This document shows, in pieces, positions 1-64,000 of a stretch of 64,000 nt of DNA (positions within the stretch are counted from its first letter, which is position 1; the number at the start of each line of letters is the position of its first letter). A model generated the notes under the pieces. That model did no database searches, was not told the origin of the DNA, and worked only from the letters and a program-made list of their open reading frames with translations. The stretch is from contig NZ_WRPR01000011.1 of the NCBI RefSeq assembly GCF_010367455.1, forward strand, positions 1 to 64,000. The letters are read 5' to 3'. The position numbers and the translations under genes were made by a program. The DNA comes from Candidatus Laterigemmans baculatus (GTDB lineage Bacteria > Planctomycetota > Planctomycetia > Pirellulales > Pirellulaceae).

Positions 1-195
1 GAGAACGCAGATGAAAGGGGGAGGAGGGGAGGTGGCGGGCGATCGAAATGGACGAGTGGGGCCACGGAAGGACACGGAAAGGGCACGGAAAGGGGAGGGA
101 CCGCGGATAGCTCGGAGAACGCGGATGAAAGGGGGCCACGGAAGGACACGGAAAGGGGCACGGAAAGGGGGAGGGAACCGCGGGGGGAGGATTTT
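1..195. repeat. Intergenic purine-rich CACGGAA repeat tract
   Basis: No gene is visible here. The stretch contains repeated short words (CACGGAAGGACACGGAAAGG, followed by CCGCGGATAG and GAACGCGGATGAAAG), each occurring about twice. The same words recur at about 6680-6760. This is a dispersed extragenic repeat, not coding sequence; reading frames that cross it are open only because it is purine-rich. Confidence 0.7.
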
Positions 196-1104
196 TCAGG
201 GCTTTGGGGGCTGGGCGGCTCGGCAGACGGCGACGACTGCAGGGTGTTGGATCTGTCGCTCGGTGGAAATCGCAAAGAAGCGGACTTGGACGGCGCTGGT
301 TTGTCCCAGCTGCACGACGTCGTACTGGCGGCAGATCTCTTCGGCGACGACCGCGGGTGCGGGAAAGACTCCGTCGCCCGCTTGGCCGAAGACTTTCAGC
401 AGCGCGCTATCGGCGATCTCGTGGACCACGCGGGGCAGGATCTGGTGCGTGTCGAACCACTGCTCGAGCCCTCTTCGCAGCGGGTTGTCGGTGGGCGGGA
501 GCAGCATCGGCAGCTCGCGGAGCCGGCTGACGAGTTCGGCTTCCGTGGAGGCTGTGCGTGATTCGATCACATCGGGGTGGGCAAAGAATGCCACCGCCGA
601 CTGTCCCAGCGCGTGGTTAAAAACCTTCAGCCCGCTGGCCGAGGGTGCCGGGGCATCGGAGAGGACGACGTCCAGACGGTGGGCCACCAGGTCGGCCAGC
701 AACCGATCCAGTTCGGCTTCGCGGCAGAGGATTTGCACCGGTTGATCGGTGGTCCGAGCGGACTGCAGCAAGCGGTAGATGACCAGTTTCGGCAGCGAGC
801 TCGTCGCCCCGACCTTCATCCGCAGCGCGCCGCTGGTCGCTCCGCTCCGGATGAACTCGGCCAGCTCTCGGCCGAGCGAAAAGATCTGCTCGGCGTACTC
901 GAACACCGTCTGCCCGGTGTCGGTCAGCGTCAGGCGGCGGCCGCCAGGGCGAAACAGCTTGGCCCCCAAAGATTCCTCGAGCTTGCGGATCTGGCTGCTC
1001 AAGGTCGGGCTGGTCAGGTGCAGCTGGCGGGCTGCCTCGGCGACGCTGCCGGTGCGGGCCACCATCCAGAAATAGTGCAGATGGTGGTAATTTAGCCAAT
1101 CCAT
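196..1104 (-). CDS. LysR-family transcriptional regulator, NhaR-like
   Basis: A LysR-type activator or repressor of about 302 residues, the normal family length. The N-terminal winged helix-turn-helix (residues about 4-62) begins MDWLNYHHLHYFWMVA and contains a GSVAEAARQLHLTSPTLSSQ helix pair. It resembles NhaR, whose N-terminus has the same Asn-Tyr-His-Leu-x-Tyr-Phe-Trp pattern. The rest is a two-lobed effector-binding domain. I chose the ATG at 1104 because the family consensus starts there; an upstream ATG at 1137 would add 11 unconserved residues and overlap the operator. The gene is divergent from the secretion operon starting at 1249, which it probably controls through the dyad at 1139-1157. 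The inducer is unknown; NhaR itself senses sodium, but that cannot be transferred from sequence alone. Confidence 0.9.
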   Translation of the reverse strand: MDWLNYHHLHYFWMVARTGSVAEAARQLHLTSPTLSSQIRKLEESLGAKLFRPGGRRLTLTDTGQTVFEYAEQIFSLGRELAEFIRSGATSGALRMKVGATSSLPKLVIYRLLQSARTTDQPVQILCREAELDRLLADLVAHRLDVVLSDAPAPSASGLKVFNHALGQSAVAFFAHPDVIESRTASTEAELVSRLRELPMLLPPTDNPLRRGLEQWFDTHQILPRVVHEIADSALLKVFGQAGDGVFPAPAVVAEEICRQYDVVQLGQTSAVQVRFFAISTERQIQHPAVVAVCRAAQPPKP

Positions 1105-1138
1105 CGCAGGACTCCCGTGCAGGACGCCGCCGGACAAC

Positions 1139-1157
1139 CATTCGATATTTTCGAATG
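1139..1157. promoter_or_regulatory. Dyad operator between LysR gene and secretion operon
   Basis: CATTCGATATTTTCGAATG is a perfect inverted repeat (CATTCG, 7-nt spacer, CGAATG) and includes the T-N11-A core expected of LysR-type binding sites. It lies 35 bp upstream of the regulator's start and about 90 bp upstream of the ABC gene, the usual place for a divergent LysR operator. The surrounding bases are AT-rich compared with the genome. Binding is inferred. Confidence 0.55.
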
Positions 1158-1248
1158 TTTTCGTAGAAAGTTAAGAAATAGCTTTGTCAAACGCCAGCCG
1201 TATATTTCTATCGGGGACTGGAAACGACATCCATTGAGACGAAGCGAC

Positions 1249-3408
1249 ATGTGGAATCCTGCAGACACGCACCGGGCTGTGGACGGCGTCGAGGAGGCGT
1301 TGGCGATCCTCGAGCGGTTTTGCGACCAGAACCGGGTGCCGCGTGATTCGGCCGAGCTGCGGCGTTGGCTGCTCGAATCGCTACGAGCGGTTCCCGGGGA
1401 AGGGGCCAACGGCTGGATGCGTCGGCTGATCAGCTGTGGCGGCAAGACCGGCCTTCGCGTGGGGCTGTTCGAAGCCCGTCCCGAGGAGGCGCTGCCGTTT
1501 GTCCGCCAGGGCTATCCTGTGGCTTTCGCGCTGCCGAGCGAGGATCCGACCGAGCCGGTCGCGTGGCAGGTTTTGACCGGCAGTCGGGGGCGGAAGGTGC
1601 GGGTTTGGAAGCCGGCCGAGGGGAATCGCGAGCGGTGGATGTCGCGGCGGCGGTTTTTGAAACGGCTGGCCTGCGAGGGGGCGAGTTCCTGTCGCTGGTT
1701 GGTCGCTCAGCCCGCCCTTGGCTGTGCGGCAGCGGCCGAGCAGGGCAAACCGCTGACGCCCCTGGCGCGGCTGGCGGCGGTGCTGCAGCCGGAGCGTCGC
1801 GACATCATCTCGATGATCATCTTTTCGGTGATGGTGGGGGTCTTCACGCTGGCCACACCGCTTGCGGTCGAGGCGTTGGTCAACACCGTCGCGTTTGGGC
1901 GGTATCTGCAGCCGATCATGGTGCTGGCGTTCCTGCTCTTCAGTTTCCTGTCGTTCGCGGCGGGGCTGCACGCGCTGTTGGCCTTGATCTCGGAGATGAT
2001 TCAGCGGCGGCTGTTTGTGCGGGTGGTCGAGGATCTTGCGCATCGTTTGCCGCGGGTCCGCCAGTCGCAGTTGGACGGTCGCTACGGGCCGGAGCTGGTC
2101 AACCGATTTTTTGACGTCGTGATGGTCCAGAAGGCGACCAGCCGGCTGTTGCTCGATGGAATTGCGTTGGTCGTCGCGACGCTGGTGGGGATGGCGGTGT
2201 TGGCCTTTTACCATCCGTTTTTGCTCGGCTTCGACGTGCTGTTGCTGGCGATGATGGCCGTCAGCGTGTTCGTGCTGGGGCGAGGAGCTGTCTCGAGCGC
2301 GACGAAAGAGTCGAAGGCCAAGTACGAGGTTGCCGGGTGGTTGGAGGAATTGGTCCGGAACCCGACCGCCTTCCGCTTGCACAGCGGCAGCCACCATGCG
2401 CTTGAGCGGTCGGACCAACTGGCGGTGGATTACCTCGACGCCCGCCAGTCGCACTTCCGGATCTTGATGCGGCAGATCCTGTTCTCGTTGGGGTTTTATG
2501 CGATCGCGGCGACCGTGCTGCTGGGTCTTGGCGGCTGGTTGGTGATTCAGGGCGAGCTGACGCTGGGGCAATTGGTCGCGGCCGAGATGATCCTGGCGGT
2601 GATCCTGGGGGCCTTTGCAAAGATTGGAAAGCAGTTGGAGAGCTTTTATGACTTGCTGGCCGCGGTCGACAAGCTGGGCCAGTTGTTTGACCTGCGTTTG
2701 GAGCCGACCGGAGGGGCTTACACGCTGATCGGCGAGGAGCCGGTTCCGCTAAGGCTCGATCGCGTGAGCGTCGCCATCGCCGGGCGGTCGATTCTCAAGG
2801 ACGTTTCCCTCGAAGTGGACAGGGGAGCGTCGTTGGCGGTAACGGGCGCGAGCGGGAGTGGCAAGTCGACGCTGCTGTCGGTTTTAACGGGCGAGCGGGG
2901 AGCCAGCTCGGGCTATCTGCAGGTGGCGGGGATCGATTTCCGCGAGATCGATCTGGACAGCTATCGCGAGCAGTTGGGAATCAGCCGCGGGAACGAAGTC
3001 TTTGCGGGAACGCTGGCGGAGAACGTCCATCTGCATCGGGCCCACATTCGCCCGCAGGACGTGAGCTACGCGCTGCGGCTGGTGGGTCTCGAAGAAGAGG
3101 TCCTCGCCTTGCCCGACGGCACCGAGACGCAGCTGACCACCGGCGGCCGACCGCTCTCGGAGACCCAAGCGGCGCGGCTCGCCCTCGCTCGGGCTATCGC
3201 AGCCCGTCCGAGAGTCTTATTAATCGACGGCACGCTCGACGGGTTACCGGCGGACACGGCTCGCACAGTTTTGGCAAACCTATTGCAGGCACCTCGTCCT
3301 TGGACGCTCCTGGTGGCCACCAGCCGCCGCGAGCTGGCGGATCTGTGCGATCGGGAGTATGCGGTCGGCCGCGGTGATGTCCACTCAGGTCTTTCTTCTT
3401 CAAAGTAG
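1249..3408 (+). CDS. Type I secretion ABC exporter with degenerate nucleotide-binding domain
   Basis: An inner-membrane ABC half-transporter of 719 residues. Residues 1-170 are an uncharacterised cytosolic region, about 180-430 hold the transmembrane helices, and 460-700 the nucleotide-binding domain. Walker A is intact (GASGSGKST, 533-541). The other motifs are not: the Q-loop reads GISRGNEVF with no Gln, the signature is LSETQ (636-640) instead of LSGGQ, Walker B is RVLLIDG (D660 kept, catalytic Glu replaced by G661), and the H-loop reads VATSRRE with no His. ATP binding is plausible but hydrolysis is doubtful. I chose ATG 1249; the reading frame extends upstream to 1117 but that part overlaps the operator. 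HlyD and TolC genes follow at once (7-nt gap, then 4-bp overlap), so the three form a tripartite exporter operon. Confidence 0.85.
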   Translation: MWNPADTHRAVDGVEEALAILERFCDQNRVPRDSAELRRWLLESLRAVPGEGANGWMRRLISCGGKTGLRVGLFEARPEEALPFVRQGYPVAFALPSEDPTEPVAWQVLTGSRGRKVRVWKPAEGNRERWMSRRRFLKRLACEGASSCRWLVAQPALGCAAAAEQGKPLTPLARLAAVLQPERRDIISMIIFSVMVGVFTLATPLAVEALVNTVAFGRYLQPIMVLAFLLFSFLSFAAGLHALLALISEMIQRRLFVRVVEDLAHRLPRVRQSQLDGRYGPELVNRFFDVVMVQKATSRLLLDGIALVVATLVGMAVLAFYHPFLLGFDVLLLAMMAVSVFVLGRGAVSSATKESKAKYEVAGWLEELVRNPTAFRLHSGSHHALERSDQLAVDYLDARQSHFRILMRQILFSLGFYAIAATVLLGLGGWLVIQGELTLGQLVAAEMILAVILGAFAKIGKQLESFYDLLAAVDKLGQLFDLRLEPTGGAYTLIGEEPVPLRLDRVSVAIAGRSILKDVSLEVDRGASLAVTGASGSGKSTLLSVLTGERGASSGYLQVAGIDFREIDLDSYREQLGISRGNEVFAGTLAENVHLHRAHIRPQDVSYALRLVGLEEEVLALPDGTETQLTTGGRPLSETQAARLALARAIAARPRVLLIDGTLDGLPADTARTVLANLLQAPRPWTLLVATSRRELADLCDREYAVGRGDVHSGLSSSK

Positions 3409-3414
3409 CGACGC

Positions 3415-4881
3415 ATGAACAGCAAGTCTTCCAAAGTCGCTTCCCAGGAACCTCGGGTCGGCACCCTGACGAGCCCCAGCGGTCTCACCCCCGCGAGAGA
3501 ACTCCTCGGCACGCGTCAACCGGCCGGCGGCACCGAGGCGGTCCTAGTTCCCGCTTCGCCGCGGATTCGCCCCCTGCGAACCGCTTCGCGACTGGTTCAG
3601 TCGAGAGGTCGATCGCAGCGGCTCGCCCGTTGGCTGCTCGCCGTCATCTGCCTTGCTATCGTGGCGCTGGCGTGGCTTCCCTGGCAGCAGTCGGCTCGGG
3701 GGACCGGGAGCGTCATCGCGCTGAATCCCCAGGAGCGCCAACAACCGATCACTTCTCCGGTCAAAGGGCTCGTGCTCAACGTCAGCGACGGGTTGACCGA
3801 AGGGGCGTCGGTCCGCGAGGGGGACGTGCTTCTGGAAATCCAACCTTTAGCAGCCGATCTGGCTGCGACGCTCGAGTTGCAGACCAGCGACTACGAGGGC
3901 AAGCTCGCCAACACCGAGAACAAGATCGAGCTCTACGGTGAAATGGTCCGCTCGCTGGAGGTCGCTCGTGATTTTGCCGTCAGTGCAGCCGAGGCGATGG
4001 TCCAGTCGGCCGAGGCGAAGCTGCGGGCCAAGCAACAAACGGTTCCGGCTTACGAATCGAAGGCCCTGCAGACCGAGCAGTTTTATAACCGCAACCTGAC
4101 GCTCTTCCGGCAAGGGGTGAAACCCGAAAAGGAAGTCGAGAAGGCCAAGCAGGAATGGGATCTGGCCCGAGCCGAACTGGCGGCGGTCCAGAGCGAGGTG
4201 CAGAGCGCCCAGGAGGAACTGCGGAGCAAGCAGAGCGAGCTGGAGCAAAAACGAAGTGAAGCTCAGAGCAAGGTGGACCAGTACCGCGCGATGGTCGAAG
4301 GAGCGCGAGGCGATTTGAATACGCTCCGCAAGGAGATGCGCGACCTCGAGATCAAACGCTCGGAGCTGGACCGCTTGGTGATCCGGGCGCCGCGGGACGG
4401 AAAGATTTTTCGGCTGCCGGTGTTCGAGCGGGGGCAGGCGGTCAAAGAAGGCGACTACCTGTTGACGTTGGTCCCCGACTTCACTGAACCGGCGGTCGAG
4501 CTGTGGGTCGCTGGCAACGACATGCCGCTGGTCCGTCCGGGCGACCATGTGCGGCTGCAGTTCCAGGGCTGGCCGGCGGTGCAATTTTCCGGCTGGCCTT
4601 CGGTCGCCGTGGGAACCTTTGCCGGCGAGGTAATCCAGGTCGACCCGGCTGATGATGGGCAGGGGAATTTTCGCGTCGTCGTGGGGCCGACCGCCGAAGA
4701 AGATTGGCCCGATGACCGATACTTACGGCAGGGAGTTCGCGCCAATGGATGGGTGATGCTCCGCACGGTTTCACTCGGCTACGAATTGTGGCGTCAGATG
4801 AACGGCTTCCCGCCGGTCGTCGCCGAGGATGCTAAGGGTGCCATGGATTCCAAGCCCTCCAAACCAAAACTGCCCAAATGA
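3415..4881 (+). CDS. HlyD-family membrane fusion protein
   Basis: The periplasmic adaptor of the type I secretion system, 488 residues. A long cytosolic tail (1-70) precedes one transmembrane helix (about 72-90, RWLLAVICLAIVALAWLPW). Next come the first half of a lipoyl-like barrel (about 105-135, with SPVKGLVLNV), a long charged coiled-coil hairpin (about 140-330, rich in Gln, Glu, Lys and Ala), the second lipoyl half (about 345-365, VIRAPRDGKIFRL) and a beta-barrel domain. This order is that of HlyD. It should bridge the ABC protein and the TolC lipoprotein. The start is 7 nt after the ABC stop, and its end overlaps tolC by 4 bp (ATGA), indicating translational coupling. Confidence 0.93.
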   Translation: MNSKSSKVASQEPRVGTLTSPSGLTPARELLGTRQPAGGTEAVLVPASPRIRPLRTASRLVQSRGRSQRLARWLLAVICLAIVALAWLPWQQSARGTGSVIALNPQERQQPITSPVKGLVLNVSDGLTEGASVREGDVLLEIQPLAADLAATLELQTSDYEGKLANTENKIELYGEMVRSLEVARDFAVSAAEAMVQSAEAKLRAKQQTVPAYESKALQTEQFYNRNLTLFRQGVKPEKEVEKAKQEWDLARAELAAVQSEVQSAQEELRSKQSELEQKRSEAQSKVDQYRAMVEGARGDLNTLRKEMRDLEIKRSELDRLVIRAPRDGKIFRLPVFERGQAVKEGDYLLTLVPDFTEPAVELWVAGNDMPLVRPGDHVRLQFQGWPAVQFSGWPSVAVGTFAGEVIQVDPADDGQGNFRVVVGPTAEEDWPDDRYLRQGVRANGWVMLRTVSLGYELWRQMNGFPPVVAEDAKGAMDSKPSKPKLPK

Positions 4882-6599
4882 TCTGCCAGGGATGGGGAAG
4901 GCGAATTGCCGTGGGCGGCTTGCTGCTGGTCACGGCTGGCTGTGGATCGCTCGAAGCGCCGCGGCTCGACCCTTTCGCTTTCTACCGCCCCGACTCGGCC
5001 GCGGCTTCGCTGGCGGAGACAAGCGCGGAGACGAGCGCGGAGACGAGCGCGGAGACGAGCGTCGAGCCAAGCGTTGCGGCCAGCACTGCAGCGGCGGATT
5101 CGGGCGTGGTTCTGGCTGGAGCCATCGAGGACGTGGCACCCGAGCAGACGGCGATCCTTCCGCCGCCGATCGGCACTCTCGACGATGCTCCGACCGCCCC
5201 TGCGACTCGCACCCATGGCGGGACAGAACCGCTTCCGTTGGCGGCGGTGATCGAATCGGTCGAGCGGGCGTATCCGGAAGTTGCCGAAGCGGCGGCCGAA
5301 CGGGCCACCGCACGCGGTAAGGAGCTGGCCGCCTGGGGTGCGTTTGATACGGTGCTCGAGGCGACCACGATCAACCAGCCACTCGACTACTACGAGAACT
5401 ATCAGCACGCGGTCGGCGTCACCCGTCCGCTCTGGTCGGGCGGGGCGGTTTCGGCGGGCTACCGAATTGGCCGCGGCGACTTTGAGCCCTGGTATGGGGG
5501 CCGCGAGACGAACGAGGGTGGCGAGTTCATGGTCGGCTTTCAGCAGCCGCTGTTGCAGGGACATCGGATCGATCCGCGGCGGGTCGCCGTGCGAACCGCG
5601 GCGCTGCGTCGGCAAGCGACCGATCCGGGTTTCCGCGCGGCGGTGCTGGGAGCGCAAGGCGTGGCTGCTCGGGCCTACTGGGGCTGGGTGCTGGCCGGGT
5701 TCAACGTCCGCGTGCAGCAAGAATTGCTGGCACTGGGACGAGAGCGGGTCGAGCAGATTGAGAAGCAGATCGCGGCGGGCGACTTGGGACGAATCGCGGG
5801 GATCGACAACGCCCGCCTGATGGCCCAGCGTGAGGCGGCGCTGATCCAAGCCGAGCGAGGGCTGCAAGTCGCGGCGGTCGACCTCTCGATCTTCCTTCGC
5901 GATGCCTCCGGGATGCCGATCGTCGCTCCGCCGCAGTGGCTTCCCGAAGAGTTTCCCGCGATCTCTGCCCCGCAGCCGGAGAGGCTTCGCGACGCCGTCG
6001 TGCGAGCTCCCTTGAACCGCCCCGAACCGCAGGCCCTGCAATTGGAAGCGGCCGCTCTTCGCGTCGAGCTTGCCGGGGCAGCCAACCTGACCTTGCCGCA
6101 ACTCGATGCAGCGGTCGAAGCCTCGCAAGACGTCGGCGGCCGGTCGAAGCCAAGCAACGACAAGCAGCCGTTCAAATTGATCGCCGCGGTCGAGGGCTCG
6201 CTGCCGGTCCAGCGTCGTGCCGGTCGCGGACGGATGGCAGCGATCCAAGGCGAGCTCAGTCAGAATCGCGCCCAGGCACAATTGGTCAGCGATAAGATTA
6301 CCGCCGAAGCTCGCGAGGCGGCCGCACGGCTGGTTGCGGCTTGGGAGCAAATCGAACGCGCCGAGGCCAATCTCGACTTGGCCCAGCAGGCGCTCCAACT
6401 GGGACGAGTGGCGTTTGAGGAGGGAGACATCGACCTGCTGCTCCTGAACATTTATGAGCAGAGCGTCGCCGATGCTCAGCTCCAACTCTATTCGGCTAAA
6501 GCCTCTTTGTTCGCCGCCGCGGCCGATTTCCAGATCGCCACCGGCCAAGGCCTCTCTCCTCGCCAAGCCGCCGCCGTCGCCGTGGACCCCGCCCCTTAG
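4878..6599 (+). CDS. TolC-family outer membrane efflux lipoprotein
   Basis: Outer membrane channel of the same exporter, 573 residues. The N-terminus is a lipoprotein signal with lipobox LLVTAGC (lipidated Cys at residue 22). A variable Ala/Ser/Thr/Glu linker follows, containing four copies of a 12-bp tandem repeat at 5013-5060 encoding Ala-Glu-Thr-Ser. The body (about 115-570) has the two-fold helical TolC pattern: long Ala/Gln/Arg/Glu-rich helices, with tunnel segments such as NLDLAQQALQLGRVAFEEGD near the C-terminus. It is translationally coupled to the HlyD gene. It completes the tripartite exporter; assignment to the family is firm, the substrate is inferred from the downstream giant gene. 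Confidence 0.9.
   Translation: MICQGWGRRIAVGGLLLVTAGCGSLEAPRLDPFAFYRPDSAAASLAETSAETSAETSAETSVEPSVAASTAAADSGVVLAGAIEDVAPEQTAILPPPIGTLDDAPTAPATRTHGGTEPLPLAAVIESVERAYPEVAEAAAERATARGKELAAWGAFDTVLEATTINQPLDYYENYQHAVGVTRPLWSGGAVSAGYRIGRGDFEPWYGGRETNEGGEFMVGFQQPLLQGHRIDPRRVAVRTAALRRQATDPGFRAAVLGAQGVAARAYWGWVLAGFNVRVQQELLALGRERVEQIEKQIAAGDLGRIAGIDNARLMAQREAALIQAERGLQVAAVDLSIFLRDASGMPIVAPPQWLPEEFPAISAPQPERLRDAVVRAPLNRPEPQALQLEAAALRVELAGAANLTLPQLDAAVEASQDVGGRSKPSNDKQPFKLIAAVEGSLPVQRRAGRGRMAAIQGELSQNRAQAQLVSDKITAEAREAAARLVAAWEQIERAEANLDLAQQALQLGRVAFEEGDIDLLLLNIYEQSVADAQLQLYSAKASLFAAAADFQIATGQGLSPRQAAAVAVDPAP
5013..5060 (+). repeat. 12-bp x4 in-frame tandem repeat in tolC
   Basis: Four consecutive copies of GCGGAGACGAGC (the first with one base change) encode Ala-Glu-Thr-Ser units in the flexible linker after the lipobox. 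Being codon-multiple, copy-number change would not break the gene. Confidence 0.9.
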
Positions 6600-7145
6600 C
6601 CGGCTTCGCCATGCGCTGCAGGTGAGACGGACCTGGCCGGGGAAACAACCACGAATCACACGAATTGCACGAATGGGGGCCACGGAAGGACACGGAAGGG
6701 CACGGAAAGAGGGAGGGAAAGGGGAGGGACCGCGGATAGTACGGAGAGCGCGGATGAATGGGAAATTCGATTGCCAATTGATCGTGGTTCAGCTCTCTGC
6801 CTGTCCTTTGTGCCCTTCGTGGTTTCTCGGTTTATTGGTAATCCGTGGGCTCACGCTCGCCCGCTTAGATTCCGTTAGTGTTAGGAGATTTGGAATCTGA
6901 AATCTGAGATTTGGGATTTCAAACATGGGATATGAGATTCTGCATTCTGATAATGAGCGCGAGCACCGCTGTGCGGAGCGCGATATAGGCCAGACTGGAA
7001 AGCCTGACGTACGTTCCCGGGCGAGGAGAACCTGACGTACAGGGGGGGCGGGGGCGGCGAAGTTGACACCCCATTGTCAGGGGGATTAAAACCGTCCGCC
7101 GATGGGAGAACGTCTCTCCCTTTCCTCCTTTAGCGGACATCGCCC
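6600..7145. repeat. Intergenic region with dispersed repeats
   Basis: No convincing gene lies in these 546 bp between the exporter operon and the giant protein. The region holds CACGAATCACACGAATTGCA with CACGGAAGGACACGGAAGGG at about 6648-6720, matching the tract at 1-195. The sequence CAGACTGGAAAGCCTGACGT at about 6990-7010 recurs in inverted, diverged form at about 31220-31245. A short CCTGACGTAC direct repeat sits at 7001-7040. The promoter for the giant gene should be near 7050-7140 but I cannot fix a -35/-10 pair. Confidence 0.6.
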
Positions 7146-10100
7146 ATGTCACCGGCTCAGCGACGGAATTCTCGCCAGGTTCTCCGTGGTCTTTTGCAGT
7201 CCGAATCTCCTTGGATCACTCGCCGTGCCTGCCGCTCAGCGTTCGCGCGGCAGGCTTCAGCGGCGCCGCGTTATACCACTCCGCGGTGCGAGCAGCTCGA
7301 GGCCCGAATGCTCTTGGCCGCCGCTCCTTTCGGCGATGTCGCTTACGCCAGTGCCGCATCGGCCTTTCCAGCACTTGAGCCGCAACTACCACTCGGCTCG
7401 CTGGTCTACCAAGGGGAACAGGCCGGGGCGATCGAGCTGGACGGGGAGCGAGACACTTTCACGCTGGACGTCGATCCCGGTCAGTCGTTGACGGTGGTCC
7501 TCGCCGCGGACGACACGCTGCGGGCTTCGGTGGAAATTCGCCGCTCACCGGACGCGGACGCGGTCCACGCGGAAGCCGACAGTGCCGGCGAGGCGGTGGT
7601 CCTTCAGTCGATTCCGACCCGCGGCCGGCTGATCGGCAATGGCCCGCCGGCGGCGACGTATGAGATCGTGGTTTCCAGCCTCGACGGCAGCACCGGCGGT
7701 TACACGCTGCAAACGATCCTGAATGCGGCAGCGGAGTTGGAAGAGCAGACCGGAGCGACCAACGACGATCCCGCGACGGCTCAGGATCTCGCTGCCGCCT
7801 TCCAGCCGCTCGCCCAAGGGATCGACGACGACAGTGATGGCGATGGCCGCGCCGACCGGGCGGCGGTCATCGGCCGCCTCGGCAGTGACGGCACGACGAC
7901 CGTGCCGTCGGTGTTTGCGGAGGTGGACGGAGACAGTGCTACCGACATCCCTTTCAACGTCAGCCGCTTCTATAACAAGACGAGCATGCGGTTTCAGCAA
8001 ATCTACTCGGCGAGTGAATTTACCGAGGGAGGGCTGATCGACGAGCTGCGATTCCGCCGCGATGCCTGGGCGGAGGCTTTTGAAGAGCGTGGAATCGATG
8101 TTCAGGTGAAGCTGAGCTACGCCGCGAGAAGCGTCGACACCCTTTCTCAGCGGTTTGCGGAAAACGTCGGAGCCGACCAGATCACCGTGTTCGACGGCCT
8201 GCTCGATTTGGAGAGCGACGGTGAAGGAATCCCAAGGCCCTTTGACATTGTCATCGATGTCGACGATGTCTTTGTCTACGATCCGAGCCGTGGCGATCTT
8301 TTGGTCGAGATGCAGATACGAAATGCGGCGACGGTCCCCCGATTCGACTATGCACGCGGGATTCAGCAATCCACGACGAATAGCGTCTACGCGTTCGACG
8401 CCGATGCGACGGACGGAGCGGCTTATCCATGGAACCTGGGAGGCCTGGTGACGCAGTTCGGTATCGCGGCGAACGAAGACTGGTACCGCTTCACTCGAGA
8501 AGCGGGCGAGTCGACGACGATCGCGCTTTCGGAACTCTCCGCGGGCCAAGCGACTCTGGAGTTGTACGCCGCCGACGGTACGCAGCTGGCGAGGGGCGTG
8601 AGCGATGCGCTGCATGCTTCGGAAGTGATTGCAGACTTTGCGGCCGAGGAGACGGCGGGCACTTACTACGTCCGCGTCAGCGGTGAGGGGAATACCCAGT
8701 ACAACTTGGTGGTCACTCGCAACGCGGCGTTGGAGAGCACAAACAACGATTCGATTGCATCGGCCCAGGAGTTGATTCCTTCAGCGTCGGCCGGTCGCCG
8801 CTGGGTGCTGGGGGGCATCGATGGCAGCTCCGATTTCTACGCCGTCACGGTGGAAGGCAATCGAATGCTGACCCTGGAGACCGACACTCCGGGTAGCGGC
8901 TCGGGAGATTTTGTCAACGATCTCGATCCGATGCTTCGTTTGTATGACAGCGAAGGCCAACTGGTCGCCGTGGATGACGATGGTTCGCCGGTGGGGCAAA
9001 ACGCGAAGCTCCGTTACAAAGTGCCCAAGGGTGCCGGTGGGGTCTACTACGTCGAGGTGCTGTCGTCCGAGGCGGCGAGCCCGACCACCGGCGAATACAT
9101 TCTCAGCGTCCAGCACGCCGACGCGGTCCCTGGGCCTTTCGAAGCCACGATCGTCGCGCCGCCGGAGGCGTACCGCACCCGCACTGCTCCTACGCACGCG
9201 ACGGTGGATTTTAATGATGCCGTGTGGCTACCGAGTGTCGATGCGTCGGATCTAAGCGTATCGGGCGTGACGGCGACCGACGTGATCGTGGTCGATGGGA
9301 ATACGCTGACATTTGAGCTTCCGAGCTATGCGTTTCCGTGGGACTTGGCTCAGGGCGGGAACGGCAACTACTACATGCTCACCGATCGCACGACGTCGTG
9401 GGCGGAAGCGGCACAGTGGGCTGAGGCTCTCGGCGGCCAACTGGTTAGCATCGACTCCGATCGGGAGCGGCAGTTCCTTGAGCACCACTTCCTCAGCGGA
9501 GACCATCGGGATGATTCTTACTGGCTCCACGGCGGAAGCGTGTTCAGCAGTTTGAGCGAAAGCCAACCGGCAAGGCAGGGCATCGTCGAGTTGACTGAAT
9601 TGCCTCCGGGGATCTGGTCGCTGAACGACGGTGTTCACACGCTCGCGATCGCCGACGGGGCAGTCAGCGACGTGCAGTCGACGCCCGTGAGCGGAGGGAG
9701 CTCGACGGTTCTCGTCGATTTAACGGCGCCGCGTGTTGTGGGGGTTTCGCCGCAGTCAGGTGCCGTGGCCGCGTCGGGAGATTTTGAAGTCACGATCACC
9801 TTCAGCGAGCCGATCGATGCCGCCGCGCTGGACCCTTCGGGGCTGACCCTCGCGGGGCACTTCCGCGAAGGGCACTTCACCCACGATTCACTGCAGTGGA
9901 ACGCCGAGGGTACGGCTCTCACGCTGAGCTACAGCTCGCTGCCCGACGATCGCTACGCGTTGACCATTCCGAGCGGAGTGGATGGAATCCAAGATCTGCT
10001 GGGGTGGCAACTCGACGGCGAAGGCCAAGCGGTGCCTTCGGGCGATGGTTTTGAGGGTGGCAGTTTCCGTTACATCTTCGCGGTCGATCCGAGCAGTGCG

Positions 10101-12893
10101 GCGAGCTTCTCCGCTCCGCTGTATCCAGTGGCGCCGGCCGGAAGTCTGATCCACGACTCGCAGTTCACGACTTCGCCGGGCGGCCCCGCGACGGCCGGTG
10201 CCGACGGGACGATCGCGCACGGCGACGACCAAGACGACTTCACGATCCATCTCGATCCGCACCAAACGCTCACGGTGGTGGTCGAGACTGAGGACGCGTT
10301 GCAGCCCACGATCGAGATCCTCGATCCTTCCGGGACGGTCGTGGGCAGCGGCGAGGCGGTGGGCGTGCGGGAAGCGGCCGTCGCTCTGGCTCCGGCGACC
10401 GCAGGCGGCATCTATACGATCCGGGTCGGCGGTGTCGCCGGCTCGATGGGACTCTATAGCGTGCGAGCGGTGCTCAATGCGGACATCGAGCGGGAATTCT
10501 ATGGTGGTGAGAACGACAGCATTGCGACCGCGCACAACCTGGAGTCCTCGTTCACGTCGCTGCTCAAGGGAGCCGAGCGGGGGGCGATCCTCGGCCGCGC
10601 CGACGGCATTGGGACGGGGCTCGGTCCCGACGGCTTCGGTTATATGGCGACGTCCGTTCCTTTCTCGTTCGAAGACATCAGCACGACCGGGACGCTGATA
10701 GAAGAATTCTACTTAGCCTATCCCGCGCGGACGTCGACCTTTGACGGCTATGCACCACTGAGCGATGCGGACCTGGGTGACTTCGAATTTGAGTTTTACG
10801 GCGCGACCTACCGTGACCTGTTTGTAAGCATCGACGGATTCCTGACATTCCGTTGGGGAGTGGTCGCGCCCGACAATTCGGACCTGCGATACTCACCCTC
10901 TCCACCCATCATTGCCGCGCTGTGGGACGACTACCAATTGTTCGGCGGCAGTGGAAAGGTTTATTGGCAGGTCAGCGGCGAAGGAGATGCTCAAGAACTG
11001 ACAATCCAGTGGAGCAATCTCCGCCTCGACCCATCATGGAATCATCATCCGCAGACATTCCAGGTCGTACTTCGCGAAGCGGACAACTCGATCCAAGTCA
11101 ACTATCTCAACCTTGCCACCGGCTACGATGCGACCGCCGAGGGAGCAACCGCGACTGTGGGAATCAAAGATTCGTGGTCGCAGCCGGCTCTCAACTCTCG
11201 AAGACTCACCGCTTCCTACAACGACGCTTCGAATCGTCACGTGGGGACCGGACAGAGCCTGCGGTTCCATCTCCCCGACCCCACCGCCGACTACTATGCG
11301 GTGGAGTTGGAAGCGGGAGAAAAATTGACCGTTGCCACGACTGCCCTCGATGCGGGAGTCGTCGACGTCGAACTGGTTGATGGTTCGTCCAGCATTTTGG
11401 CAAGCGGCCACAATGTTTCGGTCGGCGAAGATGTAATTGCAAACTTCGAATTGCCCAGCAGTGGGACGTATTATGTTCGCGTCCGCGGAGATTTGGATGT
11501 CGATTACAGTCTGGTTCTAACTCGCAATGCCGTCTTCGACACCGAGGGCAATAGCACGCCGCGGATCGCTCAGGATCTGGCAGGCCTCAAAGTGGCTCTG
11601 GGGCACGTGGGCGGCCCCGCTGCGACGCCGGGGAACGTCCGCGTCGCGGTGCATGCCAACGATTGGGATTGGACGTCGCGACAAGGCGCCCTACGAGTGG
11701 CCACGCAGTTGAACGACAGCTCGGTCTATGACTTTACTGCCACGGTGGTCGCAAACGACTCGATGGACACGGTGGAGGAGTTAGAAAATTACGACGTGGT
11801 GATCATCGGCAGCTGGTTTTATCGCGAATTTCCGATGGACGTGGCTAAAGCGCTGCGGAGTTGGGTCGAGTCGGGTTCGGGCGGCTTGGTGGCCATCGGC
11901 AACGCGAACCGGCAACTCACCCAGTTCACCACGGATCAACGCGTGCGAGCGATGATGGATCCGATCATCCCGCTCGACCTGGGGTACAACAACGTGCCCT
12001 ATGCCTACGCCCCGCTGACGGTAGTCGATTCGCTGCATCCGGTGACCCACGGGATCACGGAAGTCACGGGCATCTACCAGGGTGAATCGAGCTTCAACGA
12101 GGCCGATGCGGATGCCCAGGTGCTGGGAATTGAGGGCTCTTGGGCCAAGCGGCCGGGGATTACCGTCAGCGAAGCGAGCGGTGGGCGGACCGTGCACTTG
12201 ATGCCCCAGTACGGCTGGCCCGACTACACCGATCTGCGCGTCCCCGGCAGTTCCGCCGACCGATTGCTGGAGCAGGCCGTGGCGTGGGCGACGCCGCCGG
12301 GCTTGGACGAAGCGGACGTTTACGCGTTCAACGCCGAGGCGGGAGCGACGCTGGATCTGTTCACCACCACGCCGGGCGACGGTTCGGGCGCGTTCGCCAA
12401 CACGCTCGACCCTCGCCTGACGCTGTACGATGCCGCTGGCAACGTGGTCGCGACGGGGATCCCGATGGCCGATGGTCGCAACGAGCAGATCGTCTACACC
12501 GTGCCCGCGGGTGCGGGCGGTCGTTACCGGATCGCCGTGGCGGCGGAGAATGGGACAGCGGGCCAGTACGTGCTGGATCCAGTCCAGGTCGCGCCCCCCG
12601 AATCCCTGACCGCCACAAGCGAAGCGACGCCCGAGATCGTGTCTTCGACGGCGCCGCAGCCGGACGCCGCAGCGGGTGACTCGGGGGACGAGATTGGAGG
12701 ATCCGCGGCCCCCGGGGAGGCGACTCTGAGCGGTTTGTCTTGGGAAGAGTCGCCGCAGGACGATTACGAATCGCTCGCCGTAGCCCAACTCGAAGCCGAA
12801 GAGCAAGCGGCCGAAGAGGGCCCGGCCGAAGAGCCGCCGGTCGACCAGCTGTTCGCCGACACCGCCTCGCTCGAGGAAGTCTTACAGAGCTGA
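7146..12893 (+). CDS. Giant exported multidomain surface protein (LEPR-XLL type signal)
   Basis: A 1915-residue exported protein. Residues 48-60 (CEQLEARMLLAAA) match the planctomycete LEPR-XLL N-terminal signal, preceded by a basic leader. Domains I can see, in order: pre-peptidase C-terminal (PPC)-like beta domain (about 85-190); a beta domain with DGDSATDIPFNVSRFYN (about 258-410); PPC-like domains (about 435-530 and 560-665); a bacterial Ig-like segment interrupted by a C-type-lectin-like unit (about 738-805, NYYMLTDRTTSWAEAAQWAE); another Ig-like domain (about 855-960); a PPC-like domain (about 1010-1110); a nidogen/NIDO-like domain (about 1210-1335); a PPC-like domain (about 1375-1460); a ThuA/amidotransferase-like Rossmann domain (about 1497-1715); and a last PPC-like domain before an acidic Glu/Ala tail. 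Its position behind the exporter operon suggests it is the cargo. Function is probably adhesion or cell-surface structure; no catalytic site is certain. Confidence 0.85.
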   Translation: MSPAQRRNSRQVLRGLLQSESPWITRRACRSAFARQASAAPRYTTPRCEQLEARMLLAAAPFGDVAYASAASAFPALEPQLPLGSLVYQGEQAGAIELDGERDTFTLDVDPGQSLTVVLAADDTLRASVEIRRSPDADAVHAEADSAGEAVVLQSIPTRGRLIGNGPPAATYEIVVSSLDGSTGGYTLQTILNAAAELEEQTGATNDDPATAQDLAAAFQPLAQGIDDDSDGDGRADRAAVIGRLGSDGTTTVPSVFAEVDGDSATDIPFNVSRFYNKTSMRFQQIYSASEFTEGGLIDELRFRRDAWAEAFEERGIDVQVKLSYAARSVDTLSQRFAENVGADQITVFDGLLDLESDGEGIPRPFDIVIDVDDVFVYDPSRGDLLVEMQIRNAATVPRFDYARGIQQSTTNSVYAFDADATDGAAYPWNLGGLVTQFGIAANEDWYRFTREAGESTTIALSELSAGQATLELYAADGTQLARGVSDALHASEVIADFAAEETAGTYYVRVSGEGNTQYNLVVTRNAALESTNNDSIASAQELIPSASAGRRWVLGGIDGSSDFYAVTVEGNRMLTLETDTPGSGSGDFVNDLDPMLRLYDSEGQLVAVDDDGSPVGQNAKLRYKVPKGAGGVYYVEVLSSEAASPTTGEYILSVQHADAVPGPFEATIVAPPEAYRTRTAPTHATVDFNDAVWLPSVDASDLSVSGVTATDVIVVDGNTLTFELPSYAFPWDLAQGGNGNYYMLTDRTTSWAEAAQWAEALGGQLVSIDSDRERQFLEHHFLSGDHRDDSYWLHGGSVFSSLSESQPARQGIVELTELPPGIWSLNDGVHTLAIADGAVSDVQSTPVSGGSSTVLVDLTAPRVVGVSPQSGAVAASGDFEVTITFSEPIDAAALDPSGLTLAGHFREGHFTHDSLQWNAEGTALTLSYSSLPDDRYALTIPSGVDGIQDLLGWQLDGEGQAVPSGDGFEGGSFRYIFAVDPSSAASFSAPLYPVAPAGSLIHDSQFTTSPGGPATAGADGTIAHGDDQDDFTIHLDPHQTLTVVVETEDALQPTIEILDPSGTVVGSGEAVGVREAAVALAPATAGGIYTIRVGGVAGSMGLYSVRAVLNADIEREFYGGENDSIATAHNLESSFTSLLKGAERGAILGRADGIGTGLGPDGFGYMATSVPFSFEDISTTGTLIEEFYLAYPARTSTFDGYAPLSDADLGDFEFEFYGATYRDLFVSIDGFLTFRWGVVAPDNSDLRYSPSPPIIAALWDDYQLFGGSGKVYWQVSGEGDAQELTIQWSNLRLDPSWNHHPQTFQVVLREADNSIQVNYLNLATGYDATAEGATATVGIKDSWSQPALNSRRLTASYNDASNRHVGTGQSLRFHLPDPTADYYAVELEAGEKLTVATTALDAGVVDVELVDGSSSILASGHNVSVGEDVIANFELPSSGTYYVRVRGDLDVDYSLVLTRNAVFDTEGNSTPRIAQDLAGLKVALGHVGGPAATPGNVRVAVHANDWDWTSRQGALRVATQLNDSSVYDFTATVVANDSMDTVEELENYDVVIIGSWFYREFPMDVAKALRSWVESGSGGLVAIGNANRQLTQFTTDQRVRAMMDPIIPLDLGYNNVPYAYAPLTVVDSLHPVTHGITEVTGIYQGESSFNEADADAQVLGIEGSWAKRPGITVSEASGGRTVHLMPQYGWPDYTDLRVPGSSADRLLEQAVAWATPPGLDEADVYAFNAEAGATLDLFTTTPGDGSGAFANTLDPRLTLYDAAGNVVATGIPMADGRNEQIVYTVPAGAGGRYRIAVAAENGTAGQYVLDPVQVAPPESLTATSEATPEIVSSTAPQPDAAAGDSGDEIGGSAAPGEATLSGLSWEESPQDDYESLAVAQLEAEEQAAEEGPAEEPPVDQLFADTASLEEVLQS

Positions 12894-13031
12894 CCCGCAG
12901 CGGGAATTGACCCTCGACTGGGTTTTTCGAAAGATGGAAACTCGGCACCTTCCTCCACCTCTGGGCCCCCTGAGTCGCAAGCGGACTGCTTTCCGCTCAG
13001 GTGGGCCGCTCACGCGGACGAGGACGAGACA

Positions 13032-13322
13032 CTGAGAATCATCTTCGAATTCGTCGGCGGCCCGAACGACGGCACGGTCCTGCACGGCCGTGTCGGCGAA
13101 GCGAGCGACGCCGAGCGGTACTTTCTGTTCACCAATCACGGCGCCGTCGGCCAGCGGTTCAAGGTGGCGTCGCCGTACGCGGTCGAGACATTGGCCGAAG
13201 AGGGGCTGCAGGAAGAAATGCCGCACCACTTTCAGCGGCACTTCTACATCGTCACCGACCGCCAGGAAACGAGCGACGAGGTGGTGGTTGCGGCTCGCTA
13301 CCTGCCCGAAGCCAGCGAGTAA
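13032..13322 (+). CDS. Small conserved-looking protein with CTG start
   Basis: A 96-residue cytosolic protein of unknown function, beginning (M)RIIFEFVGGPNDGTVL and containing YFLFTNHGAVGQRFKVAS. There is no ATG, GTG or TTG in a sensible place; a CTG at 13032 has a GAGG sequence 8 nt upstream, which fits a ribosome binding site. The reading frame is the same as that of the giant gene and is open from that gene's TGA at 12891 onward, so a read-through product is formally possible, but the 46 codons between look like non-coding sequence. The composition is typical of a folded soluble protein. Its TAA (13320-13322) abuts the stop of the convergent DUF1080 gene. Confidence 0.65.
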   Translation: MRIIFEFVGGPNDGTVLHGRVGEASDAERYFLFTNHGAVGQRFKVASPYAVETLAEEGLQEEMPHHFQRHFYIVTDRQETSDEVVVAARYLPEASE

Positions 13323-14084
13323 CTACTCGAGGTCTTTGATCCGGATGTTTTTGAATTCGACCCACATCGGCTTGCCTGCGTGCAGCTGCAGGGCGAGGAC
13401 GCCGTCGGTCAAGGCGAGCTCGGGGGCTTTGTCGGTGAAATCGAGGATCAAGCGACCATTGAGGTAATGCCGGATGTGGTTACCTTTGGCGACGATCACG
13501 ACATCGTTCCAGTCGTCGAGCTCGAACAGCTCTTTGTAGCCCGCTGCATCGATCAGCGTCTCTTGGACCTGTTTGCCACCTTCGGCCGTCCAGACCGCCT
13601 TCTCGCCAGCCAAGCAGATCCGGCCCCGCTTGCCCCCTTCGTCGTAGATGAAGCCCGAGACGTTGGGCATGTCTTCCTCATTGCGGAGCTCGTGCTGGTA
13701 ACCGCGAACGACCCATTTGTTGCGAGCCGAAGAGTCGGTGATGTGCTTGGAGCGGTACTGGATTCCCGAGTTGTTGGTGGCGCTCAGCCGGAACGACAGC
13801 CGCAATTCGAAGTCGCCCGTCTTGCCTTCCTCCCAGATCAGGAAGGTATTGCCTGTGGCGGGATTCTCGGCGGTCGTCTCGCCGTGGATCACTCCGTCGC
13901 GGACCGACCACATCGACGGATCGCCGTTCCAGCCCTCGAGCGATTTGCCGTCGAAGATCTTTTTCATGTCCGCCGATTCGGCGGGCGCTTCGTGCGACGC
14001 ATCGGCCGCACCGACGGCTTGCGAATGAGCGGCATGAAGCGAAAAAGCGGCGAGCAGGGCAACCGCGAACAGGCGGATCGTCAT
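13323..14084 (-). CDS. Secreted DUF1080 (3-keto-disaccharide hydrolase-like) protein
   Basis: A 253-residue exported protein with a signal peptide (MTIRLFAVALLAAFSLHAAH...) and one DUF1080 domain (about 40-250), a concanavalin-like beta-sandwich found in many copies in planctomycetes and now named for 3-keto-glycoside hydrolysis. Typical segments are FDGKSLEGWNG near residue 42, NNSGIQYRS in the middle, and a C-terminal FKNIRIKDL. The ATG at 14084 is chosen because the signal peptide starts there; the open frame extends to 14252 without coding character. It faces the small CTG-start gene tail to tail with no spacer. A role in degradation of glycans in the periplasm is inferred from the family. 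Confidence 0.88.
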   Translation of the reverse strand: MTIRLFAVALLAAFSLHAAHSQAVGAADASHEAPAESADMKKIFDGKSLEGWNGDPSMWSVRDGVIHGETTAENPATGNTFLIWEEGKTGDFELRLSFRLSATNNSGIQYRSKHITDSSARNKWVVRGYQHELRNEEDMPNVSGFIYDEGGKRGRICLAGEKAVWTAEGGKQVQETLIDAAGYKELFELDDWNDVVIVAKGNHIRHYLNGRLILDFTDKAPELALTDGVLALQLHAGKPMWVEFKNIRIKDLE

Positions 14085-14246
14085 CGTTGGGAGTTCCCCA
14101 GGTGGAAAGTAAAGTACAGGTTCCGTAACGGCGATTATGGTTCGCCGAGTGGCGAGGTAAAACCCGCAGGCTAACTTAGCCCCGCGGATTTCGCTCGAGC
14201 CATGTGGGTCGCAGACAACCGCGAGTAACAGACGGAGGAGATTCCG

Positions 14247-15050
14247 ATTCAAATCGACGGGAAAGTAGCCTGGGTCACCGGAGCTTCGTCGGGCATTGGC
14301 GAGGCGCTAGCCGAAGGGCTGGCGCGGCGCGGCGCTTCGGTCGTGCTCAGCGCCCGCCGCGGCGAGATGCTTCGCGAAGTCCAAAGCCGCTGCCCCCGCA
14401 GCGAGGCGCACCTCGTGCTGCCCCTCGACTTGACCGACACCGCGGCCATTCCCGCGGCGGTCTCCCAGGTCTTGGGACACTACGGGAGGATCGACCTCCT
14501 AATCAACAACGCTGGGCTGACGCAGCGGAGCTTGGCGATCGACACCTCGCTGGACGTCGACCGGCGGATCATGGATGTCAACTTCTTTGGCCCCGTCGCC
14601 CTGACCAAAGCGGTCCTCCCCAAAATGCTCGAGCGGGGTTCGGGACAGATCATCGTCGTCAGCAGTTTGCTGGGTAAGTTCGGCATCGGCCACCGCTCGG
14701 CTTACTCCGCTTCCAAGCACGCTGTGCAGGGGTTTTTTGATTCGCTACGGGCCGAGGTCCATGACCGCGGGATTGGAGTTACAATCGCATGCCCCGGAGC
14801 GGTCCGCACTAGCGCCTCGCTCAACGCCTTGTCGGGCGACGGCACGCCCCATGGAAGGATGGACCCGTTCATCGAGCGGGGACTCGCTCCGAGCGATTGT
14901 GCCGAACGGATCCTCCGCGGCATCGAGCGCGAGCAGTACGAAGTCTATCCCGCCCGGCTCGAACGACTGGCCCTGCTTCTGAGCCGACTCGCACCCGGCT
15001 TGTTTAAGCGATGCATCCGCGCGAAGAGACTGGAACAGCTACCCAAGTGA
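14247..15050 (+). CDS. Short-chain dehydrogenase/reductase with ATT start
   Basis: An NAD(P)-dependent oxidoreductase of 267 residues. The Rossmann motif TGASSGIG lies at residues 11-18, NNAG follows, and the catalytic Tyr-x3-Lys is Y153/K157 (YSASK). The protein resembles the DltE/YqjQ-type SDRs; the substrate is unknown. The N-terminal strand (IQIDGKVAWV) lies upstream of the first conventional start (GTG 14343), which would remove the cofactor motif. The only start placed correctly is ATT at 14247, 6 nt after a perfect GGAGGAG at 14234-14240. It is followed with a 4-bp (GTGA) or 40-bp overlap by the epimerase gene, so they form an operon. Confidence 0.85.
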   Translation: MQIDGKVAWVTGASSGIGEALAEGLARRGASVVLSARRGEMLREVQSRCPRSEAHLVLPLDLTDTAAIPAAVSQVLGHYGRIDLLINNAGLTQRSLAIDTSLDVDRRIMDVNFFGPVALTKAVLPKMLERGSGQIIVVSSLLGKFGIGHRSAYSASKHAVQGFFDSLRAEVHDRGIGVTIACPGAVRTSASLNALSGDGTPHGRMDPFIERGLAPSDCAERILRGIEREQYEVYPARLERLALLLSRLAPGLFKRCIRAKRLEQLPK

Positions 15051-16144
15051 CGCACACCTCTGAACCGAGCCCTCCTGAACCGAGCCCTCCTGAATCCAGT
15101 CCTCCGCAGGCCAGCCCCGAACCGTCCGGAGCAAATCCGCCCCGCCCCAAGCGGCTGAGCCTGATCACCGGAGCGACCGGCCTGCTCGGCAGCTACATCG
15201 CCGAACAACTCCGCGAGCAGGGGGAACCGGTTCGCGGGCTAGTCCGCACGGGGAGCGACACGCGGCTGCTGTCGAAGCTGGGCGTGGAACTTTTCGAAGG
15301 CGACCTCCGCGACCTCGACTCGCTCGGCCGAGCCACCCAGGGAGTCGATACGGTCTACCACTGCGGCGCGTTTGTCGGCGACTGGGGCCCCTGGCAGCAG
15401 TACTTCGAAGGGACGGTCGAGACGACGCGGAACGTCGTCGAAGCCTGCCGGGCCTCGGGCAACCCACGGCTCCTGCACGTCAGTTCGATCTCGGTCTACG
15501 GTCAAGTCTCTGCCGACCGAGGCAAGATCGACGAAGATTTTCCGATCGGCCAACACCACTGGCTGTGGGACTACTACGGACGCTCCAAAGTCGAAGCGGA
15601 GCAGGTGGTCCGGGCGTATCCGAACCACACGATCGTCCGCCCCAGCTGGATCTATGGTCCTCGCGACCGAGTCTCGATCCCGCGGTTGGTCGACGCCCTG
15701 CGGTCGGGCCAGTTGCGGATCATGGGAAGCGGCCGCAACCCGCTGAACATGGTCTATGCCGGCGACGTGGCGGCCGGAGCGATCTTGGCGGCCAACGAGC
15801 CGGCGGCCGTCGGCCAAGCCTACCACCTCTGCAGCCATGGCGAGATCACCCAGCGGGAATTGGTGGACCTGTTCACCGAGGGGCTGGGGATGCCACGAGT
15901 CGAGCGACACGCCCCGATGCCGGTCGCCTGGTCGGTCGCATTTCTCGCCGAAGCGGCCTTTCGCAGCCTCGGACGACGCACGCCGCCGCCGTTCACGCGC
16001 CGCGGGATCTACATCATGGGCCGGCCCACGAACTTCAGCATCGCCAAGGCCGCCGAGCAACTCGGCTGGGAGCCGCGAGTGAAAACCCGCGAAGGGGTCC
16101 GCGAAGCGCTCCAGTGGTATCTGAGCACCCACCCCGCCGCGTAA
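15011..16144 (+). CDS. NAD-dependent epimerase/dehydratase (extended SDR)
   Basis: An extended SDR of 377 residues from ATG 15011, or 365 from GTG 15047, which overlaps the previous stop by 4 bp (GTGA) and may be the real start. The N-terminus is a disordered Pro/Ser/Glu stretch built from a 15-bp tandem repeat (SPPEP units). Next comes the nucleotide-binding TGATGLLGSY (about residues 54-63), then DLRDLDSL, HVSSISVYG and the catalytic YGRSK. The family includes UDP-sugar epimerases, 3-beta-hydroxysteroid dehydrogenases and hopanoid-associated sugar epimerases; the HVSSISVYG/YGRSKVEAE pattern fits the last two best. The operon partner is the ATT-start SDR. Substrate unassigned. Confidence 0.88.
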   Translation: MHPREETGTATQVTHTSEPSPPEPSPPESSPPQASPEPSGANPPRPKRLSLITGATGLLGSYIAEQLREQGEPVRGLVRTGSDTRLLSKLGVELFEGDLRDLDSLGRATQGVDTVYHCGAFVGDWGPWQQYFEGTVETTRNVVEACRASGNPRLLHVSSISVYGQVSADRGKIDEDFPIGQHHWLWDYYGRSKVEAEQVVRAYPNHTIVRPSWIYGPRDRVSIPRLVDALRSGQLRIMGSGRNPLNMVYAGDVAAGAILAANEPAAVGQAYHLCSHGEITQRELVDLFTEGLGMPRVERHAPMPVAWSVAFLAEAAFRSLGRRTPPPFTRRGIYIMGRPTNFSIAKAAEQLGWEPRVKTREGVREALQWYLSTHPAA

Positions 16145-16505
16145 CCATCCAGTGCCGTCTCGCGGGTGAGCCGACGGCGCTAGCCGCGGGTGAGCCGACG
16201 GCGCTAGCCGCGGGTGAGCCGACGGCGCTAGCCGCGGGTTCCGCCGGGCTGCCGAGCGGGTCGGGTCGCGTTTCGCTGCGGCGCAACGCTTTTCCTCTGC
16301 GCGGACCGGAAGGGGCTCGAGGCTAGCGCCTGCGGCTCACCCGAGGCTAGCGCCTGCGGCTCAAGGGAAAGGGGCCTACGGCTCAGAGGGCTTTGCCTTG
16401 ACACTCCAGGTGGGGCTGGGAAAGATGGGCAACAAGCACCGGCGCTTCGCTGCGCTCTTGAAAGTCGCTTCATCGAGCTGTCACACCTGAGTTGGATCCG
16501 CGCGA
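16145..16505. repeat. REP-like array, family B (CTAG-centred)
   Basis: No gene in these 361 bp. Three exact tandem copies of a 24-bp unit (CGCGGGTGAGCCGACGGCGC plus TAGC) occupy 16161-16232. Two copies of the related inverted unit (GAGGCTAGCGCCTGCGGCTC) lie at 16318-16365. The two groups can pair into a large hairpin with the loop at about 16241-16317. The same family appears at 57643-57667 and 57751-57777. Confidence 0.8.
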
Positions 16506-17906
16506 ATGTCCGGTTATGCCCCGACCGAGTCCAAGACGAAAACGAAGTCGACGTCGAGTAGCGAAGGGGGAGCCAGCCGAGGGGCTGCGAGTGGCCACGC
16601 CGTCGTGCCGGCCAAGTTCCCACTGCCGCCCGAGTTCAAACGTAAGCTCCAAGAACTTCGCCGCACCGACAACACCACGAACTGGTTCTACCTCGCCCGC
16701 ACCTATCTGGCGATCGCTTTGGTCGTCGGCGGGACGATCGCCTTTTACCAGTATCGGGCCGAGAGCGGGATTTCGTGGCTTTGGAATGCGCCAGTCACAT
16801 TCCTCGCGATCCTCGTCGTCGGGGCGCTCCAGCATCACTTGGCGACGCTCGCGCACGAAGCGGTCCACCGGGTGCTGTTCAAGAACCGGTACCTCAACGA
16901 CCTCGCCTCCGAGTGGCTCTGCTCGTTCCCGATCTTCGGTTCGTCGTTTCATTATGGGCTGCACCACCTCGCCCACCACCAATATGTCAACGACCCGGAA
17001 CTCGACCCCGATATTTCTCAATTGGAACTGAGCGGCCATCGGCTGACGTTTCCGATTCTCCAGCAGGAGTTTCTGCAGGTTTTGATGCGCCAGTTGTGGC
17101 TGCCCAACTTGTTCCGCTACACCCGCGCGCGGGCCGAATACGATTCGCTCGGGACCGACAAAAATCCTTATATCCGCGAAGGTTGGAAACCCACGAAAAC
17201 ATTGGCGCGGGTCTGTCTTGGATATTTGATTGGGCTGATCGCCACTCTCGCCGGTTTAGTCCTTCTCGGCGATCCGATGTTGTTGGCGGCGATCCCGGTG
17301 GCCGGCTGGCTGGGGATTATGGCGGTGCTCCGGCTGATGCCCGATGAGGTTTATTATCAGAGCCGGATCCAACCGCTCTTTTCAGTGCGGACGCTGACGA
17401 TGATGCGGATCAGCTTCTTCAGCTTGGTGTTCACTGGGCTCGCCTGGGGCACGTGGGCGACCGGGCATCCGTGGTGGTTGTATTTCCTCGTGCTGTGGGT
17501 CGTGCCGCTGGTCAGCTCGTTTCCGTTTTACATGGTGCTCCGCCAGATTGTGCAGCATGGCAATGCCGACCGGGGCTGGTTCACCAACAGCCGTGTTTTT
17601 GACTGCAACCCGCTGATCAACTTCGCGATTTTCTCGCTCGGTCAGGATTACCACCTGCCGCATCACATGTACGCGACCGTGCCCCATTATCGGCTCAAGG
17701 CACTGCATGAAGCGCTTCTCGATCTGCCCGAGTACCGCGAGCAGGCAACGGTGGTCGAGGGCTACCTGGTTCCGCGACACCGCCCGCCGACCAAGCCAAC
17801 CGTGGTGGAAGTGCTCGGACCGAAGTACGCACCGGGCAGCGGAAATGCGATTTTCATCGACGACTCGGTGCTCGAGGGGCAGCGGATGGACCCGCCACGA
17901 GGTTAG
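16506..17906 (+). CDS. Fatty acid desaturase family membrane protein
   Basis: An integral membrane di-iron desaturase/hydroxylase of 466 residues. Three histidine boxes are present: HEAVH at 117-121, HHLAHH at 153-158 and HLPHH at 383-387. Hydrophobic segments flank the boxes (about 60-78, 95-113, 240-275, 295-340). The first 40 residues are Ser/Thr/Lys-rich and poorly conserved in character, so the true start could be slightly downstream. The family introduces double bonds or hydroxyl groups into acyl chains, carotenoids or sphingolipids; the exact substrate cannot be read from sequence. It stands alone, with REP elements on both sides. Confidence 0.85.
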   Translation: MSGYAPTESKTKTKSTSSSEGGASRGAASGHAVVPAKFPLPPEFKRKLQELRRTDNTTNWFYLARTYLAIALVVGGTIAFYQYRAESGISWLWNAPVTFLAILVVGALQHHLATLAHEAVHRVLFKNRYLNDLASEWLCSFPIFGSSFHYGLHHLAHHQYVNDPELDPDISQLELSGHRLTFPILQQEFLQVLMRQLWLPNLFRYTRARAEYDSLGTDKNPYIREGWKPTKTLARVCLGYLIGLIATLAGLVLLGDPMLLAAIPVAGWLGIMAVLRLMPDEVYYQSRIQPLFSVRTLTMMRISFFSLVFTGLAWGTWATGHPWWLYFLVLWVVPLVSSFPFYMVLRQIVQHGNADRGWFTNSRVFDCNPLINFAIFSLGQDYHLPHHMYATVPHYRLKALHEALLDLPEYREQATVVEGYLVPRHRPPTKPTVVEVLGPKYAPGSGNAIFIDDSVLEGQRMDPPRG

Positions 17907-17925
17907 GGTGGATTCTTCATCAGCC

Positions 17926-18028
17926 GCCACGCGGTAGCCCGGAATATTCATCAGCCGCCGGGCGCTAGCCCCCGGTTTCTGAAAAACGCCGTGATAACCG
18001 GACGCTAGCGCGTGGCGGCTGATGAAGC
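17926..18028. repeat. REP-like composite element, family A
   Basis: One partial and one full copy of the CTAG-centred palindromic family. The full copy pairs CAGCCGCCGGGCGCTAGCCC with an inverted partner (CGGACGCTAGCGCGTGGCGG) across a spacer of about 22 nt, giving a hairpin between the desaturase and the convergent ATP-grasp gene. It could serve as a bidirectional terminator. Confidence 0.8.
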
Positions 18029-18059
18029 GCAACTTTCGCGGAGCGAAAGGCGACTATCT

Positions 18060-19283
18060 TCACTTCATCGCGCGGATTGCTCGTGCGGAGGGTTCGGTGA
18101 GGGCGTAGTTCTCGACGGTGCGGTGGACCAGCCAGTGGGCGGCTTGCGGCCGCGCCAGCAGGAGCCCGGTGACGGCTGCCGCCGGAATCTCGCTCATCCA
18201 GTCGTCGGTGGGCCGTGCGAGGGTCTCCTGGCTGTTGGCGTAGAGCCCGCGCCCCGTCCAGCTCCGCCACAACTGTCGCACGAGCTCAGTCCGGCTCGCT
18301 CCTTGCATCGCCGCCGACATCAGCATCAGCATCCGCTGGTGAAACCGCACTCCGACTTCGCCCGGCGGCAGCGGTTCGACATGTTCACCGACGGAGACTT
18401 TGAGGAACTGGCCCGCCAAGTCGACGCCGGTGAGCAGCGCGTGGTAGGGCCCACCGATTCGCGGGTTGCACTCGATGTACTGGGGTTGTCCGCTGGCCGG
18501 ATCGTAGAAGTAATCGAAAAAGATTCCGCCGTGCCAGTGGAGAGCCGCTCCGAGTCGGCCGATCTGCTCCTCCACGACTTCGTGGCGGGCGCTCTCTCCA
18601 CAACTGGCCCACCCGGTCTCGGCCGGCAGTCGCAGCTCGATGCAGTGCTGGGCGACCATCCGCCCGTGCTGGAAGACCGCGTAGAACACCGACTGGACGC
18701 CCGTGGCTCGCTCCTGGATCACGACTTCACGACCCTGGCCAAACCAGCCCGCCCGTTCGTACTCGTCAGCGATCCGCAGCATGTCCTCGCGATTGGCCGC
18801 CGGACGGACGCTCTTGCCTGCGGTGCCGTAGTCGACTTTGACGAAGCAGGGGAAGCCGGTGAAGTCGAGCAGCTCGCGGTGCGACTGGACGATCGTCGTC
18901 GCCGGCGTGGGCAGCTCGAACTCCTCCATCAGCCGAGCGAACTCGGCTTTGCCAAACACGCGGTGCAAGTCCTCGAACCGCGGCACGGCGAGCCCGGTCA
19001 GCCCCTCGAACCGCTCGGCCACGCGAGCGAGCAAGTACATCTGCTCGTGGCTCGGCAGCACCGCGTCATAAGGCTCCGCCCGCAGCCGCTCGAGGAGGAA
19101 TTCGAGATACGCCTCCGGTTCGGTGGCGAATGGCGGGCAGCGATAACACCGCCGCACGAACCGCGAAAAACGAGCTTGGCAAAGCGACGCCGGATCGACG
19201 ACGTCGATCGTGTGGTGCGGACCGAGGGAAAACAGCAGTTCGCGAGCGGTGATGCTGGATCCTTCGGTCAATAAAATCTTCAT
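18060..19283 (-). CDS. ATP-grasp domain protein
   Basis: A 407-residue protein with a pre-ATP-grasp Rossmann-like domain (MKILLTEGSSITARELLFSL, residues 1-110) and an ATP-grasp fold (about 115-320). Recognisable parts are the ATP-binding strand FPCFVKVDYGTAGKSV and the metal site YIECNPRIGG, with Glu and Asn ligands. The C-terminal 90 residues are helical. ATP-grasp enzymes ligate a carboxylate to an amine or thiol; the arrangement is like carbamoyl-phosphate-synthase-type ligases found in cell-surface or peptide biosynthesis. The ATG at 19283 begins the Rossmann strand; the longer frame to 19496 has no coding character. The substrate is unknown and the RDD protein upstream gives no direct clue. 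Confidence 0.85.
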   Translation of the reverse strand: MKILLTEGSSITARELLFSLGPHHTIDVVDPASLCQARFSRFVRRCYRCPPFATEPEAYLEFLLERLRAEPYDAVLPSHEQMYLLARVAERFEGLTGLAVPRFEDLHRVFGKAEFARLMEEFELPTPATTIVQSHRELLDFTGFPCFVKVDYGTAGKSVRPAANREDMLRIADEYERAGWFGQGREVVIQERATGVQSVFYAVFQHGRMVAQHCIELRLPAETGWASCGESARHEVVEEQIGRLGAALHWHGGIFFDYFYDPASGQPQYIECNPRIGGPYHALLTGVDLAGQFLKVSVGEHVEPLPPGEVGVRFHQRMLMLMSAAMQGASRTELVRQLWRSWTGRGLYANSQETLARPTDDWMSEIPAAAVTGLLLARPQAAHWLVHRTVENYALTEPSARAIRAMK

Positions 19284-19333
19284 GCCGTGCCCGTTTCCCC
19301 CGCCGTGCGAATTACTCTCCAGAGCCCGAGGCC

Positions 19334-19876
19334 TCAGTACTGCGGACCCCGCGCGATCGGCCGGGTGAGCTTGACGACTTTCGTGCCGGCGACGTCGTCG
19401 TGCACACAGGCTCGGCTCTCGCGGAAAATCGCCAGGACGTTCACCAAGTTGATGAGCTGGCCAATCCCCGGAATCATCGTCACCAGCCAGACCCATGAAT
19501 AGCGTTTGATCAGCAGTGGAACGATCGGAAGAATCTGGTTCGTCTCCCGGTCCACGATCTGGGTCTTCATGACGATTTTGCCAATCGTCTGCCCGCGGGT
19601 GGCGAGCAAATACCCGTGCAGGATCAGAAACCCGCCCATGCCAGCCACCCCACCGATGAGATCAAAGACGAAGTCGGGCAGCTCGCCGAGCCCCGCGATC
19701 GCCAGTCCGAACCCTACCGCGAAGGTGACTGGGAACACGAACATCAGCAAGACGACCGTGTCGATGATCGCCCCGAGAAGTCGCTCGCCACGGGTCGCTA
19801 GCTGAGCTCCCTCGGCAGCAAGCGGGGCGGAGGCATCGAGCGTGGTGGCGGTCGGCGAGTAGGGGTTGGCGCTCAT
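19334..19876 (-). CDS. RDD family membrane protein
   Basis: A 180-residue inner membrane protein with an RDD domain: RGERLLGAIIDTVVLL (residues about 29-44) starts the first transmembrane helix, two further helices follow (about 58-80 and 95-115), and a polar TRGQTIGKIVMKTQIVD follows the third. The N-terminal 28 residues are Ala/Thr-rich and cytosolic. RDD proteins are small membrane components of debated function (some are ion antiporters). The start at 19876 is the ATG closest to the conserved region; the frame to 20008 lacks coding signs. It lies 50 nt upstream of the ATP-grasp gene and may be co-transcribed with it. Confidence 0.88.
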   Translation of the reverse strand: MSANPYSPTATTLDASAPLAAEGAQLATRGERLLGAIIDTVVLLMFVFPVTFAVGFGLAIAGLGELPDFVFDLIGGVAGMGGFLILHGYLLATRGQTIGKIVMKTQIVDRETNQILPIVPLLIKRYSWVWLVTMIPGIGQLINLVNVLAIFRESRACVHDDVAGTKVVKLTRPIARGPQY

Positions 19877-20057
19877 AAGGCTGTGCCGCAAATGAATGGT
19901 AGGGCGCGAAAAAAATAGACGGGGGCGATCGCACTTTACCGAGGGGTCCCGAGACCACCTCGACGAAGGAAATACCGTATGAAGATTTTTCGGCTGCTCG
20001 CCACACAATCCTTTTAGGTTTTCAGCGAGTTCCGCGGGTCGGATGTAGACCAGTGTA

Positions 20058-20166
20058 TTGAATCAGCCGCCACGCGCTAGCGTCCGGTTTTCCCGGCACG
20101 TTCGAGAACCGGGGGCTAGCGCCCGGCGGCTGATCAATAATCCCGGCTAGGGCTCGGCGGCTGATG
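20058..20166. repeat. REP-like composite element, family A
   Basis: CAGCCGCCACGCGCTAGCGT pairs with the inverted GGGGGCTAGCGCCCGGCGGC about 30 nt later, followed by a degenerate third copy (GGCTAGGGCTCGGCGGCTGA). It lies just past the 3' end of the PVC dehydrogenase gene (stop at 20168) and upstream of the RDD gene. Nothing else is visible between 19877 and 20167. Confidence 0.8.
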
Positions 20167-20167
20167 A

Positions 20168-23100
20168 TTAGTCCCCGCTAGCGGCCGCGCCCGGTGGTGG
20201 CGAAGTCGCTTGGAGGTAGGCGAGCAGGTCCGCGACTTGCGATTCGCTGAGGGTTTGCAAGATTCCTTCAGGCATCACGGAGCGGACTGTCTCGGTGACC
20301 GCTTCAATTTCCGAGCGGGGGATCGTGACGAGCTTTTCGGCGTCGTGCAGCACGATTGCGGCCTCGGAGTTTTCCCGGATCAGCCCCGTCACGACTCGTC
20401 CATCGACCGTCAGCACGCTGACCGCTTGGTAGTCTTTGCCGACGATCGTGTTGGGTGCCAGGATGTTCTCCAGCAGGTAGTCGAGGTTGCCGCGGTTCGC
20501 TCCGGTCAAATCGGGTCCGATCTCGCCTCCCTCGCCAAACAGGCGATGGCACTGCGCACACGACTTTTCGTACAGCGCTCGCCCGCGTGAGGCGTCGGCC
20601 GCAGCCAGGACTTTGGCGGTGTACTTCTTCCGCATCCGTGCAATTTCCTGTTCGACCTCGGCCGGCGTGCTGCCGACAACTCCCCACAACTCGGTGAGCT
20701 GCTGATCGACTTCTTCGCGGCCGAGCTGGCGAATCTTGCCGGCGTGCACCGCTGACACGTCGGTTCGCGGAACCCGCTCGTCGGCAACCGCGGCGAGCAG
20801 CGCGGCGGCGTGCGCCGGCCGCGAGGCGAGCGCGTCGATCGCCGCTCGGCGGTCCTCCGGCTCCCACGTCGCGTACCGCGCGAGAATGGTTTCGGGGATC
20901 CGCTCGGAATCAAAACGCCCCAGCACCGACAGCACCTCCTTGCGAAGCGGCGGATCGTCGAGCAGCGCGAGGGCGAGGCTCTCGAGTTGGGGATCGCCGC
21001 CGCGAGCAAGTGTGGCCAAAGCTTCGCGGCGCAGTCCCAGCTCCGCCGTGCGGTCCGCCACCAGCCGGCGAAGCAGCGGAAAGATCGAGGCATCGCCGAA
21101 GCCAACGCTGAGCGTCTGCACGGCGCGGCGGACCGCTGGATCTTTCCAGTCGGCCGTTTTCTGAACCACCGCAGGCCACTCGGCCGGCATCCGCAGCTTG
21201 CCCAGCCGCGGCGCCGCTTCGGCCAATTGCTCGAGCATCACCTTGGACCGCGTCGGCTCCGGGTCGGCGGCGATGGCGGCAACCAAACTGCCGACCAAGC
21301 TCGGGTCGCTGGCCGCACGCCGATAGATGAATTGCTCGACCAGCGGGATCTGACACCGCGAGGCCAAGTCGAACGCCCGCTCGGTGTCGCTCGCAACCAA
21401 CGGCGAAACCCCATACCAAATCATCAGCGGCAAGTTGGGGTCGTGCTGGCTCTCGGCATGGGCGACGAGCCCTTCGGCGATCCTCCAGCGGGCCGTGGTC
21501 GCTCGTTCCGCGGCGTCAAGATTCCCGGCGTCACGATTCCCGGCCTCAAGATCCGCTTGCGAGAGTCGCTGCAGAGCCGAGGCGAGGTAGAGCCGTACGA
21601 CGGGCGAGTCGTCGCGCTCGGCGAGGGCGACGAACCGCTCCAGCACTTCCGCCGACGGCGTCGCTCGTTCGCAGGCCAGCTGAATCGCCCAACCTCGCAG
21701 GATCGCTTCCGACTGGTCGAGCAGGGCCAGGACTTCCGCTTCGCCAAGCGGTGCGATCCCGTGAGCCGACCAGAGGTAGCGCAGCCGAGTCGCTGAGGGG
21801 GCAGCGGACAACGCTCCCTCCCACAGCTGCTGGCGAACGCCAGGAAGCGGTTCGCCACGGGCCGCTCGCTCCATCAACATCCGGCTCGCCATCCGCGACT
21901 GCCACTCGTTGGGATGCGCGTGCAAGGCAATGAGCTGTGCGTTGTCCGCCGCTTGCAAGTCGACCGCACGAGTCTCGTGCTCGCCGTACCGCAGCCGATA
22001 CATCCGCCCGTTGGTGCGGTCCCAGATTTCCGGAGTTGTGCGGTGACAGGCGTTCTTGTCATACCAGTCGATCAGGTAGACCGCTCCGTCGGGTCCGAGC
22101 TGCAAGGCGATGCCGCGGAACCAGGGGTCGTTGGCAAAGAGCAGGTCGGGGGCATGGGAAGCGACAAAGCCCGAACCTTGACCGCGGAGCCGGTCGACGT
22201 TGACGCGGTTGCCATGCAAGTTGTGCATCAGCAGCGCGCCGTGATACTCGGCGGGCCAACTGTCCCCTTGGTAGATCAGCGCTCCGCAGTGGGCATGTCC
22301 TCCGCCAGCGGCGCTGGTCGCATCATCTTCGACCGGTTCGTCGCGTCCCCACCAAGCATGGTCGCGAATGTTGCCGGCATAGTGGGCGTGGTCGGCGATC
22401 GTCTTCAGATCGTCAAAGGTATAAGGATCGAAATGCTGACCCGCCTGCCGCTGATAACGTCCGCCTTGGATCATGTGGTAAGTATGTGGAATTACACAGG
22501 CAGTGATGAAAGCCTGGCCGTGGGGATCAAAGGCCAAGCCCCAGGGATTGCTGGTCCCTTGAGCGAAGGCTTCGAACTTCTTGAGCACCGGATGGTATCT
22601 CCACACCCCAGCATTGAACGGGATGCGGTCGCCCGCCGCAGCTCCCGGCGGGCCGATCTGGCTGCGGGTAAAAACGCCTTGGCAGCCATACAGCCAGCCG
22701 TCGGGTCCCCAGGTGAAAGCATTCAAGGTTTCATGGGTGTCTTGATAGCCAAACCCGTCTAGCAGAATTTGGGGTGCGGCATCGGGTCGATCATCACCAT
22801 CGCGGTCGGGAATGAACATCAGGTAAGGAGCGGCGCCGACCCAGACACCTCCGTAACCGACCTCCAAACCGCTGATCAGATTCAGCCCCTCGGCGAAGAC
22901 GGTGCGAGTTTCGAAAGTGCCATCATCGTCGCTGTCTTCAAAGATCAGGATCGCATCGCATCCTTCTCCCTCGGGAGCCCGGGCCGGATAGGTGTGCGCC
23001 TCGGCGACCCACAGCCGACCGCGGGCGTCAAAGCAAAACGCGACCGGCTGATGCAGCTCGGGCTCGCCGGCAATCAAGTCGACGTGAAAACCCGAAGGGG

Positions 23101-23281
23101 CGGTGAACTGCCGAGCCGCTTCGCGCGGAGACAATCCGGAAGTTGGGCGGCGAGCCGCCGGCAGAGGCCGGGCTGCGGCGAGCGAAGCCGCGTCGCCGGC
23201 TAACCGTTCCTCGGCCACGGCCGAGCACGACGCCAGCGAGAGAACCAAGCCGCAAACGAAGAAGGGACGAGAACGCATCAC
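20168..23281 (-). CDS. PVC-type membrane-bound dehydrogenase with HEAT-like repeats and cytochrome c
   Basis: A 1037-residue exported protein. After a signal peptide (about 1-23) comes a six-bladed sorbosone/glucose-dehydrogenase-like propeller (about 55-430, with GRLWVAEAHTYP and DGAVYLIDWYDKNACH), then HEAT-like helical repeats (about 440-840). The C-terminus is a cytochrome c domain with heme site CAQCH (C908-H912) and a distal Met region near VMPEGI. This propeller/HEAT/heme order is characteristic of Planctomycetes and Verrucomicrobia, where dozens of paralogues occur per genome. It probably oxidises a sugar or alcohol in the periplasm and passes electrons to the heme. A second Met at 23278 is an equally possible start. 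Confidence 0.92.
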   Translation of the reverse strand: MMRSRPFFVCGLVLSLASCSAVAEERLAGDAASLAAARPLPAARRPTSGLSPREAARQFTAPSGFHVDLIAGEPELHQPVAFCFDARGRLWVAEAHTYPARAPEGEGCDAILIFEDSDDDGTFETRTVFAEGLNLISGLEVGYGGVWVGAAPYLMFIPDRDGDDRPDAAPQILLDGFGYQDTHETLNAFTWGPDGWLYGCQGVFTRSQIGPPGAAAGDRIPFNAGVWRYHPVLKKFEAFAQGTSNPWGLAFDPHGQAFITACVIPHTYHMIQGGRYQRQAGQHFDPYTFDDLKTIADHAHYAGNIRDHAWWGRDEPVEDDATSAAGGGHAHCGALIYQGDSWPAEYHGALLMHNLHGNRVNVDRLRGQGSGFVASHAPDLLFANDPWFRGIALQLGPDGAVYLIDWYDKNACHRTTPEIWDRTNGRMYRLRYGEHETRAVDLQAADNAQLIALHAHPNEWQSRMASRMLMERAARGEPLPGVRQQLWEGALSAAPSATRLRYLWSAHGIAPLGEAEVLALLDQSEAILRGWAIQLACERATPSAEVLERFVALAERDDSPVVRLYLASALQRLSQADLEAGNRDAGNLDAAERATTARWRIAEGLVAHAESQHDPNLPLMIWYGVSPLVASDTERAFDLASRCQIPLVEQFIYRRAASDPSLVGSLVAAIAADPEPTRSKVMLEQLAEAAPRLGKLRMPAEWPAVVQKTADWKDPAVRRAVQTLSVGFGDASIFPLLRRLVADRTAELGLRREALATLARGGDPQLESLALALLDDPPLRKEVLSVLGRFDSERIPETILARYATWEPEDRRAAIDALASRPAHAAALLAAVADERVPRTDVSAVHAGKIRQLGREEVDQQLTELWGVVGSTPAEVEQEIARMRKKYTAKVLAAADASRGRALYEKSCAQCHRLFGEGGEIGPDLTGANRGNLDYLLENILAPNTIVGKDYQAVSVLTVDGRVVTGLIRENSEAAIVLHDAEKLVTIPRSEIEAVTETVRSVMPEGILQTLSESQVADLLAYLQATSPPPGAAASGD

Positions 23282-23380
23282 AGAGGATCCGGCAAGCGGA
23301 GGAGCAAAGCCCTAACAGCGAAAGGACCATGATAACCGGGAGCCGGTATCCGGGGTCCGGGAGCCGGTCGAGGCTTTTCC

Positions 23381-23490
23381 TTCGTACTCGTACTCAGCGC
23401 AGCGGTACTCGTACTCGAAGCCGCTCAGCCACGGAAAGCACTCTCGTGGGGATCGAGTACCGCTGCGCTGAGTACGAGTACGAGTACGAA
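23381..23490. repeat. Hexamer-containing palindromic element, copy 1 (left of topoisomerase IB)
   Basis: A 110-bp element made of TACTCG hexamers around TACTCAGCGCAGCGGTACTC, a 41-bp unique core, and the mirror GAGTACCGCTGCGCTGAGTA. It is an inverted copy of the element at 24717-24844: the cores differ by only four transitions and the rest by hexamer number. The surrounding 23282-23514 has no gene; 23333-23375 is a degenerate CCGG-rich satellite. Confidence 0.9.
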
Positions 23491-23514
23491 AGGTTCCCGC
23501 TCCCCGCCTCCCGC

Positions 23515-24582
23515 CTACCGGCTCAACAAATCGAGGAGTCGGATTTCGTTTTGCTTGAGTTCGCGGTGGGCGACGGGAGGATTGCGGAGTTGTTCGATCC
23601 GCTTGGGGGTGGTCGCCAGCTCCAGGACGTGGGGATGAATGTAGTACTGGCGGGCGGTGGCTTGGGTGTTTCCCAGATAGCCGGCGGCGGCGCGGACGGC
23701 GTATCGCTGCCGCTTTTTGGGAGTCTCCGGCGCGTCTTCGTCCAGGATTGCCGAGAGTGCGGCTACGCTTCCGTGCCAAGTCCGAAAATCTTTAGCGGTC
23801 ACGTCCGCCCCCGAAATCTCGCGGAGATACTCGTTGACGTCCGCTGCGTCGACCGCGTGGACGTTCTGCTCGGCGTCGAGCCACTGGAAGAGCCGCTGGC
23901 CGGGGAGACTCTTGATCCCCGCCAGGACGCCGGCCAGCCGTTTGTCGGTCAGCTCCACCGTCCGGGAGCAGCCACTTTTGCCGCGATAGGTTAACTGCAC
24001 TCGCGCGCCGGCCAGCAGCAAATGGCGGCCGCACAGCGTGGTCGCTCCGTAAGAATGGTTTTCTTTGGTATACCGCGCGTTGCCCACCCGCACCGCCGCT
24101 CGATCGATCAAGCGGATTACCGCAGCCAATACCCGCTGGCGGTCGAGCTCCGAGCCCTGCAGGTCTCGGCGAATGCGACCGCGAATCCGAGGCAAACGCT
24201 CGCCGAACGCAGGCAGCTCCGAAAATTTGTCCGCGTTGGCGTAGGCCATCCAGTCGGGATGGTAGCGGTACTGCTTGCGGCCGCGATCGTCATATCCGGT
24301 CGCCTGCAAGTGCCCGTTCTGCAGCGGGCAGACCCACACTCGCGTCCAGGCCGGCGGAATCGCCAGACTCTCGATCCACCTCCGATGCTCCCCTTGCGGC
24401 AGACACCCTCCGTCGGGGAGCCGATACGTGAAACCGCGCCCACACCGCTGTCGCTTGAGTCCCGGTATCGAGTCTTCGCTGTAGACCAAATGCGCCACCC
24501 GCAACCGGCGACGGATCGAAGGCTCAGCAGCGGCGGGCGACGAGCGGAGAGGGGTAGGGCAGAGCATGGCGAGAGGACTCAA
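23515..24582 (-). CDS. DNA topoisomerase IB (poxvirus/bacterial type)
   Basis: A 355-residue type IB topoisomerase that relaxes supercoils through a 3'-phosphotyrosyl intermediate. The expected active-site residues are visible: Arg in KQYRYHPDW (about residue 125), Lys in the TYRGKSGCSR hairpin, the Arg/His pair in KDFRTWHGS, and catalytic Tyr314 in TARQYYIHP. Length fits the bacterial family (about 330-360). The start is uncertain within the first 35 residues: RRRLRVAHLVYSEDSIPGLKR is the first conserved-looking part, so the Met used may be the first or a nearby GTG. The gene stands alone, bracketed by mirror-image hexamer elements and 7-bp satellites, which suggests it travelled as a unit. 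Confidence 0.88.
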   Translation of the reverse strand: MSPLAMLCPTPLRSSPAAAEPSIRRRLRVAHLVYSEDSIPGLKRQRCGRGFTYRLPDGGCLPQGEHRRWIESLAIPPAWTRVWVCPLQNGHLQATGYDDRGRKQYRYHPDWMAYANADKFSELPAFGERLPRIRGRIRRDLQGSELDRQRVLAAVIRLIDRAAVRVGNARYTKENHSYGATTLCGRHLLLAGARVQLTYRGKSGCSRTVELTDKRLAGVLAGIKSLPGQRLFQWLDAEQNVHAVDAADVNEYLREISGADVTAKDFRTWHGSVAALSAILDEDAPETPKKRQRYAVRAAAGYLGNTQATARQYYIHPHVLELATTPKRIEQLRNPPVAHRELKQNEIRLLDLLSR

Positions 24583-24611
24583 GCAATTGCCGGACCGGAG
24601 GAGAAGGAGCA

Positions 24612-24716
24612 GGTGTCCGGTGTCCGGTGTCTGGTGTCCGGCGTCCGGTGTCCGGTGTCCGGTGTCCGGTGTCCGGTGTCCGGCGTCCGGTGTCCGGTGT
24701 CCGGCGTCCGGTGTCG
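24612..24716. repeat. 7-bp minisatellite (GTCCGGT)n
   Basis: About fifteen tandem heptamers, mostly GTCCGGT with occasional GTCCGGC and one CTGG variant, fill this stretch upstream of the topoisomerase IB gene. It directly adjoins the hexamer element at 24717. No coding sense is plausible. Confidence 0.95.
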
Positions 24717-24844
24717 TTCGTACTCGTACTCGTACTCGTACTCGTACTCAGCGCAGCGGTACTCGATCCCCGCGAAAGTGTTTTCTGTGGCTGAGCGGCT
24801 TCGAGTACGAGTACGAGTACCGCTGCGCTGAGTACGAGTACGAA
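24717..24844. repeat. Hexamer-containing palindromic element, copy 2 (right of topoisomerase IB)
   Basis: A 128-bp inverted counterpart of 23381-23490, with five, one, three and two TACTC/GAGTA units in its four hexamer blocks (copy 1, read in the opposite sense, has three, one, two and two). The 18-bp length difference is exactly three hexamers, so the blocks are variable-number repeats. Confidence 0.9.
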
Positions 24845-24861
24845 AGCAAGACTCACTCGGC

Positions 24862-24945
24862 CTTCCGGCTTCCGGCTTCCGGCTTCCGGCTTCCGGCTTC
24901 CGGCTCCCGGCTCCCGGCTCCCGGTTTCCGGTTTCCGGTTTCCGG
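24862..24945. repeat. 7-bp minisatellite (TTCCGGC)n
   Basis: About six TTCCGGC heptamers, then three TCCCGGC, then three TTTCCGG. This sits on the outer side of the copy 2 hexamer element. The rest of 24583-25175 has no gene except for the dyad upstream of imuA. Confidence 0.95.
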
Positions 24946-25082
24946 CAAAATTTTCCGATTATCCGGACTGGATTGACCTAACGTGTCCGGCCGCTTGCCT
25001 ACGGTTCCGCAGCCGTTCCTTGGGGGGCTCCCTCCCCTCGAGAACCGGCTCCCGCGAGAAAAACTGGACCCGCTTTTTGTCT

Positions 25083-25100
25083 TTTGCTAGCATTAGCAAA
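25083..25100. promoter_or_regulatory. Perfect dyad upstream of imuA, candidate LexA/SOS operator
   Basis: TTTGCTAGCATTAGCAAA is a perfect inverted repeat (TTTGCTA, 4-nt spacer, TAGCAAA) 76 bp upstream of the imuA start. imuA-imuB operons are under LexA control in the bacteria where they have been studied, so this is a candidate SOS box. It differs from the CTGT-N8-ACAG and GAAC-N4-GTTC classes. Assignment is inferred from position and symmetry only. Confidence 0.5.
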
Positions 25101-25175
25101 TGACGATACAAGGGTTCAGTATTCGCAGGACATGGATGGACCGACTTTCCCCCCTCAAGCTTCAAGGGCCGTGCG

Positions 25176-26207
25176 ATGGCAACCATGCAGCTGGAATTAT
25201 GGGATCCGGTGGAGCAGGACGCGGCGACCGAGCGGCCGCCGGTCGCGGGGCTCCAGACCCCTGGACGCCTGGCCGCCGCCAAAGCGCCGCCTGCGGACTC
25301 CGCACCGGCGGCTCCGCCGGCGTCCGGGCGGGAATCGGTCCTCGATTCGTTGCGAGCCAAACTCTCGCGGATCGAAAGCGGCCGCCGCGATCCGCTCGCT
25401 GCGGCCATCTCCTGCGGCTCGCCCGAGCTCGACCAATTGCTTCCCGGCGGCGGGCTGACTCCGGGGACGCTCAACGAGTGGGTGGGCGAGAGCCACGGCT
25501 GCGGAGCGGGCTGGCTTTCGCTCCTGGCCGCTCGCGAAGCCCTCGCCGGAGGCGGGTCGCAAGCGGGGGGCGAGCCGCGAACCGGGGGCAAGCGGGGGCG
25601 TTTGGTGGTGATCGACGGCAGCGAAACGAGCCGGGGGAGCGGCGCGTTCTACCCCCCGGCTGCGATCGCGGCAGGAATTCCCGCCGACCAGATCATCGTC
25701 GTGCGGGTCGCCGGGCGGAGCGACTTTGTCTGGGCGGCCGACCAGGCGCTGCGGAGCCCCGCGGTGGCAGTGGTTTGGGGATTTTTGGAAACGCTCGACG
25801 ACCGCGACGCGCGGCGGCTGCAATTGGCTGCGGAGACCGGCCGTACGACCGCGATGTTCGTCCGCCCGCAGGCGGCGCTCCGCGAGCCGAGTTGGGCCGA
25901 AGTCCGCTGGCACGTGCGGGGCATCCCCACACCGTCGCCGGACCAGCCGCTCGAGCAAGCTGCTCAAGAGCCCGCCTCTCGCCGGTGGAGAGCCGAGGAG
26001 AGGGGTTCGGGCGACCGGCGACTGCGAGCTCGGCTGGTCCGCTGTCGCGGCGGGCGGGCGGGAGGAAGCGTGATTTTGCGAATCGATGCCGCCGGACGAC
26101 TCCACCATGACACCGCCTCGAACGCCCGCCACTCGGCTGCTCTGCCTCTGGTTGCCCAACTGGCCCATCCAGCGGCTGCGCAGCGAGCTGTCCGCCGCCG
26201 AGCCTGA
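25176..26207 (+). CDS. imuA: ImuA, RecA-like partner of translesion polymerase ImuB
   Basis: A 343-residue RecA/SulA-related accessory protein of the ImuAB(-DnaE2) mutasome, which promotes error-prone bypass after DNA damage. The RecA-like core (about 70-260) begins SRIESGRRDPLAAAISCGSPELDQLLPGGG-like sequence; the P-loop position reads GESHGCGAG (104-112) with no Lys, as is usual in ImuA. Further segments are LVVIDGSETSRGSG and an Arg-rich end near RLRARLVRCRGGRAGG. The last 30 residues overlap the imuB start by about 100 nt in another frame, longer than usual. The N-terminal 50 residues are Ala/Pro-rich. A candidate operator lies at 25083-25100. dnaE2 is not adjacent. Confidence 0.82.
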   Translation: MATMQLELWDPVEQDAATERPPVAGLQTPGRLAAAKAPPADSAPAAPPASGRESVLDSLRAKLSRIESGRRDPLAAAISCGSPELDQLLPGGGLTPGTLNEWVGESHGCGAGWLSLLAAREALAGGGSQAGGEPRTGGKRGRLVVIDGSETSRGSGAFYPPAAIAAGIPADQIIVVRVAGRSDFVWAADQALRSPAVAVVWGFLETLDDRDARRLQLAAETGRTTAMFVRPQAALREPSWAEVRWHVRGIPTPSPDQPLEQAAQEPASRRWRAEERGSGDRRLRARLVRCRGGRAGGSVILRIDAAGRLHHDTASNARHSAALPLVAQLAHPAAAQRAVRRRA

Positions 26208-27993
26208 CGCGGCGCATCCCCAACCGCCCCCCGAGTCGTTCGGGCCCGAAGCCCCGCTGGTGCTGTGGGGGATCGATCCGCGGCGGGGCCGGTTGGTCGT
26301 CGCCTGCTGCGAGCGAGCCGCCGCCCGAGGCGTGCGGGTGGGAATGACGGTGGGCGAAGCCGACTCGCTGCTGCGCGGACATGCCCCGCAGATCCTTCAG
26401 CATGCCCCCCAAATCCTCCAGCATGCCCCCCAAATCCTCCAGCATGACAGCGAGGCCGATCTGGAGGCGCTGCGGCGGTTGGCCGAGGCGTGTGCCGAGG
26501 AGCTGAGTCCGATCGTCGCTCTCGAGCCGCTCGACGATTTCCTCTGGGCGGGCCAAGTCCTGCATCAGCCTCAGGCGCTGCTGCTCGACGTGACGGGTGT
26601 GGGGGAGCTGTTCGGCAGCGAAGCGAAGCTAGCCGCCGCGGCCGAGAAGCTCCTCGGCCGCCAGCGGCTCGAGGGGCGGATCGCGATTGCCGATACCGCC
26701 GGAGCCGCTTGGGGATTGGCCCATTACGGAACCGCATCCAACTCCTTGTGCCTGATTCCCCCAGCGCAGACTTCCGCGACTCTCGATCGGCTGCCGGTCG
26801 CGGCGCTGCGGATTCGCAGCGAGACCGCAGCGATGCTCCGCCGCTTGGGAGTCGAGCGGATCGAAGCCCTGCGGCGGTTGCCACGCAGCGGATTGGCGAC
26901 GCGGCTGGGGACCGACCTGCTCCGCCGGCTCGACCAGGCGCTCGGAGCGGTCGACGAACCGCTCCCGGCCCACCATGCGGCCGCCAGCGATCGTGCCGCG
27001 GTCGATCTTGAGTATCCGACGCGAGATCTGGACATCCTCCGCCATCAAGTCGAAGGCTTGGTCCGCCAGGTGGCTCGCGGTTTGGCGGAGCGACAACGCG
27101 GTGCCCTGCGGCTCGTCTGCCGGTTTGATTTGGAACAGCCTCCGGCGGTCGAAGTTCGCATTGGGTTGTTTGCCCCCTCGGCCACGGCCGAGCATCTACT
27201 GCGGCTGCTTGCGGGCAACCTGGAGCGTTGCCGCTTTCCGTCGCTGGCCCATCGCGTCGTGGTCGCCGCGACGCTGACCGGTCCTTTGACCATGCATCAA
27301 CCGACGCTCGGCGATATTGGAGGCGACGAACAGGGCTCGGTGATCGACTTGGCTCGGTTGATCGACGGACTCAGCAGTCGCCTCGGGCGGAGTCGCGTGC
27401 TGGGCGTCGAGCTGACCGAAGACCCGTTGCCCGAGCAGGCGATTCGGCTGCGTCCGCTGGCTGGCCAACCGATCGGGGCAATTGTGCCGGGGCGTCCCGC
27501 GCCCCGCCGCCGCTCGGCGCGTCGCACCGCAAGTCGCGAGCGATCGCCGCGCTCGTCGCCTTCACTGCCTTCGCCAACGTCGCACTCGCCCGCGTCGCAC
27601 TCGCCCGCGTCACGCTGGACCAGCGCCACCCACCCCCCCACGCCGAGCGATCCGCTCCGCCGCCCGCTGATGATGTTCTCCCAGCCCGTACCTCTCTCGG
27701 TCCTCGCTCCCGGAGCCGAAGCGAGCCGCCAAGATCCACCTCGAGCAAGGGCAGGGGAGGACTCCCAAGCACCAGCGGAGGGGCCGCGGAGCCTGCCCGA
27801 GCGGTTTCGCTTCGGCGGACGAGTCCACCGCATCGTCCGCCACTGGGGCCCCGAGCGGCTCGAGACCGGCTGGTGGAACGGCCCGATGCATCGCCGCGAT
27901 TACTACCGCGTCGAAACCGAAGAGGGAGCGTGGCTGTGGATCTATCACGACCTCAAGCAAGACCGCTGGTGGCTCCACGGCCATTTCTTTTAG
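26107..27993 (+). CDS. imuB: ImuB, Y-family polymerase-like protein
   Basis: A 628-residue Y-family homologue that lacks polymerase catalytic acids: where active polymerases have an Asp-Met-Asp strand, it reads RLLCLWLPNWPIQRL, the hallmark of ImuB, which acts as a hub linking DnaE2 and the sliding clamp. Palm/fingers cover about 10-230, thumb and little-finger about 230-430. A low-complexity Pro/Ser/Arg linker with 15-bp repeats (SHSPA) covers about 460-530, and the conserved C-terminal module (RFGGRVHRIVRHWGPERLE...) ends the protein. Three in-frame 21-bp tandem repeats encode HAPQILQ at residues 92-112. An ATG at 26086 is an alternative start. Its stop overlaps that of the convergent PilZ gene by 3 bp. 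Confidence 0.88.
   Translation: MTPPRTPATRLLCLWLPNWPIQRLRSELSAAEPDAAHPQPPPESFGPEAPLVLWGIDPRRGRLVVACCERAAARGVRVGMTVGEADSLLRGHAPQILQHAPQILQHAPQILQHDSEADLEALRRLAEACAEELSPIVALEPLDDFLWAGQVLHQPQALLLDVTGVGELFGSEAKLAAAAEKLLGRQRLEGRIAIADTAGAAWGLAHYGTASNSLCLIPPAQTSATLDRLPVAALRIRSETAAMLRRLGVERIEALRRLPRSGLATRLGTDLLRRLDQALGAVDEPLPAHHAAASDRAAVDLEYPTRDLDILRHQVEGLVRQVARGLAERQRGALRLVCRFDLEQPPAVEVRIGLFAPSATAEHLLRLLAGNLERCRFPSLAHRVVVAATLTGPLTMHQPTLGDIGGDEQGSVIDLARLIDGLSSRLGRSRVLGVELTEDPLPEQAIRLRPLAGQPIGAIVPGRPAPRRRSARRTASRERSPRSSPSLPSPTSHSPASHSPASRWTSATHPPTPSDPLRRPLMMFSQPVPLSVLAPGAEASRQDPPRARAGEDSQAPAEGPRSLPERFRFGGRVHRIVRHWGPERLETGWWNGPMHRRDYYRVETEEGAWLWIYHDLKQDRWWLHGHFF
26380..26442 (+). repeat. 21-bp x3 in-frame tandem repeat in imuB
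   Basis: Three consecutive 21-bp units encode His-Ala-Pro-Gln-Ile-Leu-Gln; the second and third are identical, the first differs at a few third positions. They sit in a surface loop of the N-terminal palm-like region. Confidence 0.95.
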
Positions 27994-28343
27994 TCCTTCC
28001 GTTCCTCCGGCGAGGTGTCGCGGAGGGTTTCTTTGGGGTACCGCTGCAGCAACCGCCGCTGCTCGGCGACGATCACTGGCAGCGGAATCCATTTTTCAAA
28101 CTGGATGATCAGCTCCTCCGCTTCACAGCGCAACACCGACGCGGTCGTCTGGCACTCGGCGCCGTCGCGAAATACCACTCGCACCGAGGCCACGGATCGC
28201 CAACCACTCGCCGCCCCAGCGGCAGCGAGCGACGCGCCGCTCTCGGACAAGTTCAACACCGCATACTCCGCCGCGCCGACGTACAGACGAGGTCGATCGG
28301 CGTGCGGGAAGCGGATACGAAAATGGCTGCGAGGCTGGCTCAT
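27990..28343 (-). CDS. PilZ-domain-like protein
   Basis: A 117-residue cytosolic protein that looks like a single PilZ domain, the c-di-GMP-binding fold. It has FRIRFPHADRPRLYV near the N-terminus, then the NLSESGASL strand (residues about 30-38), which matches the second half of the PilZ motif (D/NxSxxG). The RxxxR half is weak (RPRLYVG), so ligand binding is uncertain. The ATG at 28343 lies only 6 nt after the stop of the upstream sulfatase, so the two are co-transcribed. Residues 60-100 form the remaining beta strands, and the C-terminus is a charged helix. Confidence 0.7.
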   Translation of the reverse strand: MSQPRSHFRIRFPHADRPRLYVGAAEYAVLNLSESGASLAAAGAASGWRSVASVRVVFRDGAECQTTASVLRCEAEELIIQFEKWIPLPVIVAEQRRLLQRYPKETLRDTSPEERKD

Positions 28344-28349
28344 CGACCT

Positions 28350-29849
28350 TCACCGCGTGGACGGCTTTTTCCGCTTGGGTTCGGGGACTTGCCAATTCGG
28401 GTGGGGCGCATGGGCCTCTTCCATATAACGCACCGCTTGGGCCACGACTTCGGGGTGATCGGCAGCGACATTGTTGGTTTCGCCGAGATCGGACTCGAGA
28501 TTGTAGAGTTCGACCGGGCCGCTGAGCATCGGTTGCCGGATCGCTTTCCAAGCTCCAAAGCGGACCGCTTGGCGGCTTCCCTGCTCATAGAACTCCCAAT
28601 ACAGATATTCGTGCTGCTGTTGCTCGTCGGGATTGCCCAACAGCGTGGGCACAAAGCTGATGCTATCGATTCCCGCCGGCGGCTCGACTCCCGCGAGCTC
28701 GGCAGCCGTCGCCATCCAGTCGCCAAAATAGGCAACGTGATCGGTGACCGTCCCGGCCGGAACGGTCCCGGGCATCCGGCAGATCGCTGGAACGCGAATT
28801 CCTCCTTCATACAAAGCTCGCTTGATTCCCCGCAGTGGACCCGACGGATCGAACCGTTCCAAATCGTGTCGGGCTTCGTTATGAGGTCCGTTATCGCTAG
28901 TGAAAAAGACCAGCGTATTTTCCTCAATTCCCAATTCGGCGAGCAGGTCGAGGATTCGCCCGATGTCGCTGTCCATCCTTGTGATCATCGCCGCCTGGCC
29001 TTTATCCGTGTTGGGCCAATCCTTATCGGCGTAGGGACCATAGTCGGGAACTTCGGCGCCGTCGCCGGTCAGCCGCGAACCTTCGTTATTCGCGTGGGGG
29101 ATCGTTAGTGCAAGATACAGGAAGAAGGTCTCATCCTGATGGGTCCGCAGAAATTCGAGCGCTTCGCTAGCGAACAGGTCGTGTGAATAGTCGATTCGCT
29201 TGGTTGCCGCGCCGCCAATAAATCCTTGATACCCGGCCGGCTTCTCGACTCGCTGCACCTCATTCCGCAGCAGCTCTTTCTCGAAACCTCGATATAAGAA
29301 TTCGGGATAGTAGTTATGGGCGTGGGCTTGATTGAGATATCCATAGAAGGAATCGAACCCTTGTTTGAGCGGGTGCCCCGGCATGTCGATTTCGCCCAAT
29401 CCCCATTTGCCAATCAGCGCGTTGGTGTAGTTGGCTTTTTTAAGAACCTCGGCCACCGTCACGTCTTCCTCGCGGAGCGACTGTCGCTCCATCGCCGCGG
29501 CGCCGGCGTTGCCGCGGACGTGGGTGTGCCCCATGTGCTGGCCGGTCATCAGCACGCTGCGGCTCGGCGCGCACACGGTGCTGCCGGCGTAGAACTGGGT
29601 GAACCGCATCCCTTCGGCCGCCATGCGGTCGAGCCGCGGCGTCTGGATCACCGTTTGGCCGTAGCAGCCGAGATCGCCATAACCGAGATCGTCGGCCAAG
29701 ATGAAAATCATGTTTGGACGCTGCGGCGGCGGGTCGGCCGCGGCGGCGGTGCCGTCGTCTGCAAAGGTGCTGAGAACGAGGATGCTGATCAGACCGAGCG
29801 CAACGATCAGCCGGTGGCCGATCGAGGGCAGGGGATGCAGGCGGGTCAT
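28350..29849 (-). CDS. Secreted arylsulfatase (formylglycine type)
   Basis: A 499-residue sulfatase with a signal peptide (about 1-38). The metal-binding [14 protein letters not shown] (51-64) precedes [11 protein letters not shown] (C93), the Cys-x-Pro-Ser-Arg site converted to formylglycine. Further segments are [28 protein letters not shown]-like sequence, FFTSDNGPH (metal ligands) and a C-terminal [14 protein letters not shown]. Arrangement and length are those of family S1 arylsulfatases. It acts in the periplasm or outside, probably on sulfated polysaccharides. The PilZ-like gene follows in the same transcript. The other two sulfatases in the window (45.2 and 49.6 kb) are diverged paralogues. 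Confidence 0.93.
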
Positions 29850-30301
29850 CGAAAACCTCGCGAGAGGAAGAATGCAGATGGCTTGGGGAGTGCCGTTAGC
29901 ATAACCGGCCCGAGCGGGAGAGGGTGGTGGGGAAAGTCTCTAGAGTTCCCTCTCCCCCGAATCGTTCGCGCGGATGACTCGTTGTAATCCTCCACTCATT
30001 CGCGAACGATTTGGGGGAGAGGGTTAGGGTGAGGGGGCTTTACAATGCGGCAAACACGCTCCATAAGTCCGCCCACACCATCCGCCTGTGAAGCTAAAAT
30101 CCACCGTTCGAACGCCTTGGTCGCGGCGGGTCGCCAGCCGCGTCGGCCCCCTCACCCCAACCCTCTCCCCCACAGGAAATCGCGTTGAAACACATGGCGA
30201 TGGTAAGGTGAAAGCCGCGATTCCCTGTGGGGGAGAGGGGGCCAGAAAAACTCCCCCTCCCTCCAACATTCCTCTCACGCACCTCATTGGAATCTCTGCC
30301 G
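29850..30301. repeat. Divergent intergenic region with two large GC-rich hairpins
   Basis: No gene is visible. Two hairpins occupy most of the region: 29948-30023 (23-bp arms, one mismatch, CCCTCTCCCCCGAATCGTTC and its complement) and 30161-30239 (24-bp arms, one mismatch, CCCTCTCCCCCACAGGAAAT and its complement). They share CCCTCTCCCCC arm ends but have unrelated inner stems. The sequence GGGTTAGGGTGAGGGGGC follows the first, and its complement-like GGCCCCCTCACCCCAACCC precedes the second. Promoters for the divergent sulfatase and esterase must lie here but I cannot fix them. Confidence 0.75.
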
Positions 30302-31105
30302 ATGACTATCTCTCTGGTTCGCGCCGCGATGACGGCACTTGCTTCCTTGGCTCTCCTGACTTCGATGAATGCTTCCGTGGGAATCGCTGACGACTCGTGG
30401 AAAGCGGCGCTCGAGCGGAAGACAATTTCCGACGACTCCGGCTCGCTCGACTACCGTTTGCTCACTCCGCCAAAGTCGGACTCGGGCGACGAGAAGCAAC
30501 AGTATCCACTGGTTCTGTTCCTGCACGGAGCCGGAGAGCGGGGGAGCGACAACGAAGCTCAGCTCGTCCACGGCGTCGGCGACTTCTACGCTCGCCGCGC
30601 TACGCATCCGGCATTCGTGGTCGCTCCGCAGTGCCCCGAGGGCCAGCGGTGGGTGGAAGTCGACTGGAGCGACGAGAGCGGCAAGAACTCCTTTCCCGAC
30701 AAACCGTCGGAGCCGATGCGGTTGGCGCTAAAGATCATCGACCAGCTGGTCGCTTCGGGACGCGTCGACCAGGACCGAATCTACGTCACCGGGCTGTCGA
30801 TGGGAGGCTATGGGACGTGGTATGCGGCTGGCTTCAAGGGACACCCCTTCGCCGCGGCGGCGCCGATCTGCGGCGGCGGAGATCCAAGCTGGGCCGAGCG
30901 GTACGTGGGGCTGCCGCTGTGGGCATTCCATGGCGACGCCGATAAAGCGGTGCCGGTCGAGCGGTCGCGCGAAATGATCGAAGCGATTCGCGAAGCCGGG
31001 GGCGAGCCAAAATACACCGAGTACCCAGGCGTCGGGCACAACAGCTGGAGCCAGACCTACAGCAACGACGCGTTCCACGAGTGGCTGTTCGCGCAGAAGC
31101 GGTAG
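30302..31105 (+). CDS. Secreted alpha/beta hydrolase (esterase, PHB-depolymerase-like)
   Basis: A 267-residue exported serine hydrolase. Signal peptide about 1-29; HGAGERG (75-81) forms the oxyanion region; the nucleophile elbow is GLSMGGYG with Ser166; the acid is in FHGDADKAVP and the His in GVGHNSWSQTY. This pattern is that of the putative esterases often annotated as phospholipase/carboxylesterase or carbohydrate acetyl-esterase in planctomycetes. The ATG at 30302 starts the signal peptide; the frame extends to 30227 without coding character. It is preceded by hairpin elements and followed by a small hairpin. Substrate unknown, possibly acetyl or feruloyl groups on polysaccharides, given the neighbouring sulfatase. 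Confidence 0.9.
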   Translation: MTISLVRAAMTALASLALLTSMNASVGIADDSWKAALERKTISDDSGSLDYRLLTPPKSDSGDEKQQYPLVLFLHGAGERGSDNEAQLVHGVGDFYARRATHPAFVVAPQCPEGQRWVEVDWSDESGKNSFPDKPSEPMRLALKIIDQLVASGRVDQDRIYVTGLSMGGYGTWYAAGFKGHPFAAAAPICGGGDPSWAERYVGLPLWAFHGDADKAVPVERSREMIEAIREAGGEPKYTEYPGVGHNSWSQTYSNDAFHEWLFAQKR

Positions 31106-31132
31106 GCTCTGGCAGAAAACCTGTAGCCACAC

Positions 31133-31151
31133 ACCCTCCTCCTGGGAGGGT
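31133..31151. terminator. Hairpin after the esterase gene
   Basis: ACCCTCC-TCCTG-GGAGGGT forms a 7-bp GC-rich stem about 28 nt past the esterase stop. There is no T-run, so it is a weak terminator candidate. The rest of 31106-31280 carries a diverged copy of the CGTACGT(C/T)AG...TTTCCAG repeat at about 31219-31242. Confidence 0.4.
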
Positions 31152-31280
31152 CGCGAGGAACGAGCGGGGAAGGTAATGCTGAGAGGGAGTTTTCTGACGG
31201 AGCCCAGTCGCGGCCACCGTACGTTAGCCTTTCCAGGCTGACTGATGCAGAGTGTCCGACTGAACCGCCTGGCGTACGGG

Positions 31281-32318
31281 CTACGCTTGCGGGCAGACGA
31301 GGACTTTCATGGCTCCGGGGACGCCTTCGTAGAGGCGGGCGAACCACTCGGGGCCTTCGGCGAGGGTCGCTCGAGCAGTGATCAGCGGCTCGACGCGGAT
31401 CGCTCCGCTTTCGAGCAGCCGAATGCACTCGGGGTATTCGCCCTGCGAAGCGCAGCTGCCTTGGATCGTCAGCTCGCGGGTCACGACCGACTGCAGCGGA
31501 AACTCGATCTTCGGCGAGAGGTTTCCGACGAGCGTCACCACGCCCCCTTTGCGGACCGCGGCGATCGCATCGTTGACCGTCTGCTGATGGCCGACCACTT
31601 CGAGCGCCGCATCGGCACCTCGGCCGTCGGTCAGCCTCGCGATTTCGGCGGGGATGTCGGTCTCCCGGGCGTTGAGCGTGATATCGGCTCCGAGCTGCCG
31701 CGCCATCTCCAGCCGGCTCTCCTCCACATCGGTCGCGATCACGCGTCCGGCGCCGCGGAGGCGAATCGCCTGGATCGCCAGCAGTCCGATCATGCCGCTG
31801 CCGATGACCACCGCGGTGTCGCCGAGGGCGAGCCGCGTGATATTGGCCGCGTGCACGGCGATCGAAACCGCTTCAATCAGCGCGGCCGCTTCGAACGACA
31901 GCCCCTCGGGGAGCTTGTAGACGATGTTCTCGGGGACCGAAACCAGCTCGGCGAAGGCTCCGTTTTGGCGGTAGTCGCCACAGGAAACGCCGAGTACGCG
32001 GCGGTTGTCGCAGAGATTGATCTCGCCGCGGCGACAAAAGTGGCAGCGGCCGCAGGAGACGGTCGAGTCGAAGGTGACTCGGTCCCCCGCCTTGAATTTG
32101 CGGACAGCCGAGCCGACCGCTTCGACCACGCCGGCCGCTTCGTGCCCCATCACCAGCGGAGGAATCCGCCGCCCGGTGCTGCCGTCGTAGCCGTGGATAT
32201 CGCTGCCGCAAATTCCACACGCATGAACCCGGACCAACACATCCTCGGCTCCGACCTCCGGTTCCGGGATGTCGGCGAGCTCGATGTGTTTGTATTCGGT
32301 CAGCACGAGCGCTTTCAC
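31281..32318 (-). CDS. Zinc-dependent alcohol/polyol dehydrogenase
   Basis: A 345-residue medium-chain dehydrogenase. Catalytic zinc ligands are C37 in HACGICGSDIHGYD and His/Glu in GHEAAGVV (about 58-65). The structural zinc loop CGRCHFCRRGEINLC carries four Cys. The Rossmann motif is VVIGSGMIGLLAIQ (about 165-180), followed by an acidic residue in IATDVEES, which suggests NAD rather than NADP. The closest functional types are galactitol-1-phosphate, sorbitol and threonine dehydrogenases; the substrate is not certain. It lies 20 nt upstream of the cyclophilin gene on the same strand in reverse order (cyclophilin first), so both may share a transcript. Confidence 0.9.
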   Translation of the reverse strand: MKALVLTEYKHIELADIPEPEVGAEDVLVRVHACGICGSDIHGYDGSTGRRIPPLVMGHEAAGVVEAVGSAVRKFKAGDRVTFDSTVSCGRCHFCRRGEINLCDNRRVLGVSCGDYRQNGAFAELVSVPENIVYKLPEGLSFEAAALIEAVSIAVHAANITRLALGDTAVVIGSGMIGLLAIQAIRLRGAGRVIATDVEESRLEMARQLGADITLNARETDIPAEIARLTDGRGADAALEVVGHQQTVNDAIAAVRKGGVVTLVGNLSPKIEFPLQSVVTRELTIQGSCASQGEYPECIRLLESGAIRVEPLITARATLAEGPEWFARLYEGVPGAMKVLVCPQA

Positions 32319-32338
32319 GATTGGATTCCTCGGGTGGA

Positions 32339-32770
32339 TTACTCTTCGCTGATCGTGACTTTGTTCATCGCGTCACCCTGCTCGATCGAGTCGACCACGT
32401 CTTGGCCTTCGAGGACATGGCCGAACACGCTGTGCTTGCCGTCGAGCCAAGGCGTCGCGACGTGGGTGATGAAGAACTGCGAGCCGTTGGTGTTCGGTCC
32501 GGCGTTGGCCATCGAGAGGATCCCCGGCCGATCGTGCTTCAGGTCGCGGTGGAACTCGTCCTCGAACTTGTAGCCCGGGCCGCCGGTGCCAGTCCCCTGC
32601 GGACAGCCGGTCTGGACCATGAAGTCGGGGATCACGCGGTGAAACTTCAGCCCATCGTAGAATCCCTCGCCAGCCAGTTTCTCGAAGTTGGCGACCGTCT
32701 TGGGGACTTTGTCCTCGAACAGCTCCAAACGAATGGTGCCTTTGTCGGTTTCGATCGTGGCGACTTTCAT
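32339..32770 (-). CDS. Peptidyl-prolyl cis-trans isomerase, cyclophilin type
   Basis: A compact 143-residue cytosolic cyclophilin with no signal peptide. Typical segments: [33 protein letters not shown] (catalytic Arg), [10 protein letters not shown] and [11 protein letters not shown]. The Trp of cyclosporin-sensitive cyclophilins is present (TPWLDGKH). It catalyses proline isomerisation in folding proteins. The ATG at 32770 is well placed. It is followed by the zinc dehydrogenase 20 nt downstream on the same strand. Confidence 0.95.
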
Positions 32771-32859
32771 GCTCTCGGCTCCAGGCTCGGTTTGCGTTGC
32801 GAATGGTTGAATGCGCGGTGGTGATCACCGGGCGGCCTGGGAGTTTAACCGAAGCCGGG

Positions 32860-33645
32860 CTACGGCCACACCGCGGGGCGTTTTTCCGCGAACGCGGCCA
32901 GCCCTTCGGCGGCCGATTCGGTCGAGCAGGCGGTGGCCCCCATCCCGGCCCCGATCGTCAGCTGCCCATCGAGCATCTCGCCGATCGTCTCGTTCAGCAG
33001 GCGTTTGGTCAGCTGCAACGATTCGGCCGGAGCGGTGGCACACTGGCGGACGAGTTCTTCGGCAGCGACCCAGACCTGGTCGCTGCGAACGACGCGGCTT
33101 GCGAGCCCCGCGGACTCGGCCTGCGAGGAGTCGAGCGCGTCGCCAGCGAGCAACAGCCGCGCGGCCGCGGAAGCTCCGAGTCGAAACACCAGCAGCGGAG
33201 CGACCAGTCCGCTGATCAATCCCCGCTGGGCGGCTGGGGCGGCAAACCGAGCTCCCTCGGAGGCGACGATCAGATCGCTCGCCAGTGCGAGCGCCAGCCC
33301 TCCGCCGAGCGCGTCCCCGTCGACCGCCGCGATCACCGGCTTGGGAAACCGCAGAATTTTCTTCAGCAGCTCGGCCACCGCGACCCAGTCAGCGTGCAGT
33401 TGGCCGAGCGACTGCAGATCATCCTGCCTCCGCGTCGCATGCAGCTCTTGCAGATCCATGCCCGAACAAAAGTCGCTGCCGGCACCGGTCAGGATCACCC
33501 CTCGCACCCGCTTCTCCTGATGCAGATCGTCGAGCGCCTGATCGAGCTCTTCAATCATCCCCCGCGATAAGGCATTCCGCGTTTGCGGTCGCTCCATCAC
33601 AATGGTGCCGCCGGGGGCATGGATTTTCACCGAGACGTGGGACAC
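32860..33645 (-). CDS. Enoyl-CoA hydratase/isomerase family protein
   Basis: A 261-residue crotonase-fold enzyme starting at GTG 33645 (SHVSVKIHAPGGTIVMERP...), with a GGAG 10 nt upstream. Crotonase features: SGMDLQELHA in the oxyanion strand (about 66-75), DGDALGGGLALALASDLIVAS (about 105-125) and FAAPAAQRGLISG following. The catalytic Glu of hydratases lies in the region reading PAAQRGL, where the first Glu appears absent, so isomerase, thioesterase-like or other crotonase activity is possible. It is divergent from the MnmE-like gene with an 85-bp gap. No fatty-acid oxidation partner is adjacent. Confidence 0.85.
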   Translation of the reverse strand: MSHVSVKIHAPGGTIVMERPQTRNALSRGMIEELDQALDDLHQEKRVRGVILTGAGSDFCSGMDLQELHATRRQDDLQSLGQLHADWVAVAELLKKILRFPKPVIAAVDGDALGGGLALALASDLIVASEGARFAAPAAQRGLISGLVAPLLVFRLGASAAARLLLAGDALDSSQAESAGLASRVVRSDQVWVAAEELVRQCATAPAESLQLTKRLLNETIGEMLDGQLTIGAGMGATACSTESAAEGLAAFAEKRPAVWP

Positions 33646-33729
33646 GGTTGCGATTCTCCAAAGAAGCGGGGATGGTCGGCCCCCTTTTTTTACCCGACGC
33701 AATTACCTGTCGATAAAACCTATAGTCTT

Positions 33730-34977
33730 GTGAGCCATCCTGACCAGTCGGCAGAGCCGTCCGCCCGAACCGCCGCCGACGGCACCCTGGCAGCGCCGCT
33801 GACGGCCGCCGGACGGGGTGCGATCGCGGTGATTGGCGTCCGCGGACCGGCAGCTCATCGCGCGGTCCTGCGAAACTTTGCACCGGCCACCCCGATTCCT
33901 GCCGACCGCTTTCCCCTCGATGCGATCCGCTACGGACGCTGGATGGGACCGGCCGAGGAGCGCGAAGGACGCAGCGGCGAATCGGTCGTCGTGGTCGCCA
34001 CCGCCGACGACGCAATCGAAGTCCACTGCCACGGCGGTCGAGCAGCGGTGGCCGCGATCCTCCGCGACTTAGCCGCCGCCGGTGCCGCCACCGTCGATGC
34101 CGAGACGTGGCTCGCCTGCACCGCCGCAGCTCACACCTCAAGCGTCCGCGTGGCAGCCACTCGCATCCTCGCTCAGACCAGCACCGAGCGGACGGCGGCG
34201 ATCGCCCTCGATCAGCTCCGCGGGGCGGTGGACCGCTTTGCCGCGACGCTCGCCGCGCAGCTTCGGGAGGCGGCGGCGAGCGGCGTGCTGCCAGAGGTGC
34301 AAGCACGGGTCGCCGAAGTGCTGGGCCGCGCGTCGCTCGGGGCGCATTTGGCTGAACCTTGGAACGTCGTTTTGGCGGGGCCCCCGAACGTCGGCAAAAG
34401 CAGCCTCTTGAATGCCTTGCTCGGGTACCGCCGGGCGATCACTTTTGCCTCTCCCGGGACCACCCGCGACGTCGTCTCGGCCGACGCGGCGATCGGGGGC
34501 TGGCCAGTCCGGCTGAGCGACACCGCCGGGGTTCGCGCGACCGACGCAGCGCTCGAAGCCGAAGGGGTCCGCCGCACGGGAACGGCTCTTGAGAAAGCCG
34601 ACTTGGTGCTGCTGGTGATCGACAGCCAGAGCGGCTGGACGGCGACGCACCGAGAGCTGCGGGCGCGAACCTCCGCCCCCTGCTTGTTCGTCTGGAACAA
34701 GGCGGACCTGGCCGAGCCGCCGAACGGGGCCGCTCCTGCAGGTGATCCGCAGGGGGCCGTCAGCTTTGCGGTCTCAGCGACACGCGGCACGGGGTTGGTG
34801 GAGCTCGAACGGGGCATCAGCCGAGCGCTCGTGCCGTCGGCTCCGGAGCCGGGCGCCCCGGTCCCGCTGACCGCCGAGCAGCGGGCGGCGCTGCGGCGGG
34901 CGGTCGAGGCTCCGACCGCCGCCGAATGCCTCGCGGCGCTCGAGTCACTCACAGCTCCGGCCGATCCTTGCCTTTAA
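33730..34977 (+). CDS. MnmE-like tRNA modification GTPase lacking the C-terminal Cys motif
   Basis: About 415 residues from GTG 33730. The N-terminal formyl-folate-binding-like domain starts [20 protein letters not shown] domain follows with G1 [10 protein letters not shown]2 TTRD, G3 DTAG and G4 NKAD, flanked by the helical MnmE domain. MnmE with MnmG installs cmnm5U34 in tRNA. The normal MnmE ends in FCIGK with a catalytically important Cys; this protein ends [17 protein letters not shown] and is about 40 residues shorter. It may be a diverged lineage-specific MnmE or a paralogue. The start codon is not certain (TTG 33727 or GTG 33730, no clear ribosome binding site). Confidence 0.8.
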
Positions 34978-35044
34978 TGCTCTCGTGCTTTTCGCTCTCG
35001 CAGTCCACTCCCCCGCCTCCGAAATCTCCGCTACGGTCACCGCC

Positions 35045-35671
35045 ATGATCACCATTGTCGACTATCAAATGGGAAACCTTCGCAGCGTGCAAAAGGCGCT
35101 CGAACGGGTGGGCCAAGAAGCCGTGATCTCGTCGGATCCCCGCGAGATCGCCGAAGCCGAGCGGTTGATTCTGCCCGGCGTCGGCGGCTTTGGCGAAGCG
35201 ATCGCGGAGATTCGTCACCGCGACTTGGAGCAGCCGATCCTCGACTTCATCGCTAGCGAACGCCCGTTTTTGGGAATCTGCCTGGGGCTGCAGCTGCTGT
35301 TCGAAACGGGCTACGAAGCGGGCGAGCATCGCGGGCTGGGGGTGCTCGCCGGCGACGTCGTCCGGTTCGACATCGATCCGACTCTGAAAGTGCCGCACAT
35401 GGGGTGGAACCGGGTAACGGCTCCTCAAGGCCGGAGCCCCATTCTCGAAGGGATCCCCGAGACGGCTCACTTCTACTTCGTCCACTCGTATTACGTGCGG
35501 CCGAGCGATCGGGAAGTGGTGGCGCTCGAGTGTGATTACGGTGGGCCGTTTTGTGCGATGGTCCGCCGCGGCAACCTGCACGCGGTACAGTTCCACCCGG
35601 AGAAGAGCCAGGCGGACGGGCTGCGACTGCTCGAGAATTTCGCCTCGCTTCCCCTGCACGCACCCGCCTGA
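35045..35671 (+). CDS. hisH: Imidazole glycerol phosphate synthase subunit HisH
   Basis: A 208-residue class I glutamine amidotransferase that supplies ammonia to HisF in histidine synthesis. The fold starts [15 protein letters not shown]; the triad is C79 in [10 protein letters not shown]184 and E186 in VQFHPEKS. The oxyanion segment LPGVGGFG (43-50) is typical of HisH. Length matches the family. The ATG at 35045 starts the first beta strand; the frame to 34985 is not coding-like. No other his gene is adjacent; the gene follows the MnmE-like gene by 67 bp and is followed by an unknown gene 29 bp downstream. Confidence 0.95.
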
Positions 35672-35700
35672 CTATCGCCCGCCTGAGTTTCGCCGCTTCC

Positions 35701-36213
35701 ATGAACCAACCTGCTCCACCTCCTCCGGTCGCCGCGCTCGATCCCGCCGGCCGCGGACTCCGCATCCGCTTCTTCTGGCAGGGCGATCGCTTTGGTCACG
35801 TGATTGAGCGGGTCGATGGCGACGCGGTGACGGCCGAGCTGACGTCGATCGAATCGGATGCCGAAGCCGATTGGCCGGAGAGTCCGCCGCTGCAGCAGTT
35901 GTCGGTCGAGACGATCGGGACCACGACCACCGCGCTCGGCGTGGGAGCCGCGGCCCGCAGCCACTGGAGCATCAGCGTCCACCCCACCGACCGCGGCGGA
36001 GTCCCCGCGCTGCAGTTCGACGTCGCGGCCCGCTGCAGTAGTGCTGAGCGCGGATTTCTCGGCTCCCGTTACCAGCGGTGTGGGACGGCGGTGGCGATCG
36101 AGCCGCTCGGTGACATCGCGGCGACCGAGCTCGAGGAAACAGCCGGAGCAATCGAGCTGCGACCGGCGAGCAGCGACGGCACCACGATCCGCTGGGCCTA
36201 CCTGGTCGCCTAA
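35701..36213 (+). CDS. Conserved-looking protein of unknown function
   Basis: A 170-residue soluble protein that I do not recognise. It begins MNQPAPPPPVAALDPAGRGL; the body has alternating short strands (LRIRFFWQGDRFGHVIERV, ALQFDVAARC, IRWAYLVA) suggestive of a beta-rich single domain. No signal peptide, membrane helix or catalytic motif is evident. It has 29 bp between it and hisH, so co-transcription is likely. Codon use and third-position GC match the neighbours, and no competing frame is open over its whole length. It may be a planctomycete-specific family. Confidence 0.7.
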   Translation: MNQPAPPPPVAALDPAGRGLRIRFFWQGDRFGHVIERVDGDAVTAELTSIESDAEADWPESPPLQQLSVETIGTTTTALGVGAAARSHWSISVHPTDRGGVPALQFDVAARCSSAERGFLGSRYQRCGTAVAIEPLGDIAATELEETAGAIELRPASSDGTTIRWAYLVA

Positions 36214-36225
36214 GGGCGGGAAAAT

Positions 36226-36305
36226 CCATCAGCCGCCGGGCGCCAGCCCCCGGTTCCCAACAGCGCCGCGATAACCGGACGCTAGCGCGTGGCGGCTGAT
36301 GAATC
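36226..36305. repeat. REP-like composite element, family A
   Basis: CAGCCGCCGGGCGCCAGCCC and the inverted CGGACGCTAGCGCGTGGCGG face each other across a 25-nt spacer. The element lies just downstream of the unknown gene ending at 36213. It has one base change (GCCAGC for GCTAGC) in the left arm. Confidence 0.8.
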
Positions 36306-36576
36306 AAAAAGAGCCCCGCCCCTGGCAAACCTTGCCGGCTGCGATGCTCCCTGCCGGTCGCAGCGATCCTTCCTCTCTTGCCGGCCGTGTCGGTTCTCCG
36401 CATTCCCCCACCCGCATCCGCGGCACAGCCGGCTTGGGACGCACAATTCGTACAACACCAGCCGTTCCTCGCCCGATCCTGACTCTCAGCCAGCAGCAAG
36501 GCTCCTTCCGACCATCCGCGGGATGCGGAGGGGCGAGAAGGATCGCGAACCTGCGTCAGCCGGGAGTGGAAATCAG

Positions 36577-36999
36577 GTGCAAAGAGTCTCGAGCTATCGA
36601 AGCGGCATCGATGCCGGCGACCGCCGACCGCGGAGCCCGAGGGCGCTGCGTGGAGCGGCGGTGCTGGGGATGCTCGCTTCGATCAGCCTCGGGTGCACCT
36701 CGCCCGGCCCGACTCGCGGGAATCTCGCCGGGGGCTCGCCACTGAATTGGAGCGGCGTCGAGGGGGCCAGCGGGGGAGAAGCCGGCGAAGATCCGCAACT
36801 GGCAGCGGCTTTTGCACGGCTCGCCGAGGCAAGGGCCGAACATGCGGCCGAACATGCGGCCGAACATGGGGCAGGGCTCGCCTCGCGGCCGAGCCCGCGA
36901 GCGACGGGGGCGGGCGCGGAAGTGGCTAGAGCACCGGCGAGCGAGTTGCTGCCGGGATCACGGCCGGCCAGCATCCCGGTTTGGCCGGGGGTGCGGTAA
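36577..36999 (+). CDS. Putative lipoprotein of unknown function
   Basis: A 140-residue putative lipoprotein from GTG 36577, with a GGAG 10 nt upstream. A basic leader is followed by RGAAVLGMLASISLGC, a type II signal with Cys40. After it come a Gly/Ser/Pro-rich stretch, a helix with three Ala-Glu-His-Ala repeats (12-bp tandem repeat at about 36837-36870) and a Pro-rich C-terminus ending PVWPGVR. Sequence between 36306 and 36576 is non-coding in my reading, although the frame is open. The unusual long n-region before the lipobox leaves the exact start uncertain; the second candidate is the Met five residues before the lipobox region. Confidence 0.55.
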   Translation: MQRVSSYRSGIDAGDRRPRSPRALRGAAVLGMLASISLGCTSPGPTRGNLAGGSPLNWSGVEGASGGEAGEDPQLAAAFARLAEARAEHAAEHAAEHGAGLASRPSPRATGAGAEVARAPASELLPGSRPASIPVWPGVR

Positions 37000-37089
37000 A
37001 CTAGCGGGCGAGAGCGGACGAGCCACTCTCGACAATCCGGCCAGGCGTCGTCCCGTCCTGGCGATTCCGCAGTGCGTGCGAGCCCAACG

Positions 37090-37224
37090 GTGAACGCCCC
37101 CTCCTTCGACGCGGACTCGGCGGCCGTGATGCTCGTCATGGGGGCGCTGATCATCGCCCCGACGCTGCTGATCGTGATCGCCGTGGTCGCCGGTCGCTTT
37201 CGCAACCCTCAAGATAAGCCGTAG
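37090..37224 (+). CDS. 44-residue single-pass membrane protein
   Basis: A short open frame from GTG 37090 to TAG 37222 encodes 44 residues: a polar N-terminus (NAPSFDADS), one very hydrophobic helix (about 13-36, AAVMLVMGALIIAPTLLIVI) and a basic, polar tail (GRFRNPQDKP). The even hydrophobic span and positive-inside tail look like a real small membrane protein. It has no clear ribosome binding site; a GTG six codons earlier (37072) is in frame. It ends 7 bp before the convergent FabZ-like gene. Function unknown. Confidence 0.5.
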   Translation: MNAPSFDADSAAVMLVMGALIIAPTLLIVIAVVAGRFRNPQDKP

Positions 37225-37230
37225 GCCGGC

Positions 37231-37761
37231 TTAGTTCGCGTCAGCTTCGGCGGCCATGGCTGCGTTGATCGCATCGACCGGGATCGGGATGCCTTTGAGG
37301 ACTCCTTCGACGACCAGCGAGTCGCCGACGGCTCCTTGGAAGCGGGCGACGATCATCCGCCCTCGCCGGGCTTTCTCGAGCCGCGTCATCAGGACCAAGC
37401 GATCGCCGGGGATGACGGGATCGCGGAAGCGGACTTCATCGACGCCGCCAAAACCGACCATCGCAGCCCCGAGCAGGTCGTGCTTCTGCGTGAAGTAGCT
37501 CGCCAATTGGGCCGCCGCTTCGAGCATGATCACGCCGGGCATCAGCGGCATACGGGGCATATGGCCGCGGACCCAGAATTCGTTCCGAGTCAGGTCCTTG
37601 TAGGCCGCGCAGACATTCTCCGTCAGATCCTCGTAGAGGATCGCCGTCAGCTGTTCCATCTCGAACCGCTGCGGGTTGTAGCGGCGGATCTCTTCGATCC
37701 CCGCGATCGGGCGGTCGAAGTCGAGCAGAGATGGGTCGACTAGGAAATTGCGATTGGCCAC
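37231..37761 (-). CDS. FabZ-like 3-hydroxyacyl-ACP dehydratase
   Basis: A 176-residue hotdog-fold protein of the FabZ/FabA type. The active-site stretch is VRGHMPRMPLMPGVIMLEAAAQ-like: catalytic His is H67 and catalytic Glu E81, the same spacing as in FabZ. The N-terminal 60 residues contain RYNPQRFEMEQLTAILYEDL, as in FabZ. It would dehydrate 3-hydroxyacyl-ACP in fatty-acid synthesis or a related acyl process. Planctomycetes have several FabZ paralogues, and this one lacks neighbours from lipid A synthesis. It lies 12 bp downstream of the bL37-like small gene on the same strand, so both share a transcript. Confidence 0.88.
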   Translation of the reverse strand: MANRNFLVDPSLLDFDRPIAGIEEIRRYNPQRFEMEQLTAILYEDLTENVCAAYKDLTRNEFWVRGHMPRMPLMPGVIMLEAAAQLASYFTQKHDLLGAAMVGFGGVDEVRFRDPVIPGDRLVLMTRLEKARRGRMIVARFQGAVGDSLVVEGVLKGIPIPVDAINAAMAAEADAN

Positions 37762-37773
37762 AACGACCCTTTC

Positions 37774-37872
37774 CTAGGTCCGGATCTTCTTCCGCTTGGC
37801 CTTGCGGGCTTTCGCGTTGGCGGGTCGGCGACCGTGATTCGCCTTCTTCAATTTATGGTGAGGTTTTGCCAT
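37774..37872 (-). CDS. 32-residue basic protein resembling ribosomal protein bL37
   Basis: A 33-codon frame (ATG 37872 to TAG) encodes MAKPHHKLKKANHGRRPANA followed by KARKAKRKKIRT. Fifteen of 32 residues are Lys or Arg. The ANHGRRPANA core resembles, from memory, the small actinobacterial ribosomal protein bL37, which carries an ANHGKRPNA-like motif. No other frame competes, and the gene leads the FabZ-like gene with a 12-bp gap. A ribosomal or RNA-binding role is inferred. Too short for most gene finders, but its composition and sequence make chance unlikely. Confidence 0.7.
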   Translation of the reverse strand: MAKPHHKLKKANHGRRPANAKARKAKRKKIRT

Positions 37873-38042
37873 GGTTCGGAATGGATCGAGCTAAAAAGCG
37901 TAAGGGTTTTGTGGGAATCGGGGGGTTTTCGGACCGCCATTTTCGAGCGGAGCCCTCCGAAGCTCGGCAAGAGTAGCATTTTCACCGCCGCAGCGGAAGA
38001 CTTCCCCAGCCACCACGGCCGGTCCGCGGCGCGGGCTCAGCG

Positions 38043-39125
38043 TCAGAGCAGTGCGTCGAGGCCTTCTTCCTCCAACCGGCGGACGGCTTCGCGGACGCGT
38101 TCTTCGGCTGCCTTGGGGGCGACCAGCGTCGCTCCGGGGGTGTGGACGATCACCAAATCTTCGACGCCGATCGTGACGACGACGTGTCCGTCATCGCTGC
38201 GGATGATCGCCCCGCGGGTGTCGATCCCCACGTGCTGGCCTTGAACCGTGTTGCCGTCGCGGTCCGGAGGGACCATCCGCGCGAGTGCTTGCCAGCTGCC
38301 CAGGTCGTCCCAGGAGAAGGCGGCTTCGATGACGGCCACCGGCTGGTACCGCTCCATCACCGCATAGTCGATCGACTTGCCCTCGATGGCGGCGAACTCG
38401 CGCTCAAGGACTGCGTCGAAATCCGCCGCTCCGACCGCTTGGCCGATCCGCTCGAGCCGCGCGGCCATCGCCGGTTCGGCCTCGCCGATCGCGTCCAGAA
38501 TTGTGCTGGCCCGCCACAGGAAGATGCCGCTGTTCCAGTAGAACGTGCCGGCGGCCAGGTAGCTCTCGGCGGTCGCCCGATCGGGCTTCTCGCGAAACCG
38601 GGCGACTTCGAACGCTTGGAGCCCAGGGATCTTGGCGGCGAGCGGGTTGCCGCGTTCGATGTAGCCGAACGACTCGGCGGCGTAGGTCGGGGGGATTCCG
38701 TAGGTCACGATCCGCCGCGGGTCTTCCTCGAGCAACGCCATTCCGGCGGTGATCGCCGCTTGAAATTGCTCGCGGGTACCGATCACGTGGTCCGACGGCA
38801 GGACCAGCATCGTGGCCTCGGGGTCGCGAGCCAGCAGCAGCGTGGCGGCCAGTCCGATGCAGGGGGCGGTGTCGCGCTTGCACGGTTCGCCGATGATCTG
38901 CTCGGCGGGCAGCTCGGGCAGCTGCTCGGCCACGGCAGCGACCAGCCGGCGGTTGGTGACGACCATCCGTTGCTCGGCCGGCACCAGCCCTTCGAGCCGG
39001 TCGGAGGTGGCTTGGATCATCGTCCGCTCGCCGACCAAGCGGAGCAATTGTTTGGGGACATCCCGCCGGCTGGCCGGCCAGAACCGCGTCCCGCTACCAC
39101 CCGCCATGATTACTGCGTGCAACAT
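38043..39125 (-). CDS. Mannose-1-phosphate guanylyltransferase
   Basis: A 360-residue sugar-nucleotide transferase that makes GDP-mannose from mannose-1-phosphate and GTP. The N-terminal Rossmann-like signature MAGGSGTRFWPASRRDVPKQ (7-26) has the guanylyltransferase form; GEPCKRDTAPCIG (about 82-94) and the metal-binding VLPSDHVIG follow. FREKPDRATAESY and the Trp-rich TFYWNSGIFLW block are typical of the ManC/AlgA nucleotidyl domain. There is no C-terminal isomerase cupin, so this is the single-domain form. GDP-mannose would feed surface polysaccharides. A 270-bp stretch upstream (37873-38042) holds nothing identifiable. Confidence 0.93.
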   Translation of the reverse strand: MLHAVIMAGGSGTRFWPASRRDVPKQLLRLVGERTMIQATSDRLEGLVPAEQRMVVTNRRLVAAVAEQLPELPAEQIIGEPCKRDTAPCIGLAATLLLARDPEATMLVLPSDHVIGTREQFQAAITAGMALLEEDPRRIVTYGIPPTYAAESFGYIERGNPLAAKIPGLQAFEVARFREKPDRATAESYLAAGTFYWNSGIFLWRASTILDAIGEAEPAMAARLERIGQAVGAADFDAVLEREFAAIEGKSIDYAVMERYQPVAVIEAAFSWDDLGSWQALARMVPPDRDGNTVQGQHVGIDTRGAIIRSDDGHVVVTIGVEDLVIVHTPGATLVAPKAAEERVREAVRRLEEEGLDALL

Positions 39126-39170
39126 TCCGGCTGTTTCCGAAGGGCGAACTGAGAGGAAGGGGTGCAGGGG

Positions 39171-40646
39171 TTAACCACCGAAGTACTGATCGGATTCGAT
39201 CGTCGTCCCGGCGGCGGGAAGCCGTCCCTCGGCGACGGCCGAAGCGACTTCGCCTGCGTCCAACGCCAGCTGCGAATTGATCTCCACCTGCACTCCCGCG
39301 GCGACGTTGACTCCGGCCTGCTCGAGCCAGCGGCGATGCAGGTCGACGATCGCTCCCTTGGCGGCGGCCGGCGTGTCGGTGGGAGCGCCATCGGCATTTT
39401 TAACCGGTGCAAAGACCTCGGCGGGAATTCCTTCGACGACGAACGCGTGGGACGCCGAAGGGAGCAGGTCGAAGATGAACCGTTCGAACTTGGTGGCGTT
39501 CGGCTCCTCTGGCTCGACGCGCTGGCCGCGCTCGTCGACGTAGGGGACTTTCTTGGTCGCCCGGTGGAAGGGCAACCGCTGGGGATCATCGGCCGCGCGG
39601 GCGAGAAACTCGAGCTCGAACACGTGCACGGCGATGTTGCCGGCCCAGAGCTTGAGGTTGCCCGCCTCGTCGGTCATCTCGGCTGCCTGCTCGGGAAGGT
39701 CGCTGTACTCGATGATCTGGACGCGGCCGTCGACGAGCACGACGTTGCCCACCTTCTCCATGGGGAACCGCTTGCGGACCACCTGCGTCGTCATCTCGCT
39801 GCCGGCCATCAGGTGGTGGCCGATCAGCTCCGGGTCGGCGAGCGGGACGAGCGGGTTGTCGACCTGGGCGTAGAAGAGTTGACGAATTCCCCTCCGCCGC
39901 ATCGCCTCGAGCGCGCCGCTCCGCTGAAGGGCCGCCACCGTGCCGCCGTGCCCGTCGGGGCTGAGGGCCAACGAGTCGCGTTCGGCGAGCAACAGCTTGC
40001 CGCTCTCCCGGTCGACCGCCGGCATCGTTCCCTGGCAGAAGACATGCACGTCGTCGCGGCCGAGCCCCAGGTAGTCGTTCGCCTGGAGGTAGGCGAGCGT
40101 CTCCTCGTGCGTCGCCGGGCTGGTCATCAAGTACAGCGGAACGGTGCGCCCATAGCGGCGGGCGACGGCTTTCAAGCGGTCGGCAAAGAACTGAAACAGC
40201 GTCCGCCCCGAGAGCGGGCCGACCGGGAACATCCCCTTGGGCTGGTCGAACCCGAGCCGCGTTCCCTGGCCGCCGGCGACGATCAGCACGGCCACCTCGC
40301 CGCGGCGGAGCGATTCCTCACCGCGAGCCCGTGCTTCGGCTACCGACCACTCGGCTCCCGTCCCGTCGGCACGGACCGACGGCGGGGCCTCGGCCCGCGC
40401 GGCCAGGACCCCAAAGTCCACCGACTGATCCTCGCCGCGGACCAGTTGATCGAGCAGCTCCAGATCGACCTCGGCGAGCTGCCGAGCCAAGGAATCGCGG
40501 CCCGCCGCGTCGAGCTGATCCCAGAACCGCAGCACGTGCTGTTGTCCATGAGCCGCCAACCGCTCGGCAAGGCCTGCGAAGCGTTCCGCAAGGCCTGCGG
40601 GATCCGCATCGACTCCGGACGGGGACTCTGAAGACTGCTCCGACAT
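39171..40646 (-). CDS. UDPGP-type pyrophosphorylase (UDP-GlcNAc/UDP-sugar, eukaryote-like)
   Basis: A 491-residue sugar-nucleotide pyrophosphorylase of the UDPGP family. The signature VLIVAGGQGTRLGFDQPKGM (about 100-120) is the eukaryotic AGX/UAP form rather than the bacterial GlmU form. Uridine-binding QVDNPLV and the sugar-binding NGNIAVHVFELEFL-like block follow. The first 70 residues are helical (HVLRFWDQLDAAGRDSLARQL), as in AGX1. UDP-GlcNAc, UDP-GalNAc or UDP-glucose could be the product. The start is ATG 40646; the frame extends through a hairpin element to 40859 but without coding character. It precedes the GDP-mannose enzyme on the same strand with a 45-bp gap, so the two may form a sugar-nucleotide operon. 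Confidence 0.9.
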   Translation of the reverse strand: MSEQSSESPSGVDADPAGLAERFAGLAERLAAHGQQHVLRFWDQLDAAGRDSLARQLAEVDLELLDQLVRGEDQSVDFGVLAARAEAPPSVRADGTGAEWSVAEARARGEESLRRGEVAVLIVAGGQGTRLGFDQPKGMFPVGPLSGRTLFQFFADRLKAVARRYGRTVPLYLMTSPATHEETLAYLQANDYLGLGRDDVHVFCQGTMPAVDRESGKLLLAERDSLALSPDGHGGTVAALQRSGALEAMRRRGIRQLFYAQVDNPLVPLADPELIGHHLMAGSEMTTQVVRKRFPMEKVGNVVLVDGRVQIIEYSDLPEQAAEMTDEAGNLKLWAGNIAVHVFELEFLARAADDPQRLPFHRATKKVPYVDERGQRVEPEEPNATKFERFIFDLLPSASHAFVVEGIPAEVFAPVKNADGAPTDTPAAAKGAIVDLHRRWLEQAGVNVAAGVQVEINSQLALDAGEVASAVAEGRLPAAGTTIESDQYFGG

Positions 40647-40732
40647 CGTTGCTGCTTTTGATTGGCGAGGAGGGAAATTTTCGGGAACCGCTGGCTCGCA
40701 CAGCCTAAGCCAACGCACGAGAGCCGGCCAGC

Positions 40733-40830
40733 AGTACGTCACACAGTCGTTTAACGGCAAGCCGAAGGCGACGGTGTTCAAAAAAGCAGTCGCCTTGGGC
40801 TTGCCGTTAAACGATTCTTCCGCGAGCCGC
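40733..40830. repeat. Long hairpin element, family C, copy 1
   Basis: Arms at 40747-40771 and 40788-40812 (25 bp, one mismatch; CGTTTAACGGCAAGCCGAAG start) enclose a 16-nt loop. A near-identical copy lies at 51109-51174 with the same flanks (AGCAGT...CGTC...CACAGT before and CGATT.TTCCGCGAG after). It lies downstream of the lipoate ligase stop (40841) and upstream of the pyrophosphorylase, so it may end lipoate ligase transcription. Confidence 0.9.
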
Positions 40831-40840
40831 TCTACAGCTG

Positions 40841-41590
40841 TCAGTGCCGGAAGGTCCACGCGTCGCTGGCGTACCGCTCGACGACCAACTGCTCAGCCCG
40901 CTCGAGCGGTCCGGCGGCGAGCGAGGCGAGACGGGCTGGGGTCGCTGGAGGCTGGCCGGCGGCGAACGCTTCGGCGGTGGCTTCGCGAAGTTGTTCGGCG
41001 GTCAGCGGCACATTGGTCACGAAGGCGGCGTGCTCGCGATCCTTGCGGTACTCGGGGCGACGCGGCGGAGTTTTGAGGCAACTGGCGAGCAGTTCGAGAT
41101 CCGCGGCGTAGAGCAGGGTGCCGTGGTAGAGCAGATGGTCGCGGGTCACGCGGAGACTGTTGCCGGAGAACTTGCGGTTCTGCCACGCCAAGTCGCAGGT
41201 GCCGCGGACATCGACCTCCGGGAGCAGCTTTTGGATTTGCTCGGCCAGCTGTCCCATGACGAACTGGTGGGCGGCATCGAGCCGGCGGAGCTCGGGTCGC
41301 TCGCGGAGGCTGAGCACGACCGAATACATCAGGCAGCCCGGTCCGGCGAGGATCGCCGCGCCGCCGCTGGCTCGCCGCAGGACCGGAACGCGGCGGGCCG
41401 CACAAGCGTTGAGATCGACTTCGACTTTGACCCGCGAGCCGCGGCCGATGACGACCACCGGCTCGCTGAACTCCCACAGCCTCAGCACCTCCCCCGCCTG
41501 ATCCGCTTCGGCCGCCTGCAGGAGCGCCTCATCGATCGCCAAGTTGAGCGGCAGAGAATCGACCATCCAATCCAGTCGCTGCATCGTCAA
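40841..41590 (-). CDS. Lipoate--protein ligase A family protein
   Basis: A 249-residue biotin/lipoate protein ligase-like enzyme. The conserved lipoyl-AMP site is RRASGGAAILAGPGCLMYSV (about 74-93) and the catalytic Lys is in NRKFSGNSLRV (about 150). A first segment LRLWEFSEPVVVIGRGSRV is typical of LplA. These enzymes attach lipoic acid, octanoate or a similar acyl group to lipoyl domains; the short length and lack of the C-terminal accessory domain suggest the LplA N-domain type or an octanoyltransferase. The gene stands alone. Its stop lies 29 bp past the hairpin element. Confidence 0.9.
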   Translation of the reverse strand: MTMQRLDWMVDSLPLNLAIDEALLQAAEADQAGEVLRLWEFSEPVVVIGRGSRVKVEVDLNACAARRVPVLRRASGGAAILAGPGCLMYSVVLSLRERPELRRLDAAHQFVMGQLAEQIQKLLPEVDVRGTCDLAWQNRKFSGNSLRVTRDHLLYHGTLLYAADLELLASCLKTPPRRPEYRKDREHAAFVTNVPLTAEQLREATAEAFAAGQPPATPARLASLAAGPLERAEQLVVERYASDAWTFRH

Positions 41591-41888
41591 TGCGGAGTCT
41601 CAGTGGGAGAAGTTGGGCGGGGAGCGGGGAGACTTGTTGCGAAAAGACAACGCTTGTAGCGGCGGCTGCACAAGCCGGGCAAACTAGCAAAACCGGACCG
41701 GCTATACCCTCGGCTGAGTGCCCAATTAACTTGAACTTTTTTCAGAATCGCTAAACGTCGACCTCTGGTGAACTTGCTGACTCTCATGCCCGCAGATGGG
41801 ATTTGCATGTTGCTTGACCGCGGAGCAAACTTAGGCACACGGCCTGCATGGAGTACACGTCGTCCGCGACTCTTCCAGCACTTGATCC
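41591..41888. other. Intergenic region upstream of the YTV protein
   Basis: About 300 bp with no gene I can support. It is more AT-rich around 41725-41760 (AACTTGAACTTTTTTCAGAATCGC), which is a likely promoter region, but no -35/-10 pair can be fixed. An open frame on the minus strand across it is arginine- and serine-rich with no coding character. Confidence 0.6.
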
Positions 41889-43490
41889 ATGATGATGCAA
41901 AACCGATCGCTCCGCTTGACCTGTTCCGTCCGCAGCTTGGCCTTGGCGGCCGGTGTCTCTCTGCCACTCGTCGCCGCTGGTGAAGCTTTCGCCCAAGACG
42001 ACTGCTGCTATCAACCGGCTTACCGCCTGCAGTGCGACACGGTGCTCGAACCGCAAGTCGAAACCGCCTATCGCACGGTTTATGAAACGGTCTTCGTACC
42101 GCGCGAAGTCAGCGAGACGCGGATGGTGCTCAAGACCCGCACCGAGCAGCGGGAGCATACGGTTGCTCGTCCGATCACCGAGACTTCGTTCCGCGAGGAA
42201 CAGTACACGGTGATGCGGCCGGTCCTGGAGACCACCTATCGCCAACAACAAAAGACGACCACGCGGATGGTGACCGAGACCTCCGAACGGGAAGAACAGG
42301 TCACCACCTACCGTCCGGTCGTCGAGACGCAGTACCAGGAGCAACAGTACCAGGTCCAGCGTCCAGTGGTGGAGACGCAGTACCAAACGCAGGCTTACAC
42401 GACGCTGCGGCCGGTGACGACGGTGCAGAACCAGACCGTCGACGCCGGCAGCTACGTGGCCCAGCAGGTGATCACCCCGGGAACCGTCGGGTATGGCCTG
42501 CAGTGGGTGCCGCGGGCTTATCAGACCACCGGTCCGCTGGGGATCGTGTCGATCAACCGTGGGGGTTTGTTCTGGACTCCGGCGGCGACCCCGCCGACCG
42601 TGCAAACGCAGCTGACGTATCGCCCGAACTTGATCACCCAGCAGGTGGCGCAAACCCAATACGTCCCGGAAACGGTCCAGCAACAAGTGCCGGTTCAAGT
42701 CCAGCGGATGCAGACCGAGACGGTCGTCCAGCGGGTGCCGGTGCAGACGACGCGGCTAGAGCCGGTGGTGGAAACCCGCCGCGTACCTGTGACCGTCCAG
42801 CGACCAGTCACCGAGACGACGACCGAGAACATTCCGGTGCAACAGTACAAGTACGTGCCCGAAGTGAAGACGCGGCGGGTCCCGGTGGAGACGACGCGGA
42901 TGGTCTACGAGACTCGCAAGGAACCGGTCGAAGTCCAGTACTACGAGCCGGTCACCGAGACGCGGACGATTCAGGTGCAGCGGCAAGTCGCCAAGCTGGT
43001 GCCCTACCAGCGGACGGTGATGGTTCCGCGGCAAGTCGTGCAGCGCGTGGCGCCGAACTACTACGACTCGTTCGGGGCGGCAATCTCTAGCGGCCACTCG
43101 TCGCTGATGCCGCCGCCGACGATCGAGCTGCCGGGCACGCCGCTCGGAGCTTCGGTGATTGAGCCCGAGCCGAGCGCGGCGGAGCAAGCCCCGCGAACGC
43201 GGCTGCAGAAAGCGGAGATGAGTGCCCCGGAGAATGGTGAGGGAGCGACGCCCAGCCCCTCGGACGCAACTGGCGAAGCGGCAGCTGCAGCCGGGGAATC
43301 GGCCACCGAAGCCGGTCCCTCGTCGCCCGATGTTGAAGAGAAGAAGCCTGAACAGGACGCCGCGGAGCAGGACGAGGCGGACCAGCCGAGCGATCAAGAC
43401 CGCGTTCCACAGCCCACCTTGGGCAGAGCGGAAAATGCACCCGCTTCGCTGCGACAATCGCCCTTTCCTCGCTCGGCTCGCGACATCTGA
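41889..43490 (+). CDS. YTV-domain envelope protein
   Basis: A 533-residue exported protein made largely of repeats such as VYETVFVPREV, QYTVMRPVLETTY and QYQVQRPVVETQY, the YTV domain described in Rhodopirellula cell-envelope proteins. Signal peptide about 1-35 (RSLALAAGVSLPLVAAGEAFA). A first block of about eight units (residues 50-185) is followed by a Gly/Trp spacer (about 190-235), a second block of about twelve units (about 235-395) and an acidic, Glu/Ala/Pro-rich C-terminus (about 410-533). Cys residues CCYQPAYRLQC occur near the mature N-terminus. It probably forms part of the proteinaceous envelope. The start may be the third Met of MMMQN. Confidence 0.88.
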   Translation: MMMQNRSLRLTCSVRSLALAAGVSLPLVAAGEAFAQDDCCYQPAYRLQCDTVLEPQVETAYRTVYETVFVPREVSETRMVLKTRTEQREHTVARPITETSFREEQYTVMRPVLETTYRQQQKTTTRMVTETSEREEQVTTYRPVVETQYQEQQYQVQRPVVETQYQTQAYTTLRPVTTVQNQTVDAGSYVAQQVITPGTVGYGLQWVPRAYQTTGPLGIVSINRGGLFWTPAATPPTVQTQLTYRPNLITQQVAQTQYVPETVQQQVPVQVQRMQTETVVQRVPVQTTRLEPVVETRRVPVTVQRPVTETTTENIPVQQYKYVPEVKTRRVPVETTRMVYETRKEPVEVQYYEPVTETRTIQVQRQVAKLVPYQRTVMVPRQVVQRVAPNYYDSFGAAISSGHSSLMPPPTIELPGTPLGASVIEPEPSAAEQAPRTRLQKAEMSAPENGEGATPSPSDATGEAAAAAGESATEAGPSSPDVEEKKPEQDAAEQDEADQPSDQDRVPQPTLGRAENAPASLRQSPFPRSARDI

Positions 43491-43547
43491 TTCGGTGGCT
43501 TTGGCCCCGTCCGTGCGAACCTAGAAAGCTCAAAAGCGATCCGGATC

Positions 43548-43889
43548 ATGTCTACCGATTCCCAGTTGGCGAGTCGCCGTTGCAAACCCTGCGAAGGGGG
43601 AGTCGAACCGCTGGGTCCCGAGCAAGCGAGAATGTTCCTTGGGCAGGTGGAGGAGTGGCAGCTGAGCGACGACGGTCGGTCGATCTTCCGCAAACGATCC
43701 TTCCCCAACTTTCTTGAAGCCCTTTCGTATTTGAATCGAGTCGGCGGATTGGCCGAGGAAGAGCAGCACCATCCCGACTTGCACCTGGTCGGCTATCGCA
43801 ATGTGCGGATTGAACTGACGACGCACGCCATCGGTGGGCTGAGCGAGAACGACTTTATTCTGGCCGCCAAGATCGATCGTTTAACTTAG
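43548..43889 (+). CDS. Pterin-4-alpha-carbinolamine dehydratase
   Basis: A 113-residue enzyme that dehydrates 4a-hydroxytetrahydropterin. The family signature EEQHHPDLHLVGYRNVRIEL (about residues 67-86) has the catalytic His pair, and LTTHAIGGLSENDFILAAKID follows as expected. N-terminal CKPCEGGVEPL is the usual DCoH start. The normal role is regeneration of tetrahydrobiopterin for aromatic amino-acid hydroxylases, but many bacteria use it in folate or molybdopterin metabolism. The next gene begins 2 bp after its stop, so they are an operon. Confidence 0.95.
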   Translation: MSTDSQLASRRCKPCEGGVEPLGPEQARMFLGQVEEWQLSDDGRSIFRKRSFPNFLEALSYLNRVGGLAEEEQHHPDLHLVGYRNVRIELTTHAIGGLSENDFILAAKIDRLT

Positions 43890-43891
43890 CG

Positions 43892-44215
43892 ATGCTGTCG
43901 AGAATCCGTGCCCTCGCACTTTTGAGCCAATGCGAGGGAGCTGAGATCTGGTCCGTCGAGCACTGCCGCGAGCAAGGGGTTCCGGAGGAGTGGATCGAGG
44001 AGCTCGCCGATGCTTTTGAGTCGGGCTACGCCCACGACCGGGACACGATCTATTACGGCAATGCGCCGGTGAACCAGTTTCACGGCGTCTCGGACCTCCA
44101 TCTCGCCGAGCGACTCGGCGCTCTGCTGGGCATCGACGTGGCACGCGTCACCGCGACAGCCCTCACCCGCCCTGCCAAAGTCCGCGCCATCAAAGAGGCT
44201 GTGGAAGAAGGGTAG
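43892..44215 (+). CDS. Small conserved-looking protein, unknown function
   Basis: A 107-residue soluble protein. It begins MLSRIRALALLSQCEGAEIW and contains GVPEEWIEELADAFESGY, NAPVNQFHGVSDLHLAERLG and a charged C-terminal helix. No domain is recognised. The close coupling to the pterin dehydratase (2-bp gap) shows it is real and co-expressed. Composition is helical. It could be an accessory or regulator of the dehydratase, but this is only inferred from position. Confidence 0.75.
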   Translation: MLSRIRALALLSQCEGAEIWSVEHCREQGVPEEWIEELADAFESGYAHDRDTIYYGNAPVNQFHGVSDLHLAERLGALLGIDVARVTATALTRPAKVRAIKEAVEEG

Positions 44216-45246
44216 GCGCTGCCAGGAAGGCGGCCTCCACCCTTGCCCCGGGCTTCACCCTCAGCCCGGAGGGCTCAAACAAAACCGCCCAGAGCGCCGC
44301 CCTGGGCTGGATTGTTCGGGCCCCTGCGGGGCGGGCTCCCCGGAAGGGGGCCACAGCCCTGAGGCTCCCCGGAAGGGGTCACAGCCCTAACGCCGGCGCC
44401 GAACTTCCCTCTTTTCCCATTTGCCCCATTAACGACACGTTACCCAGTATCTCCGGCAGGACTGCGCTCGTCGCAGGAAGGGGTCACAGCCCTTGCGCCC
44501 AGCCCGCACACCCAGCCCTAACGTTTTACCTTTCCTTCCCATTCCTCCCACTGCAGGCAATTTTCCCACTGTCTCTGTGAGGGCTGTGACCCCAAATGGG
44601 CTCTGTCTCCGTTAGGGCTGTGACCCCAAATGGGCTCTAACACCCTCAGGAAGGGGTCACAGCCCTGACGCCGGCGCCGAATTGCCCTCTTTTGCCATTT
44701 ACCCCATTACCGACACGCTACCCAGTGTCTCCGTTAGGACTGCGCTCGTCTCAGGAAGGGGTCACAGCCCTTGCGCCCAGCCCCCGCACCCCAGCCCTAA
44801 CAGCTTACCTATTATTACCACTCGCCCCACTGCAGGCACTTTACCCACTGTCTCCGTTAGGGCTGTGACCCCAAATGGGCTGAGCGGAGGTTTGTCTCGC
44901 CCTTTCAGGGCTTCCGGGTGTGAGGGACGCGCGTGCCCCAGGGCGTCGCTCTGCGGCTTCGCCGCGACGCTGTGCCCTGGGCTGGATTGTTGGGGCCCCT
45001 GCGGGGCGCGCTCAAAAGGGGCCACAGCCCTAACACCATCAGGAAGGGGTCACAGCCCTAACGCCGGCGCCGAACTTCCCCCCTTTTCCCATTTGCCCCA
45101 TTACCGACACGCTACCCAGTGTCTCCGTTAGGGCTGTGACCCCCAATGGGGAACGGGGGAGAAAATGGTGGCGGGCGGGGGTTCGATTGGCGCATGATGG
45201 GGCGCCGGACGGGTTACTTCCTGGGCTTGAGTCGAGAGGAACAGCG
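44216..45246. repeat. Array of terminal-inverted-repeat elements (noncoding)
   Basis: About 1 kb with no gene. The best-defined unit is 45046-45143: 98 bp with perfect 17-bp terminal inverted repeats, GGGGTCACAGCCCTAAC and GTTAGGGCTGTGACCCC, around an internal CCGGCGCCGAACTTCCC. Near-identical units begin at about 44367 and 44654 and alternate with a diverged second type at about 44478 and 44757 (CCCAGCCCxxCACxCCAGCCC inside). The ends of several units share the motif AGGGCTGTGACCCCAAATGG. Two further repeats (GCCCTGGGCTGGATTGTTxG with GGGCCCCTGCGGGGC) lie at about 44299-44333 and 44972-45006. These are MITE-like or REP-like; no protein is encoded. Confidence 0.85.
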
Positions 45247-46716
45247 ATGCGAAAGCTGCAGGGGTTGGGTCGGATTTTGCTGTGCCTTGGCTGCTGGGCG
45301 GTTGCCGGGGTTGCACCGCATCGCAGCAGCGGAAGTGAGGCAGATGCCCCGAAATCGGAGTCCGGGAGCGAGCGGCCGCCAAACATCCTGTTTCTGCTGA
45401 CCGACGACCAGCGGCCCGACACGGTCGCCGCGCTCGGCAACACAGTGATTAAGACACCCCACCTCGACTCCCTTGCTCGCCGCGGCACCGCCTTTACTCG
45501 CGCCACCTGCGCCCATCCGCTCTGCGTCCCCAGCCGCCCTGAGATCCTCACCGGCTGCACCGGCTTTCGCAACGGCGTCCACCCTCCGCACAACAAACCC
45601 GATCCGTCGCTCACGACTTGGCCTGCAGCGATGCAGGAGGCGGGGTACCACAGCTGGTGGGTTGGCAAATGGCATCTCGCCGGCCGCCCCACGACGCGTG
45701 GCTACTCCGAGAGCCTCGGTCTGTTCTCCTCCGGCGGCAGCCGTTTTCCGCTCGCCTACCCGCAGGACTATCGGGGCGAAGAGGTCACCGGCTACCGAGG
45801 CTGGATCTTTCAGAGCGACGACCGACAACTCCAGCCCGAACACGGCGTCGGCCTAACTCCGACGATCAACGCCCGGTTTGCCGATGCGGCGATCAAATTC
45901 CTCGCTCGCCGGTCACCGCAGCCCTTCTTCTTGCACGTCAACTTCACCGCCCCCCACGACCCGCTGCTCGTCCCCCCGGGCGACGAGAGCAAATACGATC
46001 CCGCCCAGATCCCGCTGCCAAACAACTTCCAACCGCAGCACCCCTTTGACCACGGCAACTTCGACGGCCGCGACGAACAGCTGCTCCCTTGGCCACGGAC
46101 CGAAGAGATCGTCCGCCGCGATCTGGCAGCCTACTATGCCGTGATCTCCGATCTCGATGCCCAGATCGGCCGCATTCTCAAAGCGCTCGAACAGAACGGC
46201 CATGCCGACAACACGATCGTGATCTTTTCCAGCGACCACGGGCTGGCGATGGGCAGCCACGGTTTGCGGGGCAAACAGAATATGTACGAACACACCATCA
46301 ATGTGCCGCTGATCTTTGCCGGTCCCGGGATCCCCGCAGGCGAAACCCGAGCCGCCCAGTGCTACCTGCGGGACCTTTTTCCAACCACCTGCGAACTCGC
46401 CGGGGTCCCCGTGCCCAAGTCGGTGCAGGGCAAGAGCCTCGTCCCGGTCCTCCACGGGCAAACCGACGAGATCTACCCCTTCATCGTCGGATACTTCGGC
46501 GACAGCCAACGGATGATTCGCACCGATCGGTGGAAGTACATCTGGTACCCGCAGATCAACCACGAGCAATTGTTCGACCTCCAGAACGACCGCGACGAGC
46601 TGCACAATTTGGCCGCTGCGCCCAGCCACACCCGCCGCCGTAGCGAGCTTCGCCAACAATTGCTCGACTGGCTCGGAGAGCACGACGACCCGCTGGCCAC
46701 CACCAAAAACCCCTGA
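45247..46716 (+). CDS. Secreted sulfatase (formylglycine type)
   Basis: A 489-residue sulfatase with signal peptide (about 1-31). Metal-binding FLLTDDQRPDTVA (49-61) precedes CVPSRPEILTG (C93), the formylglycine site. KWHLAGRP and FFLHVNFTAPHDP follow, and the FSSDHGLAMGSHGLRGK block carries the remaining metal and substrate ligands. Choline-sulfatase/iduronate-sulfatase-like features (TDDQRPD, AGRPTTRGY) distinguish it from the arylsulfatase at 28.4 kb. It starts at ATG 45247, 4 nt after a GAGGA motif. The truncated DUF1549/DUF1553 gene follows 17 bp after the stop. Sulfatases next to DUF1553/DUF1501 genes are a common planctomycete arrangement. Confidence 0.92.
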   Translation: MRKLQGLGRILLCLGCWAVAGVAPHRSSGSEADAPKSESGSERPPNILFLLTDDQRPDTVAALGNTVIKTPHLDSLARRGTAFTRATCAHPLCVPSRPEILTGCTGFRNGVHPPHNKPDPSLTTWPAAMQEAGYHSWWVGKWHLAGRPTTRGYSESLGLFSSGGSRFPLAYPQDYRGEEVTGYRGWIFQSDDRQLQPEHGVGLTPTINARFADAAIKFLARRSPQPFFLHVNFTAPHDPLLVPPGDESKYDPAQIPLPNNFQPQHPFDHGNFDGRDEQLLPWPRTEEIVRRDLAAYYAVISDLDAQIGRILKALEQNGHADNTIVIFSSDHGLAMGSHGLRGKQNMYEHTINVPLIFAGPGIPAGETRAAQCYLRDLFPTTCELAGVPVPKSVQGKSLVPVLHGQTDEIYPFIVGYFGDSQRMIRTDRWKYIWYPQINHEQLFDLQNDRDELHNLAAAPSHTRRRSELRQQLLDWLGEHDDPLATTKNP

Positions 46717-46733
46717 GCCCGAGGGAAGATGCC

Positions 46734-48575
46734 ATGCGCACCACCGGTCGCCGCCACTTTCCGCTCCGCCGCATCGCCGGCGCATTGCTCCTCGCCGCAG
46801 CCAGCTTCACACTCACTCCGACTCTCCGAGCTGCCCCGCCAACCTCCACGCCTGACTCTCCCACAACTGAAACCCCCACAGCCGACGCCCCAGCCGCGAC
46901 CATCGACTTCCAGCGCGACATCCGGCCGCTGCTGGCCGAGCATTGCTTCGAGTGCCACGGCCCCGACGAGGCGCAGCGACAGGCGGATCTGCGGCTCGAC
47001 CTTCGCCAGGCAGCGGTCGCCGATTCCCGATCGTCCGCTTCGCAACCAGCCGTGATCGTCCCCGGCGAGCCCGAACAGAGTGAACTGTACCGGCGGGTCT
47101 CCACGCCCGAAGCAAGCGAACGGATGCCCCCTCCGGAAGCGGGCCAAGCGCTTCTCCCGGCGGAAGTGGAGCGGCTGCGGCAGTGGATCGCAGAAGGAGC
47201 TCAGTGGAACGAGCACTGGGCATTCGTTGCCCCCCGCCAACCGGTGACGCCCGAAGTCGCCGATGCAGACTGGCCGCGGAGCCCGCTCGACCGCTTCGTT
47301 CTCGAGAGACTCGAACAGTCTAATCTGCAGCCGGCTCCCGAAGCCGATCGCGCGGCCCTGATCCGCCGCGTGACGCTCGACCTGACTGGACTTCCGCCCA
47401 CTCCCGCCGAGGTCGATGCGTTCCTGGCGGATTCCTCACCGCAGGCATACGAGCGGGTCGTCGATCGGTTGCTGGCCTCGCCAGCCTACGGCGAACGGAT
47501 GGCGCTCGAGTGGCTCGATGCGGCTCGCTTCGCCGACTCCGGCGGCTACCAAGGAGACATCCTCCGCTCGATGTGGCCTTGGCGAGATTGGGTGATCGAA
47601 GCGTTCAACCGCAACCAGCCCTTCGACCACTTCACAATCGAACAACTCGCCGGCGACCTGCTGCCCGCTTCCCCACAGCAGCCACAGCCCACCCAGCAGC
47701 AACGAATCGCCACCGGCTTCAACCGCAACCATCGCATCAACGATGAAGACGGCATCATTCCCGAAGAGTTCCGCGTCGAGTACGTGGTCGACCGCGTCGA
47801 AACGACGGCGACGGTCTGGCTGGGGCTGACGCTCGGCTGCGCTCGCTGCCATTCGCACAAATACGACCCGATCTCCCAGACCGAGTTTTACGAGTTCTTC
47901 GCGTTCTTCAATAACATCGCCGAAGAGGGTCGCGGGCACGGCAACTCGCCGCCACTGTTGTCGCTGCCCGAAACGCCCCACGGCTCCACCTCGGTGATGG
48001 TGATGGAGGAGCTGGAGCAGCCGCGAACGACGCACCTGCTCATCCGCGGCGCGTACGACCGACCGGCCGAAGCGGTTTCACCTGGCATCCCCGCAGTCCT
48101 CCCGGCACTTCCGCCGAACGCCCCTCGCAATCGGCTGGGGCTTGCTCGCTGGCTGGTCGATCCCCAACATCCCCTGACCGCTCGGGTGACGGTCAATCGG
48201 TTCTGGCAGATGCTGTTTGGGACGGGACTGGTTGCGACACCAGAGGATTTTGGGATCCGCGGAGAACGGCCGAGCCACCCGGAGTTGCTCGATTTTCTCG
48301 CCCTCCAGTTCATCGACAGCGGCTGGGATGTGAAAGCGCTGCTGCGAGCGATCGTCACTTCGGCGACTTACCGACAGTCGACGCTGGGGAGCCCTGCAAG
48401 TTGGCAGCGGGATCCCGACAATCGGCTGTTGTCGCGAGGCCCCCGGTTCCGGCTCGCCGCCGAGCTGATCCGCGATCAAGCGCTGGCCGCCAGCGGTCTG
48501 CTGGTCCGGGAACAAGGCGGCCCATCGGTGCGGCCCTACCAACCGGCCGGACTGTGGAAAGAGCTCGCCTCGGCA
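46734..48575 (+). pseudogene. Truncated PSCyt1/DUF1549/DUF1553 protein gene
   Basis: The 5' part of a planctomycete cytochrome-like gene. It encodes a signal peptide (about 1-34), the PSCyt1 heme-like site CFECH (71-75), DUF1549 (about 175-390) and the beginning of DUF1553 (about 465-614: LGLARWLVDPQHPLTARVTV...YRQS). Real homology ends at about PYQPAGLWKELASA (codons to 48575). Beyond it the frame stays open to 49037, but the translation is nonsense because a DUF1501 remnant is encoded there in another frame. A usual DUF1553 continues for some 250-300 residues more. The inter-domain linker after NSPPLLSLP also looks shorter than usual. A deletion that joined two neighbouring genes explains this. 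Confidence 0.75.
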
Positions 48576-48576
48576 C

Positions 48577-49396
48577 ACCCGGGAGCAGCGGGTTTCTTTC
48601 GCCGCACTACCAAGGAATCAAATTCCGCGGCGTCGGTGATCCGGTCATCCACCTCTCCAATCCGCCAGGCTTCGGCCCTGCCGACCGGAGGCGAATGCTC
48701 GACAGCGTGGCCCAGCTCAACCGGCTCAAGCACCAGCAGTGCCCCGACCCGGAGATCACCTCCCGCATCGCCCAGTACGAGCTGGCCTATCGGATGCAAT
48801 CGTCCGTCCCCGAGTTGGCCGACTTATCGCAAGAATCGCAAGCGGTGCTCGACCTCTACGGCCCCGACGTCTTGCGGCGGGGCAGCTTTGCCTACAACTG
48901 CTTGCTCGCCCGCCGGCTCTGCGAGCGAGGGGTGCGGTTTGTCCAACTCTTCCACCGTGGATGGGACCAGCATCGCACCCTCCCGACCCAGCTCGCCGGC
49001 CAATGCCGCGACACCGATCAAGCCTCCGCCGCCCTGATCACGGATCTCAAACAGCGAGGGTTGCTCGACGATACGCTGGTCGTCTGGGGTGGCGAGTTCG
49101 GCCGCACCGTCTACTGCCAAGAAGAGCTCACCGCCAAGAGTTACGGCCGGGACCATCATCCTCGCTGCTTCACGATCTGGCTCGCCGGTGGCGGAGTGCG
49201 CCCTGGCATGACGCACGGAGCGACGGACGAATACAGCTACAACATCACGGAAAAACCGGTCAGCGTTCACGACCTGCATGCCACGATGCTCCACCTGCTG
49301 GGCATCGACCACCGCCAACTCACCTATCGCTATCAAGGCCGAGATTTCCGCCTGACCGACGTCTTCGGCAACGTTGTCGAAGAGGTCATCGCCTGA
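48577..49396 (+). pseudogene. C-terminal remnant of a DUF1501 protein gene
   Basis: About 270 codons of a DUF1501 (sulfatase-associated, alkaline phosphatase superfamily-like) protein, in the frame that reads PGSSGFLSPHYQGIKFRGVG, then DPEITSRIAQYELAYRMQSS, WGGEFGRTV and DYHPRxFTIWLAGGGVRPG-like sequence through to the stop. The usual 180-200 N-terminal residues, including the Tat-type signal, are missing. The first ATG in frame is 48695, too late for a working domain. It begins exactly where the DUF1553 homology ends, so the two are halves of a fused deletion. Expression as a separate protein is doubtful. Confidence 0.75.
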
Positions 49397-49417
49397 GTGC
49401 TGATGGGTTCCCTTTGA

Positions 49418-49497
49418 TCCCATCAGCCGCCGGGCGCTAGCCCCCGGTTTCTGAAAAACGCCGCGACAACCGGACGCTAGCGCGTGGCGGCTGATCG
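49418..49497. repeat. REP-like composite element, family A
   Basis: CAGCCGCCGGGCGCTAGCCC pairs with the inverted CGGACGCTAGCGCGTGGCGG across a spacer of about 25 nt. It is nearly identical to the copies at 17.9 and 36.2 kb and lies 22 bp after the DUF1501 remnant's stop. Confidence 0.85.
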
Positions 49498-49558
49498 TGC
49501 GAGAACCCAACACCTGCAACTCGCCGCAAAACGAACGCCTCAACCCAGAGAAACCCAC

Positions 49559-51037
49559 ATGAGAATCTCCACCGCCGGACCACTCCTATCCCTAATCCTA
49601 ACCGCGATCCTCATCCCCACTCCCACCACTCCTGCTCAAACACCTCCTGCGGCAGACGAGACCCGGGACGCCAAACGTCCACCCAACGTCGTCTTCATCC
49701 TGACCGACAACCAGGGGGCGTGGACGCTGGGATGCTATGGCAACCCCGATATCCGCACGCCCCACATCGACCGTCTGGCGGCTGAGGGCATGCGGTTCAC
49801 TCGCGCCCTGAGCAGCAATCCTGTCTGCTCACCCACGCGGGCGACCTTTCTCACCGGGCTGATGCCATCACAGCATGGCATCCACTCGTTCTTGGATCCC
49901 AAATACATGATGGGGCCCGAGGCTTATGACACGCTCGATGAGTTCCAGACGCTACCTGAAATCTTACGCGACGCGGGATACGTCTGCGGGCTGAGCGGAA
50001 AATGGCACCTCGGTGCCAACCTCACACCTTCCAACGGATTTAGTTTCTGGGTCACGAAACCCGATGGTTCCACGCGAGAATTTTACGACCAACAAGTGAT
50101 CGAAGACGGAAAACTGCGGAACGAGGCGGGTTATACGACGGAACTTTGGACGCGCAAAGGCATCGAGTTCATCGAGCAAAACCAGGAGCGGCCGTTCTTT
50201 CTTTTCTTGGCTTACAACGGACCTTATAACCTCGGCCGCCTGATGGCGAACCCGCCCAAGAACCGGCACGCCGAGTACTATCGCGGCAAGGAATTTAAAA
50301 GCTTTCCCGTCGACACCATGCATCCTTGGCAAGACGCCAACAAATATTTTCACAACACCCAGACGGCGATGGAGCGTTGTGCGGCCGAGACGAGCGGAGT
50401 GGACGATGGCGTTGGCGAACTTATGGCAACGCTCGAGCGGTTAGGGATCGACGACGAGACGCTGATCGTCTACGCCGCCGATCAAGGCTGGATGGGCGGC
50501 CAGAACGGATTGTGGGGAATGGGGGATCATACTAAGCCAGTCACTGCTTTCGAGCTGATGATGCAAATCCCGCTCATCTTCCGTCATCCGGGCCGCATCG
50601 CTGCCGGACAGACGAGCGATCGAATGGTCAGCAACTACGACTTTATGCCCAGCCTGCTGAGCTACCTCGGACTCTCCGAGCGAATGCCCCAGCAACCCCC
50701 ATCCCCTGGCCGTGACTTCTCGCCGATGCTCACCGGGACTAGATCACCGGAAGAGGAGACGGAGTGGGACGATACGGTCTTTTATGAGATGGAAGTTTGT
50801 CGCGCCGTGCGCAGCGAGCGATGGAAATACGTCAGCCGGCATCCCAACGGGCCTTATGAGCTGTACGACATGCAGAACGACCCGCAGGAGAGGGTGAATC
50901 TGTACGGTCAACCGGGCATGGAAACCGTCCGCAAGGAAATGGCCGAACAACTCGACGCCTTCTTCACTCGCTACGCCGACCCGAAGTACGACATCTGGAA
51001 CGGGGGCGGCTCCAAAGCCAAGCGGCACACCAAGTAG
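49559..51037 (+). CDS. Secreted sulfatase (formylglycine type)
   Basis: A 492-residue sulfatase with signal peptide (about 1-27). The metal site reads ILTDNQGAWTLGCYG: the second acidic ligand of the usual TDDQ is Asn51. The formylglycine site is CSPTRATFLTG (C90). GKWHLGANLTPSNGFSFW, FFLFLAYNGPYN and YAADQGWMGGQNGLWG follow. The family member resembles those annotated as choline-sulfatase or arylsulfatase A; the substrate is unknown. ATG 49559 begins the signal peptide; a frame upstream to 49484 is not coding-like and overlaps a REP element. The gene is the third sulfatase of the window and the second within this cluster. Confidence 0.92.
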   Translation: MRISTAGPLLSLILTAILIPTPTTPAQTPPAADETRDAKRPPNVVFILTDNQGAWTLGCYGNPDIRTPHIDRLAAEGMRFTRALSSNPVCSPTRATFLTGLMPSQHGIHSFLDPKYMMGPEAYDTLDEFQTLPEILRDAGYVCGLSGKWHLGANLTPSNGFSFWVTKPDGSTREFYDQQVIEDGKLRNEAGYTTELWTRKGIEFIEQNQERPFFLFLAYNGPYNLGRLMANPPKNRHAEYYRGKEFKSFPVDTMHPWQDANKYFHNTQTAMERCAAETSGVDDGVGELMATLERLGIDDETLIVYAADQGWMGGQNGLWGMGDHTKPVTAFELMMQIPLIFRHPGRIAAGQTSDRMVSNYDFMPSLLSYLGLSERMPQQPPSPGRDFSPMLTGTRSPEEETEWDDTVFYEMEVCRAVRSERWKYVSRHPNGPYELYDMQNDPQERVNLYGQPGMETVRKEMAEQLDAFFTRYADPKYDIWNGGGSKAKRHTK

Positions 51038-51096
51038 GCTCGGACAGGGCCACTTTCTCACGCCGAATCGTCAGAACATCAGGAGTGCCCAGCAGT

Positions 51097-51190
51097 TCGT
51101 CCCACAGTCGTTTAACGGCAAGCCGAAGGCGACTGCTTTTTAAAACACAGTCGCCTTCGGCTTGCCGTTAAACGATTTTTCCGCGAGTCG
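51097..51190. repeat. Long hairpin element, family C, copy 2
   Basis: Perfect 25-bp arms (51109-51133 and 51150-51174) with a 16-nt loop, followed by ATTTTT, so it could end transcription of either convergent neighbour (the sulfatase ending at 51037 and the small gene ending at 51227). It is the same element as at 40.7 kb including flanking bases. Confidence 0.9.
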
Positions 51191-51226
51191 TTCCGCTGCG
51201 AACGAATTCAGCGTGGCGTCGCGCAG

Positions 51227-51529
51227 CTACTCGCCCATGCGGATCGGCTCGACGGTCGGTTTGCCGTCGACGTAGACGAGCCGGACGCCGTCGATCGCTC
51301 CCATCTCGGTATAGAAGAGGGCGTCGGGGTGGATTCCCTGGGCACGATTGCGGTCGATGTGGCGACGTACCGCACGCTGCTGGCCGACGGCCGGCAGCAC
51401 GAGCAGCCAAAGGAGGGCGATCGCCACGCAGCCAGCGGCGAAGAGGACGATGCCTCGGCGGTTGGGATGCTGTTCAGCTGAGCCGCGATAAGCGGACGCT
51501 AGCGTGTGGCGGCTGATGGGGCGAAACAT
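51227..51529 (-). CDS. Small membrane protein whose N-terminus is encoded by a REP element
   Basis: A 100-residue single-pass protein. Residues 1-17 (MFRPISRHTLASAYRGS) are translated from a family A REP element at 51484-51520; the body follows, with one helix (about 26-47, GIVLFAAGCVAIALLWLLV), then a polar stretch and HPDALFYTEMGAIDGVRLVY. A GGAG lies 10 nt upstream of ATG 51529, 14 bp after the YeiH-type gene, so co-transcription is likely. No other start codon exists between the REP and the helix. Function unknown; the YeiH neighbour suggests a membrane partner. Confidence 0.65.
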   Translation of the reverse strand: MFRPISRHTLASAYRGSAEQHPNRRGIVLFAAGCVAIALLWLLVLPAVGQQRAVRRHIDRNRAQGIHPDALFYTEMGAIDGVRLVYVDGKPTVEPIRMGE

Positions 51530-51542
51530 TCGGGCGTTGCTC

Positions 51543-52967
51543 CTAGTCCATCGCGGCGACCCAGTGGGGGAACACCTGGGTGAACATCAGCCAGGCCATG
51601 AATAGGGTCAGGCAGAGGTTCAGCGATTGGCCGACGAGGTACAGGACGATCGGCTTCCCGCCGCGGAGCTGATGGGCCAGCATCCGAAAATTGGTTTCCA
51701 AACCGATGCTGACGAAGGCGAGACAGAAGAACCAGCCCCGCAAGGTTTTGGTGACGCCGGTGGTCGACGTGGCGAGCGCTTCTCCAAAGGTTCCCGATCC
51801 GGCCAGCAGCGAGAACAGGATCGAAGCGACGACGAACCCAATGATGAACCGCGGGAACCGCCGCCAGATTTCCGCGATTCCGGGACGCGGTCCGCGAATC
51901 TCACCGGCTCCAGCCGACGGCTCCAGCGCATGGGCCGCAGCGTCGACGTCTCGGTAGCGGACCCAGTACCAGGCGACTCCAAACGCGACCACGCCGATCA
52001 GGATGTTTTGGATCATCTTGACCGTCACGGCGACTTCCAGCGCGGTGCTGTCGAGCATCGATCCGGCCGCGGCCACCGCCCCGCTCGAATCGATCGTCCC
52101 GCCCATCCAGGCCCCACCGACAACGCTGCTCATCTCGGTCCAGCGAATCACCGCCGGCATGATCACCATCATCACCACGGTGAACATCAGCGACAGGCTG
52201 ATCGCCAGCGAGAGTTCTTCTTTCTTCGCCCGGCACGCCGCCGCGGTGGCGATCGCCGCCGAGACGCCACAGACCGACATGTCGGCCGAGATCACCATGT
52301 TCAGGGTCGGCGATTCGATCCGCAGCACTCGCTGCCCAAACCAAAAAGTCGTGATCAGCACGATCGGGGTCACGACCCAGGCGACGCAGACCCCGGGCAA
52401 TCCGAGCGCCATCAGCCGCCCAAACAGCACCTCCGCGCCGAGCAGCACCAGCCCGGTCTTGATGTAGAACTCGGTCAGCGACATCGAGGCCAGCCACCGC
52501 GGGGTGCCGACGGTGTTGCTGATCAACAGCCCGATGCCGAGCGCCCAGATCGCGTATTCGAGGTTGTAGTGCTTGACGACCGCCTGGCCGGCCAGCACGT
52601 AGGCGAGCGTGGCCAAGGCGAGCACGCCGAGCATCCCGGGCACGAAATGGTCCAGCCGGCGGCGGGCGGCTAGCGCCGCGGCCAACCCGGCGACGCCGAG
52701 CACCAGCCATGCGGCCACGATCCCGCTCCACCGGGTCATCCCCTCCAGCGGACTCGAATCCCACTCGCCCGGCTTCGAGATTTGCCCCTTCAGCGGATGC
52801 GTGAGCCCATCGGCCGTCATCTCTCCGGCGGCAGTTACGATCCCGAGCACCACCACCAGCAACCCCGCCCCGACCAGAATCGCCAGCCAGTCTTCTTTGA
52901 TTCGCCACCGTGGAGCGGGAGCGAGTTCCGGTTCGGCTTGAGCTTCCGCCGCAGACATGTTGGCCAT
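51543..52967 (-). CDS. YeiH/UPF0324-type putative anion (sulfate) transporter
   Basis: A 474-residue integral membrane protein with about ten hydrophobic helices, of the YeiH/PSE family predicted to export sulfate. Conserved parts: [30 protein letters not shown] (about 160-180), [16 protein letters not shown] (about 225-240), [14 protein letters not shown] and the C-terminal [13 protein letters not shown]. It is longer at the N-terminus than typical YeiH (about 340) because of a hydrophilic lead and a periplasmic loop between the first two helices. A link to the sulfatases is possible (removing released sulfate) but is only inferred. The start could also be the second Met (MSAAEAQ). Confidence 0.88.
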
Positions 52968-53179
52968 CGATTGAGGAGGGGTAGAGGGTGGGAAACGGCT
53001 TCACGCGGTGCGAAGTCGTTTGGAGCAGGGCAGGGGGAGCAGGCAGCGGTGCCGCCAAAATTATCTCCGCGGTATTATGTCGGTTCAGGTCTTGATTGCC
53101 ACACCAATGAGCCCAGGCGAGGGTCCATGCACCGGCCCGCGCGCCCTTTCGAACCTTTCAGCCGCCGAACTGTCTATCA

Positions 53180-53581
53180 GTGATTCAAGAGCATCAGACG
53201 CAGCTCCGGGTACGGTACGACGAGACCGATCCGATGGGCTTTGTGCACCATTCGAACTACTTGCGCTACTTTGAGATCGGCCGCACCGAGCTGCTTCGCG
53301 CCAGCGGCGGGAGTTATCGCGCGATGGAAGCGGCGGGCCAATTGGTCGTTGTCGTGCGGATCGATTGCCGCTACCGCAGCCCCGCCAAGTACGACGACCT
53401 GATCACCGTCCACACCCGGATCGCCCGAGTGACGGCCGCCAAAATCATCCACGAGTATAAAATCCGCCGAGGCGATGAGCTGCTGGTCGAAGCCGACGTG
53501 ACGTTGGCCGTGATCGACCGCGAGGGTCGTCTGCAGCGGGTCCCCGAGTCGCTGCTCGAAGCCTATCAGGCGAACCTGTGA
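53180..53581 (+). CDS. YbgC/FadM-type acyl-CoA thioesterase
   Basis: A 133-residue hotdog-fold thioesterase. RVRYDETDPMGFVHHSNYLR (about 10-29) is the 4-hydroxybenzoyl-CoA/YbgC signature with catalytic Asp in YDETD. The middle strand CRYRSPAKYDDLITVHTRI is typical. GTG 53180 is the start; no better ATG is in range. It hydrolyses short or medium acyl-CoA, in Gram-negatives often alongside Tol-Pal. The HrpA gene starts inside its stop (GTGA, 4-bp overlap), so translation is coupled. The 212 bp upstream (52968-53179) hold no identifiable signal. Confidence 0.9.
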   Translation: MIQEHQTQLRVRYDETDPMGFVHHSNYLRYFEIGRTELLRASGGSYRAMEAAGQLVVVVRIDCRYRSPAKYDDLITVHTRIARVTAAKIIHEYKIRRGDELLVEADVTLAVIDREGRLQRVPESLLEAYQANL

Positions 53582-56500
53582 ACGTTCCCATCGACCGCAA
53601 ATCCTCTGTCGATCCCGAGCAGCGCGCCCGCACCATCGAGTCGCTCGATCTGTCGGTTCCCGCTGAGCTGCCGATCGCCAACCACGCCGCAAAGATCGTC
53701 GAGCTGCTCCGCCAGCGGTCGACGATCGTCGTCTCGGGGGAAACCGGCAGCGGCAAAAGCACGCAGCTCCCCAAGCTGTGCCTGGCCGCCGGGCTCGGCC
53801 GCGGCGGCTTCATCGGCCATACCCAGCCGCGGCGGTTGGCGGCCCGCTCGATCGCCCACCGGCTGGCCGAGGAGCTCGGTTCGCCGCTCGGCGAGCACGT
53901 GGGCTTTAAGATCCGCTTTGCCGACCAGACGCAAGGCAAGACGCTCGTCAAACTGATGACCGACGGGATCCTGCTGGCCGAGACCCAGAGCGATCGCGAT
54001 CTCGCAGCCTACGACGCGATCATCATCGACGAAGCGCACGAGCGGTCGCTGAACATCGACTTTCTGCTCGGCTACCTGCGGCGACTCCGCGAGCGACGTC
54101 CTCGGCTGCGGACGATCATCACCAGCGCCACGATCGATGCCGAGCGGTTCGCCGAGCACTTTGCCGACGACTCCGGTCCAGCTCCGATCGTCGTCGTCGA
54201 AGGGCGATCGTACCCGGTGGAGATCCGCCATCGACCGTGGGAAGAGGTCGGCAGCGTCGACGAGGAGGGACTGCCGCAGAACTACGACCTGGCCCGCCAC
54301 GTCAACGGAGCGATCGACGAGCTGATGGCGGCCGGCTCTGGCGACATCCTGGTGTTCCTTCCGACCGAGCGGGACATCCGCGAAGTCTCCCACCGCACGG
54401 CCGGGCATTTCAAACGCCAAGGCCGCACCGGGTCGGTCGAGCTGTTGCCGCTCTACGCGCGGTTGCCGCAGAGCGAGCAGACGCGGATCTTCAACCCCTC
54501 GGGCAATACGCGGCGGATCGTGTTTGCGACCAACGTTGCCGAATCGTCGCTGACGGTTCCCGGAATCCGCTACGTCGTCGATTCGGGAACGGCCCGGATC
54601 AGCCGTTACAGCCCCCGCAGCAAGGTGCAGCGGTTGCCGATCGAGCCGGTCAGTCAGGCGAGCGCTCGCCAGCGTGCCGGGCGGTGCGGTCGCGTCGCGC
54701 CAGGGATCTGCATTCGGCTCTACAGCGAAGACGACTTCCTTAGCCGCGACGCCTACACGACGCCCGAAATCCGCCGCACCAACCTGGCCTCGGTGATCCT
54801 GCAGACCCACGTCTTGCGGCTCGGTGCGGTGGCCGACTTTCCCTTCCTCGATCCGCCTCGCCCCGAAGCGATCAGCGAAGGCTACCGGACGCTGTTCGAG
54901 ATCGGAGCGATCGACGACCGCCGGCGGTTAACGCCCATCGGCCGCACGCTGGGACGGTTGCCAGTCGATCCCCGCGTCGGGCGGATCATCCTGGCGGCCG
55001 AAGCCAACGGCGTGCTTCCCGAAGTGCTGGTGATTGCCGCGGCGCTAGAGATCCAGGACCCCCGCGAACGGCCGCCGGAAAAGAAGCAAGCAGCCGACGA
55101 GGCTCAGGCGATCTTCCAGGATCCCTCGAGCGACTTCCTCAGCTATCTGCGGCTCTGGCAGTTCTACCAAACGCAGCGCGAGAACCTCAGCCGCAACCAG
55201 CTGCAGAAGGCTTGCCGCAGCCGCTTTCTGTCCCCCAACCGAATGCGCGAGTGGAGCGACGTCTACCGCCAGCTCCGCGAGATGACTCGCAGCCTCGGCC
55301 GCGGCAACAAAGCGGGCATCGGTCCGCCGCGGATCGAGATCGACCCGCAAGATTCCGCCGCAGGAATCGTCGACGAGGTTCGCTACGCGGCGATCCACCA
55401 ATCGCTGCTCAGCGGCTTGCTCAGCGGAGTCGCGCAGGCGACGGAGAAGAACGAGTATCTCGGAGCCGGCGGGCTCAAGCTGTTCTTGTGGCCTGGCTCG
55501 GGAGTGTTTGGGGCGAAGCCGAAATGGATCGTGGCCGCCGAGTTGGTCGAGACGTCGCGGCAGTACGCCCGCTGCGTCGCCCGCATCCAACCGCAGTGGC
55601 TCGAGACGGTCGCGGCGCACTTGGTTCGCCGCAGCTACAGCGATCCGCACTGGAGCACCAAAGCGGGAGGCGCGTTCTGCTACGAGCGGGTCAGTCTGTT
55701 TGGGCTGCCGGTGGTGGTCCGCCGCCGCGTTCCCCTGGCTCCGATCGACCCGGACACGGCGCGGGCGCTGATGATCGAGCAGGGGCTGGTCGAGCGGCTG
55801 ATGCCCACGCGGGCTCGCTGCGTCACCCATAACCGGCGGCTTTGCGACGCGATCGCCGACTTGGCCGCCAAGACGCGGCGGCGGGATTTGGTCGTCGATC
55901 CGTATGCGGTCCAGCGGTTTTACCACGAGCGGCTTCCGCAGGAAGTCGTCGACCGAGCGCGGCTCGAGCGCTGGGACCGCGATCAGCCGCCGCCCGACTG
56001 GGCCCGACAACTCGGCGGCGTCGCACAGCTGATCGAGTGGCTCGACCACCCGCCCACGCTGCCCGAAGCAGGTGAGGCGACGCCCTACATGCGGCCCGAG
56101 ACGCTGATCGGTCAAGAAGAAGCAGCGATCTCGCCGCAAGCGTTCCCCGATTCGCTCGACCTCGGCGAAACCCGCTTGCCGCTCCGCTACCGGTACGAGC
56201 CGGGGGCGGCCGACGATGGCGTGACGGTGACGGTCCCGCAAGCCGCGCTGCCGCAAGTCTCCGACCACCGCCTCGGCTGGCTCGTCCCGGGATTGTTCGA
56301 GGACAAGCTGGTCGCCCTGATCAAGGCCCTCCCCAAGCGGATTCGCCGCAACCTGGTTCCCGCCGCCGACACCGCTCGCGAAGTGGCCCGCGAGCTCTCC
56401 GGGGCGGCTGGCGAAGTCCCCTTCATGCCGGCGGTCTGCCGAGCCCTTTCGGCGCGGGCCGAGATGCCGATCCGCGAGTCGGATTTCGACCAGGAAAAGC

Positions 56501-57546
56501 TGCCCGCGCACCTGCAGTTTCACATCCAAGTCGTCGACGATTCCGGGCAGCCGCTCGCCAGCGGGCGGTCGATCAGCGAGATTCGCACCCAGCTGAACCT
56601 CTCGCCCGCCGGCGACGCCGACGCGCCCGGAGAGGCGGGCGAGCTGCGAGACGAGGATCTCGACCGTGACGCAATGGTCACGTTCGATCTGGAAACGCTT
56701 CCCGAGGAAGTCATCCGCCGCCGTGGTGGAGTGCGCGTGGCGCAGTATCCAGCGCTGCTCGACCGCGGTGAAAACGTCGATGTGCGAGTGCTGGCCGATC
56801 GGGGTGCCGCCGAGCTCGCGACTCGCCGCGGGCTGATGCGGCTGTTCGCGATCGCCGAACGCAAAGAGATCCGCAGCCAAATCCGCTGGCTGCCCGACGT
56901 CGAACGCTCTCGGGTGCTGATGGCGCACGCCCTCCCGCCGGGAACGTTTGAAGCCAATCTCGGCGACCTGATCGCCCGCCGCGCGTTTGTCGACGGCGAG
57001 CCGATCGTCCGCACGGCCGAGGTTTTTGCCGCGCGGCGCGGAGAGCGTGGCCGGCGGATCGCTGAGGCGACCCAGGACATCGCCGCCTGGTTGCCCCAGC
57101 TGGCCACTGCGATTCACACCGTCCGCAGCTCACTCGAATCGGCCAAAGGTCCCGCGTTCCAAGGGCTGGTCGAGGACGTGCGTGGGCAGATCGATCGGCT
57201 GCTCGCGGCCGACTTCCTGCAGCGGACGCCGTGGGAATGGCTCCAGCACTATCCCCGCTACTTCCAAGCGATCGAATACCGCTTCGACAAGTTCCGCAGC
57301 GGAGCGATGGCCCGCGATGCCGAGCTCACGCAGTCGGTCACGGGGCTCTGGCAGCAGTACGAAGCGCTCGCTGGGGCGGGTGGCGCGGAGGAGCGGAGCC
57401 AAGCGGCGGCGGTGGAGGAGCTGCGGTGGATGCTCGAAGAGCTGCGGGTGAGTCTGTTCGCCCAGCCGCTCGGGACCTCGATCAAGGTCTCGCCGCAACG
57501 GATCGAAAAGCAGATGCAAAAGATCGCCCAAGCCGGCCACGGCTGA
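53578..57546 (+). CDS. hrpA: ATP-dependent RNA helicase HrpA
   Basis: A 1322-residue DEAH/RHA helicase of the HrpA type. Walker A GETGSGKS is at 54-61, DEAH at 151-154 (IIIDEAHERS), SAT in TIITSATID, motif V/VI in TNVAESSLTVPGIRYVVDSG and QRAGRCGRV. A helicase-associated winged helix, ratchet-like domain and OB fold (about 430-620) follow, and the remaining 700 residues are the DUF3418 C-terminal region common to long HrpA. HrpA acts on mRNA and ribosome rescue. Start GTG 53578 overlaps the thioesterase stop by 4 bp. The length agrees with E. coli HrpA (1300). Confidence 0.95.
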   Translation: MNVPIDRKSSVDPEQRARTIESLDLSVPAELPIANHAAKIVELLRQRSTIVVSGETGSGKSTQLPKLCLAAGLGRGGFIGHTQPRRLAARSIAHRLAEELGSPLGEHVGFKIRFADQTQGKTLVKLMTDGILLAETQSDRDLAAYDAIIIDEAHERSLNIDFLLGYLRRLRERRPRLRTIITSATIDAERFAEHFADDSGPAPIVVVEGRSYPVEIRHRPWEEVGSVDEEGLPQNYDLARHVNGAIDELMAAGSGDILVFLPTERDIREVSHRTAGHFKRQGRTGSVELLPLYARLPQSEQTRIFNPSGNTRRIVFATNVAESSLTVPGIRYVVDSGTARISRYSPRSKVQRLPIEPVSQASARQRAGRCGRVAPGICIRLYSEDDFLSRDAYTTPEIRRTNLASVILQTHVLRLGAVADFPFLDPPRPEAISEGYRTLFEIGAIDDRRRLTPIGRTLGRLPVDPRVGRIILAAEANGVLPEVLVIAAALEIQDPRERPPEKKQAADEAQAIFQDPSSDFLSYLRLWQFYQTQRENLSRNQLQKACRSRFLSPNRMREWSDVYRQLREMTRSLGRGNKAGIGPPRIEIDPQDSAAGIVDEVRYAAIHQSLLSGLLSGVAQATEKNEYLGAGGLKLFLWPGSGVFGAKPKWIVAAELVETSRQYARCVARIQPQWLETVAAHLVRRSYSDPHWSTKAGGAFCYERVSLFGLPVVVRRRVPLAPIDPDTARALMIEQGLVERLMPTRARCVTHNRRLCDAIADLAAKTRRRDLVVDPYAVQRFYHERLPQEVVDRARLERWDRDQPPPDWARQLGGVAQLIEWLDHPPTLPEAGEATPYMRPETLIGQEEAAISPQAFPDSLDLGETRLPLRYRYEPGAADDGVTVTVPQAALPQVSDHRLGWLVPGLFEDKLVALIKALPKRIRRNLVPAADTAREVARELSGAAGEVPFMPAVCRALSARAEMPIRESDFDQEKLPAHLQFHIQVVDDSGQPLASGRSISEIRTQLNLSPAGDADAPGEAGELRDEDLDRDAMVTFDLETLPEEVIRRRGGVRVAQYPALLDRGENVDVRVLADRGAAELATRRGLMRLFAIAERKEIRSQIRWLPDVERSRVLMAHALPPGTFEANLGDLIARRAFVDGEPIVRTAEVFAARRGERGRRIAEATQDIAAWLPQLATAIHTVRSSLESAKGPAFQGLVEDVRGQIDRLLAADFLQRTPWEWLQHYPRYFQAIEYRFDKFRSGAMARDAELTQSVTGLWQQYEALAGAGGAEERSQAAAVEELRWMLEELRVSLFAQPLGTSIKVSPQRIEKQMQKIAQAGHG

Positions 57547-57856
57547 GATAGTCGGAGCACCTTTCTTCGATCAGCCGCCGGGCGCTAGCCCGAATTAATC
57601 ATCAGCCGCCGGGCGCTAGCCCCCGGTTCCTTTCGCTCCGCTTGAGCCGACGGCGCTAGCCGCGGGTTCCGTCGCGCTATCGAAAGGATCGAACTCGGGA
57701 TGGGATGCCGCTGCAGCGCGACGTTTTCTCGCAGTCCAAACCGCATGGGGCCCGAGGCTAGCGCCTACGGCTCAACGGGCTAATCCCGCCAGGCCCCCTG
57801 ACGGGCGGCACGGTGATTGCTTTGCTCGGCGCTCGTTCCTACCTTCCCCCCCAAGG
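57547..57856. repeat. Intergenic region with mixed REP families A and B
   Basis: The 310 bp after hrpA contain two family A units (about 57572-57593 and 57601-57628; CAGCCGCCGGGCGCTAGCCC) and two family B units (57643-57667 and an inverted partner at 57751-57777). The middle part has no repeat or gene that I can see. Confidence 0.8.
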
Positions 57857-58747
57857 ATGACCGAGATGCCGACTCCGCAAGATCCCCGCACGCTCTACCC
57901 CCAGCCCCCGTTCAAGGACCAACAGCCGTTCGAAATGCCGGGCTCGAGCCAGGAGATGCGGCCGAAGCCCGACCACGGCGAAGCGTCGTACCAGGGGACC
58001 GGTAAGCTCTCGGGGATGACCGCGCTGATCACCGGGGCCGACAGCGGCATTGGGCGGGCCGTCGCGCTGGCCTATGCGCGGGAAGGCGCTCAAGTCGCGT
58101 TCAATTACCTCTGCGAACACGAGGACGCCAAGGAGACCGAGCGGCTGATTCGCGACGCCGGAGGTGAACCGCTGGTGGTCCCGGGCGATTTGCGCGAGGA
58201 GGCGTTTTGCCAGGAACTGGTCGACAAAGTCTTTGACCGCTTCGGGCGGCTCGACATCCTGGTCAACAACGCCGCCTACCAAGAGACACGGGAGTCGATC
58301 GATGAGTGGTCGACCGAAGTGCTCGACCGGATCATCCGCACGAACATCTATGGCCCGTTCTGGCTGTGCCGCGAAGCATTGCCCAAGATGAAGCCCGGCG
58401 GCAGCATCATCAACACCGTCTCGATCCAAAGCTACGAACCGTCGCCAAACCTGCTGCCCTATTCGCTGACCAAATCCGCCTTGGCCGGGTTTACCAAAGG
58501 CGTGGCCAAGCTGGCGATGGAGCAGGGAGTACGGGTCAACGCGGTGGCTCCCGGTCCGGTCTGGACGCCGCTGATCCCGGGGTCGATGCCACTCGAGAAG
58601 ATCCAGAATTTCGGCAGCAACACGCTCTTCAAACGACCGGCCCAGCCAGCCGAACTGGCTCCGTTGTACGTCTGGTTGGCCTCGCCCGAAGCCAGCTACG
58701 TCACCGCTGAAGTCTTCGGTGCCACCGGCGGCCGGACGCCGGTGTGA
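57857..58747 (+). CDS. SDR-family oxidoreductase (general stress/YghA-like)
   Basis: A 296-residue SDR with an N-terminal extension of about 45 residues (QDPRTLYPQPPFKDQQPFEM...GSSQEMRPKPDHGEASYQG) that is the mark of the YghA/GS39 branch. The Rossmann motif TGADSGIGRAVA is at about 60-71, NNAA at about 136, catalytic Tyr/Lys in PYSLTKSAL, and a C-terminal VTAEVFGATGGRTPV. The family is induced by general stress; substrates are poorly known. The start may also be the Met three codons later. It is followed by REP elements and the convergent DUF892 gene, another stress-associated protein. Confidence 0.92.
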   Translation: MTEMPTPQDPRTLYPQPPFKDQQPFEMPGSSQEMRPKPDHGEASYQGTGKLSGMTALITGADSGIGRAVALAYAREGAQVAFNYLCEHEDAKETERLIRDAGGEPLVVPGDLREEAFCQELVDKVFDRFGRLDILVNNAAYQETRESIDEWSTEVLDRIIRTNIYGPFWLCREALPKMKPGGSIINTVSIQSYEPSPNLLPYSLTKSALAGFTKGVAKLAMEQGVRVNAVAPGPVWTPLIPGSMPLEKIQNFGSNTLFKRPAQPAELAPLYVWLASPEASYVTAEVFGATGGRTPV

Positions 58748-58786
58748 GGAGGGGGAGAAGGGGTTTGCCTCTCCGGAATCGCACCA

Positions 58787-58908
58787 ATCAGCCGCCACGC
58801 GCTAGCGTCCGGTTCCTCCGTCGTCGCACCAATCAGCCGCCACGCGCTAGCGTCCGGTTCTCGCGGCGTTTTCGGGAACCGGGGGCTAGCGCCCGGCGGC
58901 TGATGAGC
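58787..58908. repeat. REP-like composite element, family A (three units)
   Basis: Two direct units (CAGCCGCCACGCGCTAGCGT at about 58791 and 58834) and one inverted unit (GGGGGCTAGCGCCCGGCGGC at about 58881). The last two form a hairpin between the convergent SDR and DUF892 genes. Confidence 0.85.
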
Positions 58909-58923
58909 CGAGAAACCACAGCC

Positions 58924-59412
58924 TTACGCCAAGGCCGCCTGGTTGATCTTGGTGCTCAGCTTGGTCAGCTTCTTGTCGGTCGCCTCTTCTTCGCTGAGGT
59001 TTTGTTTGAGCAACTCGAGGGCCTTGTCGTAGCCGAGGCATTTGGCCCAGGTGCAGAGCGTGCCGTAGGTGGCGATCTCGTAGTGCTCGACCTTTTGCGC
59101 GCAAGCGATCATCACGGCGTCGAGGACTTCCGAAGCATCCGCCTCCTTGATCATCTCTTCGGTCTCTTCGACCAGCCCGGCCATCGCTTCGCACTTTTGG
59201 GAGCGGGCCGCTTTGCCGGTATCTTCAAAGGCTTGCTCGACGCGTTCGATCTGATGCTTGGTTTCCTCGAGATGCTTTTCGAACGCTTCCCGCAGCTGCG
59301 GGCTGCTAGCCTTCTTGGCCATTTTCGGCAGCGCCTTGGTCAGCTGGCGCTCGGCGCTGAGGACGTCGCGGAGTTCATCGTAGAAGGCATCGGCCAAGTT
59401 TTCTAAAGACAT
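58924..59412 (-). CDS. DUF892 ferritin-like protein (YciE/YciF type)
   Basis: A 162-residue four-helix ferritin-like protein. Start [20 protein letters not shown], followed by Glu/His residues in [17 protein letters not shown] and [13 protein letters not shown] that are the likely di-iron ligands. Helices are rich in Glu, Lys and Ala. YciF-type proteins are stress-induced and often near catalase or SDR stress genes; the neighbouring YghA-like SDR fits. The ATG at 59412 begins the first helix; the longer frame to 59499 is not needed. The exact function is unknown. Confidence 0.92.
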
Positions 59413-59530
59413 CGCTCTCTCCGGTGGGGAGGCTTGAAGAATGGAAACCGCCGGGCGACACACCCGTGCCGACTGGCCTGGAACGGCGACGGTTTGCAAC
59501 TCGCATGCCAGCGGCCGAGCCAGTCGCGGC

Positions 59531-59953
59531 TCAGCGGGGCAGGGGGGCCGGCAGAGCGGTCGAGGCGATCACGGCGACCGAGGGCAGGTGCACGCCCCGC
59601 TTGGCGGCTTCGAACCGCAGCGCCCGTTCAAAATAGGGGAACGGATAGCCGGGGTTGCGGCGCTGCGAGTAGCGCATCAGGGCCAGCACCAAGCGGCGGT
59701 CGAGTTGGCCGTGGTCGACCGAGACTTCCACGCGGCGGAGGAATTCTTGCTGCTCGAATGCCGTCGCTCGCAGATTGTTCGTCAGCGTTTGCCGCAGGGT
59801 GGGCAGTCGCACGCCGCCCGGTGCCGGCACGTCGGAGCCGACCTCGGGGGCAAAGCCCAGCGGAGCGGCCGGACCGATCTGAGCCTCGGCGGTGGCTGCG
59901 GTGGCGACGAGCAGGGCGAGCGAGACGAGGCAAGCGAGAGCCGCGGATGGCAT
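59531..59953 (-). CDS. Secreted protein of unknown function
   Basis: A 140-residue exported protein. A signal peptide (about 1-24, [21 protein letters not shown]) precedes a mature region with [40 protein letters not shown] and [15 protein letters not shown]. This could be helical and bind a partner in the periplasm. No family is recognised. It is divergent from the His-rich lipoprotein gene at 60232; the 278 bp between have no gene I can support. Confidence 0.7.
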
Positions 59954-60231
59954 AGCACTGGCTTTGGGTAAGAAGGGGGCGGTGATTCAGAAGCGGCGGG
60001 GCGCTGTTACCACTCCCCGCCTCAGCGACGCAAGAGCGGAAACGTATGCCGAAGTGTCCAGGCAAACTGGGCAATCTTTGCCAGGCCGACTTTCGCGTCT
60101 TGGTTCCGGTTGAACCGATTCTCTGGTTACTCGCGAATCCTCCGGCCGATGGTCTTTCCCGGGCGACGGTTCCAGCCGGTGACGCCTGTCTCGAACCATC
60201 TGTCAGTCTCCCGTAGAAGGACCTACTCCCG

Positions 60232-60672
60232 ATGAAACGCATCACTCTGCTCGCGGCGGCAGCGCTGCTTCTGACCGGCAGCCTGGGCTGCCACTCCAAT
60301 GGCTGCAAGACGTGCGGTCCGCACGCCGGTGGTGGCGGAGTGCTGGGTCACGGGCACCTCGGTCAAGGGCACCTCGGGCATGGGCATGCCCACGGAGGCT
60401 GCAACGTGGCCACCGGCTGTCGCGCCTGCAAGCTCGGTTGGCAGCACGGCGGCTTGGATTACTCCGAAGGTTTGGCGACCCATCATCCCGGGCACTCGTT
60501 CCCCGGTGGGCAGTCGGCTCCTTACGGGGGCGGACGACTGGGCCACCACGGGGCTCCGGTCGGCCAGTACGGACCGGCTGGACCTCCGACCGGCGCGGTC
60601 GCCTATCCCTACTACACGACCCGCGGGCCTCGCGACTTTCTGCTCGACAATCCTCCTTCGATCGGCCGCTAG
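60232..60672 (+). CDS. His/Gly-rich lipoprotein
   Basis: A 146-residue lipoprotein with lipobox TGSLGC (Cys20). The mature part is Cys-, Gly- and His-rich: GCKTCGPHAGGGG, then GHGHLGQGHLGHGHAHGG (about 39-56), CNVATGCRACKLGW, and a Pro/Tyr-rich tail with YPYYTTRGPRDFLLDNPPSI. The metal-like His/Cys spacing could bind zinc, copper or nickel, but this is inferred. The C-terminal PYYTTRGPRDFL phrase is familiar from planctomycete envelope proteins. A GAAGGA ribosome binding site lies 10 nt upstream of the ATG. Possibly a structural or metal-binding envelope protein. Confidence 0.8.
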   Translation: MKRITLLAAAALLLTGSLGCHSNGCKTCGPHAGGGGVLGHGHLGQGHLGHGHAHGGCNVATGCRACKLGWQHGGLDYSEGLATHHPGHSFPGGQSAPYGGGRLGHHGAPVGQYGPAGPPTGAVAYPYYTTRGPRDFLLDNPPSIGR

Positions 60673-60813
60673 ACTCGGCAGCGCGGAGGATTCCTTCTGC
60701 CGCCGCCGTGGGCTCGGCCCCGGCGGCTGGCTAAAATCGAGGCGTCTCGCGAGGGTGAGGCCCCAAATCGTCTTTGACTCCTTGGCCCCCACGGCTCTCT
60801 GGTCCGATCCGAC

Positions 60814-61785
60814 ATGGCGACCGACTTTCGCCTCAAGCAGCGTTTGCCCGAGCTAACCGAGCAGATCGTCCGCACCTATCGCCCCGACGATGGGTTGAAC
60901 CACTTGGGACACTGCCCGCTGCCGAGCTACAACGCGGTGGTCGAGATTCTGCACAACCTGCGGGACGTCCTGTATCCCGGCTATCGCGGCCGAGTGGGAT
61001 TGCACCAGGGGAATATCACCTACCATGTCGGCAATCTGGTCGACACGCTGCACGACGCGATGACCGTTCAGATCGGGCGGGCCCTGCAGCACGATCATCG
61101 GGTGCGGCAGACCCACGCCGACTGCGATTCGGCAGTCGACTTCGAAGCCAAGGGCCAAGCCATGGCGATCGAGCTGCTGACCCGCATCCCGCGGCTCCGC
61201 GAAGTCCTGGCGACCGACGTCCAAGCCGCTTTCGAAGGGGACCCGGCCTGCCAGACGACCGACGAGATCGTGTTCTGCTATCCGGGTTTCGAAGCGATCA
61301 CGATCTACCGGATCGCCCATGAACTGGTCCAGCTCGGCGTCCCCTTCATCCCGCGGATGATGACCGAGTGGGCGCACAAGCAAACCGGGATCGACATCCA
61401 CCCCGGAGCGACGATCGGCAACCACTTTTTCATCGATCACGGGACCGGCGTGGTGATCGGCGAGACCTGCCAGATCGGCAACCACGTGAAGCTCTACCAG
61501 GGCGTCACGCTCGGCGCGCTCAGCTTCCCCACCGATGCCGACGGCCACCTGATTCGGGGAACCAAGCGGCACCCGACGATCGAGGACCGCGTCGTCGTGT
61601 ATGCCAACGCGACGATCCTAGGCGGACGGACGACGATCGGTCATGATGCGGTGATCGGCTCGAGCGTGTGGATCACGCGGAGCGTCTCCCCGTTGACGAC
61701 CGTGACGCTGGAAAAACCCCAACTGCGGGTCCGAGGCTCCGCCGCCGAGAGCGATCTGAGCCCGGAGCTGAACTTCCAGATCTGA
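60814..61785 (+). CDS. cysE: Serine O-acetyltransferase
   Basis: A 323-residue acetyltransferase that makes O-acetylserine for cysteine synthesis. The N-terminal helical part (about 1-175) is typical of CysE/EpsC. The left-handed beta helix (about 180-310) has the hexapeptide repeats [40 protein letters not shown] and [16 protein letters not shown]; catalytic His and Asp are in FIDHGTG and the earlier IAHELVQ region. It lacks the long C-terminal tail that regulates E. coli CysE, suggesting a different or absent feedback site. The SMUG1 gene begins shortly after. Confidence 0.92.
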
Positions 61786-61805
61786 GTCGCCCCCTTCCTG
61801 CGAAG

Positions 61806-62590
<785 letters not shown>

Positions 62591-62594
<4 letters not shown>

Positions 62595-63799
62595 GCAACA
62601 AGCCGGCAATTGGGCAGCCGGCAGACGGGCAGCCGGCAGACGGGCAGCCGGCCGGTGGGCAGCCGGCCGGTGGGCAGCCGGCCGGTGGTAGGCGGTCCGA
62701 GGGTAACCGGGGAGCTGGCGGCCGCGGCGCCCGGGCCGACGTGCCGAACCGTTTCGAGCAGCTCCACCGCCAACCGGATCTTTCGGAGCTGGGCGAGGAA
62801 GACGCTCAGGAGCGGCTCGCGGCCCGCCCGCCGACGCTGTTCCTCAGCGACCGCAGCGTGAGTCTGATCAGCGAGAACCGCAGCCCCGACATTCCCTTTC
62901 GCTACAGCCTGAATCCTTACCGGGGCTGTGAACATGGCTGCAGTTACTGCTACGCCCGTCCGACGCACGAGTATCTGGGGATGTCGGCCGGGCTCGATTT
63001 CGAGACCAAGATCCTGGTCAAAGAGCAAGCGGTCCGGCTGCTGCTCGAGGAATTGGCCAAGCCGTCGTGGGAGCCCGCCCCGCTCACGCTCTCCGGCGTG
63101 ACCGATCCCTACCAGCCCGCCGAGCGGCAGTGGCGACTGACGCGGGGGCTGCTGCAGGCGCTCTGCGATTGCCGGCACCCGGTCAGCCTGATCACGAAGA
63201 ACGCGCTGATCGAGCGCGATCTCGATCTGCTCGCTGCGATGGCCGAAGACTCGCTCGTTCACGCGGCGATCAGCCTGACCACGCTCGACGCGCAGTTGGC
63301 GCGCGACATGGAGCCGCGGACGAGCACGCCCGAGGCTCGTCTGCGGGCCATCCGCAGCTTGACCGAAGCCGGGGTTCCGGTCCGTGTGATGGTCGCGCCG
63401 ATCGTTCCTGGGCTGACCGATCACGAACTGCCGAGCCTGCTCGAGGCGGCCGCCGAAGCCGGTGCGTGCTGCGCGGGCTACACGCTGCTGCGGTTGCCTG
63501 GAGCGGTCGAGCCGGTGTTCAGAGAGTGGCTCGCCGAAGTCCGTCCCGAAGCTCACGACCGCGTGCTGGCGAAGATTCGCGAAGCTCGCGGGGGAGCACT
63601 GAACGACGCCACTTTTGGTCGGCGGATGCGCGGCAGCGGCGAGCGAGCAGCGCAGATCGGCAACCTCTTCAAACTCTTCTCGCGACAGTACGGGTTAGCC
63701 GACGAGCCGCCGCCACAGCGAACCGATCTGTTCGTCCGCCCAAGCCGTCCCGGGCGCGATCGAAGCCCAGCGGATGGGGGCCAACTGCGGCTGTTCTGA
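62591..63799 (+). CDS. Radical SAM protein (PA0069/SplB-like)
   Basis: A 402-residue radical SAM protein. The cluster motif is GCEHGCSYC with Cys113, Cys117 and Cys120 (Cys-x3-Cys-x2-Cys). SGVTDPYQPAERQWRLTRGL, SLITKNALIERD and the C-terminal GAVEPVFREWL segments match the PA0069 family, related to spore photoproduct lyase. The N-terminus (5-35) consists of five 15-bp repeats encoding Gly-Gln-Pro-Ala-Asp/Gly (62612-62686). Start GTG 62591 overlaps the SMUG1 stop by 4 bp, so a DNA-repair role is plausible but not established. Confidence 0.9.
62612..62686 (+). repeat. 15-bp x5 in-frame tandem repeat in the radical SAM gene
   Basis: Two copies of GGGCAGCCGGCAGAC followed by three of GGGCAGCCGGCCGGT. 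They encode Gly-Gln-Pro-Ala-Asp and Gly-Gln-Pro-Ala-Gly units in the disordered N-terminus. Confidence 0.95.
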
Positions 63800-63802
63800 C
63801 CC

Positions 63803-64000
63803 ATGGAGCGAGTTCCCCGCAAAGTTCTCCTGATCCCCGGGCTGTTCTACCCGCGTTGGATGCTGCTGCCTCTCCGCTACACGCTGCGGAAGAAAGGTTT
63901 TGAGGCGGAGATTTGGGACACCACGGGAGTGGCCGCGCCGCTGCCGAAAATCGTTGCGGAACTGGTCGACGCAATTCGCGGCTTCGCCTCCCCAGCCCGG
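63803..64000 (+). CDS. Alpha/beta hydrolase, N-terminal part (runs off the window)
   Basis: The first 66 residues of a lipase-like alpha/beta hydrolase: MERVPRKVLLIPGLFYPRWM, then PLRYTLRKKGFEAEIWDTTG. The strand-turn LLIPGLFYP is the oxyanion region of lipases. The nucleophile lies beyond the end of the window. It begins 3 bp after the radical SAM stop and so belongs to the same transcript. Confidence 0.75.
   Translation, partial: MERVPRKVLLIPGLFYPRWMLLPLRYTLRKKGFEAEIWDTTGVAAPLPKIVAELVDAIRGFASPAR

Follow-up and report, generated by a model that had tools for sequence, protein, structure and literature searches.

ABC exporters are defined by ATP-driven transport. Among described systems, the protein studied here, which we call pABC, most resembles the HlyB-type systems (HlyB/HlyD/TolC, LssB) and the peptidase-containing ABC transporters such as PCAT1. 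With the HlyB type it shares the set of ABC subunit, HlyD adaptor and outer-membrane factor (OMF), a C39-like N-terminal domain and the architecture of a half-transporter in which a transmembrane domain (TMD) precedes a nucleotide-binding domain (NBD), but it scores far under the curated cut-offs of the HlyB and LssB types and is missing the catalytic Glu, the switch His, the Q-loop Gln and a signature Gly. PCAT1 is its top Foldseek match and is matched by a full-length profile alignment that includes most of the N-domain, yet the NBD of pABC is degenerate and its N-domain, as far as a weak alignment allows, has no conserved Cys, His or Asp, so that it does not qualify as a C39 peptidase.

Like TAP, TM287/288 and ABCC7, pABC has lost the catalytic Glu, a loss that frequently extends to the H-loop His (PMC7756269). 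Those transporters are heterodimers or full transporters with one of two sites degenerate, whereas pABC is the only ABC subunit of its operon and is itself degenerate, so both sites would be degenerate in a pABC homodimer. In the described degenerate cases one intact site remains (PMC7756269). The available part of that review covers heterodimers and full transporters, describes the two sites of a homodimer as identical, and makes no mention of a homodimer in which both are degenerate. Export without an ordinary ABC motor has been proposed for SecA_DEAD/M50/HlyD modules of Planctomycetes and other groups, which include HlyD and, in part, OEP components; unlike the pABC loci, these are without an ABC transporter homologue, as their authors state in the portion of the paper available (PMC4452313). 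Our literature searches, with subscription papers and preprints mostly or wholly outside their reach, found no publication on the pABC family.

The window, by which we mean the whole 64,000-nucleotide stretch of Candidatus Laterigemmans baculatus that was analysed, encodes pABC as the first gene of a pABC-HlyD-OMF operon on one strand (Table 1). The ABC protein, HlyD adaptor and TolC-type OMF of a type I secretion system are thus present together here, as they are in the relatives. Where the sequence extends far enough, a HlyD relative lies directly 3' of pABC in 164 of 165 homologous loci, and an OMF lies downstream in 138 of 154; this count excludes 26 loci in which less than 1.6 kb of sequence follows, and the two genome collections used share organisms, so that neither these loci nor the 232 family members counted below are independent. 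The original prediction, which had placed the gene in an operon with HlyD and TolC homologues, was right on this point.

Table 1. Position in the window of pABC, its domains and motifs, and the adjoining genes.
Feature	Coordinates	Strand	Basis
pABC, degenerate HlyB/PCAT-like ABC half-exporter, 719 aa	1249..3408	+	translation, Pfam, NCBIfam, profile match, model, fold matches
N-terminal C39-like domain, aa 1-164; missing in some relatives	1249..1740	+	family profile vs PCAT1
TMD, aa 165-481; best conserved part of the family	1741..2691	+	PF00664, alignment, model
E446, acidic residue within the TM6 hydrophobic stretch	2584..2586	+	Glu in 219/232 members
NBD, aa 500-703	2746..3357	+	Pfam, model
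Walker A GASGSGKST, intact, from aa 533	2845..2871	+	sequence
Q-loop position GISRGNEVF from aa 577, R580 in place of Gln	2977..3003	+	sequence
Signature LSETQ from aa 636	3154..3168	+	sequence
Walker B LLIDG from aa 657; D660 kept, catalytic Glu replaced by G661	3217..3231	+	sequence
Switch VATSRRE from aa 689; His replaced by S692	3313..3333	+	sequence
HlyD-family periplasmic adaptor, 488 aa	3415..4881	+	6 bases 3' of pABC; Pfam, NCBIfam
OMF (OEP/TolC family), 573 aa	4878..6599	+	4-base overlap with HlyD; Pfam
Divergent LysR-type regulator	196..1137	-	Pfam; relatives near the operon in a minority of loci

Of 192 neighbourhoods, 44 contain a LysR cluster, and the LysR-type gene of the window is a candidate regulator only. 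Downstream, positions 7146-12893 (+) encode a 1915-aa protein that contains PPC and Big_5 domains and, at its N-terminus, a LEARMLLAA motif similar to the planctomycete extracellular signal; no relative of this protein was found near 31 fetched pABC neighbourhoods. The motif raised the idea that proteins bearing the planctomycete signal PF07595 are the cargo, which we rejected because PF07595 does not co-occur with pABC. Matches to it are frequent in genomes without detected pABC (22 in G004, 16 in G006, 18 in G009 and 25 in G041), are also frequent in some pABC genomes (24 in G013, 21 in G028), and number zero in the pABC genomes G017, G019, G027, G029, G045 and G048.

In pABC, Pfam places ABC_membrane (PF00664) at residues 187-455 and ABC_tran (PF00005) at residues 516-660, both above the gathering cut-offs; among 47 members scanned (E<=0.1), PF00005 was found in 47 and PF00664 in 45. 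An exporter TMD fused to an ABC NBD, as seen in Pfam, the structural model and fold matches, identifies the protein as a type IV ABC exporter. The best NCBIfam profile is LssB (TIGR03375), and the curated cut-offs of the LssB, HlyB and PrtD subfamilies are all missed (173.1 of 693.1, 155.1 of 725.55 and 152.5 of 510.15 bits, respectively). The original prediction had described four of five catalytic motifs as lost. The intact Walker A and the absence of the Q-loop Gln, catalytic Glu and switch His are borne out by the sequence, but loss of the signature is partial, since Leu, Ser and Gln are present and only the glycine position, residue 639, is Thr. The A-loop position is without an aromatic residue (I510, in a stretch where the alignment is uncertain), and the D-loop Asp, D664, is present. 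Judged by these residues, pABC does not appear to be a competent ABC ATPase: only the Walker A Lys, the Walker B Asp and the signature Ser are present among those scored.

An AlphaFold2 model of pABC built with 78 relatives (pLDDT 87.9, pTM 0.89) has PCAT1 and the HlyB/HlyD complex as its top Foldseek matches over ~710-720 columns, with moderate TM-scores (0.5-0.6; about 0.53 for PCAT1) and a large rmsd over the whole chain. VIA-align gave Z values of ~28-30 to many type IV exporters for residues 168-719. The family profile aligns over positions 35-707 to 41-703 of PCAT1, and it is because of this coverage that we call the N-domain C39-like. The domain is probably not a peptidase, since no Cys, His or Asp column is conserved in more than 70% of 128 members, in what is a poor alignment with 20% mean identity; HlyB is a known case of a C39-like domain that is not catalytic (PMC8277102). 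Many relatives among L148-L184, mainly from genomes of family f8, are only ~550-600 aa long and are without this domain.

Clear homologues of pABC occur in 29 of 60 related genomes, the window genome counted (E<=1e-50), and matches were found in 122 of 296 genomes of the order (E<=1e-60) and 34 of 294 genomes of the phylum (E<=1e-45). A pattern scan of named genomes returned at least 591 stretches, 576 of which encode some relative (tblastn E<=1e-3). The best 80 of these 576 were kept, and they include Lacipirellula, Adhaeretor, Aeoliella, Botrimarina, Paludisphaera, Polyangium and Archangium, with family loci also from Myxococcota and Acidobacteriota. Contigs titled Candidatus Kuenenia carry the family as well (L219, L236, L256), although these bins may be mislabelled. 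The same motif losses recur in tables of 160 distinct proteins (some incomplete) and in the best 80 named loci. Cultured species with degenerate sites include Adhaeretor mobilis HG15A2 (L258) and Lacipirellula limnantheis I41 (L227). Leaving out aligned proteins with an incomplete TMD or NBD, and L030, which is an ordinary ABC protein, gave 232 complete members, and a filter at 80% TMD identity gave 128 non-redundant ones.

Catalytic residues are rare throughout this set. The catalytic Glu is present in 22 of the 232 members and the switch His in 16, with both in 8 and neither in 202, so that the alignment of homologues suggested by the original prediction finds the losses common to most of them. 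The Q-loop Gln occurs in 6 of 232 and the signature Ser in 158. Walker A Lys, signature Ser and Gly, Walker B Asp, Glu and His are combined in only six of 232 proteins, none of which has the Q-loop Gln. For control we used a different ABC exporter, taken from ordinary homology matches in 20 genomes of the order (13 of which, the window genome included, carry pABC). Pattern searches found its Walker A, LSGGQ and Walker B Glu in 20 of 20, and typical Q-loop and switch patterns in 19 of 20 (L283 matched at an odd place). A sequencing error or a single mutation is rejected as the cause, since the losses are common to the family while the control exporter stays intact. We regard the anatomy of pABC and the family-wide loss of catalytic residues as highly probable. 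The family is real, widespread, conserved and mainly planctomycete, and its members are probably pseudo-ATPase exporter subunits, in keeping with the term that the original prediction had used for pABC alone.

Conservation within the protein is distributed in an unusual way. Mean pairwise identity among the 128 non-redundant members is 53.9% in the TMD and 38.0% in the NBD, and in 13 genomes carrying both proteins the corresponding values are 55.3% and 38.0% for pABC and 61.1% and 69.5% for the control; the TMD of pABC is better conserved than its NBD, the inverse of a normal exporter. Of 20 invariant columns in a 47-member alignment, 17 fall in the TMD and its cytoplasmic extensions and three in the NBD. 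The residues that do persist in the NBD across the family are G555, N592, A647-R648, P654, D660 and D664, because of which the fold, and perhaps the dimer face, seem to have been kept while the chemistry was lost.

A faster NBD might also mean relaxed selection, with the whole system on its way out and the NBD the first part to decay. Median dN/dS (Nei-Gojobori, own script) is indeed higher for the NBD, at 0.157, than for the TMD, at 0.094, in the 46 of 72 close pairs with dS <2 (26 were dropped, and one organism pair seems to be listed twice, as L077/L078 and L209/L212, with equal values). One very degenerate locus also fits such decay: L145 (G152), the sole locus of 165 without a downstream HlyD match, has Asp at the Walker A Lys and Trp at the catalytic Glu, and is possibly a real pseudogene stage. 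Against this, dN/dS of the NBD stays under 1 in all listed pairs for which it is finite (highest 0.64), the degenerate state is common to many genera, and only one listed family match, in G421, has an internal stop. The NBD is under purifying selection, and relaxed selection is a very improbable explanation. The earlier statement that the gene is unlikely to be decaying is upheld by its open frame, the conserved operon and the median dN/dS of 0.16 in the NBD.

To place the losses, we used a TMD-only tree of 128 rows, made by a quick method and unrooted, in which 29 of 125 inner branches have SH-aLRT >=95. The fewest changes on this tree are 8 for the catalytic Glu, 4 for the His and 13 for the Walker A Lys; loss and gain are not separable in these counts because the tree is unrooted. 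One clade of six members (6 of 128, SH-aLRT 91; L235 from Paludisphaera soli JC670, L240, L260, L264, L012, L238) is near-intact, having Glu, His and Lys together with an LSLGQ or ISQGQ signature. Its members come from Isosphaerales and Gemmatales, from unplaced planctomycetes and, in one case (G021), from the same family as the window genome; elsewhere on the tree Glu alone is scattered. Homologues with intact motifs, which the original prediction had named as a possible sign of error in this sequence, therefore exist (6 of 232), but they form a single, less degenerate branch and do not point to a sequencing error here. Going by its residues, this clade indicates that the export system also exists with a near-canonical NBD, and we infer that a near-canonical ancestor probably lost the catalytic set, in part repeatedly. 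The near-intact clade is also without the Q-loop Gln at residue 580, where it has Lys or Arg. Because the Gln is absent even from a clade that keeps Glu and His, it may have been lost earlier than catalysis and independently of it.

Nucleotide binding may have had a different fate from hydrolysis. The persistence of the Walker A Lys in 186 of 232 members, of the Walker B Asp in 217 of 232 and of the D-loop Asp in 124 of 128 suggests that it still matters in most members. The same residues, present in the window protein too, would fit an exporter that is ATP-gated, not ATP-driven: a homodimer would bind ATP at Walker A and closure of the NBDs would open the path, with slow or no hydrolysis, either as one stroke or as a channel-like gate. 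Channel-like ATP gating is the mode of CFTR. We consider this reading possible but less probable than not, as the Walker A Lys is lost in 46 of 232 members, with at least 13 changes on the tree, while the operon persists, and as the signature Gly is found at 639 in only 37 of 232 and an A-loop aromatic in only 65 of 232 (the alignment is uncertain at the A-loop). The P-loop is no longer recognisable in some relatives, for example L177-L184. With at least 13 changes of the Lys on the best tree, even ATP binding would seem dispensable in some lineages. The idea that pABC binds ATP may thus hold for the window protein, but hardly for all relatives.

Hydrolysis itself might instead continue in an unorthodox, slow form, with another residue replacing the catalytic base. 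Walker A and the Walker B Asp are still there, slow hydrolysis may occur with Gly at 661, and exporters with one degenerate site still transport, according to the portion of that study available (PMC7544095). No single substitute residue appears in the catalytic column, however, which among the 128 members is mostly Gly (80), followed by Glu, Ser, Arg, Asp, Ala, Thr and His, and the switch His, Q-loop Gln and signature Gly are also gone in most members. We think an active ATPase of this kind quite improbable, and productive hydrolysis is likely to be absent from the pABC family.

Described degenerate sites otherwise occur in heterodimers and full transporters (PMC7756269, as far as available), and pABC could by analogy supply the degenerate half, and an intact ABC exporter encoded elsewhere the other, in a heterodimer or a mixed oligomer. 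The window genome has three ABC_membrane proteins (E<=0.001), pABC and two others, and both of the others have intact motifs. The search for an intact half-transporter in the genome, which the original prediction had called for, gave these two exporters, but both types are also common in genomes without the pABC system. Matches to one, the C100 type, were found in 58 of 60 genomes whether pABC is present or not. Matches to the other, the C11 type, were found in 41 of 60, but 7 of 29 pABC genomes have none (E<=1e-90), and in three more the matches are weaker and probably to paralogues (E about 1e-91 to 1e-93). Across 30 pABC genomes, a PF00664 search found one to six ABC_membrane exporters per genome; it missed pABC itself in G113, G117 and G168 (3 of 30), so that a divergent partner could escape it too. 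Among the five single-contig pABC genomes, G042 and G116 have pABC and just one other exporter, G059 and G136 have three in all and G112 has four.

Nor does a second ABC gene recur beside the operon. Around 174 loci read by script (18 more remained unread) we found 16 other ABC-like ORFs, of which none is adjacent to pABC and HlyD and four are of exporter size, at L032, L150, L174 and L206. Two pABC copies each occur in G049, G050, G221 and G271, where the paralogues could pair; G085 and G211 also have two matches each, as pieces at contig ends. A dedicated intact partner was not found in this non-exhaustive survey of 174 neighbourhoods, the window genome and 30 pABC genomes, and its existence appears unlikely from the gene content, although a distant or MsbA-like one is conceivable. 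The suggestion of a partner ABC subunit encoded elsewhere is not supported, none adjoining the operon and none being specific to pABC, and we consider a heteromeric transporter improbable.

The reading we favour, and hold to be reasonably probable as a whole, is that of a hydrolysis-free, conserved, homodimeric pseudo-ATPase exporter that is energised otherwise. pABC would supply the inner-membrane component of a tripartite exporter encoded by three genes, the others being HlyD and the OMF, and it belongs to a HlyB/PCAT-like half-exporter family that appears to have given up canonical ATP hydrolysis. It would work as a homodimer whose NBDs are kept as a scaffold for dimerisation and coupling; where Walker A survives, as in the window, the NBD could perhaps bind ATP and, as a clamp, gate the channel without hydrolysis. 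Transport would be driven by another source, most plausibly an ion-motive force that acts on the charge-rich and highly conserved TMD, with E446 in TM6 as one possible site.

Charged positions whose class is conserved in more than 85% of the 128 members include E249, R254, R258, E282, R286, K295, E354, K358, R399, E446, K458, E464, D468 and K475. The position of E446 is occupied by other residues in aligned HlyB, PrtD and YheI. Ion-coupled transport has been reported for LmrA, whose proton-coupled transport requires a TM6 glutamate (PMC6155054), and, in combination with ATP, for MsbA (PMC4979069), both as given in the available parts of these papers. Of 128 members, 9 have a residue other than Glu at 446, and 6 of these 9 retain the catalytic Glu and/or His (Fisher p 0.0004). 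On the tree, this trade-off comes down to four or five independent pairs, for which a sign test shows nothing. As E446 is also present in five of the six members of the near-intact clade and the trade-off fails on the tree, no result specifically favours ion coupling and E446 is a lead only. We accordingly put forward ion-motive force as a possible but doubtful energy source. Equally speculative is the furthest form of the favoured reading, in which hydrolysis has been wholly abandoned in an ion-gradient-driven or passively gated tripartite exporter whose NBDs are only structural pseudo-enzymes, and in which living species still show the stages, from near-intact (Isosphaerales, Gemmatales and allies) to the absence of a recognisable P-loop.

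To run without ATP hydrolysis would be unusual for ABC pumps. A family with a lone degenerate subunit, a fast NBD and a conserved TMD makes it testable whether ATP hydrolysis is dispensable in tripartite export, and also whether ion gradients can serve as the main driver, LmrA and MsbA being reported cases in which they act as a co-driver. The species of the pABC family, whose operons are of one kind but whose sites are near-intact, partly lost or fully lost, form a natural mutant series.
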